The notes beneath the pieces are model-generated. The model searched no databases. It saw nothing but the letters and a program-made list of their open reading frames with translations, and was not told the origin of the DNA. This document shows positions 1 through 60,101 of a DNA stretch of 60,101 bases, piece after piece. The translations under genes were made by a program, and so were the position numbers. Numbering within the stretch: position 1 is the stretch's first letter; every line of letters starts with the position of its first letter. The DNA comes from Ligilactobacillus ceti DSM 22408 (lineage in GTDB: Bacteria; Bacillota; Bacilli; Lactobacillales; Lactobacillaceae): assembly GCF_000423245.1 (NCBI RefSeq), contig NZ_AUHP01000015.1:1-60101 (forward strand), given 5' to 3'.

Positions 1-115
1 GCTCAAAGTTTTATCGGTGGATGCAAGCATCCGGTGATAAAACTTTGCGCTCGACTTGCATGTATTAGGCACGCCGCCAGCGTTCGTCCTGAGCCAGGAT
101 CAAACTCTCAATTTG
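1..115 (-). rRNA. 16S ribosomal RNA, 5' end (partial)
   Basis: The first 115 bases hold the 5' end of a small-subunit rRNA gene read on the minus strand; the gene runs off the left edge. The universal 27F primer site is present in reverse complement at 89-108, which puts mature position 1 near base 115. The V1 region (bases 1-50) forms a long hairpin closed by the complementary halves AAAGTTTTATC and GATAAAACTTT, with a CACCGGATGC/GCATCCACCG core. That shape recalls enterococci and Ligilactobacillus but does not settle the genus. Confidence 0.97.
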
Positions 116-270
116 AATTTGTGACTCATTATTTTTTACTAGCGAATTGACTTCGCAAATGTTTGTTGCTCTTGTTTAAAACAAGAGACCCTACACATTT
201 GGTTTGTCGAAACTTTGTTCAGTTTTCAAAGATCTACTTTTTTAATTAATCGTTCTTGCGAAACGACTTA
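116..270 (-). other. 16S rRNA leader (spacer and processing region)
   Basis: This is the transcribed leader between the rrn promoters and the mature 16S 5' end. It holds an inverted repeat CTCTTGTTT/AAACAAGAG near 168-188, and the motif TTTGAAAACTGAACAAAG (minus strand, near 212-230), which commonly precedes 16S genes in Firmicutes. These elements probably take part in antitermination and in the leader-trailer pairing cut by RNase III. The trailer lies outside the window, so the pairing cannot be checked here. Confidence 0.6.
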
Positions 271-273
271 ATT

Positions 274-302
274 AGTATATCAATTATTTTTTATTAAGTC
301 AA
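274..302 (-). promoter_or_regulatory. rRNA operon promoter, proximal
   Basis: Read on the minus strand: -35 TTGACT at 297-302, a 17-bp spacer, and -10 TATACT at 274-279. This is the promoter closest to the 16S gene and the best of the three by match. Upstream sequence is very A+T rich, as expected for an UP-like element. Confidence 0.75.
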
Positions 303-370
303 GAACTTTTTAAATCTTTTTTGAAAAACATTTAAAAGTTATTAACTTGTTTAAGTAATCAACATTTAAT

Positions 371-398
371 ATTTTAACAAATATCTTAACAATGTCAA
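371..398 (-). promoter_or_regulatory. rRNA operon promoter, middle
   Basis: Minus strand: perfect -35 TTGACA at 393-398, a 16-bp spacer, and -10 TAAAAT at 371-376. It lies about 95 bp upstream of the proximal promoter. Tandem promoters are usual for Firmicute rrn operons. Confidence 0.6.
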
Positions 399-455
399 GC
401 ACTTTTTTCAATCATTTTAAGCAGTTTTTATAACCGCCGTTCAACGACAAAAACT

Positions 456-484
456 ATATTAACAACTTTTAAACTCTAGGTCAA
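456..484 (-). promoter_or_regulatory. rRNA operon promoter, distal
   Basis: Minus strand: -35 TTGACC at 479-484, a 17-bp spacer, and -10 TAATAT at 456-461. It begins only 25 bp beyond the stop codon of the phosphatase gene, so that gene may also read into the rRNA operon. Confidence 0.5.
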
Positions 485-508
485 CCCTTTTTAAACTATT
501 TTTTCAAT

Positions 509-1126
509 TTATTTCAAAAAACTTGTTTCATTCCATAAATCAGATGAAAAAGCTTGAAAATCAGGTGTACTTAATTTAGTAACACTAGTATTTGTCACCA
601 AACCTTCTTTTTGAATATCTTGAACATCAATTCCTAATAAAGATTTTACAACAAAGGTAATCACGACTGCATGAGCAACGATTAAAACATTTCCTTGTGG
701 ATGCCGCGCTTGAATTTCAGCTAATGCTTTTTGCGTCCGCTCAATAACTTGATAAAAACTTTCGCCACCAAAACAACTTGGATCATATAAATCTGGATGT
801 TGATAAAAATTCAACATTTGTTCATCATCTTGATAATTCTCAACCAACATTCCATCTCTTTCGCCAAATGCGATCTCGTGTAAATCATAAACTGTTTCTA
901 GCTTCACAGGATGTTTATTCTCTGCCAAAATATATTCAGCTGTAGTCACCGCTCTTTGTTGCGGACTAGAGTATGCAGCTTCAAAATTAACATCACTTAA
1001 AAACTCGCCCACTTTAGTTGCATCTTTTAAACTTTGAGGCAATAAAGGTGAATCTTCCATACCTTGAAATCTTTTCACCAAATTAAATTCCGTCTTACCA
1101 TGTCGTACAAAATAAAAAGTTGTCAT
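509..1126 (-). CDS. histidine phosphatase family protein
   Basis: A 205-residue cytoplasmic phosphatase of the histidine phosphatase (phosphoglycerate mutase-like) superfamily. The phospho-accepting RHG triad is at residues 8-10 in FVRHGKTEFN. A second catalytic histidine is in IVAHAVV near residue 150, and the proton-donor Glu is likely in the EIAFGERDG stretch. Length fits the small broad-specificity phosphatases (PhoE/GpmB/CobC-like) rather than true phosphoglycerate mutase, which is about 230-250 residues. The substrate cannot be read from sequence. The gene sits alone between serS and the rrn promoters, and the serS terminator separates it from serS. Confidence 0.85.
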   Translation of the reverse strand: MTTFYFVRHGKTEFNLVKRFQGMEDSPLLPQSLKDATKVGEFLSDVNFEAAYSSPQQRAVTTAEYILAENKHPVKLETVYDLHEIAFGERDGMLVENYQDDEQMLNFYQHPDLYDPSCFGGESFYQVIERTQKALAEIQARHPQGNVLIVAHAVVITFVVKSLLGIDVQDIQKEGLVTNTSVTKLSTPDFQAFSSDLWNETSFLK

Positions 1127-1170
1127 TTATTTCACTCTTTTCTTCTTATGCTAATAACATTATAAACACA

Positions 1171-1206
1171 AAAAAATATGACACTCAAGCAACGAGTGTC
1201 ATATTT
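1171..1206 (-). terminator. Rho-independent terminator of serS
   Basis: GACACTC (1180-1186) pairs with GAGTGTC (1194-1200) around a 7-base loop. The stem extends through AAATAT/ATATTT, and on the minus strand a run of U follows. It lies 14 bp after the serS stop codon. Confidence 0.85.
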
Positions 1207-1219
1207 CAATGATCATGAT

Positions 1220-2488
1220 TTATTTAATTACTTCTAAACCACCCATATATGGACGTAATGCTTCTGGAATTGTTACAGAACCATCTTCATTTTGATAGTT
1301 TTCTAAAATTGCAGCCACTGTCCGTCCTACAGCTAAACCTGAACCGTTTAATGTATGAACGTATTGTAATTTACCTTCTTCATCACGGTAACGAATTTGA
1401 GCACGACGACCTTGGAAATCTTCACAGTTAGAACAGCTAGAAATTTCACGATAAGTATCTTGTGCTGGCATCCAAACTTCTAAATCATATGTTTTAGCAG
1501 CACTGAATCCCATATCACCAGTACATAATGTAATTACATGGTATGGTAAACCAAGTTTTTCCATAATATTACCAGCATTTTCAGTCATTTTTTCTAATTC
1601 TTCGTATGAATCTTCTGGTTTTGTAAATTTAACCATTTCTACTTTATTAAATTGGTGCATCCGAATTAATCCACGAGTATCACGACCAGCACTACCTGCT
1701 TCAGAACGGAAACATGGTGTTAAACCTGTAAAGTAAATTGGTAATTCTTCACTTGGAATTACTTCACCACGATAATAGTTTGTCAATGGAACTTCAGCTG
1801 TAGGAATTAAAGTCATATCTTCACCATTTACTTGGTAAACATCTTCTTTAAATTTAGGGAATTGACCTGTACCATACATTGTTGCAGCATTTACGATATA
1901 AGGAGGAATCATTTCGATATAACCTTCTTTATCATGTTCATCTAACATAAAGTTATAAACTGCACGTTCTAATTTAGCACCTAAACCTTTATAATAAACG
2001 AAACGTGCACCAGAAACTTTTGCACCACGTTCAAAATCTAAAATACCTAAATCTTCACCAATTTCATAGTGAGCTTTTGGTTCAAATGCAAATTTCTTAG
2101 GTTCACCAACTGTACGAACTTCAACATTATAATCTTCATCTGGTCCGACTGGGATTTCAGGGTTTGGCAAGTTTGGCAAATGAGCAGCCATATCTTTCAC
2201 ACGTGCGTCAACTTCATTTAATTCTTCGTCTAACGCTTTAATTTTAGCCCCAACTTCACGCATCGCTGTAATTTGTTCTGTTGCATCTTCTTTATTACGT
2301 TTTGCTTGCGCAATTGCTTCAGACACTTCATTTCTTTCTTGTTTTAAAGTTTCTGTTTCAACTAATAATTCACGGCGACGTTCATCGGCTGTTAATAAAG
2401 CATCGATTTCTTCTGCTTTCACACCACGTAAACCAAGACGTTCTTTATATTCAGTTGGATTTTGACGAATACTTCTAATATCTAACAT
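1220..2488 (-). CDS. serS: serine--tRNA ligase
   Basis: Charges tRNA-Ser with serine in the cytoplasm. The 422-residue product has the normal bacterial SerRS length. Residues about 30-100 form the two-helix coiled-coil arm that grips the long variable arm of tRNA-Ser. The class II catalytic core follows, with motif 2 around [15 protein letters not shown] (near residue 262) and motif 3 around [16 protein letters not shown] (near residue 382). The start is ATG with an AGGAGG site just upstream. Expression is controlled by the T-box leader directly upstream, so transcription reads through when uncharged tRNA-Ser builds up. It is monocistronic, with its own terminator. Confidence 0.97.
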
Positions 2489-2519
2489 TATAATTCCTCC
2501 TAAAATTTATTTGATCAAA

Positions 2520-2735
2520 AAGAAAAAGCCTCTCCATCCCCAATTGGGACGAAAAGACTTTTTCGCGGTACCACCCAAGTTCAATTTGCATTGCACTTTG
2601 TCAAGATAACGGTTGCCCGAGTAGCATTACCTACTATCCGATAACGTTTACTGGAGTTTCAGCTCATGATTCTCACCAACCATCATGTCTCTGGAGTGCT
2701 TACTTATGGCAAACTTGGATTTTCGATCAATATTT
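2520..2735 (-). promoter_or_regulatory. T-box riboswitch of serS
   Basis: Minus-strand leader carrying the T-box core GGTGGTACCGCG (about 2564-2575). That sequence pairs with the NCCA end of uncharged tRNA in the antiterminator. A terminator stem (GTCTTTTCGTCCC/GGGGATGGAGAGGC, about 2527-2560) followed by U-rich sequence comes just before serS. Stem I lies at about 2640-2735 with the apical GGTGAGA element. The most likely specifier triplet is UCC (plus 2653-2655 in reverse), a serine codon followed by A. The specifier is inferred from position, not from a fold. Confidence 0.92.
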
Positions 2736-2741
2736 AATTTC

Positions 2742-2770
2742 ATAATAATATGATTTAACTGAAATAGCAA
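2742..2770 (-). promoter_or_regulatory. serS promoter
   Basis: Minus strand: -35 TTGCTA at 2765-2770, a 17-bp spacer, and -10 TATTAT at 2742-2747. This predicts a start near 2735, at the beginning of the T-box stem I. Confidence 0.55.
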
Positions 2771-2782
2771 GTAGAATAAAAT

Positions 2783-4318
2783 TTATTTACTGTCATCTTC
2801 TTGTTTAAAATCATCTGGTGTCACAGCTGTAATTTCACTAATTACATCTTCAGCCATTTTTTCTGTTGCTTGTTTTTTAGATGTAATATTTGGACGAGTT
2901 AAATCTACTTGTTCTAATGGAATTAATTTTGTTTTATGTTTAATTTTATAATAGAAGAACAAGATTAAGAATAATGGAATTGACATATATGTCACCATAA
3001 TTGCTTGCCAATCAAAATCAGCAAATGATTGTAAATCTTGACCTAAAATAACTAAAATACATAACACAAATGATAAGATTGGGCCAACAGGGAACCATTT
3101 TGCACGATAACGCAACTCATTTAAATCATGACCTTGCGCTTTAAATGCTCTTCGGAAACGATAATGTGACACTGCAATCCCTAACCAAGCAATAAAACCC
3201 GTCAAACCACTAGCACTAACTAAAAATGTATAAATATGTTCACCGAATACACTTGTTAAGAAAGTAAACAATCCAACTGCAGTTGTTCCTAATAAAGCGG
3301 GATAAGGAATCCCTCGTTGATTAATCTTCTTAAACACACGTGGAGCATCACCTGTTTTAGCTAAAGAGTATAACATCCGAGTTGAAGCATACATTCCGGA
3401 ATTCGCAGATGAAATAACTGATGTTAAAATAACTGCATTCATCACAGACGCTGCTGAAGCCAACCCTGCTCTTTTAAACACTAATGTAAAGGGACTAATC
3501 GCAATATCTTGTGCACCAGAACCTAATAAATAAGGACTTGTATAAGGAATAATACATGCAATCACGAAAATAGCTAAAATATAAAACAATAGAATACGCC
3601 AGAAAACTTGTTTAATCGCACGTGGAACACTTTCTTCAGGTGTTTCAGATTCACCGGCTGTAATCCCGATTAACTCTGTCCCTTGAAAAGAGAATCCCGC
3701 TACAACGAATACACCTAAAATTCCTGGAACACCGTTCACAAAAGGTGCATCTTTATAAACAAAATTTTCAAGATATGTAGCATGACCACCCATAATCCCA
3801 AAAATAGTTAAAAATCCAATGACTAAGAAAACAATAACTGTAATAACTTTAATTAATGATAACCAGTATTCTGTTTCACCAAAAGATTTTACTGATAAAG
3901 CATTGATTAAAAAGATTAATCCTAAAGCTACTGTACTCCAAATCCAACTAGGGATACTTGGAAACCAAAATTTCATTAACAAAGCTACTGTTGAAACATC
4001 CACCGCTAATGTAATCGCCCAATTAAACCAATAGTTCCATCCCATTGCATAACCAAACGCTGGATCAACAAAGCGTGTAGCATATGTTGAAAATGACCCT
4101 GTTACAGGTAGATAAGTTGCCATCTCACCTAAACTCGTCATTAAAAAATAAACCATTAAGCCAATCCCGACATAGGCTAACAAAGCCCCACCTGGACCTG
4201 CTTGCGTAATTGCCGAACCACTCGCAACAAATAGCCCAGTTCCGATACTACCACCTAAGGCAATCATCGATAAGTGCCGCGTTTTTAGCGACCTTTTAAT
4301 CTCATTATTATTTTCCAA
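2783..4318 (-). CDS. lysP: amino acid permease, LysP-like (APC family)
   Basis: A 511-residue proton-coupled amino acid importer with about 12 membrane helices. The N-terminal stretch HLSMIALGGSIGTGLFVASG is the signature of the amino acid-polyamine-organocation family. Overall length, GEMATYLPVTGSF and the C-terminal tail are closest to the lysine permease LysP, though other basic or aromatic amino acids are possible. Translation appears to start at TTG: GAGGAGG lies 7 bases before TTG-GAA-AAT and no ATG is suitably placed. It is transcribed alone from an extended -10 promoter. I see no lysine riboswitch or T-box in the 170 bp upstream, so substrate control is not visible. Confidence 0.85.
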   Translation of the reverse strand: MENNNEIKRSLKTRHLSMIALGGSIGTGLFVASGSAITQAGPGGALLAYVGIGLMVYFLMTSLGEMATYLPVTGSFSTYATRFVDPAFGYAMGWNYWFNWAITLAVDVSTVALLMKFWFPSIPSWIWSTVALGLIFLINALSVKSFGETEYWLSLIKVITVIVFLVIGFLTIFGIMGGHATYLENFVYKDAPFVNGVPGILGVFVVAGFSFQGTELIGITAGESETPEESVPRAIKQVFWRILLFYILAIFVIACIIPYTSPYLLGSGAQDIAISPFTLVFKRAGLASAASVMNAVILTSVISSANSGMYASTRMLYSLAKTGDAPRVFKKINQRGIPYPALLGTTAVGLFTFLTSVFGEHIYTFLVSASGLTGFIAWLGIAVSHYRFRRAFKAQGHDLNELRYRAKWFPVGPILSFVLCILVILGQDLQSFADFDWQAIMVTYMSIPLFLILFFYYKIKHKTKLIPLEQVDLTRPNITSKKQATEKMAEDVISEITAVTPDDFKQEDDSK

Positions 4319-4411
4319 CCTTATTCCTCCTCAAATCTGATCAGTTGAAATTTTATCTGTATATATAAAAAAAGCAATTTAACCAACCTTAGTCGGCTAA
4401 CTTGTTGTTCC

Positions 4412-4420
4412 ATTATAACA
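4412..4420 (-). promoter_or_regulatory. extended -10 promoter of the permease gene
   Basis: Minus strand TGTTATAAT, an extended -10 (TG-N-TATAAT), with no good -35 at 16-18 bp. The leader that follows contains TTAG-TCGG-CTAA (4-bp inverted arms, 4391-4400 region), which may be a weak operator. Confidence 0.5.
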
Positions 4421-4471
4421 AATAACCTTTAAAATAAAAGCTATTTACTGTTATTTTGCTTGTATTTGCAA

Positions 4472-4505
4472 CAAAAAAGCAAATCCGACTATTCAGATTT
4501 GCTTT
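4472..4505 (-). terminator. terminator overlapping the end of the Rrf2 gene
   Basis: AAAGCAAATC (4476-4485) pairs with GATTTGCTTT (4496-4505), with a U run on the minus strand. The stem includes the last codons of the regulator gene, an economical arrangement. Confidence 0.75.
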
Positions 4506-5025
4506 CATTGTGTAAATTCGTTTTTAAATTTTCGATAAATGACTTTTCTTTAACCGGCTCAACTTGATTCCAATCAATTGGTGTAATTTGTTTAACTTGG
4601 AATATATCACACAATAACTGTTCTAAAGTTACTTGTGCCAAAGAATTTTCCCATTGGCGATCAGCATCAGCAAATGCTTGTTCCATTAATAAAACACCAT
4701 CTTGTGAATAAGGTTGAAATTCTTGGAAAACTTGTTCAATAAACCCAAACCCGGGATATGTTTTAACTTTCCCAGCTGTCGCATGAACAACATCTAACAA
4801 AGTTATTTCCGAAGGTGCATGCGCCAATTGAAATCCACCACGCAATCCAGCTGTCGAAGTAATTAAATCAGCTACAACTAATTTTCGCATAATTTTATGC
4901 AAATAAGTGTGCGATCCTTTAATTCTTTGATGAATAACTCGTGATGATAAAGGTATATCACGGCGTTGTGTTGTTAATAAAACCATAATACACGCCGCTT
5001 GTTCAAAACCTTTTGTTAATTGCAT
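4489..5025 (-). CDS. Rrf2 family transcriptional regulator
   Basis: A 178-residue DNA-binding protein with an N-terminal winged helix. Residues about 1-80 include the recognition region (SHTYLHKIMRKLVVADLI) and the family turn STAGLRGGFQLAHAPSEITLLDVV. The three-cysteine iron-sulphur cluster site of IscR/NsrR is absent; only two scattered cysteines are present, so it is more like the YwnA/Rrf2 proteins that sense by other means. I choose the ATG at 5025 because AAGGGGGTG lies upstream at good spacing; a GTG nine bases earlier overlaps the ribosome site. It may regulate itself and the acetyltransferase just upstream on the same strand (24 bp apart). Confidence 0.8.
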   Translation of the reverse strand: MQLTKGFEQAACIMVLLTTQRRDIPLSSRVIHQRIKGSHTYLHKIMRKLVVADLITSTAGLRGGFQLAHAPSEITLLDVVHATAGKVKTYPGFGFIEQVFQEFQPYSQDGVLLMEQAFADADRQWENSLAQVTLEQLLCDIFQVKQITPIDWNQVEPVKEKSFIENLKTNLHNESKSE

Positions 5026-5049
5026 ACCCTTCACCCCCTTTGACCAAAA

Positions 5050-5565
5050 TTAATTTAAATTTTTACGATAAACGATTGGATAGGCGTTTTCTAATTGTAA
5101 AACACTTGGTAAATGTAAAACTGTTTCCGCGTGAAAATCATTTTTCACTAAAATCTGTTGTGAAGCTATATTATCACTGGCTACAACAGCAAAGACAGAT
5201 TGATATTCTTGCTGTTTTAATCGAGCTAAAATGAGTTGAATAAGCTGTGTTCCATAGCCATATCCCCAAAATTCTTGATTTAAAGCATAACCTAGTTCAC
5301 ATTGTTTATCAGTTTCATCCCTTGAATCCATCGGATAAATCGTTAAATGGCCAATTACTTGTTGAGTCTTTCGCAACACTACCGCATAACTACCTTCTTG
5401 TTGTAACTGTCTTAAAAAAGCTTGCGCACTTAATTTATCAGTAACAACCGGAAAATTAGCTCCTTGAGCAACTGCTGTTTGACTTGTATAAGCAAACACA
5501 TCCGCTAAATCATCAGCCAAAAAAGCTCGCAAAATTAATTGCTTATTTTCTAACAAGTAATGCAC
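5050..5565 (-). CDS. GNAT family N-acetyltransferase (RimJ/RimL type)
   Basis: A 171-residue acetyl-CoA-dependent transferase. The N-terminus LLENKQLILRAFLADDLADV is the usual opening of the RimJ/RimL branch. The acetyl-CoA pyrophosphate loop is the degenerate EFWGYGYGTQLI near residue 95, and VVASDNIASQQILVKNDF is the conserved final part of the fold. The substrate (protein N-terminus, antibiotic or small amine) cannot be told. It is probably cotranscribed with the Rrf2 gene. Confidence 0.85.
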   Translation of the reverse strand: MHYLLENKQLILRAFLADDLADVFAYTSQTAVAQGANFPVVTDKLSAQAFLRQLQQEGSYAVVLRKTQQVIGHLTIYPMDSRDETDKQCELGYALNQEFWGYGYGTQLIQLILARLKQQEYQSVFAVVASDNIASQQILVKNDFHAETVLHLPSVLQLENAYPIVYRKNLN

Positions 5566-5614
5566 CTACCTTCTTATTATAACGACTTTAAAAACTGAAA
5601 ACTATCAACGTTTT

Positions 5615-6466
5615 TTACTTTCCGTTGTATTTATCTAACATTCTTGCTCGTTGTGTTTTAAATGTATAACGATCATTAGTTACTTTTTGTGGTGCCATAC
5701 AAATCAATAAGACAACTAATTCTCCGAAAAATGGCATTAATAAGATTAAAATTACTAATAATCCACTCCGCTCTAAGTCATGTAATCTTCGCACCATAGC
5801 TGTCATTCTTACTAAAGAAACGAAAGGATATAAAATCCATAAACTAAAATTCCAAAAATACATAAACCATGCAGGTGGTGGTGCTGCATTCCATTTTAAA
5901 GTGGCGTTTAAGATTGAACCTTTCATTACTAAACCACCATCAAAATGAACTAATAAATAACCCATCAAGCAAGCGTATAGTAATATTAAAAGTAACAAAC
6001 CTAAATTCCCCCACCAAAAATCAGCCCGACCCATTCTTTTATCCATAATAAATGTATCTTTCAAAAGTAATTTAGTCGAAGTAATTAAACCTGGTTTTTT
6101 TGATTCATTTTTAGGTAATTTTTTAACAAGTAAACCTTGATCAGCTAATTTTTTATTTAACATAGCATCATCCGCTAATTTAGATAAATCAGCTAAACTT
6201 TGAATAATAATTTCTTCTTGTTTCTTTTGAGCATCATCAACCATGTCTTGTTCAACTTCTTTTTCTGGTTGTGTTTTACGCACAAAAATAGCTTGATCTT
6301 GACCACAATAAGGACAAAAATTAGCATTAACTGGTATTTCTTGCTGACATTTCTTACAATTTTTCTTTTCATTCTCTACATCAAATCGTTCTTGATGAGC
6401 TCCACAGTGGTGACAATTCATTTCATCAGTAGCGATATGACGGCCACAATATTGACATGTTATCAT
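5615..6466 (-). CDS. double zinc-ribbon DUF805 membrane protein
   Basis: A 283-residue membrane protein of unknown function. Residues 4-22 (CQYCGRHIATDEMNCHHCG) and about 37-56 (CKKCQQEI then CPYCGQ) are two four-cysteine zinc ribbons. A charged linker follows (about 60-130), then a DUF805 domain with four hydrophobic segments and the family motif MVRRLHDLERSG near residue 225. Zinc ribbons fused to DUF805 recur in lactic acid bacteria. A role in envelope stress or membrane organisation is only a guess. The ribosome site is weak (AAAGGGG lies about 15 bases from the ATG). Confidence 0.8.
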   Translation of the reverse strand: MITCQYCGRHIATDEMNCHHCGAHQERFDVENEKKNCKKCQQEIPVNANFCPYCGQDQAIFVRKTQPEKEVEQDMVDDAQKKQEEIIIQSLADLSKLADDAMLNKKLADQGLLVKKLPKNESKKPGLITSTKLLLKDTFIMDKRMGRADFWWGNLGLLLLILLYACLMGYLLVHFDGGLVMKGSILNATLKWNAAPPPAWFMYFWNFSLWILYPFVSLVRMTAMVRRLHDLERSGLLVILILLMPFFGELVVLLICMAPQKVTNDRYTFKTQRARMLDKYNGK

Positions 6467-6521
6467 TTTTTATATTTATTCCCCTTTTTATAATTCAACT
6501 ATTACATTCATTATATACTAT

Positions 6522-6550
6522 TTTACCGGCTTTTTTTAATATGTTATGAT
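6522..6550 (+). promoter_or_regulatory. promoter of the TauE/DUF1634 operon
   Basis: TTTACC at 6522-6527, a 17-bp spacer, and TATGAT at 6545-6550 within TGTTATGAT, so an extended -10. Transcription would begin near 6557, about 45 bp before the ATG. Confidence 0.5.
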
Positions 6551-6600
6551 TACACCATCAGTGAGTTATGCACAATCTATTTTTCAAGGAGGTCTTTTTA

Positions 6601-7448
6601 TGGCCGTAAACTTCACTTTGCTTATGTTTGGTGTCGGTCTTTTCGCAGGCACTTTAGGTGCTATCTTAGGTATTGGTGGCGGAATGATTATCACACCTAT
6701 TATAACTTTATCGTTAGGTCTTGATATTAAATATGCCATTGGTGCTAGTATCATCGCTGTTATTGCAACTAGCTCTGGTGCAACTATCGCTTTTTTAAAA
6801 GATGATGTCTTAAATTTACGTGTTGCTATGTTTTTAGAAATCGCCACTACTATTGGTGCCGTAATCGGAGCGATCTTAACTGGTTTAATCAGCACGCGCT
6901 TTTTATATTTTTTATTTGGGAGCTTATTAATTTTTTCCAGTTATAACATGTATCGTAAACTCCGTAAAAATGACGAAGTTTATCACAGTAGCACCCCTGA
7001 TAAATTAGCAACTAAATTCAAGCTAAATGGTTCTTATTATGATAAAAACTTAAAAAAACAAGTTGATTATCAAGTAAAACACATCCCTGCCGGCTTATCA
7101 ATTATGTTCGGTGCTGGTTTAGCTTCAGGAATGCTAGGGATTGGCTCTGGCGCTTTTAAAGTGATGGCGATGGATAATGCCATGCATATCCCTCTTAAAC
7201 CATCTACTGCCACAAGTAATTTAATGATGGGTGTAACCGCAGCAGCAAGTGCTACCGTATACTTTTTCAACGGATCAGTCCGACCTGATATTGCTGTTCC
7301 TTTAGCTTTAGGTATTCTCGTTGGAGCACCCATTGGCAGTCGAATTATGCAACATTTACCCGCTAAAACAATTCGTTTAATTTTCATTCCACTATTACTA
7401 TTTTTAGGTTTGAAAATGGCTTTAAAATCTTTCGGGGTGGTGTTTTAA
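6601..7448 (+). CDS. sulfite exporter TauE/SafE family permease
   Basis: A 282-residue membrane protein with about eight helices in two repeated halves. Each half carries the family glycine-rich motif: GAILGIGGGMIITPIIT near the start, and GMLGIGSGAFKVMAMD in the second half. Family members move small organic or sulfur anions out of, or sometimes into, the cell. I start at 6601 because AAGGAGG (6586-6592) is eight bases before this ATG; the frame is open 55 bases further left, but that extension lacks a ribosome site. It is directly followed by the DUF1634 gene with no gap. This pair is a recurrent two-gene unit and suggests a complex. Confidence 0.88.
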
Positions 7449-7829
7449 ATGAATCAACAAAAACAAAATCAACAACTAGACAAGGAAATGCATGATGTCG
7501 AAATTGTCATTGGTCAAATCATGCGCGTAGGTGTCATTATCGCCGCAACATTTATGATTATCGGTTTTATCATTTTATTAATTACTCACACGGGTGGCTA
7601 TCCTGGCAATCATTTCCCAACTACTTTAAAAGCTATTTTCACTGGACTCTTCCATGGTAAAGCATACGCCTTTATGATGTTTGGAATTTTTTGTTTAATC
7701 TTAACACCTGTTTTACGTGTCATTATTTCAATTTATGCCTTTCTCAAAGAGAAAGATTATTTATACGTTGGTATTACCACTTTAGTTTTAGTGATTTTAA
7801 TTATAAGTTTCATTTTAGGTCATCGTTAA
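7449..7829 (+). CDS. DUF1634 domain membrane protein
   Basis: A 126-residue protein with three membrane helices and a short charged N-terminus. It starts one base after the TauE-family stop, with the ribosome site GGGGTGG inside the end of that gene, so the two are translationally coupled. DUF1634 proteins almost always accompany a TauE-type permease and are taken as its accessory subunit. The biochemical role is unknown. Confidence 0.82.
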   Translation: MNQQKQNQQLDKEMHDVEIVIGQIMRVGVIIAATFMIIGFIILLITHTGGYPGNHFPTTLKAIFTGLFHGKAYAFMMFGIFCLILTPVLRVIISIYAFLKEKDYLYVGITTLVLVILIISFILGHR

Positions 7830-7837
7830 ATAACAAG

Positions 7838-7877
7838 CAAAAAAAGCAGTCATTTATACAAAATGACTGCTTTTTTA
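7838..7877. terminator. bidirectional terminator
   Basis: AAAAAAGCAGTCATTT pairs with AAATGACTGCTTTTTT. Poly-A and poly-T flanks allow it to end the TauE/DUF1634 transcript (+) and the mscL transcript (-). Confidence 0.9.
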
Positions 7878-7881
7878 GTCT

Positions 7882-8259
7882 TTATTGACGTTCTTCTTTC
7901 AATAATTCAACAATTTCTTTTAAATAAAGTTCTTCAGGTGTTGCTTTGGGTTCAGCAGGTTTAGGTGCTGGTTTTGGCATTAATTTATTAAGGCCTTTCA
8001 TCATTAAAAAGACAATAAATGAAATAATTAAAAAGTTAATAACTGCATTTAAAAATAAACCATATTTAAATGTTGCTCCACCAACTTTAAAAACTAAACT
8101 TGATAAATCAATTTTACCAATAAAAATACCTAATAATGGATTAATTAAATTATTAACCAATGAATTAACAATACTTGTAAACGCAGCCCCAATAATAACC
8201 CCAACTGCTAAGTCCATCACATTCCCACGGGAAATAAATTCTTTAAATTCTTTAAACAT
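7882..8259 (-). CDS. mscL: large-conductance mechanosensitive channel
   Basis: A 125-residue pore protein that opens under membrane tension to release solutes during osmotic downshock. Family features in order are the N-terminal amphipathic helix (MFKEFKEFISRGN), the glycine/alanine-rich TM1 pore helix (DLAVGVIIGAAFTSIVNSLV), a periplasmic-type loop, TM2 (AVINFLIISFIVFLMMKG), and a charged C-terminal helix. The length is typical. It lies last in a possible thrE-mscL run, 79 bp after the downstream thrE half, and shares its terminator with the convergent operon. Confidence 0.96.
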   Translation of the reverse strand: MFKEFKEFISRGNVMDLAVGVIIGAAFTSIVNSLVNNLINPLLGIFIGKIDLSSLVFKVGGATFKYGLFLNAVINFLIISFIVFLMMKGLNKLMPKPAPKPAEPKATPEELYLKEIVELLKEERQ

Positions 8260-8338
8260 ATACTATCTCCTTTTATTGATCTTAAGCACTAATTGTATCA
8301 AGATGATTTCAAAATAGCGAACTTAACACTTTACGCCC

Positions 8339-8779
8339 TTAATTTCGATACCGATATTTCAAATACACTTGTGATACTAACTCCGCTAAGAAAAAGCCCA
8401 TCGCAATAGACCCTGCAATTAAAGTAACTTGCACTAGATATGAAATAGCTAAATCATGATTACCTAAAGCAAAATTACGCACCGCTTGATAGGCTTGGCC
8501 CCCTGGTACAAGTGGAACTAAACTAGGAATATTGAAAAGAATCATCGGCATTTTATGCCAATGAGCTGCCACAATCGCAAATAACCCAATCGCAAACGCT
8601 GAACTTAAATTAGCTAACATTGCTCCATATGTAAAATGTTTCACGGTTAAAAATACAATCCACCCTAAAACTCCTACAATCCCACAAGCATTCAAAGCTC
8701 TTTTTGGTACGTTAATAATAATCCCAAAACCAATTGTCGCTAAATAACTAAAAACAATATTAATGACCCAAAATTTCAT
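8339..8779 (-). CDS. threonine/serine exporter, C-terminal half (DUF3815/ThrE_2)
   Basis: A 146-residue membrane protein with about four or five helices. The stretch NIPSLVPLVPGGQAYQAVRN is the conserved motif of the second ThrE module. Together with the preceding gene it forms a split version of the single-chain ThrE exporter of Corynebacterium. It probably exports threonine or serine, though in Lactobacillales the substrate is seldom tested. It starts 14 bp after its partner on the same transcript. Confidence 0.85.
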   Translation of the reverse strand: MKFWVINIVFSYLATIGFGIIINVPKRALNACGIVGVLGWIVFLTVKHFTYGAMLANLSSAFAIGLFAIVAAHWHKMPMILFNIPSLVPLVPGGQAYQAVRNFALGNHDLAISYLVQVTLIAGSIAMGFFLAELVSQVYLKYRYRN

Positions 8780-8793
8780 CTCTTTTCTCCTTA

Positions 8794-9537
8794 TTACATA
8801 AACCGAAAAACAACGGCAATCCCTAATCCAAGAGCACCGGCCACCAACAACGCTTCTGTTCCCCGTGCTAAACCACTTAAAATATGCCCAGCTAAAAGAT
8901 CCCGCACAGAATTAGTAATAGGAACCCCTGGAACTAACGGCATTAACGCACCAACGATAATTAAACCAGCATTAACACCAAAACCTAGTTTAACCATCCA
9001 AATACTTGTTAAACCAATCACCACGGCTGCAACGAATTCACTAACAAATCTAAATTTAAAATTCTTATTAATAAAATAAAATAAGAAGTAACCTACTGCA
9101 CTGGCAAGCATCGTTGGCACAAAATCTTGCCAACAAGCACCATACATTACAGCTAAAGTACTACTTACAATAACAGCCGCTAAAATTTGCCACCACATCG
9201 CAAAAAACGCCGGTGCATCACAAAGCTTCAATAATTCTTCTTTCATTTCCACCAGACTAATTGTTTTTGCTTGGAAAGCACGTGATAAATCATTCACTTG
9301 AGCTACTTTCCCTAAATTAATCGTTCTCTTTTCAATAGTTTCAACTTGTGCTCTTTTTTTATGCGGAATCGACATCACAATTCCGGTTGTTGTTTCAAAT
9401 ATTTTCGCATCTTCTGCACCAGCATTGGCAGCAATTCGTTTCAAAGTATCATCAACACGCGTCATATCAGCGCCACTTTCAATCATAATTTTCCCTGCTA
9501 GTAAGACCGTTTCTACTACTAAATCATTTTCATCCAT
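8794..9537 (-). CDS. threonine/serine exporter family, N-terminal half (DUF1212)
   Basis: A 247-residue protein. Residues 1-110 form the soluble ThrE head (VLLAGKIMIESGADMTRVDD and TTTGIVMSIPHKKR), which resembles a hydrolase-like domain. About five membrane helices follow, with the family motif GALMPLVPGVPITNSVRD near residue 200. The start is ATG with GAGGG eight bases upstream. It forms a two-gene exporter with the next gene. Confidence 0.88.
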   Translation of the reverse strand: MDENDLVVETVLLAGKIMIESGADMTRVDDTLKRIAANAGAEDAKIFETTTGIVMSIPHKKRAQVETIEKRTINLGKVAQVNDLSRAFQAKTISLVEMKEELLKLCDAPAFFAMWWQILAAVIVSSTLAVMYGACWQDFVPTMLASAVGYFLFYFINKNFKFRFVSEFVAAVVIGLTSIWMVKLGFGVNAGLIIVGALMPLVPGVPITNSVRDLLAGHILSGLARGTEALLVAGALGLGIAVVFRFM

Positions 9538-9607
9538 TCCATTACCCTCAGCCTTATTCTTCTTTACTTTTTAAAAGTATAGCTTTTTTATTTTGAAAAT
9601 ACTAGCA

Positions 9608-9653
9608 TAAAAAAGGACACACAAGTATTTTTTACTCATGTGTCCTTTTTTTC
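9608..9653 (-). terminator. terminator of the giant adhesin gene
   Basis: AAAAAAGGACACACAAGTA pairs with TACTCATGTGTCCTTTTTT (two mismatches near the loop), with a U run on the minus strand. It lies 40 bp after the adhesin stop codon. Confidence 0.88.
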
Positions 9654-9692
9654 AGCATGTCACTAACTTTGAAAGCTAAGTTTAATCGTTAA

Positions 9693-12600
9693 CTAAGCAG
9701 TTAATTTTCTCCGGAATAACAACATTCCTCCGGCTATCACTAAACCAAGTATTCCCCATAAAATATTCACTGTTTTTTGTGTTTCACCTGTTTTTGGTAA
9801 AACTTTTTGAGCTTTAATTGGTTCTTTTTGATTTGTAATTAGCCCTAAATCAACAACTTGTCCTTCTTGCATAATCACCACTTCTTTAATTTCAGTTGGT
9901 AAAATATAACCTTTCACCGTCTTCATTTCTTTTAGTTGATATTTACCATATACAACATCTTTAAATTCAACAACACCATTTTCATCAGATACTGCTCGAT
10001 ATTTAGTTTTGCCATTTTGTTGTAATTCAAATTCAACACCCGACAAGACTTTACTGTGATTATCACGATCTACTTTCACAAATTTAACAGTACCTTTTTT
10101 CATAGTATTCTTAAATTCACCTGCTTGAATGATTTCTTGATCTTTTTTGACTTCAACCACTTTAACTTCATTCGTTAAATTATAAGCTTCATTAGCGACT
10201 ATTTCTTTCAACTCATATTTACCATATGGAATTTGTTTGAAATGCGCTTGACCATTTTGATCAGTCGTTGCTCGTGCAATTTCTCGATCTTTTTGGAATA
10301 ACCCAAACACTGTGCCAGCAATTTTGATTTGTGGATCAGCTTGATCAACTTTATTTACAATAATATCAGCTTTAATTTTGCGATTAGTTACTTCTTTAGT
10401 TAATGTTTTACCATCTTCACGTATCGCAAATTGATATTCAGTTGGTGATAATACATAATTTTCTAAAGTCTTAATTTCTTTTACAACATAATTTCCATAA
10501 ACCACATTGTTAAAAGTTACTTGACCATTTTGATTTGTAATATCTTCTGCAATTTTTTGTCCCTGATGGAACAACGCAAAAGTTACACCAGCTAATTTTT
10601 CTTTAGTATCGATATCTACTTTTTTAATTGTGATTTGACCCATTTTTAAGCGATTAGTAATTTGACCTAAATCAACAATTTTTTGATCAGCATCGATGTT
10701 AATTGTTTTTTCAACTTTACTTAAGTTGTAATTTTCTAAAGTTTTAATTTCTTTAAGTTGATATTTACCATACTCAACGCCACTAAAAATCACTTCACCT
10801 TGTGCATTTGTTGTTGCATGATATTTTTGTTGACCTTTTTGATATAAACCAAATTCAACACCGGCCAACTTAATTGTTGGATCAGCTTGATCAACTTTCA
10901 CCAATTTAACTTGTCCTTTTTTAATTTGGTTAGCAACCCGACCTAAATCAACAACTTGATCTTGTGTTGTAATTTGGACAGCTTGATTTTGTTTTGGCAA
11001 GCCTTTATAACTTGGTAATGTTTTAACTTCCACCAAATCATATACGCCATATGCAACATCTTTAAATTCTACAACACCTTTAGCATTAGAATTTGCTTGA
11101 TATTTCATTTGTCCATTTTGTTGTAATTCAAAACCAACACCTGCTAAAGTCTTAGTTGGATGATCTTGATCAACCTTGATAAACTTCACAGTTCCGGTGA
11201 TCTTGGCATTTTTCACTTGTTTTCTTATTACTTGTTGATTAGTCTTGATTTCAATCTGAGATAATTTCTTATCTAATCGATCTTTATTGTACCCAATCGG
11301 TGCTGTTTTTTCAGTTAGTTGATACTTGCCGTATGGGACATCATTAAAGATGGCTTTACCTTGTGCATTAGTCGTTGCTTCAAAGACGATTTTTGGATCT
11401 TTTTGATTTGTTAAAGTAAAGACTGCTTTTTCCAATAGTTTTGTTGGATCAGCTTGATCAACTTTTGTAATTTCTACTTGCCCTTTAATCTTCTCATTAG
11501 TAACTTCACCTAAATCTTGCATTGTAGCATTACTAATTTTCACATCTTTAGTAACTTGTGATAAAAGATAACCCTGTTTTGGAGTTATTTCTTTCACAAC
11601 ATATTCACCAAATGGAACGCCTTTAAAAATCGCAACCCCTTGGTCATTTGTTTTCTCAATAGCCCAAGCATTCGCTGCCACTTGTCCTTTATCATCTTTG
11701 GCGAAAATACCAAATTCAACACCTGCTAATTTTTCTTTTGTATCAGCATCTACTTTTGTAACTTTGACATCAGCTTTAATCTTCTCATTAGTAACTTCAC
11801 CTAAATTAATTACTGCCTTACCTGGTTGATCGATAGTTACTGCAATGTCTTTATGATTTAAAACATAACCCGGTAAAGTTGTTAATTCTTTAATGATATA
11901 TGAACCATAAGCAATATCCTTAAATTCAACCAAACCTTGCAAATTAGATTTCGCTTTTTGGATTGGTTTCGTAGCTACCTTATTAGTCACTAAATCTTTT
12001 TCAAAAATACCAAATTCAACACCTGCTAAAGGTTTATGTGTATCAGTGTCAATCTTCTTCAAACTAACATCTCGTTTAATTGGTTTATTTTTAATTTCAA
12101 TCTGAGCTAATGGTTTATCCGAAACAACAATTTCTTGCCCTGCTTGATTTAAAATTTGCTCAAACCCAGTTGGTGCTTTAACTTCTTTTAAAATATATCT
12201 TCCAAATGGTACATCTTTAAATTCCAATTGACCATTAACATCTGTTGTTGCTTCAAAATTAATCTTCGGATCATTTTTATTAATCAAAGTAAATTTAGCG
12301 CCTAATAATGGTTTTTTGATTATTAACTTACCACTTTGATCAGCCGTTAATTCAGAAGAAACTTTCAACAGTTTCACATTCCGTTTTTCTGAAACAATCC
12401 CAAAGTTTTCAATCGCTGTTGGTTGCATTGGTGATAACTCAAATTCATACGATGTAGCTGCAGTTGCTTTTATAGTTTGAGCATTACTTGCTTTTACATT
12501 ATGATCATAATTTTTCTTAGTCATGTCAATCTGAGCCGTCTTTACAAACCGAACCGCATATTGTCCACGTCGGAAAACTTCAAAATGATAATGTCCGTTT

Positions 12601-15600
12601 TCATCTGTCGTTGTAGCTGGAATATCATTTCCTTGATAATCCTTAGCAACTTTCCCTGTCTTGACATCAATTAATTGTAATTTTTGACGAGCAACACCAT
12701 CTTCATCCGCGCGCATTAAACCATCTTTATTTAAATCTTTAAAAATAGTCCCGCTCACTTCATACTTCGTATAATTAACACTAACGGTATTACCTTCTGA
12801 ATAAATTGTGCCATCCGTTGAAATCGCCACCGAATTCACAGCAGTATCTTGATTAGCAATTAATTTTTTATCATAAGGAATCTTACATTCTACAACAAAT
12901 CTTACTTCTGTTTTAGACTTAACAACTTGTCCTGGTTTTAATTCTAGTTTTATACTTTTTACTTGAGAAAAATCTTTAACTTGATCTTTAGTTAACCACT
13001 TACCATCACGCGTTGCTTTAAATGTTTTTCCTTGTGGCACTAATTGATAATACACCGCAAATCGTTCTAAAGATTTTTTATTAGCTGGAATATCCTCTAA
13101 AGCTTTAACTAATGGTGTAGCAAATTTTGATTGCCGTAGTGTGTAAATCCCCTTTTGATTTGGTGCAATCGAATGATCTCCAACAAATGGGAATGTATCA
13201 ATTACATAAGCATTTTTAGCATCAGCAATCGTATTATTATAAACTTTCAATTCATAATAGAAACTATATCCTAAATCACCTGTAGCCATTAATCCCATAT
13301 TATCAGCAGCTGCTGTATAACCAACACGTTTACTTGTAATTAATTCCAATGGTGGAATGTAATTAATATATGATTTAGCACGCATCAAAATTTCATTACG
13401 ATCACCATTATTATTCAAATCTAATTTATCAATATATTCAATATTAGATATATACGGTTTAATAATATCGTTATCGGGATAGACAACAAATGTTTCAATA
13501 AGATTATTTCCACGTTCGGCTTGTGGTGTAGCTTCAATTTCTGTTCTAATATCTAAATCTTTAAAACCATCTTTATCAGGAATAAACTCTTCCACATCAT
13601 AAATCACCGCTGTTCGGCCAGTATTTTTAAAATTTTGAATAATTGTTGGTTCTTTACTACTCAAGGTTGGACCGCTTTTATACGCTACTTTATGATACTT
13701 AAACGCTGGTGGTAATAACTGAATTACTTTAACGTTTTTGACTGGTTTTTTACTCAATGGTCCCCAATTACCTAAATTCCAATTAAAACGAACATCACTA
13801 CGATATGTTAAATATGTGCCTGTACTAGAATAAGCTACTGTTTGATTGCCACTATCAGTTACATACGCACGCGGCGCTAATGGTTCTAAACTTGTATACC
13901 CATAACCACCACTATAACTATCTGTTGTTAATACAAAACCTTTCTGAGACGTATTTTGAGTTAAACCAACACCACTTTTATGAACTAGATTTGCTTGTCC
14001 ATAATAAGTTTGTCTATCTTTATAAACACGATCTTTAAAATCTTGAATCACTTGTTTAGTCGGTTGTGTTCCAGTATAGAATTGAAGGTTCATATTATTT
14101 AAAATTAATGGTTTTTCAAATTCTAAACTTAATTTAACGTATTTTCTTTGCTTATCATCAATCGTAATTTTTTGTTGATACTTAATATTTTTGGCAATAA
14201 CTTCTTTACTACCATCTTCTTTAATTCCGTATAAAACATTTTTAGAATTAATTTGTTTAATAACTTCTTGTTTTAATTCTTGGCCTCGCTGACTACTTAA
14301 ATTACCGTTAGGTTCGACTGAGGCCACTTCATAAGTATAATAGTAAAGTTTATTTTTTTGTCTTGTTTCCAAAACATCAATAACAGATGAAACAGCTTCA
14401 ACAATCCCGTTATCTTTATTAGTTAAACTAGATCCATTATTATTAGCCTTTAAATGTGTAACATAAAATAAACCATGTTTATTTTGTGAATCACCATACT
14501 TATCATAATATTGATCTCCTAAAATAGTATATTTACCTTCATCCAACCAATATTTAAAAGGCTTAGAACTCCTACTGTTAAGATTATCTTTATAAATTAC
14601 TAAACCATGTTTCTTTTTAAACTCAATACCTCTAAATTTCACATGTGCTACTCTTTTTGGTAATGCTCGTTCTGTTGGTAACCCGGCATCCACATAATAT
14701 TCAACTGGTAAGTCAACTATTTTCCCAAATGGAATATCTGTAAACAAAAGTTTTGGACAATAATATTGACCATAATGATCATTCATTCGCCAATCAGGCC
14801 CACTAGCTCCTGTCTTCGTTGTAATTAACGTCATAGTGCGATCTTTTTCATTCCATTGCCAATTTTTACCAGCTTTATCAGCTAAACTAACCCCTTTTGG
14901 TAAATGAACAACTGTTTTAAGATTTTTAGGTCGATGAATCGAAACTTTTTTAACACCTTCTAATTCTTTTTTAGTTAATAAAACTGTCGGTGACCAATAA
15001 ATCCAAACATCTTTCCCTGGTTTTCCAGTTGTTTTAGCTCCTTCATCTACATTAACATCATAAATATTTACACAATTAGTATTGGTATCAATTTTTTTAC
15101 CACTGTTTAACGGCTCTCTTGAATCAGGATTATAAGCACGAATATCAGAATAGTTATATTTAAAATCTGTTTTACGGAATTTATATGTTTTTTCTGTTTT
15201 ATATAATACTTTTTGGTGATCCGTACCACCTAACATATCAAATTTAACTGTTAGAGTATCTCCGTTATTTGTCGGATCAATTTTTACTTCAAACGGAAAT
15301 GGGAATGTTACCCGCGCTCCCCCTGCTAATTCATCAAACATATATAAAACATAATAATTATGTTCAATATCTAAATGAAACGCATCTTTTAATTTAATAT
15401 ACATTTCTTTAGCAGTTTTAGTTTCAATTTTCAAACCTTGATAATCATAGACATACTTTTTACCTTGTTTAAATAACCGCATTGCTTTTTCATATTGAGC
15501 ATTCGAAGCATTTGCTCCATAAGAAAATTGAATTGTTTGTTGTGCTTTTTGTGAATCAATAAAAGTCGGCGATGTAATATCCGCACTCTTTGGAACAGTA

Positions 15601-15848
15601 AGTCTTAACCACGGTTGCTTAATGGAAGCTCCTGAACCAGAAATTTCACAATCAGCTGCAGCTGGTACTTTGTGACCCACCCAAAATTCTGTATCATGAT
15701 TAATCTGATCATTATCATCCAAATTGACAATTTGTAATGTTGTCCTTAAAGTTGTATTTCCGGCATGAACCACCCCTGTTACTAAATTTGGGATAATCAT
15801 TATCAAAACCATAAAAACATGGATGATATTGAGTATTTTTTGCTTCAT
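9693..15848 (-). CDS. giant LPXTG-anchored SpaA/Cna-B repeat adhesin
   Basis: A 2051-residue surface protein. Residues 1-29 are a signal peptide. Residues about 30-1025 are a large head with no family I can name; it contains many beta-type stretches and probably binds a host or matrix target. Residues about 1028-1150 form an SdrD-B-like domain (SGTIFKDLNKDGLMRADEDG). Nine tandem SpaA/Cna-B domains of about 95 residues follow (about 1154-2010). Then come LPKTG near residue 2019, a membrane helix and a positive tail, so sortase A should attach it to peptidoglycan. The start is ATG behind AAGGAGG. No sortase or pilin partner is next to it, so a monomeric stalked adhesin is more likely than a pilus subunit. 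The sequence has no frameshift despite its length. Confidence 0.9.
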   Translation of the reverse strand: MKQKILNIIHVFMVLIMIIPNLVTGVVHAGNTTLRTTLQIVNLDDNDQINHDTEFWVGHKVPAAADCEISGSGASIKQPWLRLTVPKSADITSPTFIDSQKAQQTIQFSYGANASNAQYEKAMRLFKQGKKYVYDYQGLKIETKTAKEMYIKLKDAFHLDIEHNYYVLYMFDELAGGARVTFPFPFEVKIDPTNNGDTLTVKFDMLGGTDHQKVLYKTEKTYKFRKTDFKYNYSDIRAYNPDSREPLNSGKKIDTNTNCVNIYDVNVDEGAKTTGKPGKDVWIYWSPTVLLTKKELEGVKKVSIHRPKNLKTVVHLPKGVSLADKAGKNWQWNEKDRTMTLITTKTGASGPDWRMNDHYGQYYCPKLLFTDIPFGKIVDLPVEYYVDAGLPTERALPKRVAHVKFRGIEFKKKHGLVIYKDNLNSRSSKPFKYWLDEGKYTILGDQYYDKYGDSQNKHGLFYVTHLKANNNGSSLTNKDNGIVEAVSSVIDVLETRQKNKLYYYTYEVASVEPNGNLSSQRGQELKQEVIKQINSKNVLYGIKEDGSKEVIAKNIKYQQKITIDDKQRKYVKLSLEFEKPLILNNMNLQFYTGTQPTKQVIQDFKDRVYKDRQTYYGQANLVHKSGVGLTQNTSQKGFVLTTDSYSGGYGYTSLEPLAPRAYVTDSGNQTVAYSSTGTYLTYRSDVRFNWNLGNWGPLSKKPVKNVKVIQLLPPAFKYHKVAYKSGPTLSSKEPTIIQNFKNTGRTAVIYDVEEFIPDKDGFKDLDIRTEIEATPQAERGNNLIETFVVYPDNDIIKPYISNIEYIDKLDLNNNGDRNEILMRAKSYINYIPPLELITSKRVGYTAAADNMGLMATGDLGYSFYYELKVYNNTIADAKNAYVIDTFPFVGDHSIAPNQKGIYTLRQSKFATPLVKALEDIPANKKSLERFAVYYQLVPQGKTFKATRDGKWLTKDQVKDFSQVKSIKLELKPGQVVKSKTEVRFVVECKIPYDKKLIANQDTAVNSVAISTDGTIYSEGNTVSVNYTKYEVSGTIFKDLNKDGLMRADEDGVARQKLQLIDVKTGKVAKDYQGNDIPATTTDENGHYHFEVFRRGQYAVRFVKTAQIDMTKKNYDHNVKASNAQTIKATAATSYEFELSPMQPTAIENFGIVSEKRNVKLLKVSSELTADQSGKLIIKKPLLGAKFTLINKNDPKINFEATTDVNGQLEFKDVPFGRYILKEVKAPTGFEQILNQAGQEIVVSDKPLAQIEIKNKPIKRDVSLKKIDTDTHKPLAGVEFGIFEKDLVTNKVATKPIQKAKSNLQGLVEFKDIAYGSYIIKELTTLPGYVLNHKDIAVTIDQPGKAVINLGEVTNEKIKADVKVTKVDADTKEKLAGVEFGIFAKDDKGQVAANAWAIEKTNDQGVAIFKGVPFGEYVVKEITPKQGYLLSQVTKDVKISNATMQDLGEVTNEKIKGQVEITKVDQADPTKLLEKAVFTLTNQKDPKIVFEATTNAQGKAIFNDVPYGKYQLTEKTAPIGYNKDRLDKKLSQIEIKTNQQVIRKQVKNAKITGTVKFIKVDQDHPTKTLAGVGFELQQNGQMKYQANSNAKGVVEFKDVAYGVYDLVEVKTLPSYKGLPKQNQAVQITTQDQVVDLGRVANQIKKGQVKLVKVDQADPTIKLAGVEFGLYQKGQQKYHATTNAQGEVIFSGVEYGKYQLKEIKTLENYNLSKVEKTINIDADQKIVDLGQITNRLKMGQITIKKVDIDTKEKLAGVTFALFHQGQKIAEDITNQNGQVTFNNVVYGNYVVKEIKTLENYVLSPTEYQFAIREDGKTLTKEVTNRKIKADIIVNKVDQADPQIKIAGTVFGLFQKDREIARATTDQNGQAHFKQIPYGKYELKEIVANEAYNLTNEVKVVEVKKDQEIIQAGEFKNTMKKGTVKFVKVDRDNHSKVLSGVEFELQQNGKTKYRAVSDENGVVEFKDVVYGKYQLKEMKTVKGYILPTEIKEVVIMQEGQVVDLGLITNQKEPIKAQKVLPKTGETQKTVNILWGILGLVIAGGMLLFRRKLTA
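9811..12386 (-). repeat. nine tandem SpaA/Cna-B repeats within the adhesin gene
   Basis: Nine consecutive coding units of roughly 280-300 bp. Each protein unit opens with a Lys in a xKVD-like strand, carries Glu in a KEIxxxxxY-like strand, and ends with Asn in a VTNxK-like strand. These are the residues used for intramolecular isopeptide bonds in this fold. Units 5 and 9 are especially alike (TVKFIKVDQ and TVKFVKVDR openings, ELQQNG cores), as are the openings of units 4, 6 and 8 (KVDQADP). This suggests growth by duplication. Boundaries are approximate. Confidence 0.85.
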
Positions 15849-15935
15849 TAGCCTTCCTCCTTGAATAATTAATATCTGTATTCAAAATTATTTTTTCTAT
15901 TTCATCCACAGATCAACTCTTTTCACCTTTTAAAC

Positions 15936-15941
15936 ATTATA
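15936..15941 (-). promoter_or_regulatory. probable -10 element of the adhesin gene
   Basis: Minus strand TATAAT at 15936-15941, about 88 bp before the ATG. I find no convincing -35 at 16-18 bp, so the promoter may need an activator. The rest of the 238-bp gap between the adhesin and cspA holds only this leader and the cspA terminator. Confidence 0.4.
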
Positions 15942-16006
15942 AATAACTTATTCCAAGCATTATCTGGCTCTTAATCCCAATCACAACCAAACAAATTTAA
16001 AGATAA

Positions 16007-16052
16007 CAAAAAAGGAACGAAAACACTTATTACTAATTATCTTCGTTCCTTG
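16007..16052 (-). terminator. terminator of cspA
   Basis: AAGGAACGAA (16012-16021) pairs with TTCGTTCCTT (16042-16051), followed by U-rich sequence on the minus strand. Confidence 0.8.
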
Positions 16053-16086
16053 AACATTTTTAAATTTTATTGTTTAAAAAATGTGA

Positions 16087-16287
16087 TTAGCCTTTAACAA
16101 CGTTAACTGCTTGTGGTCCACGGTCGCTTTCTTCTACGTCGAAAGAAACTGCTTGACCTTCATCTAAAGTTTTGAAACCGTCACCTTGGATTGCTGAGAA
16201 GTGAACGAAAACGTCACTACCGTCTTGACGTGTAATAAAACCAAAACCTTTATCTGCGTTAAACCATTTTACTGTACCTTGTTCCAT
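16087..16287 (-). CDS. cspA: cold shock protein
   Basis: A 66-residue single-stranded nucleic-acid-binding protein that acts as an RNA chaperone. The cold-shock fold is complete: RNP1 is KGFGFI and RNP2 is VFVHF, in [18 protein letters not shown] and onward. I start at 16287 because AAGGAGG lies eight bases upstream; the in-frame ATG three codons earlier abuts the ribosome site. The high-expression codon use and long leader fit a major cold-shock protein. Monocistronic. Confidence 0.97.
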
Positions 16288-16405
16288 ATTGAACATCCTC
16301 CTTAGTACTAATTCATTAGTACTTCTTTAGTTGTAATTCTGATTGGTACTTAATGAAGGTGTTCCGTTGAAACATCCTAACCACAATAACCCATACCAAA
16401 ATACA
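16288..16405 (-). promoter_or_regulatory. cspA 5' leader
   Basis: About 118 nt of untranslated leader between the predicted transcription start and the ATG. Long leaders on csp genes commonly act as RNA thermosensors. Here the sequence contains ATTAGTAC/GTACTAAT-type complementary stretches flanking the ribosome site region (16302-16322), which could mask it at higher temperature. The thermosensor role is inferred. Confidence 0.45.
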
Positions 16406-16411
16406 ATACTT

Positions 16412-16441
16412 AGTATAGCACACAAAATAGCACTTGTACAA
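16412..16441 (-). promoter_or_regulatory. cspA promoter
   Basis: Minus strand: -35 TTGTAC at 16436-16441, an 18-bp spacer, and -10 TATACT at 16412-16417, preceded by TG in the extended position (TGCTATACT). Confidence 0.65.
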
Positions 16442-16443
16442 TT

Positions 16444-17091
16444 TTATTTTACAAATATATAATGACCGGCTTTATATCCGATTTGTTTAACCTCATTAGT
16501 TGTTAAATTTTCTAAAGTGATTGGACCTTCAAAAGGCGCTTTCTTCAAGACTTTAACCCGGTTTCCAATTTGCAAATCAAGCTCATCAATATAGTTTAAA
16601 AGTTCCTGATTATCTATAAATCGATCAATAATTAAAACTTCATTTTCTTGAGCTTGAGCTAACATTTGTTGACTACCCTCAGCATAACTACCATCTTTTT
16701 TCGGGATAATGCCACCGTGCGGACATTTTGTTGGATATCCCAAAAATGCATCTAACCGATCAATTAAAATTTCACTTGTTCCATGTTCTAAAACTTCCGC
16801 ATCATCATGAACTTCGGATAATTTATAACCTAACTTAGTCATTAAAAAAGTTTCCCATAACCGATGACGACGCACTAAACGTTCTGCGATTTCTGTTCCG
16901 GCCGGTGTTAACTTCGTTCCAGAATAAGGAGTATGTTCAACTAAACCATCTTTAACTAATTTTCCAACCATTTCAGTAACTGAGCCAGCTGCAATATTCA
17001 ACCCGTGGGCGATTTTTTTATTTGAAACTTTTTGATCTTTGCCACCTAATTCGAAAATGATTTTTAAATAATCTTCTTTTTTAGGAGTCAT
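16444..17091 (-). CDS. mntR: DtxR/MntR family metal-dependent transcriptional regulator
   Basis: A 215-residue metalloregulator that normally represses manganese or iron uptake genes when the metal is plentiful. Residues 1-60 form the winged helix (NKKIAHGLNIAAGSVTEMVGK). Residues about 65-140 form the dimer and metal-binding domain with RRHRLWETFL, HDDAEVLEHGTSE and CPHGGIIP, the usual ligand stretches. Residues about 145-215 are a C-terminal SH3-like FeoA domain, so it belongs to the long (IdeR/ScaR-like) form rather than the short Bacillus MntR. Its target transporter is not in the window; the nearby zinc importer has a Zur-type box instead. Confidence 0.9.
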   Translation of the reverse strand: MTPKKEDYLKIIFELGGKDQKVSNKKIAHGLNIAAGSVTEMVGKLVKDGLVEHTPYSGTKLTPAGTEIAERLVRRHRLWETFLMTKLGYKLSEVHDDAEVLEHGTSEILIDRLDAFLGYPTKCPHGGIIPKKDGSYAEGSQQMLAQAQENEVLIIDRFIDNQELLNYIDELDLQIGNRVKVLKKAPFEGPITLENLTTNEVKQIGYKAGHYIFVK

Positions 17092-17165
17092 TTTGCCACC
17101 TCAATTCTTTTTGGTTATCCCTATCTTTTCTTATCTTATAATTATAACAAAATCCAAACGGCTTT

Positions 17166-18068
17166 TTAAACCCTTTTTCGAGCATCCAATTGCGCCAAGG
17201 CAGCTTTAAAATCCGCAGGCAATTCACTTATAAATTGCAATTCGGTTTTCGTAAAAGGATCAACAAACTGCAACTTATAGGCATGTAAAGCTTGGCGTTG
17301 AATAATCGTTTGTGGACCTTGATATAATTCATCACCATATAAAGGATGACCTAATGATGTAAAATGAGCTCTAATTTGATGTGTCCGCCCAGTTAGCAAT
17401 TGTACTTGTACTAATGCACCTTGATCTTGATAATCTTGCACCACTTGATATTTAGTTTGAGCATTTTTACCATCTGATTGAATTTCATAAGCATAACTAT
17501 TCTCTTTACGTCCTAAAGGAGCATCGATAAGTGCTGTTTTTTCAATTAATTCTCCACTAACCAAAGCATAATATTCTTTATGAATTTGTTTTTGAGCAGC
17601 TGTAGTTGTTAATAAACCTTGAGCTACACGGTGTTTAGCAATCAACATCACACCACTTGTAAAGCGATCTAAACGAGTAATCACATGGGGAACTAAATCA
17701 GTCGCACCTTGTTGTAGTAAATACCCTTTAACGCGATTAACCATCGTATCTTGACGATCACTTGGTCCTGGAACACTAGTCACCCCAGCTGGCTTATTGA
17801 CTACTAACCAATTAGAATCTTCATAATAAATTTCTAAAGGTTCTGAACTTGGTGGCACATTTTCATCCGCTTTTTCTGGTGGTAATTCTAACGTAACTGC
17901 GACTGGTTGCTTAATTACTGTATTCAAAGGGACTTGTTTTTGTTCCAAATACACTGTCCCCACACCTTTTTTCATTGTTTTGATTAACCGTTGACTAATT
18001 CCTTGAGCTAATAAAAACTTTTGGACAGTAATTTGCTTATGATCTTTTTTTTGCCAAGTCAGTTTCAT
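17166..18068 (-). CDS. RluA family pseudouridine synthase
   Basis: Isomerises specific uridines in rRNA or tRNA to pseudouridine. The 300-residue protein has an N-terminal S4-like region (1-70) and a catalytic domain (about 85-290). The catalytic Asp lies in VITRLDRFTSGVMLIAK, where the more usual HRLDxxTSG is varied to TRLDRFTSG. GRTHQIRAHFTSLGHPLYGD is the conserved C-terminal motif. In Firmicutes proteins of this type are often listed as RluD or YjbO/YlyB-like; the exact target base cannot be assigned. It is followed, in the direction of transcription, by the mntR promoter region. It abuts the upstream membrane protein gene without a gap and is likely coupled to it. Confidence 0.88.
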   Translation of the reverse strand: MKLTWQKKDHKQITVQKFLLAQGISQRLIKTMKKGVGTVYLEQKQVPLNTVIKQPVAVTLELPPEKADENVPPSSEPLEIYYEDSNWLVVNKPAGVTSVPGPSDRQDTMVNRVKGYLLQQGATDLVPHVITRLDRFTSGVMLIAKHRVAQGLLTTTAAQKQIHKEYYALVSGELIEKTALIDAPLGRKENSYAYEIQSDGKNAQTKYQVVQDYQDQGALVQVQLLTGRTHQIRAHFTSLGHPLYGDELYQGPQTIIQRQALHAYKLQFVDPFTKTELQFISELPADFKAALAQLDARKRV

Positions 18069-19028
18069 CTATTCTTCCTTTTCTACTTCTTCAATGATTT
18101 GTTCAGCAGCTTTTGGGATTTGTTTATTTTGTGTTTCATTACCAAATCGCCGTAATGTAAAACTAATTAAAATTAAAACAATCGCTAAAATTAAACCGAG
18201 TACACCATTGAATTTCATTTGCATAAAAACTTTTTGACTTAAATCAATAATCAAACTATTAACATCAGGATTTTGTGAAGTGATGGCGTGTTCTTGATAT
18301 AATTTAGCAACTAAGGTCACTAACCAATAAAAACTCAAGCCACTCCAACAAGCTGCAAACCCTAACATCTTCAATCGTTTCACCCATGTATATTCTCGTA
18401 AAATAATTTGCACACTAAAAATAACAATTCCAATACCAGCAACAATCAAACTAATTTGTGTTGTTTTTTGCCATAAATGAAAGATTTTTTGCATTTGCAG
18501 AATTTCGGGTGATTGCGTCTTTTGTTTTAACGTACTATTAATTTGATGAAGTAAAGTTGATTTAAAACTTAAATAATCTTCACTCTGCAATGAAATATGT
18601 TGAGCTTTGGCATTTTCTTCAATACGTTGTGAAATTGTTTTTTGAACTTTTGTACCTGATAACAAATCACTTTGATCATTATAAATATTAACAATTACTA
18701 CACCAATATCACTTTTCAACTCTTTTTGATTAATCAAATTTTCGGTAAGTTCAGCCGGCACACCCAATTGTTTTGCATAATCATCAATCGTTTGTGTTAC
18801 TTCGCTCGAAATTTGTTGCACAATATTGGGACTAACAATTTGTTTAGAAATATATTCAGCCGAAAATAAAGTCTGTTTCAAAGCTAAACCTAACATACCT
18901 ATCATTAACATAATGCCCAACCAAATCATCGGTGCAACACTACTTTTTTTATTCTTTTGGTGCTCTTTTTTTAAGGCTTGCCGTCGTTGCAAGCGACTTT
19001 GAAATTCATTTGTTTCTGTCGTTTCCAT
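18069..19028 (-). CDS. uncharacterised membrane protein with four helices
   Basis: A 319-residue protein I do not recognise. The N-terminal 30 residues are strongly basic and cytoplasmic (LQRRQALKKEHQKNKK). Helix 1 covers about 35-55. A long extracytoplasmic segment (about 60-185), helical and rich in Gln, Ile and Lys, follows, then three more helices and a Glu-rich tail (EEVEKEE). I start at ATG 19028, with GAGGAGG seven bases upstream, overlapping the MATE stop codon. It lies between a MATE exporter and a pseudouridine synthase in one transcript. A sensor or accessory role for the exporter is possible but unproven. Confidence 0.75.
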   Translation of the reverse strand: METTETNEFQSRLQRRQALKKEHQKNKKSSVAPMIWLGIMLMIGMLGLALKQTLFSAEYISKQIVSPNIVQQISSEVTQTIDDYAKQLGVPAELTENLINQKELKSDIGVVIVNIYNDQSDLLSGTKVQKTISQRIEENAKAQHISLQSEDYLSFKSTLLHQINSTLKQKTQSPEILQMQKIFHLWQKTTQISLIVAGIGIVIFSVQIILREYTWVKRLKMLGFAACWSGLSFYWLVTLVAKLYQEHAITSQNPDVNSLIIDLSQKVFMQMKFNGVLGLILAIVLILISFTLRRFGNETQNKQIPKAAEQIIEEVEKEE

Positions 19029-19030
19029 TC

Positions 19031-20389
19031 TCAAACCTCCTCACTTTCAATAATTAGATTCTTTTTTACATTCTGATATTTTTGTCGGGTAACTTGTTTA
19101 ATTCGTCTCACTAAGACAAATCCTAACAACATCGCTAATAATTCAATAATTGGTAAACTTAACCACACACCAATCAAATGAAATTTCCAAGCCATAAACG
19201 GTAAGACTAACCAAATCAATAAATATCCCCGAATTAAGACTAACGCAATACTTTGTTTGGTAGCATCTGCTGCAGCTAAAAAGATAATAATCTGATTATT
19301 AATAGCTGCAAAGAAAAGACTCAATAACACTAAGATCATCGCTTGGCTCGCTAATTTAGCTACATACAAATTATTTTGTTCATTAAAAACTGCTATAATT
19401 TCGCCACGAAAAACAACCGATAAACCATATAAAACTACTGCAATTCCTAAAGCAACGCGCATAGCTAACCTTAATGCCTGTGTTAATTTTTTGAAATTCC
19501 TTTTAGCATATTCATGACTCACAAACGGTTGCGTCCCTTGAGCAGTACCCGTAAACAACGCCAATGCAACTAACAAGACATTCGTGACAATTCCATAAGC
19601 TGCTACTACATAATCATTTGTAATCCATAAAATAACCCAATTAAAAATAAAGATTGTAATCCCATTACTCATTTCCATTAAAAAAGCTGGCAACCCTAAT
19701 GAGATACTAGCTTTCAAATTAGCCAAATTAGGTAAGCCACTCTTGAACCGTAAAGTGTTTTTACCATTAAACCAATGAGCTGACATAATTAAAATGCTCA
19801 CAACTGGTGCTGAAACAGTTGCTACACCAGCACCAAACATTCCCATTCCCCAATGCCAGACAAAAAGCCAATCAGCAAAGACATTCCATAAACTGGAAAC
19901 TAATAAGGCCAACATCGCTAAAAATGTATCACGATCATTGCGAACAAAACTAACAAAAAAATTATTCAAAACAAACGCGGGACCACCGATTAAAATTACT
20001 CGTGTATAATCCAAAGTCATATCTAAAACTAAATCATTAGCGCCTAACAGACGGGCCACTTTTTCTGGACAAAATAGGCCAATCAGCATAAAGAAAATAC
20101 CTAAGGCTAAACCGATCTTAAAAATTTGTCCAAATATCTTTTGAGAATTTTTTGGATTTTGAATACGATCAATTACAAATAATGTCGCACCACCCATCCC
20201 TAACAATAATCCCAGACCTTCAATTACATTAAATAACGGCATCGTTAAATTCATAACAGTAACGCCTAAAATACCCAATTTTTTAGAAACGAAAAATGTA
20301 TCCGCCAACAAATAAATCGATAACCCTACTGACCCAAATGCTCCTCGAGCTACATCTTTTAAAAATCGGCGTTTCTCACTAACTTGCAT
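19031..20389 (-). CDS. MATE family efflux transporter
   Basis: A 452-residue, 12-helix cation-coupled antiporter of the MatE superfamily. The repeated halves begin near LKDVARGAFGSVGLSIYLLADTFF and, past the middle, SISLGLPAFLMEMSNGITIF. The substrate (drug or metabolite) cannot be deduced. I place the start at 20389 (MQVSEKRRF) because AAGGAAGG lies five bases upstream; the ATG 13 codons earlier has no ribosome site. It is the first gene of a three-gene run with the membrane protein and the pseudouridine synthase. Confidence 0.85.
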   Translation of the reverse strand: MQVSEKRRFLKDVARGAFGSVGLSIYLLADTFFVSKKLGILGVTVMNLTMPLFNVIEGLGLLLGMGGATLFVIDRIQNPKNSQKIFGQIFKIGLALGIFFMLIGLFCPEKVARLLGANDLVLDMTLDYTRVILIGGPAFVLNNFFVSFVRNDRDTFLAMLALLVSSLWNVFADWLFVWHWGMGMFGAGVATVSAPVVSILIMSAHWFNGKNTLRFKSGLPNLANLKASISLGLPAFLMEMSNGITIFIFNWVILWITNDYVVAAYGIVTNVLLVALALFTGTAQGTQPFVSHEYAKRNFKKLTQALRLAMRVALGIAVVLYGLSVVFRGEIIAVFNEQNNLYVAKLASQAMILVLLSLFFAAINNQIIIFLAAADATKQSIALVLIRGYLLIWLVLPFMAWKFHLIGVWLSLPIIELLAMLLGFVLVRRIKQVTRQKYQNVKKNLIIESEEV

Positions 20390-20474
20390 ACTAACCTTCC
20401 TTATATATTCTTCATCTTTTATATTCATGGATAATCTTACGCTATTACAACGTTTTTAGCTAGACTTTGCCGTT

Positions 20475-20510
20475 TAAAAAAACAGAATCTCATATTTGAG
20501 ATTCTGTTTC
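20475..20510 (-). terminator. terminator of mnmE-mnmG
   Basis: AAACAGAATCTCA pairs with TGAGATTCTGTTT around a 4-base loop, with A-rich sequence on the plus side giving a U run on the minus strand. It lies five bases after the mnmG stop. Confidence 0.88.
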
Positions 20511-20514
20511 TAAT

Positions 20515-22437
20515 TTAATCTTTAGGTAAACGTGCTACTTTACCTTGTTCAATATAAATTGCCAAGATTGCCATATCAGCTGGGTTAACTCCACTGATCC
20601 GGCTCGCTTGAGCTAATGTTTCTGGTTGAATCTTGCTTAATTTTTGTTGAGCTTCTGTTGCTAAACCTTCAATGGCCGCATAATCAATCCGATCAGGAAT
20701 CTTTTTAGCTTCCATTCGTTTTAATTTTTCAACTTTTTCTAGCGCTTTTTTAATATATCCCGCATATTTATATTGAATTTCAACTTGTTCTTCAACACGA
20801 TGATCCAATGGTTGTTCTGGTGCAGGAATAAATTGCATCAAATCTTGATATGTGACATAAGGCCGACGTAAGAATTCACTAGCCAACACGCCATCTTTCA
20901 ATGGATTATCGCCATGTTCTGCTAAATAAGCATTAATAGCATCATTTGGTTTAATCCGAATTTTTGATAAACGTTCTTGTTCAGCTTTAATAATCTCACG
21001 TTTAGTTTGGAAGTTTTGATATTCTTCATCGGGTAACAAACCAATTTCATGACCTAAATCACTTAAACGTAAATCAGCATTGTCATGACGTAAAATCAAA
21101 CGATATTCTGCTCTTGATGTTAATAAACGATATGGTTCATTTGTACCTTTTGTAACTAAATCATCGATCATAACGCCAATATAAGCATCACTTCTTTGTA
21201 AAATGATTTCTTCTTGACCTTGAACATGACGTGCAGCATTAATCCCTGCAATTAAACCTTGACCTGCTGCTTCTTCATAACCTGATGTACCATTAGTTTG
21301 ACCTGCTGTATATAAACCAGAAACTAATTTAGTTTCTAAAGTTGGTCGTAATTGATATGGTGAAACAACATCATATTCAATCGCATAACCTGGACGCATC
21401 ATATCAGCATTTTCTAAACCAGGAACAGAATGAACCATTTCTTGTTGTACATCTTCAGGCATTGAGGTAGAAAGTCCTTGTACATAATATTCTTCTGTAT
21501 CTCGGCCTTCTGGTTCAATAAACAATTGATGACGTGGTTTATCCGCAAAACGAATAATCTTATCTTCAATTGACGGACAATAACGAGGCCCTACACCTTC
21601 AATCACACCTGAAAACATTGGTGCCCGATGAAGGTTCGTATTAATAATTTCATGTGTTTTATCATTTGTATAAGTTAACCAACATGACATTTGTTGATCC
21701 AAAGGAACATATTGATCATCACTTGTTGTATAACTAAAATGATTTGGTACGACATCCCCTGGTTGTTCTTCCGTTTTATCACGATCAATTGTATTTCCAT
21801 CCACACGTGGTGGTGTCCCTGTTTTAAAGCGTTTCAATTCAAAACCTAATCGTTCTAAATTCTTTGATAATTCAACGGCTGCTTTCGTATTGTTGGGACC
21901 GGATGAATACATTAATTCCCCGATAATAATTTTCCCACGAGCTGATGTTCCTGTTGTTAAGACAACAGCTTTCGCACCATAACGCGCACCAGTATTAGTA
22001 ATTACACCTTTCACAACACCATCTTCAACAATTAAATCATCCACAATCGCTTGTCTTAATGTTAAATTAGGTTGATTTTCTAAAGTGTGTTTCATTTCAG
22101 CTGAATATTGATGTTTATCAGCTTGAGCACGTAACGCTCTAACAGCTGGACCTTTACCAGTATTTAACATACGCATTTGGATATAAGTTTTATCAATATT
22201 TTTACCCATTTCACCGCCTAAAGCGTCGACTTCACGTACAACAATCCCTTTGGCTGGACCACCAATTGAAGGATTACATGGCATAAAAGCTACCATTTCT
22301 AAATTAATTGTGACTAAAAGTGTTTTTTGCCCCATCCGTGCTGCTGCTAAAGCTGCTTCACAACCCGCATGACCAGCACCAACAACTACAACATCATAGT
22401 CTTGGGCCGTATATTGTTTTCCCACAGATTCTTTCAT
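20515..22437 (-). CDS. mnmG: tRNA uridine-5-carboxymethylaminomethyl synthase subunit MnmG
   Basis: FAD-dependent partner of MnmE that installs the (carboxymethyl)aminomethyl group on the wobble uridine of several tRNAs. The 640-residue protein has the dinucleotide-binding motif [14 protein letters not shown] at about 15-28. The family motifs [12 protein letters not shown] and [12 protein letters not shown] follow, then the C-terminal helical tRNA- and MnmE-binding domain with [12 protein letters not shown] near the end. I choose ATG 22437, behind GTGAGGAA; a GTG six codons earlier has no ribosome site. It is the second gene after mnmE, 80 bp apart, and is followed by a terminator. Confidence 0.97.
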
Positions 22438-22517
22438 TTTGTTTTTGTTCCTCACATTTGTTTTAAAATTTCTTTTTTAAATTAGCACTCTTATGCTGTT
22501 TTGACCAATATTTTGGT

Positions 22518-23912
22518 TTATTTTCCTAAACAGAATTGACCAAATAATTGATCTAATAATTCATCTTGGTAAGAATCGCCAGTAATTTCTCCTAATAATT
22601 CCCAAGCTGTTGTCATATCAATTTGACAAAGATCGACCGGCATTCCCAACTCGATACTTTCTAAAACTGTTTCTAAACAAGTTAATGCACGTTGTAATAA
22701 ACTAATATGACGGGCATTTGTAACCATCACAGTATTTTGCGAATTTTCAATTCCTTCCGCAAAGAACAATTGTGCAATTCGTTTTTCTAAAGCAACCATT
22801 CCATCAGTTGTTAAAACAGATGTTGCCAAAATTAATTCTTTAGGAATCATTGTTTCAATTTCTGCTAAATCTAATTTGGTTGGTAAATCCGTTTTATTCA
22901 AGATTACTAAACGTTTTTTACCTTCCGTTGCTTTAAATAATTCGCGATCTTCTTTAGTTAATGGTTCACTACTATTTAAAACTAATAATACAAAATCAGC
23001 TTGTTCGATAGCTTTTTTCGAGCGTTCCACACCGATTTTTTCCACTTTGTCTTCAGTTTCACGAATCCCAGCTGTATCAATTAATTTCAAAGGTACGCCA
23101 CGAACATTCACATATTCTTCAATAATATCTCGGGTTGTCCCCGCAATATCCGTTACGATTGCTTTATCTTCATGTAATAAATAATTTAAAAGACTAGATT
23201 TTCCGACATTCGGACGTCCAATAATGGCTGTCGCTAAACCTTCTCGTAAAACTTTCCCTTGCATCGCAGTATCTAATAAAATTTGAATTTTACCGGCTAC
23301 TTCAGTTGCTTTATCTTTCAATAATTGTGTAGTCATTGTTTCGACATCATCATATTCAGGATAATCAATATTAACTTCCACTTGCGCTAAAACATTTAAG
23401 ATTTCTTGACGTAATTTGGTAATCATTTGTGATAAATTACCATCTAATTGGCTTAATGCAACTTGCATAGAACGATCTGTTTTCGCCCGAATCAAATCCA
23501 TCACTGACTCGGCTTGCGCTAAATCAATCCGACCATGTAAAAAGGCCCGTTTGGTAAACTCTCCAGGTTCAGCTAAACGTGATCCATTGGCTAAAATTAC
23601 TTGTAACACACGATTTGTCGCAACAATCCCACCGTGACAGTTAATTTCAACTGTATCTTCACAAGTAAATGTTCGGGGTGCTTTTAGAACAGAAACTAAA
23701 ACTTCATCTAGTTCTTCGTTAGTTTTAGGATCATATATATGACCATAATTAATCGTATGACTCTCAACTTTGGTTAAATCTTTACCTTTAAATAAATTAT
23801 TCGCTAATTCAATTGCCTCTTCACCACTCATCCGAATGATGGAAATTGCACCTTCACCTGGTGGTGTTGCAATTGCTGCAATTGTATCAAATTCCGTTGT
23901 TTCCATTGCCAT
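22518..23912 (-). CDS. mnmE: tRNA modification GTPase MnmE
   Basis: GTPase partner of MnmG in wobble-uridine modification; it dimerises through the G domain in a potassium-dependent way. The 464-residue protein has the N-terminal tetrahydrofolate-binding domain ([19 protein letters not shown]), a helical domain and an inserted G domain. G-domain motifs are G1 GRPNVGKSS near residue 230, [10 protein letters not shown] and NKTDLP. The C-terminal catalytic cysteine motif is CLGK, where FCIGK is usual. The start is ATG 23912, behind AAAGGAGG; the longer frame begins with TTG inside the leader. A short hairpin with a T run lies just before the ribosome site. Confidence 0.97.
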
Positions 23913-23937
23913 TTTTCCGCTGCCTCCTTTTGAGCAC

Positions 23938-23963
23938 AAAAAAAGCGCCTACTCCACGCCTTC
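23938..23963 (-). promoter_or_regulatory. possible attenuator hairpin in the mnmE leader
   Basis: On the minus strand AGGCG and CGCTT (5-bp stem with one G-U pair, 9-base loop) are followed directly by seven T. This gives a miniature terminator placed between the likely promoter (TTCACG, 17 bp, TATGAT, upstream near 23965-23995) and the ribosome site. It may act as a leader attenuator, or may be chance in A+T-rich sequence. Confidence 0.35.
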
Positions 23964-24049
23964 ATCATACAATAATACAATAAAAACGTGAATAAAGCAC
24001 TTTGACTACTTTATCAATTAAGATAAGAATGATTACTATAAATATACTT

Positions 24050-25702
24050 TTAATCTTGAGAATTGTCAATTGGATTTTGTGTGGCCTTGGATCGTTTTTT
24101 CTTACCAATAACTGGCAAACTAAAGCCAAAGATTCGATCTAACAAACCAAATTTTTCTAACATTAAAATATATAACGCCAAAAAACTCAAGCCAAAAATC
24201 GCCGCATATATGAATGCTGTAATTTTAGTTTCTGGTATATAAACTAAATCCAAACCAGCACGAGTTAAGAACGCTAAACCACCAACAAAAATATTCAACA
24301 AAATAATCATTAAACCATAACCTAATTGTCCGCGTCCGAGATAATTTCTCCGTAAATACGCAAACACAACTAAAGTAATTAAACCAAAAGAAATAGCTGT
24401 AGCTAAAATCGTACCATAGGCGGAGAAGAAATATGTTAACGGTACTTGTAAAGTCAACTTAAGCACAATACCGACAGTTAACATTTTCACAGCTAACCGA
24501 TGATGTCCCAACGATTGTGACACCATAAACAAATCAGAAAACAACGCCAAAGCAATACTACATACTAAAGCTAATGCCATTAAATTAGCACCTTGAACAT
24601 TAAATGGGAAGAACACCCCATTGACTTCCCAAGCTAAAACAGCTAACAATAACGCACATGGTAATAATGTAACTAACATTAATTCCATATTTTGGACGAT
24701 TAATTTACGAATATAACCTTTATTGCCAACTTTACTTTGTTCCGCTAATAAAGGTAATGATGTAGCCGCAATCGCAATTGTTAAAGAGACAACTACTGTC
24801 GTAATTTTATTCGGATTAGCAGAAAAATAAGTATAAAGATTTTGCGCTTGTAATTTATCCATCCCGGTCAAGCCCACAATAATACTTTTAAAGGTAATTT
24901 GATCAATAAATTGATAAATCGTAACTGCTGATCCAATATAAATAAATGGTAAAGCATCCTTAATAATCCCGCTAAAAACATGGCCTAATTGATGATTATC
25001 AACTGGCAAACTTTCTTGATATCGTTTTTTATATTCTGGTAATTTACGAAATGCATAGTAAATCAAATATAAATAACTCGCAATTGCCCCTACAAATGTG
25101 GCAAATGTACTATAATTAACAGCTTTAATATAACTACCATTTTGCATATAAATAATGAAATAAGTCATACTTAAAATAAATAAGACCCGCACTAATTGTT
25201 CCCATAATTGAGAAACCGCAAATGGTTTTGTATCATTATTACCTAAATAAAAACCTCGAATCAAACTCATTGGTGGCAAAATCACAAGTGTAGGAACCAT
25301 CACCCGAATCGCTGTTGTTGCCACTTCACTAGATACAACTGCACTACTTTTCGCAATTGCTGGCGCTGTCACATACAAAACAATCCCACAAGTCAGTCCT
25401 GTAAATAACATAAAGCCTAAAGCAACTTTTAAAACACGTAAACTATTTTTAAATTTATTTTGACCATTATATCCAGCCACTTGTCTTGCAATAGCCGTTG
25501 GAAAACCTGCCGTCCCTAATGATAAGAACAAAGCATATGGTGTATAAGCAGCATTAAAAATTGCTTGTGCTGCATTTTGTTTTTCCGGACTTCCGATCAT
25601 AATTAACCAAGGAATTAAATAGACAATCCCTAAAACACGGGATAAAATATTGCCTAACATCATCCAAAAGGCTCCGGATAATAATTTATTTTTTGTTTTC
25701 AA
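24050..25702 (-). CDS. polysaccharide biosynthesis/MurJ-like flippase (MOP superfamily)
   Basis: A 550-residue protein with about 14 membrane helices of the MVF/SpoVB-type branch of the MOP superfamily. The N-terminus LLSGAFWMMLGNILSRVLGI is characteristic. It is closest in form to YtgP/Amj-replaceable MurJ proteins that flip lipid II across the membrane during peptidoglycan synthesis. An exopolysaccharide or teichoic-acid lipid carrier is the alternative. The C-terminal tail is basic and cytoplasmic (GKKKRSKATQNP). Translation seems to start at TTG (25700-25702), with GGAGTG seven bases upstream. It is transcribed alone; the 130 bp upstream separate it from the candidate small RNA. Confidence 0.82.
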   Translation of the reverse strand: MKTKNKLLSGAFWMMLGNILSRVLGIVYLIPWLIMIGSPEKQNAAQAIFNAAYTPYALFLSLGTAGFPTAIARQVAGYNGQNKFKNSLRVLKVALGFMLFTGLTCGIVLYVTAPAIAKSSAVVSSEVATTAIRVMVPTLVILPPMSLIRGFYLGNNDTKPFAVSQLWEQLVRVLFILSMTYFIIYMQNGSYIKAVNYSTFATFVGAIASYLYLIYYAFRKLPEYKKRYQESLPVDNHQLGHVFSGIIKDALPFIYIGSAVTIYQFIDQITFKSIIVGLTGMDKLQAQNLYTYFSANPNKITTVVVSLTIAIAATSLPLLAEQSKVGNKGYIRKLIVQNMELMLVTLLPCALLLAVLAWEVNGVFFPFNVQGANLMALALVCSIALALFSDLFMVSQSLGHHRLAVKMLTVGIVLKLTLQVPLTYFFSAYGTILATAISFGLITLVVFAYLRRNYLGRGQLGYGLMIILLNIFVGGLAFLTRAGLDLVYIPETKITAFIYAAIFGLSFLALYILMLEKFGLLDRIFGFSLPVIGKKKRSKATQNPIDNSQD

Positions 25703-25835
25703 CTTTCGACACTCCGCTTAAATTTTCATTTATCTTTTTTAGATTCTTATTGCATACTACCAAAAAATAGACATTTTTTACATCTTTTACATCAAAAAAG
25801 TAAAAAAAGCTGCTTTCAAAATTAAATTTTAACAC

Positions 25836-25873
25836 AAAAAAATCCTGCTGCTCTTAACAGTCAGGATTTTTTT
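25836..25873. terminator. terminator of the candidate small RNA
   Basis: AATCCTG (25841-25847) pairs with CAGGATT (25862-25868), flanked by A and T runs. On the minus strand it ends the candidate RNA that starts near 26139. Confidence 0.8.
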
Positions 25874-26139
25874 GTATTTTTCAAAGGAGATAAGGTATTA
25901 AGTTTTTTTGAGATCGACAACACATTACTCTAGTCGGCTTACTCATTTACGGTCTAAATCTAAGACATAATATCATCAATAACAACTACCTGGTCTTAGT
26001 ATGCTTTTTTGCTTTAACAGCAAAAAAGGTTATTAAAATTCATTAATCGTCTTAAGTGTTGTACCCGAACCTCATTACTTAAATGGAAACAATTAAACTA
26101 TACCGTCTCAAAATATAGTTAATCATTTTCCCTTACATG
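25838..26139 (-). ncRNA. candidate catabolite-controlled small RNA, about 300 nt
   Basis: The 600-bp gap between the flippase gene and ilvE holds no protein gene. It carries a complete minus-strand transcription unit: a consensus promoter (26145-26173), a body with several hairpins, and an intrinsic terminator. The hairpins, read on the minus strand, are TTAACTATA/TATAGTTTAA near 26093-26122, CTTTTTTGCT/AGCAAAAAAG near 26002-26028, and CTAAGAC/GTCTTAG near 25960-26000. Near its 3' end, ATCTCCTTT (complement of 25883-25891) is an unpaired-looking anti-Shine-Dalgarno stretch, typical of base-pairing sRNAs. A cre-type operator lies inside the promoter. I match it to no known RNA family. Confidence 0.65.
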
Positions 26140-26144
26140 TGAAT

Positions 26145-26173
26145 ATTGTAAACGTTTACTTTTAGAGTGTCAA
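26145..26173 (-). promoter_or_regulatory. promoter of the candidate small RNA
   Basis: Minus strand: perfect -35 TTGACA at 26168-26173, a 17-bp spacer, and -10 TACAAT at 26145-26150 (one mismatch). It is the best-matching promoter in the window. Confidence 0.8.
26146..26160. promoter_or_regulatory. cre-type (CcpA) operator
   Basis: TTGTAAACGTTTACT fits every fixed position of the catabolite-responsive element consensus WTGNAANCGNWNNCW and contains the 12-bp perfect palindrome GTAAACGTTTAC. It fills most of the spacer and part of the -10 of the small-RNA promoter, a repressing position. Another LacI-family repressor could use the same palindrome. Confidence 0.7.
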
Positions 26174-26219
26174 TATTTATTTCATTCAATACACAAATCC
26201 ATCATCTCAAGAATAGTTA

Positions 26220-26248
26220 TTTAATTATTTAATAATAAACTGTATAAT
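26220..26248 (+). promoter_or_regulatory. ilvE promoter
   Basis: TATAAT at 26243-26248 with a poor -35 (TTTAAT, 26220-26225) 17 bp upstream. The leader to the ATG is about 48 nt, and no T-box or attenuator is present in it. Confidence 0.5.
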
Positions 26249-26302
26249 ATCAACAGAAAGAGAACTTTGAAATTATTAAGAATTTATAAAGGAGTCTAGC
26301 AA

Positions 26303-27334
26303 ATGTCAGATAAAAAACAAGTCCAACTTGATTGGGATAATTTAGGTTTTGGCTATATTGACCTACCTTACCGCTATCGTGCATATTATAAAGATGGTCA
26401 ATGGCATCCAGGTCAACTAGAAACTAACTCACAAATTACGATCAGTGAAGGTTCAACTAGTTTACATTATGGTCAACAAGCTTTCGAAGGTTTAAAAGCT
26501 TATCGTTGTAAAGACGGCAGTATTAATTTATTCCGTCCCGAAGAAAATGCCAAAAGAATGCAAAAAAGTGCTGATCGCTTATTAATGCCACAAGTTCCTA
26601 CTGAAATGTTTGTTGATGCGTTAAAACAAGTTGTTAAAGCAAACGAAGCATACTTACCACCTTATGGAACAGGCTGTTCTTTATATTTACGTCCTTACTT
26701 AATTGGGATTGGTGATAATGTCGGTGTACATCCAGCTGAAGAATATTTATTCTCTGTTTTCGCAACACCAGTTGGTAATTATTTCAAAGGTGGACTCACA
26801 CCTACTAACTTCTTAGTCTCTGATTATGATCGTGCTGCCCATCGTGGTACAGGACAAGCTAAAGTCGGCGGTAACTATGCCGCTTCACTTCTTCCCGGTC
26901 ATTTAGCTAAACAACAAGGTTTTTCAGATTGCATTTACCTTGATCCAATTGAACATCGTAAATTAGAAGAAGTTGGTGCAGCTAATTTCTTTGGTATTAC
27001 AAAAGACAACTGTTTTGTAACTCCAAAATCAGATTCAATCTTACCATCAATTACAAAATATTCCTTATTATACTTAGCCAAAGAACGTTTAGGCTTAGAT
27101 GTTAAACAAGGTGATATTTATATTGATCAATTAGATAACTTTGCTGAAGCTGGCGCTTGTGGAACAGCAGCAGTTATTTCACCAATCGGCGGTTTTCAAA
27201 TCGGTGACCACTTCCATACCTTCTATAGCGAAACTGAAGTCGGTCCTATTACTACAAAACTTTATAATGAATTACTCGGAATTCAATTTGGAGATATCCC
27301 AGCTCCTGAAGGTTGGATTGTAAAAGTTGATTAA
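26303..27334 (+). CDS. ilvE: branched-chain amino acid aminotransferase
   Basis: PLP enzyme that interconverts leucine, isoleucine and valine with their 2-oxo acids, using glutamate/2-oxoglutarate. The 343-residue length and motifs are those of the fold-type IV BCAT group II. LHYGQQAFEGLKAYR is near residue 53. The PLP lysine is in GQAKVGGNYAASL near residue 190, and EAGACGTAAVISPIG is near residue 282. The start is ATG, with AAAGGAGTC upstream. No other ilv gene is adjacent, so it may serve amino acid breakdown as much as synthesis. It ends at a strong terminator shared with uspA. Confidence 0.96.
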   Translation: MSDKKQVQLDWDNLGFGYIDLPYRYRAYYKDGQWHPGQLETNSQITISEGSTSLHYGQQAFEGLKAYRCKDGSINLFRPEENAKRMQKSADRLLMPQVPTEMFVDALKQVVKANEAYLPPYGTGCSLYLRPYLIGIGDNVGVHPAEEYLFSVFATPVGNYFKGGLTPTNFLVSDYDRAAHRGTGQAKVGGNYAASLLPGHLAKQQGFSDCIYLDPIEHRKLEEVGAANFFGITKDNCFVTPKSDSILPSITKYSLLYLAKERLGLDVKQGDIYIDQLDNFAEAGACGTAAVISPIGGFQIGDHFHTFYSETEVGPITTKLYNELLGIQFGDIPAPEGWIVKVD

Positions 27335-27343
27335 ATAAAAATC

Positions 27344-27390
27344 AAAAACGCTTATACTTAGTAAAATCTAAGCATAAGCGTTTTATTTTT
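27344..27390. terminator. bidirectional terminator of ilvE and uspA
   Basis: AAAACGCTTATACTTAG pairs with CTAAGCATAAGCGTTTT (one mismatch), with A and T runs on both sides, between two convergent genes. Confidence 0.9.
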
Positions 27391-27396
27391 TATAAT

Positions 27397-27864
27397 TTAT
27401 TCTTTATCAGTTTTTTTAGAAACTAAAACGTCACAATTTGCGACTTTAATAATATGTGAAGCAACTGATCCCACAACAACTCTTTCAACAAAATTCTTAC
27501 CTGTTGAACCAATAACAATTAAATCATTTTGATGTTCTGGTTGGAATTCTTCCACAATAATAACTTTTGGATTACCAAAGCGTAAATGAACATCTACTTG
27601 ATCAGCTTCTAAACCATATTCTTCAATAACTTTTTTACGGATATCAAGCATGTATTCTTTATTAGCTGCTTCAATTTCCATAATATGATCAGTATTTAAA
27701 GATAATCCGGCACCAGCATATTCTAATGTATTAATATCTAAAACACGTAAAATATCTAAATGTGATTCTGAATACTTAACAACATCCACCGCATCGCGTA
27801 AAGCCCGATCGGATCCTTTTGAACCATCGATACACACTAAAACTTTTTTGTAGACATTCTCCAT
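27397..27864 (-). CDS. uspA: universal stress protein
   Basis: A 155-residue UspA-fold protein, likely a dimer and nucleotide-binding. The ATP-binding signature G-2x-G-9x-G(S/T) is present as GSTGKNFVERVVVGSVASHI near residue 125, and the N-terminal VLVCIDGSKGSDRAL carries the base-contacting Asp. It is therefore of the ATP-binding type. It usually aids survival under acid, starvation or oxidative stress. ATG start with TAGGAG upstream; single-gene transcript. Confidence 0.92.
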   Translation of the reverse strand: MENVYKKVLVCIDGSKGSDRALRDAVDVVKYSESHLDILRVLDINTLEYAGAGLSLNTDHIMEIEAANKEYMLDIRKKVIEEYGLEADQVDVHLRFGNPKVIIVEEFQPEHQNDLIVIGSTGKNFVERVVVGSVASHIIKVANCDVLVSKKTDKE

Positions 27865-27942
27865 AACATATCACTCCTAAGTCGCTTTTTATCTATCTAC
27901 TTAAATGATAGCCTTTACTTTTTAAAACTGCAAGTATTTCCC

Positions 27943-28854
27943 TTAATTGAGAGTCATATATGTTAAAACTAACGATACAACAATAATAAAAATACATGGT
28001 AAATTTAAAAAAGCTTTCTTTAAGTAACCTTTAGGGATTCTGTTGGCATGTAACCAAGCTTTGATTTTGTCATAATTAACAACAAAATATCGAATAGCAT
28101 AAAAACAAGCAAAAATTTGTAAAACTACCAAACTAAATTGAATCCAATTATTGTTCAATAACTGTACCAACTCACCAATCACACCATTATTAAACATATG
28201 AAAAAGGACTGCCCATTTAAACCCATAATTATAAGCAATATACGCTAAAAGAAGTCCCATTAAAAACGCAAACGGAATTTGCACTACATTCATATGATAA
28301 ATTCCAAATAAAAATGCTGATACAACTGCGGCTAACTTGAGATTATACTTTTCTAAATTTCGGAAAACATAGCCCCGAAAGACTAATTCTTCTAATAAAG
28401 GTGCAATCACAATAGCGTAAATCATTAAAGTAAATGTTTTATCACCTGCACTCGCACTTTTAACTTGACCTAAAATCGATATTCCAAATAACTGCATGAC
28501 ATAATTTAAAATCATCGTATAAAAACCGGTAAAAAATTGAATCGCTAAAGTAAATAACGCAAACTTCGCAAACGATTCGATGTTCATCTTTTGCTTACCA
28601 GTTTTAAAATAACTTTTCCACTGTAATGGTGTCGATGAACTATAAATAACTAATCCACCTAAAAAACAACTAATAAAATAAGGCAGACCATCTAAACTTC
28701 CATTCCCTAAATGTAATGAACGTAGCCCCCACATGGCCAAGCCGGTCACACCTTGAAATACAAACATATATATAACAGTAATCCACATAATCTTATTAAT
28801 ATGTTTTTGATAACTTTTTTCTGGATTTAATTCATAATCTTTAACTGTCTTCAC
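27943..28854 (-). CDS. CPBP family intramembrane glutamic endopeptidase
   Basis: A 303-residue membrane protein of the CPBP (Abi, CAAX-like) protease family with about eight helices. The three catalytic motifs are in order: LLEELVFRGYVFR (EExxxR) near residue 155, FLFGIYHMN (FxxxH) near residue 185, and FHMFNN (HxxxN) near residue 217. In lactic acid bacteria such proteins often give bacteriocin self-immunity or process peptides, but no bacteriocin gene is adjacent. The start is uncertain: the GTG at 28854 sits right against AAGAAG, and the next Met is 23 codons further in. Confidence 0.85.
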   Translation of the reverse strand: MKTVKDYELNPEKSYQKHINKIMWITVIYMFVFQGVTGLAMWGLRSLHLGNGSLDGLPYFISCFLGGLVIYSSSTPLQWKSYFKTGKQKMNIESFAKFALFTLAIQFFTGFYTMILNYVMQLFGISILGQVKSASAGDKTFTLMIYAIVIAPLLEELVFRGYVFRNLEKYNLKLAAVVSAFLFGIYHMNVVQIPFAFLMGLLLAYIAYNYGFKWAVLFHMFNNGVIGELVQLLNNNWIQFSLVVLQIFACFYAIRYFVVNYDKIKAWLHANRIPKGYLKKAFLNLPCIFIIVVSLVLTYMTLN

Positions 28855-28893
28855 CTTCTTAAAAATTTATTGATTTACTATTTCATTCTAACA

Positions 28894-28926
28894 TAAAAAA
28901 ACCTCTTCAAAAATTGAAGAGGTTTT
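28894..28926 (-). terminator. terminator of the deoxynucleoside kinase gene
   Basis: AAAACCTCTTCAA pairs with TTGAAGAGGTTTT around a 3-base loop, with an A run to the left giving U on the minus strand. Confidence 0.85.
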
Positions 28927-28932
28927 AACTTT

Positions 28933-29673
28933 TTATTCAGCTAAATATGCTTGATGTTGTTGTTTTAATGTATTTAATTGTTCTAAAGAAATATTACCTA
29001 ATTCATATAACTTAGTTTCAATTTCTTCTAAAACAGCTACCCGATCAGCTTTGTTACTCATGAAATCATAACGATCTCCATCAATAACTAATAATGGTGA
29101 AGCATCATATTCGCCAAGCCATGAATCATAATGACCCAATAAACGTTGATAATAATCTTCTAATGTTGGATCCTTTTCAACTTGTTCATAATCACGACCG
29201 CGTTTCGCAATCCGTGACAACATTGTTTCATAAGAAACCTTGATCATAATCATTAAGTCGGGTGATTTTTTATGTGCTGCTAAAGGAAGTTCTTCCATCA
29301 TGTTAGCTAACAAGCTCTTATAAATATCATATTCAACTTGTGTCGCATTACCCATTTCGGTATTCATGCGCATAAAAATTTCATCTTCATAAATAGAACG
29401 GTCTAAAATATTATTATCATCAACCATTGCTTGTTTGATCATCGCAAAACGACGATTCAAAAAGTATGTTTGTAATAAATAAGCGTATGGATTAGTAGCA
29501 TCCTGATCGCCGGCTGCTCTTCTTTTGGCAGCCATTTCATTCCCCTGATAAAAAAGTGGGAGAACTGGATTGTCCTTAACTGGTTCGTAGTATGCGTTTG
29601 TATCGAGTTCTTCAGCTAAAATTTTTGTTAAGCTAGATTTTCCAGAACCGATAATTCCTGATAGTGTAATCAA
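28933..29673 (-). CDS. deoxynucleoside kinase
   Basis: Phosphorylates salvaged deoxynucleosides (deoxyadenosine/deoxyguanosine or deoxycytidine) with ATP. The product is about 246 residues. The P-loop is SGIIGSGKSS at residues 5-14; LLQTYFLNRRFAMIKQA and the DRSIYEDEIF motif (near residue 91) are typical of the lactobacillary dAK/dGK group. No ATG precedes the P-loop. Translation must begin at TTG (29673) or at the ATT three bases before it (29676); AAAGGA is 10 bases before the ATT and 13 before the TTG. It is divergent from the deoxyribosyltransferase gene, a matching deoxynucleoside salvage enzyme. Confidence 0.88.
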   Translation of the reverse strand: MITLSGIIGSGKSSLTKILAEELDTNAYYEPVKDNPVLPLFYQGNEMAAKRRAAGDQDATNPYAYLLQTYFLNRRFAMIKQAMVDDNNILDRSIYEDEIFMRMNTEMGNATQVEYDIYKSLLANMMEELPLAAHKKSPDLMIMIKVSYETMLSRIAKRGRDYEQVEKDPTLEDYYQRLLGHYDSWLGEYDASPLLVIDGDRYDFMSNKADRVAVLEEIETKLYELGNISLEQLNTLKQQHQAYLAE

Positions 29674-29835
29674 AATGGTAGAAGCATCCTTTCACTATAA
29701 TTTAGGCTGACGCCTGAGTTATCTTTATTCTTATTAATCTTTCAAGTTTTGTAATTGCTACTTTAAAGATTTTTTAAGTTACTTGATTAATGATACTCGT
29801 CTTTGACAAAAAAATAAAGAATTATTTCAAATATC

Positions 29836-29864
29836 TTGTATGTTAATCATGATTGATATACTAT
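29836..29864 (+). promoter_or_regulatory. promoter and palindrome of the deoxyribosyltransferase gene
   Basis: TTGTAT at 29836-29841 is followed by TACTAT at 29859-29864 (17 bp). The -10 lies inside the perfect palindrome ACTATATATAGT (29860-29871), itself flanked by GATT/AATC. The palindrome could be an operator shared by the divergent kinase gene. Confidence 0.45.
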
Positions 29865-29895
29865 ATATAGTAATCAAACTCAAAGGAGCTTTCAC

Positions 29896-30372
29896 ATGAA
29901 TAAAGTTTATCTCGCTGGGCCTTTCTTTAGCGATCAACAAAGAGAAAGAACAAAAGCTGTTAAAGAAGCCCTACTTAAAAACCCTACAATTAATTCAAAT
30001 GGCATTTTCGTACCTGAAGAACACCCTTACGCTGATGAAGAATTTGGTAGTTTACCTTGGCAAGTGGATGTCTTCAAATTAGATGTTAACCATATTTACC
30101 AAGCTGATATTATGGTAGCTATTGCTGATTACAAAATGGAAGAATCTAAACATAACGAAATGGATTCTGGTACAGCATTTGAAGTCGGGTTAGCTTATGG
30201 CTGCAACACACCTGTAGCAGTTGTTCAATTTGACCCTGAAAAAGAATTAAACCTCATGATTTCTCAAGGTTTAACAGCTTATTTCGACGCTAGCAAAGAT
30301 GGCTTAGAACAATTAGCAACATATGATTTCAATACTTTAATGCCAAAAAGAGCTGATCGTCCCGTTATTTAA
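29896..30372 (+). CDS. nucleoside 2-deoxyribosyltransferase
   Basis: Moves the 2-deoxyribose of a deoxynucleoside to another free base. The 158-residue size is standard for the family. VYLAGPFFSDQQRER opens the fold. The catalytic nucleophile Glu lies in MDSGTAFEVGLAYG near residue 97, and DVFKLDVNHIYQADIMVAI carries further active-site residues. Type I (purine only) versus type II (any base) cannot be settled by eye. Paired with the divergent deoxynucleoside kinase it forms a deoxynucleoside salvage module. ATG with AAAGGAG upstream. Confidence 0.93.
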   Translation: MNKVYLAGPFFSDQQRERTKAVKEALLKNPTINSNGIFVPEEHPYADEEFGSLPWQVDVFKLDVNHIYQADIMVAIADYKMEESKHNEMDSGTAFEVGLAYGCNTPVAVVQFDPEKELNLMISQGLTAYFDASKDGLEQLATYDFNTLMPKRADRPVI

Positions 30373-30383
30373 AACAAAATCTC

Positions 30384-30422
30384 ATAACCAACTTCACAAC
30401 ACTTGTGAAGTTGGTTTTTTTA
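30384..30422 (+). terminator. terminator of the deoxyribosyltransferase gene
   Basis: AACCAACTTCAC (30386-30397) pairs with GTGAAGTTGGTT (30405-30416), followed by TTTTT. Confidence 0.92.
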
Positions 30423-30519
30423 ATAGTTTTTTACTATATATTAGTAGCTTTTTTGTTTTGATGAGTATATTCTATGCTATGTAATTTATCTTATACTCTA
30501 AAAGGGGGGGAGCTTTCCT

Positions 30520-31248
30520 ATGAAAACTCTAAAAAAATTAACACATCCAACTAAAGTCACTAAAAAGAAAAAACAAAATCAATTGGATTTAGATACCCCA
30601 ATCGAAAATACCAATAACACGTTAGAACAAAAAGAAACTTTCGGGCAACAAGTCGCCGATCATGTGGCAAAATTTGGCGGGAGTTGGGCTTTTATTATTA
30701 TTTTCTGTGTTGTTTTAATTTTATGGATGACGGTCAATGTTGTTCATCTCTTTGGCATTAATTTCGATCCTTACCCTTTTATTTTACTGAATCTCTTTTT
30801 AAGTTGTGTGGCCGCTGTGCAAGCTCCGATTATTATGATGAGCCAAAATCGCCAAGCCGAACGTGATCGGATTGACGCCGAAAATGATTACGCAATTAAC
30901 GTCCGGGCAGAAAAAAGAATTAAAAAACTCCAAAGAAAAATCGATAGTGCCAGCCGCTATCAATGGGCAACTATTATTGAAAACCAACAAACTGAAATTG
31001 ATCTGTTAACTAATCTACTCGCTAAAAAAGAAGCACAAGAACAACAAATCCATATTTCAATTACTGACGATCCTACCCAAAATATCGTCGCAATTAACGG
31101 CCTTTCACTTAACACCAAAGAAAAGCCTCTCACGATTCAAGAAATTAAAATTATTGCTCAAAATAATACCGACACTATTAAAATCGATTATCTTCAAGTC
31201 GAAGATGGTTCTTACCAAACAAAATTAACCCGCAAACAAAGCGAATAA
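30520..31248 (+). CDS. DUF1003 domain membrane protein
   Basis: A 242-residue protein. The basic N-terminus (KKLTHPTKVTKKKKQNQ) and an acidic linker lead into the DUF1003 core. The core has two membrane helices near residues 60-105 separated by the family motif FDPYPFILLNLFLSCVAAVQ, then APIIMMSQNRQAERDR and a long coiled coil (about 115-165). The C-terminal domain is beta-rich and not recognised. The function of DUF1003 is unknown. The ribosome site AAAGGGGGGGAG is unusually G-rich. It has its own terminator and is monocistronic. Confidence 0.85.
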   Translation: MKTLKKLTHPTKVTKKKKQNQLDLDTPIENTNNTLEQKETFGQQVADHVAKFGGSWAFIIIFCVVLILWMTVNVVHLFGINFDPYPFILLNLFLSCVAAVQAPIIMMSQNRQAERDRIDAENDYAINVRAEKRIKKLQRKIDSASRYQWATIIENQQTEIDLLTNLLAKKEAQEQQIHISITDDPTQNIVAINGLSLNTKEKPLTIQEIKIIAQNNTDTIKIDYLQVEDGSYQTKLTRKQSE

Positions 31249-31254
31249 AACACC

Positions 31255-31287
31255 AAGTTGCTTACTTTTTGTTAAGCAACTTTTTTA
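31255..31287 (+). terminator. terminator of the DUF1003 gene
   Basis: AAGTTGCTTA pairs with TTAAGCAACTT, followed by TTTTT. Confidence 0.88.
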
Positions 31288-31346
31288 TTACTCTGAAAGC
31301 ATTTCCGTTCTTTAATTTACTGAACTTATTAACCCGTGAATATAAC

Positions 31347-31375
31347 TTGTATTTTCACATTTAGAATAATATACT
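31347..31375 (+). promoter_or_regulatory. kup promoter
   Basis: TTGTAT at 31347-31352, a 17-bp spacer, and TATACT at 31370-31375. The leader of about 57 nt holds a small inverted repeat AATAGT/ACTATT but no recognisable c-di-AMP riboswitch. Confidence 0.6.
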
Positions 31376-31438
31376 TGAAATTGAATAGTCTTAACTATTA
31401 CTTAACATTTCAAATACTAATTGGAGGGTATCTAATAT

Positions 31439-33496
31439 ATGGATGCTAAAGCTCTCAAAAGAATTTCTTTTGCGGGGATGCTTGTCAGTTTAGGTATTGT
31501 TTATGGCGATATCGGGACATCACCCCTTTATACAATGAATGCCATTATTAACTATGCAGGTGGCTTACAAAACACAACACCTGAATATGTAATTGGCTCA
31601 ATTTCTTTGATTTTCTGGACTTTAATGCTCGTAACAACGATTAAATACGTCATTATTGCCATGCAAGCCGATAACCACAATGAAGGTGGGATTTTCGCGC
31701 TGTATGCTTTAGTCCGACATCGTGCTAAATGGCTTGTAATTCCAGCCTTAATTGGTGGGGCTGCACTTTTAGCTGATGGTACATTAACACCTGCCGTAAC
31801 GGTTACTTCGGCGATTGAAGGTTTGAAAGGTCAACAGTTTGGTCCTTTCTCATTTAGTCACAACCAAGGTACCGTCCTTATCATTGTTACCATTATCTTA
31901 TTAATCTTATTTATGGTTCAAAGATTCGGGACAGGGGTCATCGGACGCTCATTTGGTCCAATTATGATTTTATGGTTTGGTTTCTTAGCAGTTGGTGGGA
32001 TTATTAATATTTCTGCCTATCCACAAGTTTTCTCAGCATTATTACCACACCATGCAATTATGTTACTTGTGAGTCCATACAATAAAGCTGGTATTTTTAT
32101 TTTAGGTGGGGTTTTCCTTGCGACAACCGGTGCCGAAGCTCTTTATTCTGATATGGGTCACGTTGGTAAAAAGAATATCTATGCTACATGGCCATTTGTC
32201 TATGCCGCATTAATCTTAAACTACTTAGGTCAAGGTGCTTGGATGATTACCCATGCCCACGATGCACAATTCGCATCATCTCAAGGTGTTAATCCTTTCT
32301 ATTCCATGTTACCTGACGCTTGGCGTTTACCAGCCATTGCGATTGCAGCTATGGCAGCCATTATTGCTTCTCAAGCTTTAATTACAGGTTCATATACTTT
32401 AGTTAGTGAAGCGATTGGTTTGAAATTCTTACCAAAAATGGTTATTAAACACCCAAGTAATGTTAAAAATCAAATTTATATCGGAACTGTTAACTGGCTC
32501 TTATGTATTATTACATTAGGTGTAGTTTGGTTCTTTAGAAGTTCTGAACATATGGAAGCAGCCTACGGGTTAGCTATTACTATTACTATGTTAATGACAA
32601 CACTCTTGTTATTCGAATATATCGCCATGAAACTCAACCGAGTTGTGGCCTTTATTATCGCAGCCTTCTTCTTCATGATTGAATCAGTATTCTTCCTTGC
32701 AAGTATCGCTAAATTCGTTCATGGTGGTTATGTAACATGTTTAATCTTATTTGTAATTTTAGCCGTAATGTACATTTGGTACTTCGGTAATAAACGCCGG
32801 GAATCATATGAAGGTGACAGTGAATATGTATCATTACTTGATTATTGCGATCAATTAGAAGCTTTAAGTCAAGATGAAACTATTCCACTTTACTCAACAA
32901 ACGTTGTTTATATGACTAAAATCAAAAATGATTATGAAATCAAACGAAATACTATGTACTCCATTTTAGATAAAGGTCCTAAACGGGCTAAAGTCTACTG
33001 GTTCGTAACTGTTAATGAAACAGATGAACCATTTGAAAGTACGTATACAGTTGATATGATGGGTACAAACAACATTGTCAATGTTCAACTTTACTTAGGT
33101 TTCAGAAGAACTCAAAGCGTTAGTGTTTACCTCCATCAAATCATTGATCAATTAACAAGCCAAGGTATTTTGGAACCTCAAAATCCTAAATACTCAACTA
33201 TGAAGAACAGAAAAGTTGGTGGCTTCAAGTTCATCATTATCACAGAAGAACCAGCTGACTTATCTAACAGTCCAATTAAGACTGCTGATCGTCGCTTAAT
33301 TGCATCACGGATCTTCTTACAAAATATCACTGCTTCGCCAGTTGATTGGTTTGGTCTTGAATTTAGTAATGTAGTCGAAGAAACTTCTCCATTATTTATT
33401 GCTTTACACAAAGATACGTATCTTGTTCAAAGAAAGATTTATCATACAACAAGAGCTTCTCGTAAAGAAAAAGACGACAACTTAAAAAATCAATAA
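31439..33496 (+). CDS. kup: KUP family potassium transporter
   Basis: A 685-residue proton-coupled potassium importer. The opening GMLVSLGIVYGDIGTSPLY is the KUP signature, followed by about 12 membrane helices (to about residue 455) with GGIFALYALVRH and ALIGGAALLADGTLTPAVTV. A cytoplasmic C-terminal domain of about 220 residues follows. ATG start with GGAGGG upstream. In Lactobacillales, Kup proteins are often controlled by c-di-AMP binding to the C-terminal domain; whether that holds here is inference. Monocistronic with a strong terminator. Confidence 0.95.
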   Translation: MDAKALKRISFAGMLVSLGIVYGDIGTSPLYTMNAIINYAGGLQNTTPEYVIGSISLIFWTLMLVTTIKYVIIAMQADNHNEGGIFALYALVRHRAKWLVIPALIGGAALLADGTLTPAVTVTSAIEGLKGQQFGPFSFSHNQGTVLIIVTIILLILFMVQRFGTGVIGRSFGPIMILWFGFLAVGGIINISAYPQVFSALLPHHAIMLLVSPYNKAGIFILGGVFLATTGAEALYSDMGHVGKKNIYATWPFVYAALILNYLGQGAWMITHAHDAQFASSQGVNPFYSMLPDAWRLPAIAIAAMAAIIASQALITGSYTLVSEAIGLKFLPKMVIKHPSNVKNQIYIGTVNWLLCIITLGVVWFFRSSEHMEAAYGLAITITMLMTTLLLFEYIAMKLNRVVAFIIAAFFFMIESVFFLASIAKFVHGGYVTCLILFVILAVMYIWYFGNKRRESYEGDSEYVSLLDYCDQLEALSQDETIPLYSTNVVYMTKIKNDYEIKRNTMYSILDKGPKRAKVYWFVTVNETDEPFESTYTVDMMGTNNIVNVQLYLGFRRTQSVSVYLHQIIDQLTSQGILEPQNPKYSTMKNRKVGGFKFIIITEEPADLSNSPIKTADRRLIASRIFLQNITASPVDWFGLEFSNVVEETSPLFIALHKDTYLVQRKIYHTTRASRKEKDDNLKNQ

Positions 33497-33502
33497 AACA
33501 TT

Positions 33503-33540
33503 AAAGCCGATTAGTTATTAATAACTAATCGGCTTTTTTT
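33503..33540 (+). terminator. terminator of kup
   Basis: AAAGCCGATTAGTTATT pairs with AATAACTAATCGGCTTT around a minimal loop, followed by T. It lies seven bases after the stop. Confidence 0.92.
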
Positions 33541-33552
33541 AATAACTAAAAC

Positions 33553-33590
33553 AAAAAAGAGTTGCTAGTAAAACTAGCAACTCTTTTATT
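33553..33590 (-). terminator. terminator of the segregation cluster
   Basis: AAAAGAGTTGCTAGT pairs with ACTAGCAACTCTTTT around a 3-base loop, with an A run on the left. It ends the minus-strand rsmG-to-DUF1129 run. Confidence 0.9.
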
Positions 33591-33597
33591 TTATGAT

Positions 33598-34320
33598 TTA
33601 AAGTGGAAAACGTTTGAACCCTAAACGATCTTTCAAGTAGTAACGAACACCGAATAAAGCAATACCTAATACAAGGTAAACATAGTGATTCAAGACAATG
33701 TTAATTGAATCAGGAATATATGAAATCAAGCCAAATGTTAATAACCAAGCAGCAACGATTTCAATCATTGTAATTACAATCCGAACCCAATCTTTTTTAC
33801 GTTTTGCAGATACTTTATAGAAGTATGCTAAACTAAGACCCGTCACAACTGCAACTAAGACTAATGTAACAATCCCACCACTAGCAGCTTGTCCTAAATC
33901 AAAGAATCCTAAAATACCATACATAACACTAAATAAAATCATCATCATTAAAAAGTTATCTAATGCTACTACCCAAAAACTTTGGCTCTGTTTTTCTTTT
34001 TCAATTTTAGGACCGTTTTGAATCATTTCAATTCTTTCTTTAACAGTTCCGTACAATTTATTAGCTGTAATACCTTGCTTTTGTTTTTCTTTTAATTCAG
34101 TAACCATTTCTTGGACGATTGCAGCTTTCTTTTCTGGATCATAATTAATTCCATCTAAAGCTTTCATCAAATTATACATGTATTCTTCATTCCGTTTTGT
34201 TAAACCATCTAAATGACTCACACGTTCCATGGCACTTTCTTTTTTAGCTACAGAGCGTAATTCTTTTTGTTTCACTGCAGCTTGTTTATTTTTCTCTCTT
34301 AATGTTTGTTCTTCTGACAC
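33598..34320 (-). CDS. DUF1129 family membrane protein
   Basis: A 240-residue protein. Residues 1-110 are charged and helical, with SHLDGLTKRNEEYMYNLMKA as the family opening. Residues about 125-240 hold four membrane helices. DUF1129 proteins almost always follow ychF near the origin in Lactobacillales; their role is unknown. It starts 30 bp after ychF on the same transcript and is the last gene of the cluster. Confidence 0.85.
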   Translation of the reverse strand: MSEEQTLREKNKQAAVKQKELRSVAKKESAMERVSHLDGLTKRNEEYMYNLMKALDGINYDPEKKAAIVQEMVTELKEKQKQGITANKLYGTVKERIEMIQNGPKIEKEKQSQSFWVVALDNFLMMMILFSVMYGILGFFDLGQAASGGIVTLVLVAVVTGLSLAYFYKVSAKRKKDWVRIVITMIEIVAAWLLTFGLISYIPDSINIVLNHYVYLVLGIALFGVRYYLKDRLGFKRFPL

Positions 34321-34350
34321 AATCTTAACCCCTATCTACTTGACCTTGAA

Positions 34351-35451
34351 TTATACGTTGAATAAGAATTCCATAATGTCGCCATCTTGGACAACATATT
34401 CTTTCCCTTCAGAACGTAAACGACCAGCTTCTTTCACTGCTTGCATACTACCATACTGATCTAAATCTTCATAGGAAACAGTCTCTGCACGAATAAAACC
34501 ACGTTCAAAGTCAGAGTGAATAACACCTGCTGTTTGTGGTGCTTTCATACCAGCTTTAAATGTCCAAGCCCGTGTTTCTTTTTCACCAGCTGTGAAGAAT
34601 GTTGCTAAACCTAATAATTTATAAGATGCACGAATTAATCGGTCTAAACCTGATTCTGTGACACCAGCAGCTTCTAAGAATTCTTGCTTATCTTCTTCAT
34701 CTAAAGTTGCAATTTCTTCTTCCATACGCGCAGATACAGCTAAAGCTTCACTACCTTCTGCATTAGCATGTTCTTTAATTTGATTGAAATATTCACAAGC
34801 TGTTGGATCAGCCATATCTTCTTCAGCAATATTAGCTACATATAACATTGGTTTAGCTGTTAATAAGAACATACCTTTAACAATTTTTTGTTCTGCTTCG
34901 TTAAATTCTAACATCCGCACAGGTTTTTCATCTTCTAAAACTGGTTTAATTTTTTCTAAAACAGCTAATTCAGCTAAAGCATCTTTATCTTTATTACGTG
35001 CTAATTTTTGCACACGTGCATAACGTTTATTAACTGATTCTAAATCAGCTAAAATCAATTCCAAGTTAATTGTAGCCATATCATCTAAAGGATCAACTTT
35101 ATTAGAAACGTGTGTAATATTTTCATCATCAAAAGCACGGACCACATGCACAATCGCATCTACTTGACGAATATTAGCTAAGAATTTATTCCCTAAACCT
35201 TCACCTTTGCTGGCACCTTTTACGATTCCGGCAATATCTGTAAATTCAAATGTTGTAGGAATAATTTTTTTAGTTGTTACAATTTCTGAAATACGTTGCA
35301 AACGTGCATCAGGAACTTCAACCATCCCAACGTTTGGATCGATTGTCGCAAATGGATAGTTTGCCATTTCCGCTCCTGCTTTTGTAATTGCGTTAAATAA
35401 TGTTGATTTACCAACGTTTGGTAAACCAACAATACCTGCTGTTAATGCCAT
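34351..35451 (-). CDS. ychF: redox-regulated ATPase YchF
   Basis: A 366-residue Obg-family P-loop protein that hydrolyses ATP rather than GTP and associates with ribosomes. G1 is GLPNVGKST at residues 8-16. The switch region DIAGIVKGASKGEGLGNKFL is near residue 70. The NKxD specificity site is replaced by the NxxE-type found in YchF, which explains ATP use. A coiled coil lies in the middle, and a TGS domain covers about 280-366 (RAWTFKAGMKAPQTAGVIH). It is in the usual place, after parB and DUF951. Confidence 0.96.
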   Translation of the reverse strand: MALTAGIVGLPNVGKSTLFNAITKAGAEMANYPFATIDPNVGMVEVPDARLQRISEIVTTKKIIPTTFEFTDIAGIVKGASKGEGLGNKFLANIRQVDAIVHVVRAFDDENITHVSNKVDPLDDMATINLELILADLESVNKRYARVQKLARNKDKDALAELAVLEKIKPVLEDEKPVRMLEFNEAEQKIVKGMFLLTAKPMLYVANIAEEDMADPTACEYFNQIKEHANAEGSEALAVSARMEEEIATLDEEDKQEFLEAAGVTESGLDRLIRASYKLLGLATFFTAGEKETRAWTFKAGMKAPQTAGVIHSDFERGFIRAETVSYEDLDQYGSMQAVKEAGRLRSEGKEYVVQDGDIMEFLFNV

Positions 35452-35474
35452 CTGTATAATTCCTCTTTCTGTGT

Positions 35475-35687
35475 TTAGTTTTTGTCGTGTTGTTCTTGCT
35501 TTGCATGTTCAATAACTTTGACTAATTTCTTATCGAAATCACGTCTTTTCAACATTACAATATGTGAACATTCACAACATTTAATTTTAATATCCATCCC
35601 CATGCGAATAATTTCCCAACGATTGGTTCCACAAGCATGAGGTTTTTTCATTTCAACAATATCATTTAAGTCGTACATTGTCATCAT
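35475..35687 (-). CDS. DUF951 family protein
   Basis: A small conserved protein of 68-70 residues found beside parB and ychF throughout Firmicutes. MYDLNDIVEMKKPHACGTNRWEI, cut here to its essentials, is the family opening. Four cysteines, one in HACG and CCECSH further on, suggest a zinc ribbon. The function is unknown; nucleic-acid binding is often supposed. Three in-frame ATG codons compete (35687, 35684, 35678); AAGGAG is best spaced for the second. It starts 10 bp after parB. Confidence 0.88.
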   Translation of the reverse strand: MMTMYDLNDIVEMKKPHACGTNRWEIIRMGMDIKIKCCECSHIVMLKRRDFDKKLVKVIEHAKQEQHDKN

Positions 35688-35697
35688 TTCTCCTTAT

Positions 35698-36579
35698 TTA
35701 ATCTAAATTTATTTCCAAAATTTCTAAAATTCGATTAAAGTCAGCAGTTGATAAATAATCAATTTCAATTTTACCTTTACCAGTTTTCGCATTAGCTTTC
35801 ACTGCAACTTTTGTCCCAAACTTTTCTGATAAAATTTTTTCACTTTGGCGATAATAAGGATTTTGTGTTGTTTTCTTTTTCTTCTTAGTTGGCGCTACAT
35901 CACCATTTAATTTTTGCACTAATTGTTCTAAATTACGAACTGTTAAATTTTCGGCAACTGTTTTTTCTGCTAAAGGAATAATCTTGCTCTTATCTTTTAA
36001 AGCTAACAATGTTCTCGCTTGACCCATTGATAACTTTTCACTTTGCAACATTTGTTTTACAGCTGTTGGTAAACTTAATAAACGTAAATAATTAGCAATA
36101 TATGGACGTGATTTACCTAAGCGTTGTGAAACTTCTGCTTGTGTTAAATGTAAGTTTTCCATCAAACTATTGTAAGCTTGAGCTTCTTCTAACGGTGTTA
36201 AATCTTCCCTTTGTAAATTTTCTAAAATAGCAATTTCCATCATGCTTTCTTCATCAAATTCACGGACAATCGCTGGAATTTGTGTCTTACCAGCTAATTT
36301 AGAAGCACGAAAACGTCTTTCACCAGCAATTAATTCATAACCTTTAATGCTTGATTGCCGGACAATAATCGGTTGAAATACACCTTGTTTTTCAATTGAA
36401 GCGGCTAATTCAGCTAAAGCTTCGGGAGAAAATGTTTTTCGTGGTTGATATGGATTTGGGCGAATGTCAGCTAATGCTAATTCCACGACAACTTCATTAT
36501 CTGAAACTTCTTCATTTAACATTTCCCCTGGGAAAAAAGCATCCAATCCACGACCTAAAGCGTCTTTTTTCTTATTCAT
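35698..36579 (-). CDS. parB: chromosome partitioning protein ParB/Spo0J
   Basis: CTP-dependent sliding clamp that loads at parS and recruits SMC and ParA near the origin. The 293-residue protein has the CTP-binding motifs NPYQPRK (near residue 41) and GERRFRASKLAG (near residue 89). The parS-binding helix-turn-helix is LTQAEVSQRLGKSRPYIANY near residue 145, and a C-terminal dimer domain follows after a basic linker (KKKKKTTQ). It overlaps the parA stop by eight bases, so the two are coupled. It is paralogous to the Noc protein encoded two genes upstream. Confidence 0.95.
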   Translation of the reverse strand: MNKKKDALGRGLDAFFPGEMLNEEVSDNEVVVELALADIRPNPYQPRKTFSPEALAELAASIEKQGVFQPIIVRQSSIKGYELIAGERRFRASKLAGKTQIPAIVREFDEESMMEIAILENLQREDLTPLEEAQAYNSLMENLHLTQAEVSQRLGKSRPYIANYLRLLSLPTAVKQMLQSEKLSMGQARTLLALKDKSKIIPLAEKTVAENLTVRNLEQLVQKLNGDVAPTKKKKKTTQNPYYRQSEKILSEKFGTKVAVKANAKTGKGKIEIDYLSTADFNRILEILEINLD

Positions 36580-37336
36580 TGGCAGCTAAAACCTCCTTGG
36601 CTAATGCTAGATAAGTTTGGGCACCTTTTGATTTTGGATCATAATCAATAATTGGTTTCCCATGACTAGGTGCTTCTGACAAACGAACATTTCGTGGAAT
36701 AACTGTTTGATAAACTTTATCTTTAAAATAGTTTTGCACTTCAGCAACAACTTGATTTCCTAAGTTAGTCCGCGCATCTAACATTGTCATTAAAACACCT
36801 TCAATCGCTAAATTACGATTAAAATATTTTTGAACCAATTTAATGGTATTCATTAATTGACTTAATCCTTCTAAAGCATAATATTCAGCTTGCACGGGTA
36901 TTAAAATTGAATCACTAGCTGTAAAGGCATTGATTGTTAATAACCCTAAAGAAGGTGGGCAATCAATTAAAATATAATCATATTCATCACGAACACTATT
37001 GACCGCATTATATAGGCGTTTTTCCCGTGCCATTTGTGATGTTAATTCAATTTCAGCACCTGAAAGTTGAATGGTTGCCGGTACAATATCAAAATTTTCA
37101 CGTTCCGTGGTTTTAATTGTTTCTTTTAATGGAACATCATTAACTAAAACATCATAAATATCTTGTTCAATCTCTGCTTTACGAATACCAGTTCCGCTTG
37201 TAGCATTTCCTTGGGCATCAGCATCGATTAATAAAACTTTTTGACCTAGTTCAGCTAAACTCGCACCTAAATTTACACTCGTTGTTGTTTTACCAACACC
37301 GCCTTTTTGGTTAGCTAATGAAATTACCTTTCCCAT
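36572..37336 (-). CDS. parA: chromosome partitioning ATPase ParA/Soj
   Basis: A 254-residue deviant Walker-type ATPase that binds the nucleoid and works with ParB to position origins. The Walker A motif is KGGVGKTTT at residues 11-19, with the signature lysine at 11. DADAQGN follows near residue 40 and YILIDCPPSLG near residue 118. The length and motifs are those of Soj rather than the longer plasmid ParA proteins. It lies between noc and parB, 15 bp after noc. Confidence 0.97.
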   Translation of the reverse strand: MGKVISLANQKGGVGKTTTSVNLGASLAELGQKVLLIDADAQGNATSGTGIRKAEIEQDIYDVLVNDVPLKETIKTTERENFDIVPATIQLSGAEIELTSQMAREKRLYNAVNSVRDEYDYILIDCPPSLGLLTINAFTASDSILIPVQAEYYALEGLSQLMNTIKLVQKYFNRNLAIEGVLMTMLDARTNLGNQVVAEVQNYFKDKVYQTVIPRNVRLSEAPSHGKPIIDYDPKSKGAQTYLALAKEVLAANE

Positions 37337-37350
37337 TTTAAACTTCCTTC

Positions 37351-38298
37351 CTATTGATCACTTTTCTTAACAGTCTTTTTCGCAGTCGCTTTTTTCGGTG
37401 CTGCTTTCTTTTTCGTTACTTTTTTAGCTGGTGTTTTCTTCTCAGCTGGTTTTTCAATTGGAATATCAATAATAATACGATGGAATTCAGGATGTTTTTC
37501 TTCAGTTGTTTTCACTTCAAAACCATTATCCGTAATTAATTTAAGTGATTTTTTAATTGTATTAACGGCTAAACGTGTGTCTTTCGCTTTACCTTGAACA
37601 ACCTTTTTCTTTTTCGGTGTTTTTTTAGTTGGTTTTTTCTTAGTATTTTTAATTTCCTTCACAACAGCTTCAGTCTCTTTAACTGAAAGGTTTTTGGCAA
37701 TAATTTCTTTCATAATTTCGACCTGTTGTGCATCAGGTAAGCCTACTAAACAGCGACCATGACGTTCACTAATTTTACGTTTTAACATCACACGTTGCAC
37801 AGCTGGAGCTAATTTCAAAAGACGCATCTTATTCGCTACAAAAGACTGACTCTTTCCAATAGCACGACCTAATTCGACTTGTGTCATTTGATTTAAGTCC
37901 ATTAAGTTTTGATATGCTTGAGCTTCTTCAATCGCTGTTAACCCTTCACGTTGTAAATTTTCAATAACTGCTAAAGAAGCTGCTTGTGTATCATCCATTT
38001 CCTTAATAATTGCTGGAATATTTTCCCATTTCAAACTAGTAATCGCTCTAAAACGACGTTCACCCGCAATAATTTCATATTGAGTCGTTTCGCCTTGAGC
38101 ACGACGTACAATAATCGGTTGCAATAATCCATGTTTATCAATTGTATCAGCTAATTCTTTAATACTTTCATCACTGAAAACGCGCCGTGGTTGATATTGA
38201 TTAGGAATAATTTGTGACAAAGGTAGTTCTTGAACTTTACTTTGTTCATTAGTTGTTACTTCTTCGTTTTTGTTACCTTTAAAAAATGACCAGGCCAC
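37351..38298 (-). CDS. noc: nucleoid occlusion protein
   Basis: ParB paralogue that binds dispersed chromosomal sites, spreads with CTP, and tethers DNA to the membrane to block division over the nucleoid. The 315-residue protein begins at GTG 38298 (MAWSFFKGNKNE), because AAAGGAGG lies ten bases upstream; the longer frame would start inside that site. The short N-terminus could form the membrane-binding amphipathic helix. Motifs are NQYQPRR, GERRFRA, and the HTH MTQVELGRAIGKSQSFVANK. Two lysine-rich stretches are unusual: KNTKKKPTKKTPKKKK in the middle, and an Ala/Lys/Pro tail (KKKAAPKKATAKKTVKK) that looks like histone H1. Confidence 0.9.
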   Translation of the reverse strand: MAWSFFKGNKNEEVTTNEQSKVQELPLSQIIPNQYQPRRVFSDESIKELADTIDKHGLLQPIIVRRAQGETTQYEIIAGERRFRAITSLKWENIPAIIKEMDDTQAASLAVIENLQREGLTAIEEAQAYQNLMDLNQMTQVELGRAIGKSQSFVANKMRLLKLAPAVQRVMLKRKISERHGRCLVGLPDAQQVEIMKEIIAKNLSVKETEAVVKEIKNTKKKPTKKTPKKKKVVQGKAKDTRLAVNTIKKSLKLITDNGFEVKTTEEKHPEFHRIIIDIPIEKPAEKKTPAKKVTKKKAAPKKATAKKTVKKSDQ

Positions 38299-38326
38299 TT
38301 TTAATTTCCTCCTTTGCAAACTAAAT

Positions 38327-39058
38327 TTATTTCTTAATTAATGGTTTTTTCGTTGGTGTCCCCGCTTTACGAGGATATTTATTTGGTGTTGGTTTTTTCT
38401 TAGCAACTACCACAATGTGACGTTCATCACCGACTTCAGGTAAAGTCAATTCTGTATCAGAAATAACTTTTCCGCCCAACAATGCAATTGCATATTTACC
38501 ATCAGATAATTCTTCTTGTGTTTTTTGAGCTTTCAAAGCAACAAAATCGCCACCAATTTTAACTAATGGTAAACAAAATTCAGCTAACACAGATAAACGC
38601 GCTACTGCTCGAGCTGTCACAAGATCGAAACTTTCACGATAAGGGCTACCTTTTTTCGCAAATTCTTCTGCACGTGCATGATAAAAATGAACATCTGTTA
38701 ATGCTAATTTATCTGCTAATTCATTTAAAAATGTAATCCGTTTATTTAAAGAATCGACAATCGTCACTTTTAAATTTGGAAAAGCAATTTTTAAAGGAAT
38801 TGATGGAAAACCAGCCCCAGCTCCCACATCACATAAATTTAACGCTTCTGTTTGTAATGCTTGATATTCAAATGCTGGTAAAAGTGAATCGTAAAAATGT
38901 TTTAAATAAACTTCATCACGATCAGTAATTGCTGTTAAGTTTACATTTTCGTTAGTTGCTACTAAAAATTCATAATATGTAGCAAATTGTTCCATTTGAT
39001 AATCAGATAAAACAATTCCTTTTTCCGCTAATAAAGCTCTAAATTTCTCAGGTGTCAT
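38327..39058 (-). CDS. rsmG: 16S rRNA (guanine(527)-N7)-methyltransferase RsmG
   Basis: Uses S-adenosylmethionine to methylate N7 of G527 in 16S rRNA; its loss gives low-level streptomycin resistance. The 243-residue protein has the SAM-binding loop [18 protein letters not shown] near residue 72 and the family motif [20 protein letters not shown] near residue 140. The C-terminal tail is basic ([19 protein letters not shown]), as in other lactic acid bacteria. ATG with CGAGGAAA upstream. It is the first gene of the segregation cluster, behind a perfect inverted repeat with ParB-site halves. Confidence 0.96.
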
Positions 39059-39088
39059 ATTTTTCCTCGTAATTATTTAAATTATTTT

Positions 39089-39121
39089 TGTGAAACAATA
39101 GTCAATTAACATTGTTTCACA
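39089..39121. repeat. 11-bp inverted repeat with parS half-site sequence upstream of rsmG
   Basis: TGTGAAACAAT (39089-39099) and ATTGTTTCACA (39111-39121) are perfect inverted arms around 11 bases. Each arm holds one exact 8-base half of the ParB site (GTGAAACA and TGTTTCAC), but in the reverse order to the canonical TGTTTCACGTGAAACA. No T run follows in either direction, so it is not a terminator. It lies 30 bp before rsmG and could be an operator or a split binding site. Confidence 0.6.
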
Positions 39122-39298
39122 CGCTGTTTATAGTTTATGCTATTTAGTGCTGAAATACAAGTAAACTCCTTGAAAATCAAGCTTTTTTTAGCGTGTTGTT
39201 AAATTTTTTAAATCGTAATAAAAAAATAAATCTACACGTCTTTTCTAGACTATCTGCTGAGCTAAAGCGTAATAGGTTTTTTTCCATAAAATTGAGAC

Positions 39299-39327
39299 TT
39301 GACAGGCTTTTTTTCAATGTATAATAT
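39299..39327 (+). promoter_or_regulatory. promoter of the zinc importer operon
   Basis: Perfect -35 TTGACA at 39299-39304, with TAATAT at 39322-39327 (17 bp) or the overlapping TATAAT at 39320-39325 (15 bp). Apart from the inverted repeat, the rest of the 340-bp gap (39059-39398) is A+T-rich and shows nothing else clear. Confidence 0.7.
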
Positions 39328-39334
39328 GTAAAAA

Positions 39335-39345
39335 GTAATCATTAC
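39335..39345. promoter_or_regulatory. Zur-type box
   Basis: GTAATCATTAC is the core GTAATNATTAC of the Firmicute Zur box (PerR and Fur boxes differ inside the arms). It begins eight bases after the -10, so a bound repressor would cover the transcription start. It fits a zinc-starvation-induced importer. Confidence 0.7.
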
Positions 39346-39398
39346 AATTTAACAAGAAAATATAAAATTAAAAATTAAATTATTTCGAGGTGTATAAC

Positions 39399-40280
39399 GT
39401 GTTTAAAAAACATTCTAAACTTATAACTTTAGTCTTATCTGGTCTAGCTATTGTATTAATTTTAACTGGTTGTAAAAAAGATGACCAAAAAACAAAATCT
39501 ACTAATAAACTCCAAGTTACCGCTACTACTAATGTCTATGGCCAAGTTGCCAAAGCTGTTTTAGGCAAACATGGTGATGTAACAGTGTTAATCAAAGGTA
39601 GTCTTGATCCCCATGATTTCGAACCTACAACAGGAACTGCTAAAAAAGTTCACAATAGTGACTTAGTAGTATATAACGGTTTAGGCTATGATTCTTGGGT
39701 CAAAAAATTAAATCCGAAAAAATCTGTCAATATTGCCGCTGATGTGATGCATAAAAAAGTTGGTGACAACGAACATCTCTGGTATGATAGTGCTACTATG
39801 GTCAAAACAGCTAACTACTTAGCTAAAACTTACGGTAAATTATTACCAAAATATCAAGCTGATTTTAAGAAAAATGCAGCTAAATACATTAAAGATTTAG
39901 CTCCTTTAGATAACATAATTCAAAAAATCAAATCTCAAAAACAAAATAATAAAGTCGCTGTCAGCGAACCCGTTTTTGACTATGCTTTAGAAAACATGGG
40001 ATATCAAATCATCAATAAACATTTTGCCAAAGCAACTGCAGAAGGTAACGATCCATCTTATCGTGATTTAAAACATTTACAAGATGACATCAAAAACAAA
40101 AAAATTGCCTTCTTTGTTGAAAATACACAAAGTGATAGTAAAGTTATTCATAATTTAGTTAAACTTTGCCATGAAAGTAATGTCCCTGTCATTCAAGTTA
40201 CTGAAACAATTCCGAAAGGAAAAACTTATGTATCTTGGATGGTTGACCAAGATCAACAAATTTTAGATTTACAAAAATAA
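39399..40280 (+). CDS. adcA: zinc ABC transporter substrate-binding lipoprotein
   Basis: A 293-residue metal-binding lipoprotein of the cluster A-1 (ZnuA/PsaA) family. The signal peptide ends at the lipobox LTGC near residue 24. Likely metal ligands are the His in LDPHDFEP, the His in GDNEHLWYD, the Glu in VSEPVFDY, and an acidic residue in VTETIPKG. The His-rich flexible loop and C-terminal ZinT domain of larger AdcA proteins are absent. The start is GTG 39399, with CGAGG eight bases upstream. The Zur-type box favours zinc, though the His-His-acid-acid ligand pattern is also that of manganese binders. Confidence 0.85.
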   Translation: MFKKHSKLITLVLSGLAIVLILTGCKKDDQKTKSTNKLQVTATTNVYGQVAKAVLGKHGDVTVLIKGSLDPHDFEPTTGTAKKVHNSDLVVYNGLGYDSWVKKLNPKKSVNIAADVMHKKVGDNEHLWYDSATMVKTANYLAKTYGKLLPKYQADFKKNAAKYIKDLAPLDNIIQKIKSQKQNNKVAVSEPVFDYALENMGYQIINKHFAKATAEGNDPSYRDLKHLQDDIKNKKIAFFVENTQSDSKVIHNLVKLCHESNVPVIQVTETIPKGKTYVSWMVDQDQQILDLQK

Positions 40281-40334
40281 CCTTGTTATATAGAAGGAAG
40301 TGAAAAAGTAGTCCTACTTACTGACTACAACTCA

Positions 40335-40988
40335 ATGGACAGCATTTTAACAGTCAAGAACTTACATTTAGAAGTTCCTAATAAAGTCTTATTTGATGAC
40401 TTATCATTTACAATTCCAGCCCATCAATTAACATGTATCACTGGGGAAAATGGCGCCGGAAAAACAACTTTAATGAAGTATTTATTGAATTCTTTAAAAC
40501 GCCCCTCATCACATGTACAAATTAATTTAACACCCCAAGAAATTCAATATGTACCTCAATTACGCAATATTGATGACGATTATCCTTTAGATATTAAAAG
40601 TTTTGTCAGTCTTGGTTTTAAACAAACTTTAATTCCTTGGTTAACCAAAACACATCGTCAACAATTACAAGAAATTTTAGCTGAAACAAACTTAACAAAA
40701 ATCAAACAACAACCTTTAGGTAAAGCTTCTGGTGGGGAAAAACAACGGGCCTATTTAGCACAAGCTTTATGTGCTGCACCTAAATTATTGATTTTAGATG
40801 AAGTCACAGCTAACTTAGATCAAAAATCAAAACATGAATTATTACAACTTTTAAAAGAATTAATTCCTAAACGTAATTTGACCGTTATTTTCATTTCTCA
40901 TGACCATGAATTAATCGAAAAATACGCTGATTATGAATTACAATTAGCGAATAAACATGGAAAATTAATTCAAAAGGAGGCTAAATAA
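40335..40988 (+). CDS. adcC: zinc ABC transporter ATP-binding protein
   Basis: A 217-residue ATPase that energises the importer. Walker A is GENGAGKTT near residue 38. The signature is ASGGEKQR near residue 133, in place of the commoner LSGGQ. Walker B is LLILDE, and the switch His is in FISHDHE. It starts 54 bp after the binding protein and overlaps the permease start by one base. The likely ATG is at 40335, though the ribosome site there is poor (the AGAAGGAAG is far upstream), so translation may be weak or start elsewhere nearby. Confidence 0.88.
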   Translation: MDSILTVKNLHLEVPNKVLFDDLSFTIPAHQLTCITGENGAGKTTLMKYLLNSLKRPSSHVQINLTPQEIQYVPQLRNIDDDYPLDIKSFVSLGFKQTLIPWLTKTHRQQLQEILAETNLTKIKQQPLGKASGGEKQRAYLAQALCAAPKLLILDEVTANLDQKSKHELLQLLKELIPKRNLTVIFISHDHELIEKYADYELQLANKHGKLIQKEAK

Positions 40989-41788
40989 TGTTCGCTTATG
41001 ATTTTATGCGTTATGCCTTCATCGCCGGAATCTTCATTGCTTTAATCGCTAGTTTTATGGGTGTCTTCGTTGTTGCGCGTTCAACATCATTTTTCACACA
41101 TACCTTATCTGAAATCGGCTTTTCTGGAGCTGCTTTTGGTGTGTATGCTGGTTTCCAACCATTAACTGGTATGTTGTTATTCACTTTCGCTAGCGCGCTT
41201 TTCATTGGCTTATCGGGCGAAAAAATCGGCCGTCGTGAAGCATCTATTAGTGTTTTTTCAGGAATCTTTTTAGGTTTAGGGATTCTTTTCTTATCACTTT
41301 CTGACAAACAAGCTAATTACGCTACTAGCATTTTATTCGGGAGTATTGTTGGGATTGATCAAAACAATTTATATACTTTAGTCGGATTAAGTTTAATTTT
41401 ACTAATTTTATGTTTTACCTTATTCAGAAAATTAGCTTATAACTCATTTGATACACAAGGTTCTGAATTCAATCAACAACACAATAAATTAATTTCCATT
41501 ATTTTCCTAGTAATGTTAGCTTTAACCGTCAGCATTACTGCTCAAATTATTGGTGCCCTTTTGATTTTCGTTTTATTAACAATTCCTGCCTCAGCTGCAA
41601 AATATTTTGGCCATTCATTAGCTAAAATGATCGGTTTAACATTTATTTTTGTCTTAGTCGGAATTTGGTTAGGTCTTTATTTAAGTTATTTAACCGATTG
41701 GCCTGTCAGCTTCTTTATTACTGCAATTGAAGCTAGCATTTATGGTTTAGCTTTAGCGAAAAACAAAATTTTTAATCAATATCATTAA
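40988..41788 (+). CDS. adcB: zinc ABC transporter permease
   Basis: A 266-residue membrane protein of the ABC-3 metal permease family with about eight helices. FMGVFVVARSTSFFTHTLSE (near residue 25) carries the coupling helix and is family-typical, and IGALLIFVLLTIPASAA lies near residue 190. ATG at 40988 shares its A with the preceding stop; AAGGAGG is seven bases upstream. It is the last gene of the three-gene operon. Confidence 0.92.
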   Translation: MFAYDFMRYAFIAGIFIALIASFMGVFVVARSTSFFTHTLSEIGFSGAAFGVYAGFQPLTGMLLFTFASALFIGLSGEKIGRREASISVFSGIFLGLGILFLSLSDKQANYATSILFGSIVGIDQNNLYTLVGLSLILLILCFTLFRKLAYNSFDTQGSEFNQQHNKLISIIFLVMLALTVSITAQIIGALLIFVLLTIPASAAKYFGHSLAKMIGLTFIFVLVGIWLGLYLSYLTDWPVSFFITAIEASIYGLALAKNKIFNQYH

Positions 41789-41830
41789 AAAAAGACACGC
41801 AATTTAAAAATTGCGTGTCTTTTTATTTTT
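41788..41830 (+). terminator. terminator of the zinc importer operon
   Basis: AAAAAGACACGCAATTT pairs with AAATTGCGTGTCTTTTT around a minimal loop, followed by more T. Confidence 0.92.
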
Positions 41831-41832
41831 TG

Positions 41833-41849
41833 CTGAACAAATTGTTCAG
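41833..41849. repeat. 17-bp perfect palindrome
   Basis: CTGAACA-AAT-TGTTCAG lies just after the zinc operon terminator, 317 bp before the LysM gene. It may be an unassigned operator or a second hairpin of the terminator. The sequence between it and the first WalR-type box shows nothing else. Confidence 0.5.
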
Positions 41850-41881
41850 GCCCCTGCCAAGGAAGTTCATTATACATCTTT

Positions 41882-41898
41882 TGTTACAAAATTGTAAT
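41882..41898 (+). promoter_or_regulatory. WalR-type box, distal
   Basis: TGTTAC-AAAAT-TGTAAT matches the WalR (YycF) consensus TGTWAH-N5-TGTWAH at every fixed position. It is about 240 bp upstream of the predicted transcription start of the LysM-NlpC/P60 gene. Confidence 0.5.
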
Positions 41899-42063
41899 AC
41901 ATTTTCAAACTAGCATCCTTTTTTACTAAAACATAATTTTTCTTAATACCGCTAAAAAGTATTGATTTTTATACATTTATCATTCAAAACACTGTCTAGA
42001 CCGCGGTTTAAGAAAACCTTTTCAAAATCAATCTAAGTTGATGTTATAAAAAAGTTAATCTTT

Positions 42064-42080
42064 TGTAATATTTTTGTAAT
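42064..42080 (+). promoter_or_regulatory. WalR-type box, proximal
   Basis: TGTAAT-ATTTT-TGTAAT is a perfect two-hexamer WalR box, centred about 53 bp upstream of the predicted transcription start. That is the usual activating position for cell-wall hydrolase genes. Confidence 0.7.
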
Positions 42081-42112
42081 CTTTTGACTACACCATTGCA
42101 ATATAAACATTG

Positions 42113-42118
42113 TATAAT
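42113..42118 (+). promoter_or_regulatory. -10 element of the LysM-NlpC/P60 gene
   Basis: TATAAT with no -35 at 16-18 bp (ACACCA); TTGACT at 42084-42089 is too far, at 23 bp. A missing -35 fits an activator-dependent promoter such as one driven by WalR. Confidence 0.55.
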
Positions 42119-42165
42119 AAAGACATCAGTCGTAAGAACGTATATTATTACTTAGGAGTGAAATT

Positions 42166-43395
42166 ATGAATCTTAAAGCCAAATCTTTACTAATCGGTTC
42201 CGTTGGTGCGGCCGGGTTATTCCTTGCATCTGCACAAAACGCTAATGCCGATACTTTAGTAAAAGTTAATAAAAACGATACCGTTTGGGATTTCTCACAA
42301 AAATATGATGTCTCAATCGATTCTATTGAACAAGCAAACAACATTGATCAAAACACACATATTATCATTACAGGCCAAACACTTACAATTCCATCGAAAG
42401 ATGCTGCTACAGCTCCTGTTGCTTCTGAAAAGACAACAAGCGTTACTGTAAAAGCTGGGGACTCTCTTTGGGCACTTGCTAAGGACTATGGTACAACAGT
42501 TAATGATTTACGTGCATTAAACAATATGGGTGCCGATGAATCATTAATTAAAATCGGTCAAACATTACAAATTAACGGTACAGTTCAAACAACACCAGTA
42601 GCACCTGCTGCTACAACTCCTGTTAAAGAAGAAGTTGTTCAAAAAGAAGCTGCTAAACCAGCTCCTACTGTAACACCTGCACAAAAAGAAGCTCCTGCTA
42701 AAGTTGCACCTGCTAAAGTTGCACCAGCAACAAAAGAAGCTGCTCCTGTTGTAGCTGCTAACCACGTGAACTACGTTGTTAAATCAGGTGATTCTTTATA
42801 TAACATCGCACAAGATTACGGTGTAACAGTAGCTTCATTACGCGAAGCTAACAAATTAGGACCAACTTTACAAATTGGTGAAAAATTAGTGGTTAATAAC
42901 CCAACTAAAACACCTCAAAAAGCTGCTCCTGCTAAAAAAGTTCAACCAAAAGCTCAAACTGTAACACCAGCAGCTCGTCCTGCACAACCTGCTAAAAAAG
43001 CAGCTGTTAAACCTGCAGTTCAACCTGCTCGTCATACAACAGCTAACGGTCAAGCAGTTGTTTCAATTGCACAACGTTACTTAGGTGTTCCTTATGTCTG
43101 GGCTGGTGAATCTCCAGCTGGTTTCGACTGTTCTGGTTTAGTAAAATACGTATTCAAACAAGTTGGCGTTAACTTACCACACTACACAGTTTCTCAAGAA
43201 GGACACGGTCGTTACATCGACTGGCGCCAAGCACAACCTGGTGATCTTTACTTCTGGGGTAGCCGTGGCGGTTCTTACCACGTTGCAATTGCTACAGGTA
43301 ATGGTAACTATATTCACGCACCACAACCTGGTGAATCAGTGAAATACGGAAGCACACGTTACTTCCAACCATCATTTGCAATTCGCGTATTCTAA
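42166..43395 (+). CDS. secreted LysM-NlpC/P60 peptidoglycan endopeptidase
   Basis: A 409-residue cell-wall hydrolase. Residues 1-28 are a signal peptide (SVGAAGLFLASAQNANAD). Three LysM domains bind glycan at about 31-75, 92-136 and 201-245. Ala/Pro/Lys-rich linkers separate them (about 137-198 and 246-290). The C-terminal NlpC/P60 domain (about 293-409) has the catalytic Cys in FDCSG near residue 320 and the His in YHVAIATG near residue 371. It likely cuts gamma-D-Glu-diamino-acid links in stem peptides during growth or separation. ATG with TAGGAGTG upstream. Expression is probably under WalRK. Confidence 0.94.
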   Translation: MNLKAKSLLIGSVGAAGLFLASAQNANADTLVKVNKNDTVWDFSQKYDVSIDSIEQANNIDQNTHIIITGQTLTIPSKDAATAPVASEKTTSVTVKAGDSLWALAKDYGTTVNDLRALNNMGADESLIKIGQTLQINGTVQTTPVAPAATTPVKEEVVQKEAAKPAPTVTPAQKEAPAKVAPAKVAPATKEAAPVVAANHVNYVVKSGDSLYNIAQDYGVTVASLREANKLGPTLQIGEKLVVNNPTKTPQKAAPAKKVQPKAQTVTPAARPAQPAKKAAVKPAVQPARHTTANGQAVVSIAQRYLGVPYVWAGESPAGFDCSGLVKYVFKQVGVNLPHYTVSQEGHGRYIDWRQAQPGDLYFWGSRGGSYHVAIATGNGNYIHAPQPGESVKYGSTRYFQPSFAIRVF

Positions 43396-43407
43396 ATTTA
43401 AATTTAA

Positions 43408-43446
43408 ACAACACGCTTTGAAATTAATTCAAGGCGTGTTTTTGTT
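43408..43446 (+). terminator. terminator of the LysM-NlpC/P60 gene
   Basis: ACACGCTTTGAA (43411-43422) pairs with TTCAAGGCGTGT (43428-43439), one G-U pair, followed by T. Confidence 0.88.
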
Positions 43447-43456
43447 TATATATAAC

Positions 43457-43502
43457 AAAAAGACGAGCCCTTGTGTTTCATCACAAGAACTCGTCTTTTT
43501 TA
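43457..43502 (-). terminator. terminator of copA-copZ
   Basis: AAAAAGACGAG pairs with CTCGTCTTTTT, with inner CTTGTG/CACAAG arms. The A run on the left gives U on the minus strand. Confidence 0.9.
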
Positions 43503-43508
43503 TTTTAA

Positions 43509-43706
43509 TTATTCGCTAATTGCAACAACACTATATGGTGTATCACTTAAAGCTGCATTTAATTGATCTAATGTAGCATCACCATTAAAACTAGCTGTAT
43601 TAGTTGCTAAATCAACTGTGACATCACTCACAACTTGACTTAATTTTTCTTCAACTGTACTAATACATCCTGCACATTTCATACCTGCGATTTCTGCTTT
43701 TTTCAT
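43509..43706 (-). CDS. copZ: copper chaperone CopZ
   Basis: A 65-residue heavy-metal-associated domain protein that carries Cu(I) to the exporter. The metal site is MKCAGC at residues 9-14, where MxCxxC is the family motif. ATG with AAGGAG upstream. It lies 37 bp after copA on the same strand and shares its terminator. Confidence 0.92.
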   Translation of the reverse strand: MKKAEIAGMKCAGCISTVEEKLSQVVSDVTVDLATNTASFNGDATLDQLNAALSDTPYSVVAISE

Positions 43707-43743
43707 AATAAAACACTCCTTAAAATATATTTTTTGTTTTTAA

Positions 43744-45978
43744 TTATTTACTAAACATTTTTGGTTTAAATCGATTTAAACGTAACGCATTTAAAACAAC
43801 CGTTACAGAACTGAAGCCCATTGCCCCGGCAGCAATCATTGGATTCAAGAAAGGTCCGCCAAATAAGGTTAAAACACCTAAAGCAATCGGAACACCTAAG
43901 ATATTATAGAAGAAGGCCCAGAAAAGATTTTCTTTAATGTTAAACATTGTTTTATAACTTAATTCATATGCTGTTAACAAGGCACTTAATTCTGGATCCA
44001 TTAAAATAACTTGGGCAGATTCCACAGCTACATCAGTCCCAGTTCCAATCGCTATCCCAATATCAGCTTGCGTTAAAGCTGGTGCATCATTAATCCCATC
44101 ACCAACCATGGCGACTTTATCACCACGTTCTTGTAACTGTTTAATAACAGCAGCTTTGCCATCTGGTAAAACATCACTAATAATTTCTGTGATACCTGCT
44201 TCTTGTCCGATTTTTTGCGCTGTTTCTTTATTATCACCAGTTAATAACACTGTTTTAACACCTTTGTGATTTAATTGTTCGATTACATAAGCACTATCAG
44301 CTTTAATTGGATCACTGATGGCAATCACACCAATTACATCTTGTTCGGCTGCTACATAGACTAATGTTTGACCTTGAGAACGCATCTTAGCAACTGCTTG
44401 GGCTAATTTATGATCACGTGTTAATTTAGTTTGTTCAATCAAACGATTATTACCGACATAAATTTGCTTATCTGCTAGTTGACCTTTAATACCTAATCCA
44501 GGTAAAGTTTCAAAATCACTAACTTTCAATGATTCTTTTTCATTAGCATCTAAAATTGCTTTCGCAAGTGGGTGTTCTGTATAAAATTCTAAACTTGCGG
44601 CATATTGTAAAACAGTTTCTTTCGTAAAACCATCTTTCACAATCACATCTGTGACAACTGGTGTCCCTTGTGTAATTGTACCTGTTTTATCAAAAACAAT
44701 TGTATCGATTTTTGTAAGACTTTCTAAAGCAGCACCATCTTTGAATAAGACACCAAACTTAGCACCTTTACCTGTGGCAACCATAATTGCAGTTGGTGTA
44801 GCCAAACCTAAAGCACATGGACAAGCAATCACAACAACCGCTACAAAAATATTCACTGCAAAAGCAAATGTGCTACCAGCTAACATCCAACCAATAAAAC
44901 CAAGCAAAGCAATCACCATAATCACCGGAACAAAGACACCAGCAATTTTATCAGCTAAACGTGCAATTGGGGCTTTACTACCTTGAGCATCAGCAACTAA
45001 TTTAATAATTTGTGCTAAAGCAGTATCTTCACCTACTCGTGTTGCCCGATAAACAATTTGACCATTTTGGTTCAAACTCCCACCAACAACTTCATCACCA
45101 ACAAATTTCGAAATTGGTAAACTTTCACCGGTTAACATCGAATTATCAACAGTTGTGCTACCTTCTAAAATTTGTCCATCAACTGGGATTGTTTGTCCTG
45201 ATTTAACTAAAATACGATCGCCAACTTTAATACTATCAACTTGTACTTCGTGTGGTTGATCTTGATCATCTAACTTAATCGCTGTTTTAGGAATTAATGT
45301 TAGTAAAGAAGTCATTGCTGTCGTTGTTTTTTGTTTAGAGACAGCTTCTAAATATTTACCTAACATAATCAAGGCTAAAATCATCCCACTAGCTTCATAA
45401 TAAAGTGGTTGACTATTTTGTGTTACAACCATAATAATTGTATTCACTAAACTATATAAGAATGAAATACCACTCCCTAGTAAGACTAAAGAATCCATAT
45501 TAGGAGCTAAATTTTTCAAAGCTTTCGATCCAACAATTAAAAAATCACGCCCAAACCATAAAATCGGAATTGTTAAAACTAATTCAATAAACGCTTTAAT
45601 AATTTCTTGGCTAACATTCGCACCTAAAAAACTTTTTGTCATTGCCACAAACATTAAAATCACGGATAAAGCTAAAGCACCGACCATCCGATTACGTTTA
45701 ACTTTCAAAGATTCTTTCTTTTCTGCTTGTTCTTTTTCATTACTTTCTCGTGTTAAGTCTTGTGCCAATTCAGCTCCATATCCAGCTTTTTCAACAGCTT
45801 TAATAATCTGTTCTGGACTCAAACTATTGCCATCAACCTTAACTTTCATTCTTTCAACTGCTAAATTAACATTAACTTCTGTGACACCTGGTAATTTAGC
45901 AATTGCCTTTTCAACAGCTTGCGCACAACTTGCACAAACCATCCCTGTTAATTTATATTGTTCTTCTTGTTCTGCCAT
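43744..45978 (-). CDS. copA: copper-exporting P-type ATPase
   Basis: A 744-residue P1B-1 ATPase that pumps Cu(I) out. It has one N-terminal metal-binding domain (GMVCASC at residues 12-18), and the membrane CPC site in VIACPCALGLATP near residue 388. The phosphorylated Asp is in DKTGT near residue 429. GDGINDAPAL lies near residue 645, and the C-terminal helices complete eight membrane spans. ATG with AGGGGG upstream. No CopY or CsoR repressor gene is next to it and no TACANNTGTA cop box is present; an unrelated inverted repeat covers the promoter. Confidence 0.95.
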   Translation of the reverse strand: MAEQEEQYKLTGMVCASCAQAVEKAIAKLPGVTEVNVNLAVERMKVKVDGNSLSPEQIIKAVEKAGYGAELAQDLTRESNEKEQAEKKESLKVKRNRMVGALALSVILMFVAMTKSFLGANVSQEIIKAFIELVLTIPILWFGRDFLIVGSKALKNLAPNMDSLVLLGSGISFLYSLVNTIIMVVTQNSQPLYYEASGMILALIMLGKYLEAVSKQKTTTAMTSLLTLIPKTAIKLDDQDQPHEVQVDSIKVGDRILVKSGQTIPVDGQILEGSTTVDNSMLTGESLPISKFVGDEVVGGSLNQNGQIVYRATRVGEDTALAQIIKLVADAQGSKAPIARLADKIAGVFVPVIMVIALLGFIGWMLAGSTFAFAVNIFVAVVVIACPCALGLATPTAIMVATGKGAKFGVLFKDGAALESLTKIDTIVFDKTGTITQGTPVVTDVIVKDGFTKETVLQYAASLEFYTEHPLAKAILDANEKESLKVSDFETLPGLGIKGQLADKQIYVGNNRLIEQTKLTRDHKLAQAVAKMRSQGQTLVYVAAEQDVIGVIAISDPIKADSAYVIEQLNHKGVKTVLLTGDNKETAQKIGQEAGITEIISDVLPDGKAAVIKQLQERGDKVAMVGDGINDAPALTQADIGIAIGTGTDVAVESAQVILMDPELSALLTAYELSYKTMFNIKENLFWAFFYNILGVPIALGVLTLFGGPFLNPMIAAGAMGFSSVTVVLNALRLNRFKPKMFSK

Positions 45979-46026
45979 TATATGGCCCCCTCTCGAAATC
46001 AGACCTCGTCCGTTTCATCACTGCAT

Positions 46027-46074
46027 AATATATACCTTAATGTTAACTTTTTCAATTATTTATAATTAACATTA
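46027..46074 (-). promoter_or_regulatory. copA promoter with flanking inverted repeat
   Basis: Minus strand: -35 TTGAAA at 46050-46055, a 17-bp spacer, and -10 TATATT at 46027-46032. TAATGTTAA (46038-46046) and TTAACATTA (46066-46074) are perfect inverted arms, one in the spacer and one upstream of the -35, 28 bp apart centre to centre. This looks like a repressor or MerR-type operator. Confidence 0.55.
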
Positions 46075-46175
46075 GTTTTTACTTACTTTTAGTATGTGAT
46101 TATTATATACCCGCTTTTTGTTTTTGACAAGGTTTTGCACAATCTTTTTTATTTTTTTGCTACTTATCCAAAAAA

Positions 46176-46222
46176 ACAAAAAAGAACCCGTGAACAACAT
46201 GTTTCAAAGTTGCTCCGGGCCT
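46176..46222 (-). terminator. terminator of the 47-residue peptide gene
   Basis: CCCGTGAACAAC pairs with GTTGCTCCGGG (one bulge) around a 10-base loop; the A run on the left gives U on the minus strand. Confidence 0.75.
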
Positions 46223-46239
46223 TGTAGTTAATATTAAAT

Positions 46240-46383
46240 TTATTTTTCTTTTTTCGCTTTGAGTTCTTTTTCAAGTTCCTCTTTGCGTTCTGATTCTAAT
46301 TCTTGAGCCATTTCACGTTTACTTTCTTTCACGTTTTCGCCCACTTTATTGATTTTTTTAGCTTTTTCCCATTTGCGTTCCAT
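46240..46383 (-). CDS. 47-residue highly charged small protein
   Basis: A short gene with clear translation signals: ATG at 46383, AAGGAG eight bases upstream, and its own intrinsic terminator. The product, opening MERKWEKAKKINKVGENVKE, is almost all Lys and Glu, with no cysteine or hydrophobic run, and would form one long charged helix. I recognise no family. It could be a stress-related or ribosome-associated peptide; this is a guess. It stands alone between copA and an acetyltransferase gene. Confidence 0.7.
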   Translation of the reverse strand: MERKWEKAKKINKVGENVKESKREMAQELESERKEELEKELKAKKEK

Positions 46384-46492
46384 AAGATCCACTCCTTAAA
46401 ATCATTATTATCTTCACTTATATAATAATCCTTAAAAGTTTAAAAAGCACGTATTATGATTCAACAAACTAAAACTTACTTTCTTACTATAA

Positions 46493-46975
46493 TTAATCAA
46501 ATTCTGGATATTGTTGTTCTTCCATAATCGGTTCACACATTGGCTCACAAAGCGGTTGTAAGACTTTTTTCATCCAAATTAAATTAACAGAACGATTTTC
46601 ATTTTTATCCGCAAAGGTAAAAAAGTGGGTTGTATAATCCATCTTTTGATAAAATGGCACGGCTTGAACACGACTTGTTAAAATTACATATTTATAATTC
46701 AAATTACGACAATGATCTTCAATCGCTTGAATCATTTTTTGCCCAATTCTTTTGCCACGACAATCTGGCGAAACGGCTACTTGGCGAATTCGAGCCACTT
46801 TACAAGGATAAAGTTGCAACGAGGCCGTACCGACGACTCGCCCGTCATCCAGTGCTATAAAGGTGACAACCTTACGTTCTTTCTTTACATCAATAATTGT
46901 TCCTAATACGTCTTGTCGCAATGTCATCGCTGCAACATGTTCTTTTCCAAATGGCTTTGCAATTGTAATTTGCAT
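46493..46975 (-). CDS. GNAT family N-acetyltransferase
   Basis: A 160-residue acetyltransferase. The acetyl-CoA loop is QVAVSPDCRGKRIGQKMI near residue 70, a good match to the RxxGxG/A motif. YVILTSRVQAVPFYQKMDY is the usual C-terminal strand and Tyr. The C-terminus has an unusual short extension with two CEP repeats (PLCEPMCEPIMEEQ). ATG 46975 is behind AGGAGG; the TTG before it is not a start. The substrate is unknown. Confidence 0.85.
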   Translation of the reverse strand: MQITIAKPFGKEHVAAMTLRQDVLGTIIDVKKERKVVTFIALDDGRVVGTASLQLYPCKVARIRQVAVSPDCRGKRIGQKMIQAIEDHCRNLNYKYVILTSRVQAVPFYQKMDYTTHFFTFADKNENRSVNLIWMKKVLQPLCEPMCEPIMEEQQYPEFD

Positions 46976-47143
46976 CAAATTCGCCTCCTAAATATATGAA
47001 TAATTTTGTGCTAGTATCCTCATATCAGAATACTAGAAAATTATATTATCATCTCACTTCCCTCTTTGTAAAGTGATAATACCATTAAAAAACTAGCTAA
47101 AAATAGTTAATCATTATAACTCCCCATATATTAACCATTAGAA

Positions 47144-47182
47144 CAAAAAAAGATACTAGCCTGCTGATCAGACTAGTATCTT
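47144..47182 (-). terminator. terminator of folT
   Basis: AAGATACTAG (47150-47159) pairs with CTAGTATCTT (47173-47182), with an A run on the left for U on the minus strand. A second, weaker repeat of the same CTAGTAT sequence lies at 47013-47036. Confidence 0.85.
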
Positions 47183-47244
47183 ACGCTCTTTTTTATTTTA
47201 TTAATTTTAATCTAAATCTTATCCTTTTGATCAGATTTACCTTG

Positions 47245-47778
47245 TTATTCTTTAATCGCAATGCGTCTGCGTGCAATTTCATGAATCACAATAAAACCGA
47301 CAAAAGCTTCAATTGGCCAACTAATAATTTCTTTAGGTAACCGCATCATCAATAACGCCTTAAATGGTGTATGCCATAATAAATGAATCCATGTTGTTGT
47401 TAAACATGTATTAATAATCAAAATTTGGCAAAATGCATAAGCTACTTGTCGTTGCCAGGTAATTTCTTGTTTATGCAAGAAAGCCCCTGCAATTACACCT
47501 GCTAAAAATGCACCGAAAGTAAAACCGATGAAAAAATTAGCCGTAGATGCTAACACGGTATTACTAATCAAATCGGCAATAATCATCGCCAGGCCACCTA
47601 ACCAAGGACCTAAATAATACCCCACCAAAGCTGTTCCAATAAAACCAAGACTAATTTTAAAAACATTCTCTGGTCCTAAGGAAATCTTGGATAAAACAAT
47701 TTGTAAAGCTATTAAAAGTGCGGCATTAATCGCCACTTTATTCGTTAACTTTGGACTACTCCAAGTTAATTTATTCAT
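47245..47778 (-). CDS. folT: folate ECF transporter S component
   Basis: A 177-residue membrane protein with about six helices, the substrate-binding part of an energy-coupling-factor importer that uses shared EcfAA'T modules encoded elsewhere. INAALLIALQIVLSKI, KISLGFIGTALVGYYLGPWLGGL and NFFIGFTFGAFLAGVIAG follow the FolT pattern (FGFI, GPxxxG, GFTxxAFL). A likely tetrahydrofolate riboswitch lies directly upstream and supports the folate assignment. ATG with AGGGAG upstream. Confidence 0.8.
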   Translation of the reverse strand: MNKLTWSSPKLTNKVAINAALLIALQIVLSKISLGPENVFKISLGFIGTALVGYYLGPWLGGLAMIIADLISNTVLASTANFFIGFTFGAFLAGVIAGAFLHKQEITWQRQVAYAFCQILIINTCLTTTWIHLLWHTPFKALLMMRLPKEIISWPIEAFVGFIVIHEIARRRIAIKE

Positions 47779-47798
47779 AAAACATCTCCCTTTCTTTT

Positions 47799-47934
47799 AG
47801 GGGGAGACAAGCACCAATTGGTATTTAATTTATGGTGAATGCGAAAAGAAAACGTCGAATTAATCACTAATTCATTCTACCGATGTTCACATTCCGTTCC
47901 ATCGATCATTAACATCATCTTTCCTACCCCTCTG
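47799..47934 (-). promoter_or_regulatory. likely tetrahydrofolate (THF) riboswitch
   Basis: Read on the minus strand, the folT leader opens with GAGGGGTAGGAAAGATGATG, followed by GTTAA, a CGATG/CATCG hairpin whose loop holds GAACGGAATGTGAA, then GGTGCTTG and the closing CTCCCCCT. The order (GGGGTAG, GTTAA, a GAACGGGATGT-like loop, GGTG, and a C-rich closing strand pairing with the opening) is that of THF riboswitches. An extended -10 TGTTATATT lies just upstream at 47941-47951. The call is from pattern and gene context, not a covariance search. Confidence 0.65.
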
Positions 47935-48005
47935 TCGTTCAATATAACACGAACTAACATAGATTACTATAAAAAATTAAACACAAGCTCTTTACAGACT
48001 ATTTT

Positions 48006-49355
48006 CTAACGCAATTCCACTACTACACCGTTCGCGATTAATTCTTGAATACCAGGTTGTGTTTCACAAATCTTTGGCACACTAACTTTCACCAAGTTAG
48101 GACAATTATAAAAAGCACTCATACCTACTTCTGTTACTTGATCAGGTATATAGACTTCTTTTAAAGCAAAACATTGTTTAAAACTATGTTCCGCAATGAT
48201 TTCTAATTGTGACTGTGATCCAAAATCCAACTCTGCTAAATGCTGACAATCATTAAAAGCAGCCCGACCAACTTCTTTCAGACTTGTTGGGAACTTTACT
48301 TTAATTAATGAATTACAACTCTTAAAAGCATTATTTTCAATAGTTACAATTTCGGTATGACTTAAATCTAATTCGGATTCTAAATGGTAACAATCACCAA
48401 AAGCATATTCTTCAATCTTCGTTAAAGTCGGTGGTAAAACAACTTTTTCTAACGATTTAGCACCAAAAAACATTCTTTTCTCAATTTTAGTTAAACCATT
48501 TGGTAAAATCACTTCTTTTAAATAAGGTTCATGTGCATAAATTGCCGGTTCTAAAGCTTCATATTCTTCGAGATTATTTAAAATTAATTTAGTAATATGC
48601 GGTAACTTTTGTTCACTAAAAGAAACTAATTGTACTTTATCCAAAGCATCCCCGATAAAACCCATTTGACAATGTACGTAACCATACACATAATTATTAC
48701 CTTTAAAATACAAATCTTCACGAGAAATCACAGAAACGATTTGATATTTTTGGCCAATCACAGTTCCTTCACCAATAACTAAATCATCTCGCGTTAAAAC
48801 ATTCCCTAAGATTACAACATTTTTCCCAATGTCTACTTTGCCATAGGCATAAACATTCCCACAAATCGTCACATTATCTTGAATTGTAATGCTTTTTTGA
48901 CAACGTAAATCCCCTTGGATAATAACATTAGACTCAACTACGACATCAATATCATTTAAAAATGTATATTCAATCACACCTTCATCAGATTCCATCCCTT
49001 GATGAATGCGACTTAATTTCATATTTGGATACCAATTTGTTTTTAAATCTAACGCTAAATGTGCAATGCGCGCTGAGACTTTTGGCGCAATCTGATGATC
49101 ATTTTGCGGTAAAATGCTAATTTCAGGAGCGTATAAATTATAAAATCGTCCCGTTTCATTAATAACCATAATTTCAGAAGATCGGAAAAGTGGTTTTTTT
49201 AATTTTTTAAACACCCGACCATCAGGTTTACCACTCAATTCCATATCAATATATAAACGATGATTATCATGATTTGTTTTTAAATAAATATAAGCGACAA
49301 TAAGTGGTAAAAACATAACAACCACAAAGAGGATAAACATTATACTAATTATCAT
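48006..49355 (-). CDS. membrane-anchored bactofilin-like and LRR_5 repeat protein
   Basis: A 449-residue protein. Residues 1-22 are one membrane helix (MFILFVVVMFLPLIVAYIYL). About 23-130 are not recognised. About 135-230 are short repeated strands (IIQGDLRCQKSITIQDNVTI, NVYAYGKVDIGKNVVILGNV) like polymer-forming bactofilins. About 250-430 are BspA-type LRR_5 repeats (LTKIEEYAFGDCYHLE, LKEVGRAAFNDCQHLAELDF). I start at ATG 49355, with GAGGGGG upstream, 11 bases inside the end of the glycosyltransferase gene, so they are coupled. A scaffold or polysaccharide-organising role is plausible. The pairing of these two repeat folds is unusual. Confidence 0.78.
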   Translation of the reverse strand: MIISIMFILFVVVMFLPLIVAYIYLKTNHDNHRLYIDMELSGKPDGRVFKKLKKPLFRSSEIMVINETGRFYNLYAPEISILPQNDHQIAPKVSARIAHLALDLKTNWYPNMKLSRIHQGMESDEGVIEYTFLNDIDVVVESNVIIQGDLRCQKSITIQDNVTICGNVYAYGKVDIGKNVVILGNVLTRDDLVIGEGTVIGQKYQIVSVISREDLYFKGNNYVYGYVHCQMGFIGDALDKVQLVSFSEQKLPHITKLILNNLEEYEALEPAIYAHEPYLKEVILPNGLTKIEKRMFFGAKSLEKVVLPPTLTKIEEYAFGDCYHLESELDLSHTEIVTIENNAFKSCNSLIKVKFPTSLKEVGRAAFNDCQHLAELDFGSQSQLEIIAEHSFKQCFALKEVYIPDQVTEVGMSAFYNCPNLVKVSVPKICETQPGIQELIANGVVVELR

Positions 49356-50631
49356 GACTAACTTCCCCCTCGGATTGTGCATCTTTTTGTTCAAAGCGTT
49401 GTGTTTTTGCCCAAGTAACATTTCTACGTGTGATACGATCAACCACCGCTTGCCAAAAACCAACATTAATAACCCACATATTAAAGAAGAATGTTCCTAA
49501 CATAACAGGTAATAATAAAGCTTCTTTGGATCGTTTATCTAAATATAAACCAATTCCAATCTCAAAAAACGGCGCAAAGTTCCCAAAAGAAGAATACACA
49601 CCCATAAAAATAATGGAACCCGCAAAAGCTAAATAATTAATGTCTCCGCTATAAAATAAAATAATCGCATCTACCATTCCCCAGAATAATAATACTGGTA
49701 ATAAATACACTAATAATAGTAGTAAACCATCGATTTTTTCTTTGAAATTAATATACTTACTCTTAAATAGTGCGCCAAAATGTTTAAACATAACTTGATT
49801 ATGGCCCCGTGCCCATCGTTTAATTTGATTACCACGAACTTCCCATGTTTCCGGTGTTTCTTCATAACATTCAGCAGCATTCGCATAAGCGACTTTCCAA
49901 CCACGTTCATACAAAGTATATGTTAAATCAGTATCTTCAGCTAAAATACTAGGATCAAATCCACCGACTTCTTTAATCGTACGTGTTCTAAAACCACCGA
50001 CAGTTCCTCCATATTGGACAAACAAACCTAAATCATAACGAGCTTGTTGATCAACTTGGTAACCACCAGATCTTTCTAAAGAACTCAAACGCGTTAACAT
50101 ATTTTTATCAGCATTATACGGAATTACTCGGCCCATCACTGCCCCAACTTTAGGATCTTCAAAAGCTAAAGAAATAATCCGAATTAAACTCACACTTGGA
50201 ATATAATCCGCATCTAAAACAATCATGATTTCACCTTGTGCCACTTTAATAGCATCATTCAAACCATATTGTTTCCCACGTTCTGGGCAATTACGGTGAA
50301 TCGGTTTAATAATACTGTGCTGAGCAGCGTATTCATCTAAAATAGCTTTAGTATTATCAGTTGAATTATCATTAATTGGGATAATTTCTAAATAATCATA
50401 AGGATAATCTGTTTTTAAAATAGCATCTAATACTTGTGAAGCAACTTTTTCTTCATTGTGCATTGGAATTAAAACAGTTACCATTTTTAAATTACTAGAA
50501 CAAATATCCTCGTTCGCTCTGGTTGGTCGGTGAAATAATCGTTCTATCGAAAAAACTAACTGACGAAGCATATAAATCAGCAACAAGACCATTAAAAACA
50601 TCATATAAGTTTTTAAAATTATTAAGAACAT
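49345..50631 (-). CDS. family 2 processive-type glycosyltransferase
   Basis: A 428-residue membrane glycosyltransferase. A membrane anchor at 1-25 is followed by the GT-A domain: VTVLIPMHNEE, the metal-binding DADYIPS near residue 143, the catalytic EDTDLTY near residue 232, and QIKRWARGHNQ (Q/RxxRW) near residue 272, as in cellulose and hyaluronan synthases. Three or four C-terminal helices then form a channel-like region. The sugar and acceptor cannot be deduced. Its size and partner fit the glycosyltransferase associated with XrtG exosortase-like proteins. ATG overlaps the upstream gene by ten bases. Confidence 0.85.
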   Translation of the reverse strand: MFLIILKTYMMFLMVLLLIYMLRQLVFSIERLFHRPTRANEDICSSNLKMVTVLIPMHNEEKVASQVLDAILKTDYPYDYLEIIPINDNSTDNTKAILDEYAAQHSIIKPIHRNCPERGKQYGLNDAIKVAQGEIMIVLDADYIPSVSLIRIISLAFEDPKVGAVMGRVIPYNADKNMLTRLSSLERSGGYQVDQQARYDLGLFVQYGGTVGGFRTRTIKEVGGFDPSILAEDTDLTYTLYERGWKVAYANAAECYEETPETWEVRGNQIKRWARGHNQVMFKHFGALFKSKYINFKEKIDGLLLLLVYLLPVLLFWGMVDAIILFYSGDINYLAFAGSIIFMGVYSSFGNFAPFFEIGIGLYLDKRSKEALLLPVMLGTFFFNMWVINVGFWQAVVDRITRRNVTWAKTQRFEQKDAQSEGEVSHDN

Positions 50632-51419
50632 ATTTCTAAACCACCTTTTCTGAGCTTGTTTTCGTACATTTTACTCATAGACATCAAGAAAAAGGCATAT
50701 AGCATAACTAATGATAGAAAATCAAAAATCGGACCTAACGCAAAATACATAATTCCCATATAAATAATAGAATATTGATGCAAAATATATATAAACACAA
50801 GATAACGGAAAAAACTTAACAAAATCGGATAAGCCGCAACAAGAATAAAAAAGAAAAAGCGTCTAATATATCCTGAATTACCCCAAAAGGCCGTTACAAA
50901 GGCTCCAAAAATCATAAATGCCGCACTAATTCCGATTTCTTGTTTTGTATATAAAATTGAAAAATCAGCAATCGTATATTTAAAATCTGTCCCGGCATAC
51001 CAAACGACTAAAACATGGACCATATGAACTGCGGCAATAATACCTATTAAAATCATCGCAGGATGTCCACGCCATTTTTTATAAAATGTAATTAAAATAA
51101 TAACTACAGCAACAATCAAATTAATAATAATACTTTTCAACGAAGGATATACTGTCGGTAAAACAACATATTCTACATCACCAAATAACTTCATCATCAT
51201 ACTCGAAATATGCATGTCTGTATTTGGCATAATTTGTTTTAAAAATACAACAATATGTTTAATCAAAAAATGATTAATATTGTCCATTTTCGTAAAATAA
51301 ACGTATCCACTTGGCACGAGCATAACCATAAAATAGATAAAATTCATCCAAATATTGCTCTTCATATAACGATATGGTCTAGCCAAACACGTTTGTTCTT
51401 CCTTTTCTCTCTTTAACAC
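50622..51419 (-). CDS. multi-pass membrane protein, possible XrtG/exosortase-like
   Basis: A 265-residue protein with about seven membrane helices. The C-terminal half (QEIGISAAFMIFGAFVTAF, SFFRYLVFIYILHQ, YMGIMYFALGPIFDF) resembles the exosortase/archaeosortase core. The Arg (SFFR) and His (LHQYS) lie in the expected places, but no Cys stands at the catalytic position; the only Cys residues are near the two ends. XrtG-type proteins of Gram-positives lie beside a GT2 gene as here, which is the main ground for the suggestion. It starts at GTG 51419, with AAGGATG nine bases upstream, and is the first of three overlapping genes. Confidence 0.5.
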   Translation of the reverse strand: MLKREKEEQTCLARPYRYMKSNIWMNFIYFMVMLVPSGYVYFTKMDNINHFLIKHIVVFLKQIMPNTDMHISSMMMKLFGDVEYVVLPTVYPSLKSIIINLIVAVVIILITFYKKWRGHPAMILIGIIAAVHMVHVLVVWYAGTDFKYTIADFSILYTKQEIGISAAFMIFGAFVTAFWGNSGYIRRFFFFILVAAYPILLSFFRYLVFIYILHQYSIIYMGIMYFALGPIFDFLSLVMLYAFFLMSMSKMYENKLRKGGLEICS

Positions 51420-51452
51420 TTATTTCGACATCCTTTTTATAATAATATTATT

Positions 51453-51458
51453 AGTATA
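51453..51458 (-). promoter_or_regulatory. -10 element of the three-gene envelope locus
   Basis: Minus strand TATACT about 34 bp before the GTG start, with no good -35. The 138-bp gap also holds the alsD terminator. Confidence 0.4.
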
Positions 51459-51502
51459 TCATTAATAAAACTTGTTTCATAATTTTAATTTATAAATATA
51501 AC

Positions 51503-51546
51503 TAAAAAAACAAGCTAGACATCCCTGTCTAGCTTGCGTTTTTTGA
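51503..51546 (-). terminator. terminator of alsS-alsD
   Basis: CAAGCTAGACA (51511-51521) pairs with TGTCTAGCTTG (51526-51536) around a 4-base loop, with A and T runs on the two sides. Confidence 0.9.
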
Positions 51547-51557
51547 TAATTTCTTAT

Positions 51558-52277
51558 TTACTTTTCAGATTGTTCAATTTCTTTTGCTAAAGAACTTAAT
51601 TCTAATTTACTTTCCATAAATTGTTGATTGTCAATCGGAAAATTATTTTCTAAAGTTTTAAACGGTTGAATTGTGAGCGTCCCACTTGTTAAAACAAATT
51701 CTAATAAATGACCAGCTATACTGTGATCATCTGCTAAAAAGTGTAAATGTAAACCAGAGGCAGCGACACCATTATATAATTCAGGTGAAAAATAACCGAT
51801 AATTTGTCCTCGGACATTTTCTTGTGTAAACAATGCTTGTTTTTCAGCAACTTCAACTAGTTTCGGATATGGTGGATATTGTTTTTCAACAACACGCGTT
51901 TTAATCTGCTGAAAATCACCCGTCAAAGTAACTGCATAAAAGATATTTTCATAAGGATAAAGATTAGCAATTACCTCTTTTAAATTAGTAAAAGTTACAT
52001 CAGTTAACTCAGCTGTTAACGCTGGCATATCACTAGCAAAATGCACCGTCGCAAACGGAACCGTAAAGTCTGCGTCAACTTCAATCACAGTGCCATCATT
52101 TTGAGCTAAAAAAGGATGTCCTTGCGCTACAATCAACTCTCCATCTAAACCTTCACCCGTTCCAATTCCAGTATCACCATGACTTAGTAACTCTGAAATT
52201 GTCATTGTCCCAGTTAATAAACCATCGACTAAATTAGCTAATGTTCCTTGTTGAAATAATTTAGTTGTATCTTTCAT
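51558..52277 (-). CDS. alsD: alpha-acetolactate decarboxylase
   Basis: Zinc enzyme that converts acetolactate to acetoin, diverting pyruvate from acid and consuming a proton. The 239-residue length is normal. The zinc ligands lie in GLHLHFLADDHSIAGHLLEF near residue 176 (HxH and the later His), and an active-site Glu lies in the GTGEGLDGEL region near residue 38. ATG with GAGGC upstream. It follows alsS by 15 bp. Confidence 0.96.
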   Translation of the reverse strand: MKDTTKLFQQGTLANLVDGLLTGTMTISELLSHGDTGIGTGEGLDGELIVAQGHPFLAQNDGTVIEVDADFTVPFATVHFASDMPALTAELTDVTFTNLKEVIANLYPYENIFYAVTLTGDFQQIKTRVVEKQYPPYPKLVEVAEKQALFTQENVRGQIIGYFSPELYNGVAASGLHLHFLADDHSIAGHLLEFVLTSGTLTIQPFKTLENNFPIDNQQFMESKLELSSLAKEIEQSEK

Positions 52278-52292
52278 CTTTTTCAGCCTCTT

Positions 52293-53972
52293 TTAACGTA
52301 ATTGATCTTCTAAAATTTGTTTACCAAGTTCTTTGTTACAACTATAATCCACTGGAATATCCACAATTACTGGACCTTTTGTCGCGAATGCTTCTTGTAA
52401 AACCCGGCCTAGATCTTCTGCTTTTTCAACACGTAAACCAGTCGCACCAAAACTTTGTGCATATTGCACAAAATCAACAGGACCAAAAGAAACGGCCGCT
52501 GATTTACCGTATTTCATTTCTTCTTGGAATTTCACCATATCATAGTTACCATCATTCCAAATCAAATGTACAATATCCAAATTCAAACGAACAGCTGTTT
52601 CTAATTCTTGTGCAGAAAACAAGAAACCACCATCTCCGGAAACGGAAACTGATTTCGCATTGGGACGAACTAAAGCTGCTGAAATTGCCCAAGGAAGTGC
52701 TACACCTAATGTTTGCATCCCATTGCTAAATAATAAATGACGTGGTTGGTAACATCTAAAGTGCCGTGCCATCCAAATATAAAAACTCCCCACATCAACA
52801 GAAACCGTCATATCATCAGTAACAATTTTTTGTAGTTCTTGAATAATATTTAATGGATGATTTAAAATTTGTCCCGGTTGAATCATTGGTGGTTCATCCC
52901 GAACTTGTAATAAATGACGTAATTCTGCTAAATACTTAGTTAATTCTGGTTTTAAAGTAAAACCCTTCATATAAGGAAGTAAGAATTCTAACGTTTGAGA
53001 AATATCACCCACTAATACATTTTCTGGTTGGAAATGTTTATCAATTTCTGGTAATTGTGAATCAATCACAACAATATTAGCCTCACCAGTTGCATTCCAG
53101 TTGCGTGGTTCATATTCAATCGGATCATAACCAATCGTAATAATTAAATCACTATGTTTCAACAATTGATCACCTGGTTGATTTCTAAATAAACCAACTC
53201 GACCAAAGAAATCATCTTCTAATTCACGAGGAATAATACCCGCGCCTTGGAATGTTTCAACAACAGGTAAATGTGTTTCAGCAACTAAATTCCGAATAGC
53301 TCGTGTAATATCAGGATCAGATGCTCGCATACCTAATAATAAAACAGGGAATTTAGCAGCTTTAATCCGTTGTGATAATAAGGTCGATTCAATTGGACTA
53401 GCTGGGCCAAATTTTGGTGCAACGAGTGGTTTAATAACATCATTAGCAACTTTAGCATCAGTCACATCTTGCGGCACAGAAACAAAACTAGCTCCTTGCT
53501 TGCCGGAAACGGCTGCTTGATACGCATTGGCAATCACTTCTGAAATATTATCTGGATCTTGAATTTCAGCACTGTATTTGGTAATCGGTGCAAACAAAGC
53601 CGCATTCTTCATACTTTGGTGAGTTAAACGTAATAAGTCTTTTCTTTGTACTTGTCCAGAAATAGCTAACACAGGATCACCTTCAGAAGTCGCTGTAACT
53701 AAGCCGGTTGCTAGATTACTTGCTCCTGGTCCTGATGTCGTAATAACCACACCTGGTTCCCCAGTTAAACGCCCAATCCCAGCTGCCATAAATGCAGCAT
53801 TTTGTTCATGACGTGCCAAAATAAATTGCGGTGCTTTAGGATCCGTTGGGTGATCTAAAACTTCAAACACGCGATCAATTTTAGCTCCTGGAATCCCAAA
53901 AACGTATTTTACATTATGATTAATTAAACTTTGAACAATGGCATCTGCACCATATGTTTCTTTCTTTTCCAT
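52293..53972 (-). CDS. alsS: acetolactate synthase, catabolic
   Basis: Thiamine-diphosphate enzyme joining two pyruvates into acetolactate. The 559-residue protein has [14 protein letters not shown] at residue 25 and the catalytic Glu in [15 protein letters not shown] near residue 55. The ThDP/Mg motif [19 protein letters not shown] lies near residue 445. The length and absence of a regulatory-subunit gene nearby mark it as the catabolic AlsS rather than IlvB. It feeds alsD in the acetoin pathway. It starts three bases after the TMEM175-like gene, so the operon includes upstream membrane genes. Confidence 0.95.
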
Positions 53973-53975
53973 TTT

Positions 53976-54692
53976 TTAAACATCCTCTTTCATTTCTTTA
54001 AAGCTATCGCGTTCCAATAAATGAGTAATCCGATCTGGAAAGACAAAGTCAATAATTGGCAAGGCCAGATAAGCATAAATCATTACACGTGGGAAATAAT
54101 ATGATAATAAAATTAAAATCGCACTCACAATTAATAACACTATCATCCGTAAACGAGTAACTTTATATAAATGGTTTTTCATCCAACTCGAACACTCGAT
54201 AAAATCACGAATCAATAAATAAAATAACACCATTTCTAACAAATCTAAAATCATATAAATCACACCATAATTAATTACCGCCAAACGGTTATGATAATTC
54301 ATTAACCATTTAGTAATAATTGGCATCATGGATAACGCTGCTAAAAAGATAAAATTGACAATCATCATCTTTTTGGTGGCGACTTGCACCAAACTATATA
54401 ACCGGCTTAATTCATACCAGAAGTTCGCCACAATAAAGAAACTCACTAAAAAGATAGCCACAGCTTTAATAAAACGAATATAACTGGCAACATCGCCACT
54501 TGGTACAGGAACTTCCAAAATCATAATCGTAATAATAATAGCAATTATCCCATCATTTAAAGCCATCATTCTTTCTCTTAATTGGCGCGAGCCTTTTTCA
54601 GTTTTAGGTGCTTTACTGAATTTTTCTTGCAAATGGGTTTCTTCCATGTTGCCAATGTTCCCCCATAATTTTTCTCCCAATCTTCTAAACAT
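53976..54692 (-). CDS. TMEM175/DUF1211 family membrane protein
   Basis: A 238-residue, six-helix protein. LRERMMALNDGIIAIIITIM with EVPVP after it is the signature helix of the TMEM175 family, whose bacterial members form potassium channels as tetramers. The N-terminal 40 residues are polar. It shares the A of TAATG with the end of the preceding VTT gene and is followed at once by alsS. The linkage to acetoin synthesis may relate to acid and ion balance; this is inferred. Confidence 0.78.
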   Translation of the reverse strand: MFRRLGEKLWGNIGNMEETHLQEKFSKAPKTEKGSRQLRERMMALNDGIIAIIITIMILEVPVPSGDVASYIRFIKAVAIFLVSFFIVANFWYELSRLYSLVQVATKKMMIVNFIFLAALSMMPIITKWLMNYHNRLAVINYGVIYMILDLLEMVLFYLLIRDFIECSSWMKNHLYKVTRLRMIVLLIVSAILILLSYYFPRVMIYAYLALPIIDFVFPDRITHLLERDSFKEMKEDV

Positions 54693-55405
54693 TATTTTCC
54701 CCCTACAGAATTTGTTAATGTTGCTTGTTTTTTCTCAGCTAAAACTTTTTTCTTGTGTAAATGAACCACAACATACAATAGAAACAACACGACTAATCCG
54801 ACCCCAACAATAATTAATCGTTTCCGATCACCTCTTAACAAAGCATCCCCACCAAAAGCATACATAAATGAAGTTGGTAATACTCCCAAGACAATCGCTG
54901 CTAATAACTTGGATTTAGGAAATTTCATTTGAATAGCTGTATAATCAACTAAAAATGAAGGAATCACCGGAATCATAAACCCGACAACAATTCCTAAAAA
55001 ATGATATTTAAAATGTGAAATACTGTCAACAATATGTCCCATCTTCTTCACTTTATCAGAGAGATCAAATTTTTCAATAACATATGAAACTAAAACATTA
55101 CCTAAACTATTACCTAAGATATTAATAGCTAAACCAATCCACGGCCCATAACAAACACCGGCAAAAATACACACAACCGAGTTTGATACTCCGGGAATAG
55201 CACACATCACTCCGATTAAAGCAATTAAAATCAACGCATCTTCCGGACCATGACTGCGAATGCTTTTCATGAATTCTGCCCGATAATTTTTCGGACTTAA
55301 TAGCATTTCTAATTCAGGATGAAAATCATGATATAAAATAAAAAACAAACCAATAATACTAATAATACCTAAGATTATTAACGCTATTTTAGTTTTTTTA
55401 CGCAT
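54692..55405 (-). CDS. TVP38/TMEM64 (VTT/DedA-like) membrane protein
   Basis: A 237-residue membrane protein with about six helices. The central region CAIPGVSNSVVCIFAGVCYG followed by WIGLAINILGNSLGNVL is the VTT (SNARE-associated) core with its re-entrant glycines. Related DedA-type proteins act as lipid-carrier flippases or aid envelope integrity; the function here is open. ATG with AAGGGAG upstream. It is the second gene of a likely run: 99-residue protein, this one, TMEM175-like, alsS, alsD. Confidence 0.82.
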   Translation of the reverse strand: MRKKTKIALIILGIISIIGLFFILYHDFHPELEMLLSPKNYRAEFMKSIRSHGPEDALILIALIGVMCAIPGVSNSVVCIFAGVCYGPWIGLAINILGNSLGNVLVSYVIEKFDLSDKVKKMGHIVDSISHFKYHFLGIVVGFMIPVIPSFLVDYTAIQMKFPKSKLLAAIVLGVLPTSFMYAFGGDALLRGDRKRLIIVGVGLVVLFLLYVVVHLHKKKVLAEKKQATLTNSVGGK

Positions 55406-55419
55406 AAATTACTCCCTTC

Positions 55420-55719
55420 TTAATTCCACGGATCATAACGCCGAAAAGGTAAAAAACTTCTTTCACGCGCTAATTTTTCCATTTCTTTCAAAACTTGAAA
55501 TGTTTCATCATTAATTTTTATTTTTTCTTGTAATATCAAAGCGTAACTAATTTTGACAAATTTTTTAATAATATTTTGTGGGGCAATTTGCCGAGCTGCT
55601 AACTTTTCTTGCGTACGCGTTACCAGACTTTCCATAGCCGGATTATCTAAAGGTCCCACTTGTGAAAATTGCAACACTAATTCATTGGCTGCTTGGGCAA
55701 TGGATTTTCTTGTCATCAT
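55420..55719 (-). CDS. small helical protein, perhaps bacteriocin-immunity-like
   Basis: A 99-residue soluble protein predicted to be almost wholly helical, basic, without Cys or membrane segments. Length and the spacing of helices (KSIAQAANELVLQFSQ, NPAMESLVTRTQEKLAAR, NIIKKFVKISYALILQ, ETFQVLKEMEKLARE) resemble four-helix EntA-type bacteriocin immunity proteins. There is no bacteriocin gene here, so this is only a possibility. AAGGAAG lies upstream, with two adjacent ATG codons. It is the first gene before the VTT gene, 14 bp apart. Confidence 0.6.
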   Translation of the reverse strand: MMTRKSIAQAANELVLQFSQVGPLDNPAMESLVTRTQEKLAARQIAPQNIIKKFVKISYALILQEKIKINDETFQVLKEMEKLARERSFLPFRRYDPWN

Positions 55720-55818
55720 TTAGCAGTTCACTTCCTTTAATATTCTTAAATTAATTTTACCATTTTTTCAAAACCATTCATAAACTAATGCAAAAAACTG
55801 CAAAATAATCTGACTAAT

Positions 55819-55826
55819 GTTATAAT
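55819..55826 (+). promoter_or_regulatory. extended -10 promoter of the second candidate RNA
   Basis: TGTTATAAT (from 55818), TG-N-TATAAT, with no good -35 at 17 bp. It predicts a start near 55833. Confidence 0.55.
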
Positions 55827-55832
55827 GTAAGC

Positions 55833-56015
55833 GTATTCAAAGTGTAGTTTAACTCCTTTTATTTATATGAAATACTCCAAGAGAGTTAACATTCAGACAC
55901 TTTACATTAATTTTCAGGACAGTGAATTTTGCTGCGACCTGAGTTTGACAGCCGCAACAACTTCATTGGCATATGAAGTTTATAACACTTAGCGTAAAAG
56001 CTAGGTGTTTTTTTT
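55833..56015 (+). ncRNA. candidate structured RNA, about 183 nt
   Basis: The 460-bp gap between the 99-residue gene and the HTH gene holds a complete plus-strand unit: an extended -10 promoter, a structured body and an intrinsic terminator (AACACTTAGC/GCTAGGTGTT then eight T, 55984-56015). Readable stems are AAAGTGT/ACACTTT with inner TTAACTC/GAGTTAA (about 55840-55910), TTGCTGCG/CGCAACAA with inner CTG/CAG (about 55929-55960), and ACTTCAT/ATGAAGT (about 55960-55980). No open frame of note lies in it. Length is near that of 6S RNA, but I cannot confirm any family. Confidence 0.6.
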
Positions 56016-56067
56016 ATTTAGCAACACATTTATCACTAAAAAACAGAAAACAAGTCTTTTTTGAGTG

Positions 56068-56096
56068 TTTTTGCGACACTTTCGCGATATTGTCGC
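56068..56096. repeat. CGCGA/TCGCG repeat cluster
   Basis: In TGCGACACTTTCGCGATATTG and the following TCGCG, three G+C-rich pentamers (GCGAC, CGCGA, TCGCG) are spaced 5 bp apart. CGCGA-TATTG-TCGCG is a perfect inverted repeat. It stands out in A+T-rich sequence and lies between the RNA terminator and the HTH operator array. Confidence 0.5.
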
Positions 56097-56103
56097 GTAA
56101 ATA

Positions 56104-56155
56104 TTACACTTTTGTGCTATATTACACTTGTGTTATACCACAAAAGTGTTATACT
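56104..56155 (+). promoter_or_regulatory. operator array and promoter of the HTH-clpL region
   Basis: ACACTTTTGTG (56106-56116) and CACAAAAGTGT (56139-56149) are perfect inverted arms. Between them ATTACACTTGTGTTAT (56121-56136) is a third copy, so three ATWACACTT-type sites lie in 45 bp. A promoter, TTGTGT (56128-56133), 16 bp, TATACT (56150-56155), is embedded in them. This is the layout of a self-repressed regulator. Confidence 0.6.
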
Positions 56156-56179
56156 TATAAACGTGGAGGTGAGTTAGTA

Positions 56180-56422
56180 GTGAAGGTCGATATTAAAACT
56201 TATTTAGTTGAACATGAACTTAGTATTTATGAAGTCGCAAAACGATCTGGCTACGGCTACACTACTCTGCATAAGTCTTTTAACAAACATCAAACAAAAG
56301 CTACATCCTTGAATTTGCGAGACCTTGATGCTTTATCAAGAGCTCGCCATCAAGCAATGTGGGAAGTGTTAAAAGATTTAGAAGAAAATTATCTCAAACT
56401 AGAATTAAAAGATAATAAATAA
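56180..56422 (+). CDS. small helix-turn-helix protein
   Basis: An 80-residue probable DNA-binding protein. Residues about 8-35 (VEHELSIYEVAKRSGYGYTT) form a helix-turn-helix like those of short Cro/C1-type or plasmid/phage regulators; the remainder is helical and charged. The start is GTG 56180, with GGAGGTGA seven bases upstream; the open frame further left runs through the operator array and is not coding. It likely binds the ACACTT sites in its own promoter. It lies 121 bp before clpL and may regulate it. Confidence 0.7.
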   Translation: MKVDIKTYLVEHELSIYEVAKRSGYGYTTLHKSFNKHQTKATSLNLRDLDALSRARHQAMWEVLKDLEENYLKLELKDNK

Positions 56423-56450
56423 TACAGAGTGTTGTAGTTGTATGTTTCAG

Positions 56451-56478
56451 GAAGGTCCGTATTTATAGGGGCTTTTTT
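56451..56478 (+). terminator. weak terminator after the HTH gene
   Basis: AGGTCC pairs with GGGGCT (one mismatch, G-U allowed) followed by six T. It may be leaky, letting some transcripts reach clpL. Confidence 0.4.
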
Positions 56479-56543
56479 GATTAGACTGACACATTTAGTA
56501 TTTAAATTACAAATATAAAAAATAGAAATGAGGGTGCTTATTT

Positions 56544-58733
56544 ATGGCAAACATTCCAATGGATCCATTCAACAATGATATGAACGATATTTTTAATCAA
56601 CTTATGGGCAATATGAACGGTATTAACTCCGAACGCCGCTATCTCATTAACGGACGCGAAGTAACACCCGAAGAATTTGCCGTTTATCGTCAAACTGGTA
56701 AATTACCTGAAATTGAAAATGAAAATGGACAACAACAAACAAATAATAAAGGTTTCAAAAAAGATGGAATCTTAGAAAAATTAGGTCGCAACTTAACAGA
56801 AGAAGCTCGTAATGATGCTTTAGATCCTGTTATCGGCCGTAACAAAGAAATTCAAGAAACAGCTGAAATTTTAGCTCGTCGTATTAAAAACAATCCTGTT
56901 TTAGTCGGTGATGCTGGTGTTGGTAAAACAGCCGTTGTCGAAGGACTTGCTCAAGCAATCGTTAATGGCAACGTTCCAGCAGCTATCAAAAACAAAGAAA
57001 TTGTCAGCATCGATATTTCCGGTTTAGAAGCTGGTACACAATATCGTGGTAGTTTCGAAGAAAATGTTCAAAAATTAATCGAAGAAGTTAAATCAGCTGG
57101 TAACATCATCTTATTCTTTGATGAAATTCATCAAATTTTAGGTGCTGGTAGCACAGGTGATGGTAATGGCTCTAAAGGTTTAGCTGATATCTTAAAACCA
57201 GCTTTATCTCGTGGTGAATTATCTGTAATCGGTGCAACAACTCAAGATGAATACCGTAATACAATTATGAAAAACGCAGCTTTAGCTCGTCGTTTCAATG
57301 AAGTTACAGTTAATGCACCAAATGCTGAAGACACATTCAAAATTTTACAAGGTATTCGTAACCTTTACGAAGAACACCACAATGTAACATTACCTGATGA
57401 AGTCTTAAAAGCTGCTGTTGATTTCTCAATTCAATATATTCCACAAAGAAGCTTACCTGATAAAGCAATCGATTTAGTGGATATGACAGCTGCTCACTTA
57501 GCTGCACAACATCCTGTAACAGATGTTAAACAACTTGAAGAAGAAGTTGCTAAAGAATCTGAAAAACAACAAATGTTTGCAGAAAAACAAGATTACGAAG
57601 CTGCTTTAAATGCTAAAGTTCGTATCGAAGAATTACAAAAACAAATTGATAACCATTCTGAATCTCAAAATGTTAAAGCTACAATTAACGATATTGCAGA
57701 ATCAGTTGAACGTTTAACAGGTATTCCTGTTTCTAAGATGGGGGCTAGTGATATTGAACGCCTTAAAGAATTAGGTAGCCGTTTACGTGGCAAAGTTATC
57801 GGTCAAGATGAAGCTGTCAATGCTGTATCTCGTGCTATCCGTCGTAACCGTGCTGGTTTTGATGAAGGTAACCGCCCTATCGGTAGTTTCTTATTCGTTG
57901 GACCAACAGGTGTCGGTAAAACAGAATTAGCAAAACAACTTGCTTTAGATATGTTTGGTTCTAAAGAAAACATTATCCGTTTAGATATGTCTGAATACTC
58001 TGACCGTGTAGCTGTATCTAAATTAATTGGGACAACAGCTGGTTATGTTGGTTACGATGATAACCAAAACACATTAACAGAACGTGTTCGTCGTCAACCA
58101 TACTCAATCGTTCTTTTAGACGAAATTGAAAAAGCAGATCCACAAGTTATCACATTGTTATTACAAGTTTTAGATGATGGTCGTTTAACAGATGGTCAAG
58201 GTAATACAATTAACTTCAAGAATACAGTCATTATCGCAACATCTAACGCTGGTTTCGGTAACGAAGCTCTTACAGGTCAAGATGACAAAGATCAAGCAAT
58301 TATGGATCGTTTAGCTCCATTCTTCCGTCCAGAATTCTTGAACCGTTTCAATGCGATTGTTGAATTTACACATTTAACAAAAGAAGACCTCAAAGAAATC
58401 GTGAACTTAATGTTAGATCAAGTGAATATGACTTTAGCTAAAAAAGATATTCATCTTAACGTAACTGAAGCTGCAAAAGACTTCTTAATTGAAGAAGGTT
58501 ACGATGAAGCTATGGGTGCTCGTCCATTACGTCGTGTCATTGAACAACAAATCCGTGATAAAGTAACTGACTTCTACCTTGAAAACATTGATGCTAAAGA
58601 ATTATTAGCTGATATGCAAGATGGCGAATTAGTTATTTCTGAAAATACAGCTAAAGTTGAAAAAGATGAAAAAGCTGTTGCTAAAGAAGAAGAAAAAGAA
58701 GCAAAAAAAGAAGAAAAGACAGAAGATAAATAA
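56544..58733 (+). CDS. clpL: ATP-dependent Clp protease/chaperone ATP-binding subunit ClpL
   Basis: A 729-residue Hsp100 disaggregase of the ClpL type, which lacks the double Clp-N domain. The short N-terminus ([35 protein letters not shown]) is diagnostic. AAA-1 has Walker [10 protein letters not shown] near residue 122 and Walker [10 protein letters not shown] short coiled coil lies near 330-370. AAA-2 has GPTGVGKTE near residue 452, VLLDEIEK, and sensor-2 GARPLRR. The end is a Lys/Glu-rich tail ([15 protein letters not shown]). It gives heat and acid tolerance in lactic acid bacteria. The usual CtsR operator is not visible upstream. ATG with GAGGGTG upstream. Confidence 0.93.
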
Positions 58734-58747
58734 TCTTTTCAAAGATC

Positions 58748-58788
58748 AAAAAAGCCGTGTGAGAAATAATTCTCACACGGCTTTTTTT
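58748..58788. terminator. bidirectional terminator of clpL and the second adhesin
   Basis: AAAAAAGCCGTGTGAGA pairs with TCTCACACGGCTTTTTT around a 6-base loop, between convergent genes. Confidence 0.93.
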
Positions 58789-58793
58789 AGTTC

Positions 58794-60101
58794 TTAATTC
58801 AATTTACGACGATATACTACAAATCCTAAAAGACTCATCATCGCCATGCCTAAAATCGACATTAATTGTGATGATCCTTCACCAGTTGCTGGCATTTTCT
58901 CTGTGTCATCTACTTTTTTAACAGTATGGGTATTAGTAATAATAATATTGCCTGCATTAGCATTATTAACTTTAACACTATAACCTTTAACACTGCTTAC
59001 TTCAGCTACTGTATATTGGATTTTATTTTGCGCTTGGTTAACAGCTAAGTTCTTCCAAGTATATGTCCAATTTTGATCAGCAGTTAATGTTACAACTTCA
59101 CCTGTTGGTAAGCCATTCGCAAACAATTGAACTTGAATGCTTGTTGGACGTAAATGATCATGATCATTTTGATCATCCCATTCTTTGGTTACCGTTACAG
59201 AACGTGTTTGTGGTGTATAGTGATTAATCACATTCCATTTATTAGTAGGATCATTTTCAGTTGTGTACTTATCAACTGCATCTTCAGTAATTGTATAATT
59301 AATTTCTTTCTGATCAGCAAACTTATCTAAATCATCAAAATGATAATTCCAATTATTATCTGCATTAACAACTTGTGTTTGCACCAATTTACCATTAGCT
59401 AATAAGTTAATAGTAATATTTGCTGGACGAATTCCATCTTGGTTATTGTTATCATCCCAAATCTTATGACCGGCAACACTTGTTTTTTCAATGTTATGTT
59501 TATTGGTAATATCAATTTTAGTTTCATGTTCACTAATTTTCGCTGAACTATATTCAGGTTCAAGATATTTATCTACTTGATCTTCTTTTACTGTATATTT
59601 AATCACTTGACCAGCTTTTTTCAAATCTAAATTATCAAAAAGATAATTCCAATTGTTAGCTTTTTTCGCTTGTGTTGTTTTACCAGTATCTTGATCATTA
59701 GCATATAAATGAACAGTTATCTCTTCAGGACGAACTCCATCTTGATCATTGTTATCATCCCAAATCTTATGACCTGTAACCATTGTGGTTAATGTTTGGT
59801 GTGTGTTAGTGATTGTGAATCCTTTAACACTGGCTTGATAGCCGGTTGGGACATCAATTTCTTTTACACTATATGTCACGGCGTGACCTTGATAGTTAGC
59901 TTGGAGCTTACCGAAATTATGTTTCCAACCTTCAGTTTCTTTCAAGTCGTATTCTTTTGATAAACTTGCTACTTCTTTACGATCTGCTGTCGCAATTAAT
60001 TTAACTTTAATTAATTCAGGACGCATACCATCTTGATTATTTTTATCTTTCCAAACTTTATTAATCACAATATCTTGATCTGTAACTTTTGTTTGGTGTG
60101 T
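58794..60101 (-). CDS. Cna-B repeat surface protein with MPATG sorting signal (C-terminal part)
   Basis: The frame is open to the right edge, so only the last 436 residues or so are seen. Four Cna-B-type repeats of about 85-100 residues are present. Each opens with a W-x-D-x-N-x-(Q/H)-D-x-x-RP motif (for example IWDDNNDQDGVRPEEI) and ends with an xITNxH-like strand. The sorting signal is MPATGEGSSQ, a membrane helix and RRKLN. Met replaces the usual Leu of LPXTG. The repeats belong to another subfamily than the SpaA units of the first adhesin. The N-terminal head and signal peptide lie beyond the window. Confidence 0.88.
   Translation of the reverse strand, partial: THQTKVTDQDIVINKVWKDKNNQDGMRPELIKVKLIATADRKEVASLSKEYDLKETEGWKHNFGKLQANYQGHAVTYSVKEIDVPTGYQASVKGFTITNTHQTLTTMVTGHKIWDDNNDQDGVRPEEITVHLYANDQDTGKTTQAKKANNWNYLFDNLDLKKAGQVIKYTVKEDQVDKYLEPEYSSAKISEHETKIDITNKHNIEKTSVAGHKIWDDNNNQDGIRPANITINLLANGKLVQTQVVNADNNWNYHFDDLDKFADQKEINYTITEDAVDKYTTENDPTNKWNVINHYTPQTRSVTVTKEWDDQNDHDHLRPTSIQVQLFANGLPTGEVVTLTADQNWTYTWKNLAVNQAQNKIQYTVAEVSSVKGYSVKVNNANAGNIIITNTHTVKKVDDTEKMPATGEGSSQLMSILGMAMMSLLGFVVYRRKLN
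58976..60068 (-). repeat. four tandem Cna-B repeats in the second adhesin gene
   Basis: Four coding units of about 260-300 bp. The nucleotide segments around the WDDNN motif recur closely (CATCTTGATCATTGTTATC near 59730-59752 and CATCTTGGTTATTGTTATC near 59437-59455), indicating recent duplication of at least the two central units. Boundaries are approximate. Confidence 0.75.

Follow-up and report, generated by a model that had tools for sequence, protein, structure and literature searches.

A predicted CcpA-repressed small RNA with an anti-Shine-Dalgarno core shared by Ligilactobacillus ceti and one related species

Small RNAs (sRNAs) repressed by CcpA are already described from S. aureus (RsaI), B. 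subtilis (RosA and SR1) and Lactococcus lactis (ArgX and 6S RNA). SR1 is named as another such sRNA, and the 6S RNA of Lactococcus lactis is given as rising about 3-fold when ccpA is mutated, among the sources used here (PMC8414754, PMC9266662, PMC8216469, PMC6586332). RsaI is described as CcpA-repressed in glucose and as repressing its targets via pairing with their Shine-Dalgarno (SD) sequences (PMC9266662). ArgX is a CcpA-repressed sRNA with a predicted pairing to the ribosome-binding site of arcC1 (PMC6586332), and RosA is a stand-alone CcpA-repressed sRNA (PMC8216469). The csRNAs of streptococci carry an unpaired anti-SD stretch beside stem-loops and end in a terminator hairpin (PMC3091779). 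In lactic acid bacteria, 6S RNA has a cre at its promoter in many species (PMC8414754). A non-coding RNA is also described from the same genus as the organism studied here, the lncRNA of Lactobacillus salivarius (PMC5643018).

The locus examined here resembles several of these RNAs and differs from each of them in some respect. Like RsaI, it would specify an sRNA repressed by CcpA and pairing with SD sequences, both of which are inferred in our case; RsaI differs in having two G-rich regions (PMC8216469). ArgX, which we liken to the present RNA by description, is 66 nt long, overlaps the 3' end of argR and is induced by arginine (PMC6586332), whereas the RNA proposed here is about 303 nt long and free-standing, with the cre on its promoter. 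Its locus lies between a flippase gene and ilvE and not at the 3' end of argR. It would stand alone, as RosA does. It shares with the csRNAs the arrangement of anti-SD, stem-loops and terminator, but those are driven by CiaR, measure 51-202 nt and usually carry an anti-AUG CAU (in 53 of 61 csRNAs; PMC3091779); here the promoter bears a cre, the predicted RNAs of the two species are about 303 and about 220 nt, and the conserved core AATACCTTATCTCCTTTGAAAAA contains no CAU. The cre at the promoter recalls 6S RNA. The L. salivarius lncRNA is 520 nt, megaplasmid-borne and species-specific (PMC5643018), and a plasmid search with the present RNA gave no Lactobacillus-type record among the 15 matches listed.

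We analyzed a window of 60 kb (the whole stretch of DNA under study) from the 1.39-Mb genome of L. ceti DSM 22408. The predicted sRNA unit is on the minus strand, from 26173 to 25836. Gene annotation by profile search places it in the gap between a flippase-like gene on the minus strand (24050..25702; Polysacc_synt, PF01943; nearest NCBIfam SpoVB, below cut-off) and the divergent ilvE on the plus strand (26303..27334, above the family cut-off). The near-perfect promoter claimed in the original prediction is confirmed by the sequence and by a promoter scan. The −35 box TTGACA (26168..26173, minus) and the −10 box TACAAT (26145..26150, minus) are separated by 17 bp, with 11 of 12 positions in agreement with the consensus. 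It is the sole match to TTGACA-N17-TANAAT at zero mismatches in the window; with up to one mismatch there are 8 matches versus 5.2 expected. The cre AGTAAACGTTTACA (26147..26160, minus) matches WGWAARCGYTWWMA in full, the L. lactis consensus as quoted in PMC3198803, and is likewise the only match to it at zero mismatches in the window (11 matches versus 7.0 expected with up to one mismatch). The full-consensus cre of the original prediction therefore stands, but its placement within the promoter spacer alone does not, since the site takes in 10 nt at the end of the spacer together with 4 nt at the start of the −10 box. A zero-mismatch cre by itself is not rare, with a mean of 0.32 per shuffle and at least one in 26 of 100 shuffles. 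None of 100 dinucleotide shuffles, however, had a cre that lay in such a promoter or no more than 5 bp away from one.

Conservation in relatives had been named as a check on the prediction, and a counterpart is present in one of the 25 other genomes in a set of 26 Ligilactobacillus genomes that includes the window's own. It is found in L. saerimneri DSM 16049 (contig NZ_AUHQ01000005.1). When the window RNA was compared with the 26 genomes by BLAST, the only clear match besides itself was the core in L. saerimneri, at 23 of 23 nt (E 7.7e-5 and 5.3e-5, each for one genome). Short matches with E values of 0.005-0.01 turned up in three further genomes. Short weaker matches, with the RNA of either species as query, were taken as chance; the three that we viewed lie in or beside protein genes. 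The L. saerimneri locus consists of TTGACACTCAACCAGAAAACGGTTACACT, a diverged body, AATACCTTATCTCCTTTGAAAAA, and a terminator-type hairpin of 24 pairs with a T-rich tail, and its predicted RNA is about 220 nt. Its cre, AGAAAACGGTTACA, has one mismatch to the consensus and occupies the same promoter position. As in L. ceti, the flippase orthologue follows on the same strand, here after an intervening antiporter gene. The inner domains of the two RNAs differ, and they align poorly outside the core. A small RNA gene, as originally predicted, is thus supported: the promoter with its cre, the core with the anti-SD and a hairpin of terminator type are all retained, and the sequence that separates them has diverged. 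All these elements can be read directly in the DNA, as can the fact that a second species has kept them. The locus is probably a real, functional sRNA gene, and conservation in two of 26 genomes amounts to one comparison only.

Pattern scans point to the same two loci. The composite TTGACA-N10-AAACGNTTACANT occurs in 16 of the 26 genomes with up to two mismatches, and at zero mismatches only at the L. ceti and L. saerimneri loci. Thirty promoter/cre-like loci in other genomes were rejected; many of them precede or lie in protein genes, and for some no clear gene follows. A 16-nt portion of the core gave 42 matches in 22 of the 26 genomes with up to two mismatches, and only the same two loci at zero mismatches. 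Thirty of these 42 core-like matches were inspected, and only those two loci join the absence of a long frame with a promoter and a cre. Among 397 genomes sampled from the family, 20 nt of the core are exact in L. ceti and L. saerimneri only. With up to two mismatches, 23 of the 397 genomes have a match (two exact, one with one mismatch, 20 with two), and the 21 inexact ones, which were rejected, look by eye like sites within protein genes or at their starts, polC being an example. An exact scan with 19 nt of the core over 84,980 species, at one genome per species and possibly without the window's own, returned 10 stretches. One is that of L. saerimneri, and the other nine fall inside open frames that are 255 codons or longer. 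A promoter-like pattern precedes four of the nine and a loose cre two, and none has both. One of the thirty promoter/cre-like loci is an apparently non-coding stretch in another congener (L155, G014:C1:687751 onward), with a promoter-like site, an anti-SD and a GC-rich hairpin that has a run of T. Near its 5' end stands AAAAGGAGATAAAG, to which AGATCTCCTTTT, farther along, is complementary, and the stretch might mask its own SD. It has no Rfam match, and kinship to the sRNA locus is not evident.

The predicted RNA would start 7 nt past the −10 box and extend over about 303 nt (25836..26138, minus). RsaI, at about 144 nt, is of a different size. The RNA strand holds no ATG, GTG or TTG frame of more than 21 codons, which bears out the claim that it has no open frame. 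A 15-codon frame, MINYILRRYSLIVSI, lies near the inferred RNA start (26079-26126, minus) with AAGGG right before it; there is none similar at the equivalent position in L. saerimneri. Strong hairpins had also been claimed, and the 306-nt fold including the terminator is more stable than shuffled sequences (z −3.76, 0 of 100 as stable). The prediction gives a 5' hairpin (26085..26131, minus; pair probabilities 0.3-1.0), an internal hairpin CUUUUUUGCU/AGCAAAAAAG (26004..26028, minus) and a long-range helix, modest relative to shuffles, with its 5' strand at 26056..26082 and its 3' strand at 25898..25923 (both minus). The 3' strand stops 2 nt into the conserved core AATACCTTATCTCCTTTGAAAAA (25877..25899, minus), whose 23 nt are identical in L. 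saerimneri. Within the core, in sequence and in fold, is the anti-SD that the original prediction placed near the 3' end, ATCTCCTTT (equal to AUCUCCUUU; 25883..25891, minus). The intrinsic terminator is present as well, as a hairpin ending in seven T (25836..25873, minus) with stem pair probabilities mostly of 0.9-1.0. This hairpin is absent from the list produced by a simple terminator scan of the window, which we attribute, as a guess, to the stem and loop limits of the scan.

The RNAs of both species are predicted to follow a common plan, with a hairpin at the 5' end, a long-range helix that reaches the core with its 3' strand, and the hairpin of the terminator. The length of the long-range helix is reached in 21 of 200 shuffles for L. 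ceti and in 5 of 200 for L. saerimneri, and the helix is only suggestive. The mean unpaired probability of ATCTCCTTTGAA is 0.71 in L. ceti and 0.69 in L. saerimneri, versus 0.45 and 0.55 in 200 shuffles each. In the L. ceti RNA, CUCCUUU is predicted to be mostly unpaired (0.70-0.82), and for the CCUUAU half of the core a pairing with the 5' end has a probability of about 0.5. In the L. saerimneri RNA, UACCUUAUC is mostly open in the prediction and the next four letters are paired (unpaired about 0.26); the partner bases of these four sit just past the hairpin, maybe outside the transcript. Exposure of the core is thus only partly predicted, with a mixed picture across both RNAs.

Taken together, we consider it likely that the locus is a free-standing sRNA gene, repressed by CcpA, whose product pairs with SD regions. 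The genome carries a ccpA gene (502.7 bits versus a curated cut-off of 442.35), and this gene supports the control by CcpA originally put forward, as does a cre that occupies one and the same place in the promoters of the two species. Repression in glucose is suggested by the overlap of the cre with the −10 box. CcpA on the cre would cover the −10 region and silence the gene for as long as the cell has ample supplies of a preferred sugar. Once the sugar is exhausted, an RNA of about 300 nt would be made, ending at the intrinsic terminator. In its body, the 5' hairpin and the long-range helix would end at AAUACCUUAUCUCCUUUGAAAAA, the one stretch that is conserved, directly ahead of the terminator. 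This stretch may pair with the SD region of at least one mRNA and block ribosome binding. From the elements described above we infer transcription, repression by CcpA, pairing and targets alike, and our confidence in any particular target is lower than in the reading as a whole.

The core resembles what we take to be the anti-SD 3' end of 16S rRNA, and should therefore bind SD sites. At 16 nt, sites resembling its complement are hardly above the control in the window's genome (23 versus 19). At 13 nt there are 50 versus 26 in L. ceti and 66 versus 40 in L. saerimneri, an excess that SD sequences, being abundant, would produce on their own. A start codon is nearby, with a frame of 30 codons or more, at 11 of 48 distinct sites in L. 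ceti, a set from which two sites on contig C13 were left out, and at 15 of 64 in L. saerimneri; some of the sites are clearly inside genes. By eye, no gene is shared between the two species among core-complement sites near starts. The strongest two start-site duplexes in L. ceti fall at what are presumably a cca-like and an M16-peptidase-like gene, both absent among the L. saerimneri sites. The translation block of target mRNAs in the original prediction is therefore plausible from the conserved anti-SD, but no conserved target came out of the search, and the exposure of the core is only partly predicted.

The transcript could instead be the 5' leader or attenuator of the downstream flippase gene, with a regulated terminator and a CcpA-controlled promoter. 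Both RNAs precede an orthologous flippase gene on the same strand (the flippases are 64% identical). In L. ceti the terminator is about 133 bp ahead of the flippase start, and the promoter scan gave no site on the minus strand between the two. In L. saerimneri, however, the gene directly after the terminator is a CPA2-type antiporter, with the flippase behind it, and this difference weakens the leader reading. There is also a TATAAT between hairpin and antiporter in L. saerimneri, Rfam contains no riboswitch or leader family that matches, and the conserved part is an anti-SD, with no conserved antiterminator noticed by inspection. We regard a leader as unlikely. Upstream of 13 other flippase genes and that of L. 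saerimneri, some of them ending at contig edges, a counterpart was seen in L. saerimneri only. The flippase protein as query against genome contigs gave no confirmed relative. A scan of flippase and ilvE loci for an anti-SD with a terminator flagged only L. saerimneri and missed the window's own locus, we guess because the terminator loop is over the limit of the scan; divergent counterparts may be missed too.

At gathering scores, Rfam 15 assigns no family to the locus in L. ceti or in L. saerimneri, nor to two others examined with them. At relaxed thresholds nothing credible appeared; the best match, Thr-leader, spans the terminator but on the other strand (27.1 versus 55 bits). The statement that the RNA belongs to no known family is upheld against Rfam 15, and a housekeeping RNA that would explain the locus did not appear. 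The lack of a match separates the present RNA from RsaI only if RsaI is modeled there. Elsewhere in the window, Rfam finds a THF riboswitch aptamer (RF01831, 47831-47933, minus, 43.5 bits, above the gathering score), and the 5' end of a 16S rRNA gene is at the contig edge (1-115, minus). In the open-licence literature we found neither a CcpA-repressed sRNA in Ligilactobacillus nor a report of the present RNA.

A CcpA-controlled RNA might also act as a sponge that pairs with other sRNAs and not with mRNAs. RosA and RsaI are both described as CcpA-repressed and as binding other sRNAs, RosA being a sponge of RoxS and FsrA, but they do so with G-rich regions (PMC8216469). The only conserved stretch here is C/U-rich and complementary to the SD, and we judge a sponge to be very unlikely.

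The core could also be read as protein, as the conserved C-terminus IPYLL-stop of a small peptide gene of the secreted-pheromone kind. ATG frames of 21 codons in L. ceti and 18 codons in L. saerimneri do both end in IPYLL. No SD was seen before either ATG, however, and there is no similarity ahead of IPYLL. All synonymous positions are identical between the species, including those of an ATA and a CTC codon, which are rare codons, as are five A after the stop. At a flippase identity of 64%, this suggests selection on the RNA, and we give the peptide gene very little credence.

A divergent 6S RNA would account for the cre, which is present at 6S promoters in about one third of lactic acid bacteria (PMC8414754), but the sRNA locus has no match to RF00013. 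The L. ceti genome has a 6S candidate elsewhere (C1:676389; L212 1501-1686; 34.9 bits, below the 46.4-bit cut-off), between RarA/MgsA-type and Usp genes, the place reported for 6S (PMC8414754). L. saerimneri has its own 6S candidate, over the cut-off (51.9 bits). Identity with 6S is thus ruled out by the separate candidate unless the genome carries two 6S RNAs, which makes this reading extremely improbable. Across the genus, a 6S match at E 0.001 is missing in 18 of the 26 genomes, and the RF00013 model therefore seems insensitive there. Scarcely credible, finally, is a gene on the plus strand that would begin at AAAGGAGAT and leave the minus-strand features to chance: AAAGGAGATAAGG is a good plus-strand SD in both species, but no start codon stands at SD distance in the window, the TTG frame in L. 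saerimneri has 8 codons only, and the minus-strand promoter and cre are conserved.

The free-standing sRNA that we favor would represent a new and narrow family within a general kind of RNA that is already known, with members in L. ceti and one related species. A broader form of this reading is a family in a few species of Ligilactobacillus in which a fast-changing scaffold presents a frozen 23-nt anti-SD core as a generic decoy of ribosome-binding sites, mimicking the 16S 3' end as a starvation switch. We offer it as speculative and unlikely. If it is true, the translation of many mRNAs with a AAAGGAGAU site would be lowered at once, and not that of one target. The CcpA-repressed, SD-pairing sRNA, if real, would be a post-transcriptional arm of catabolite control in these lactobacilli.
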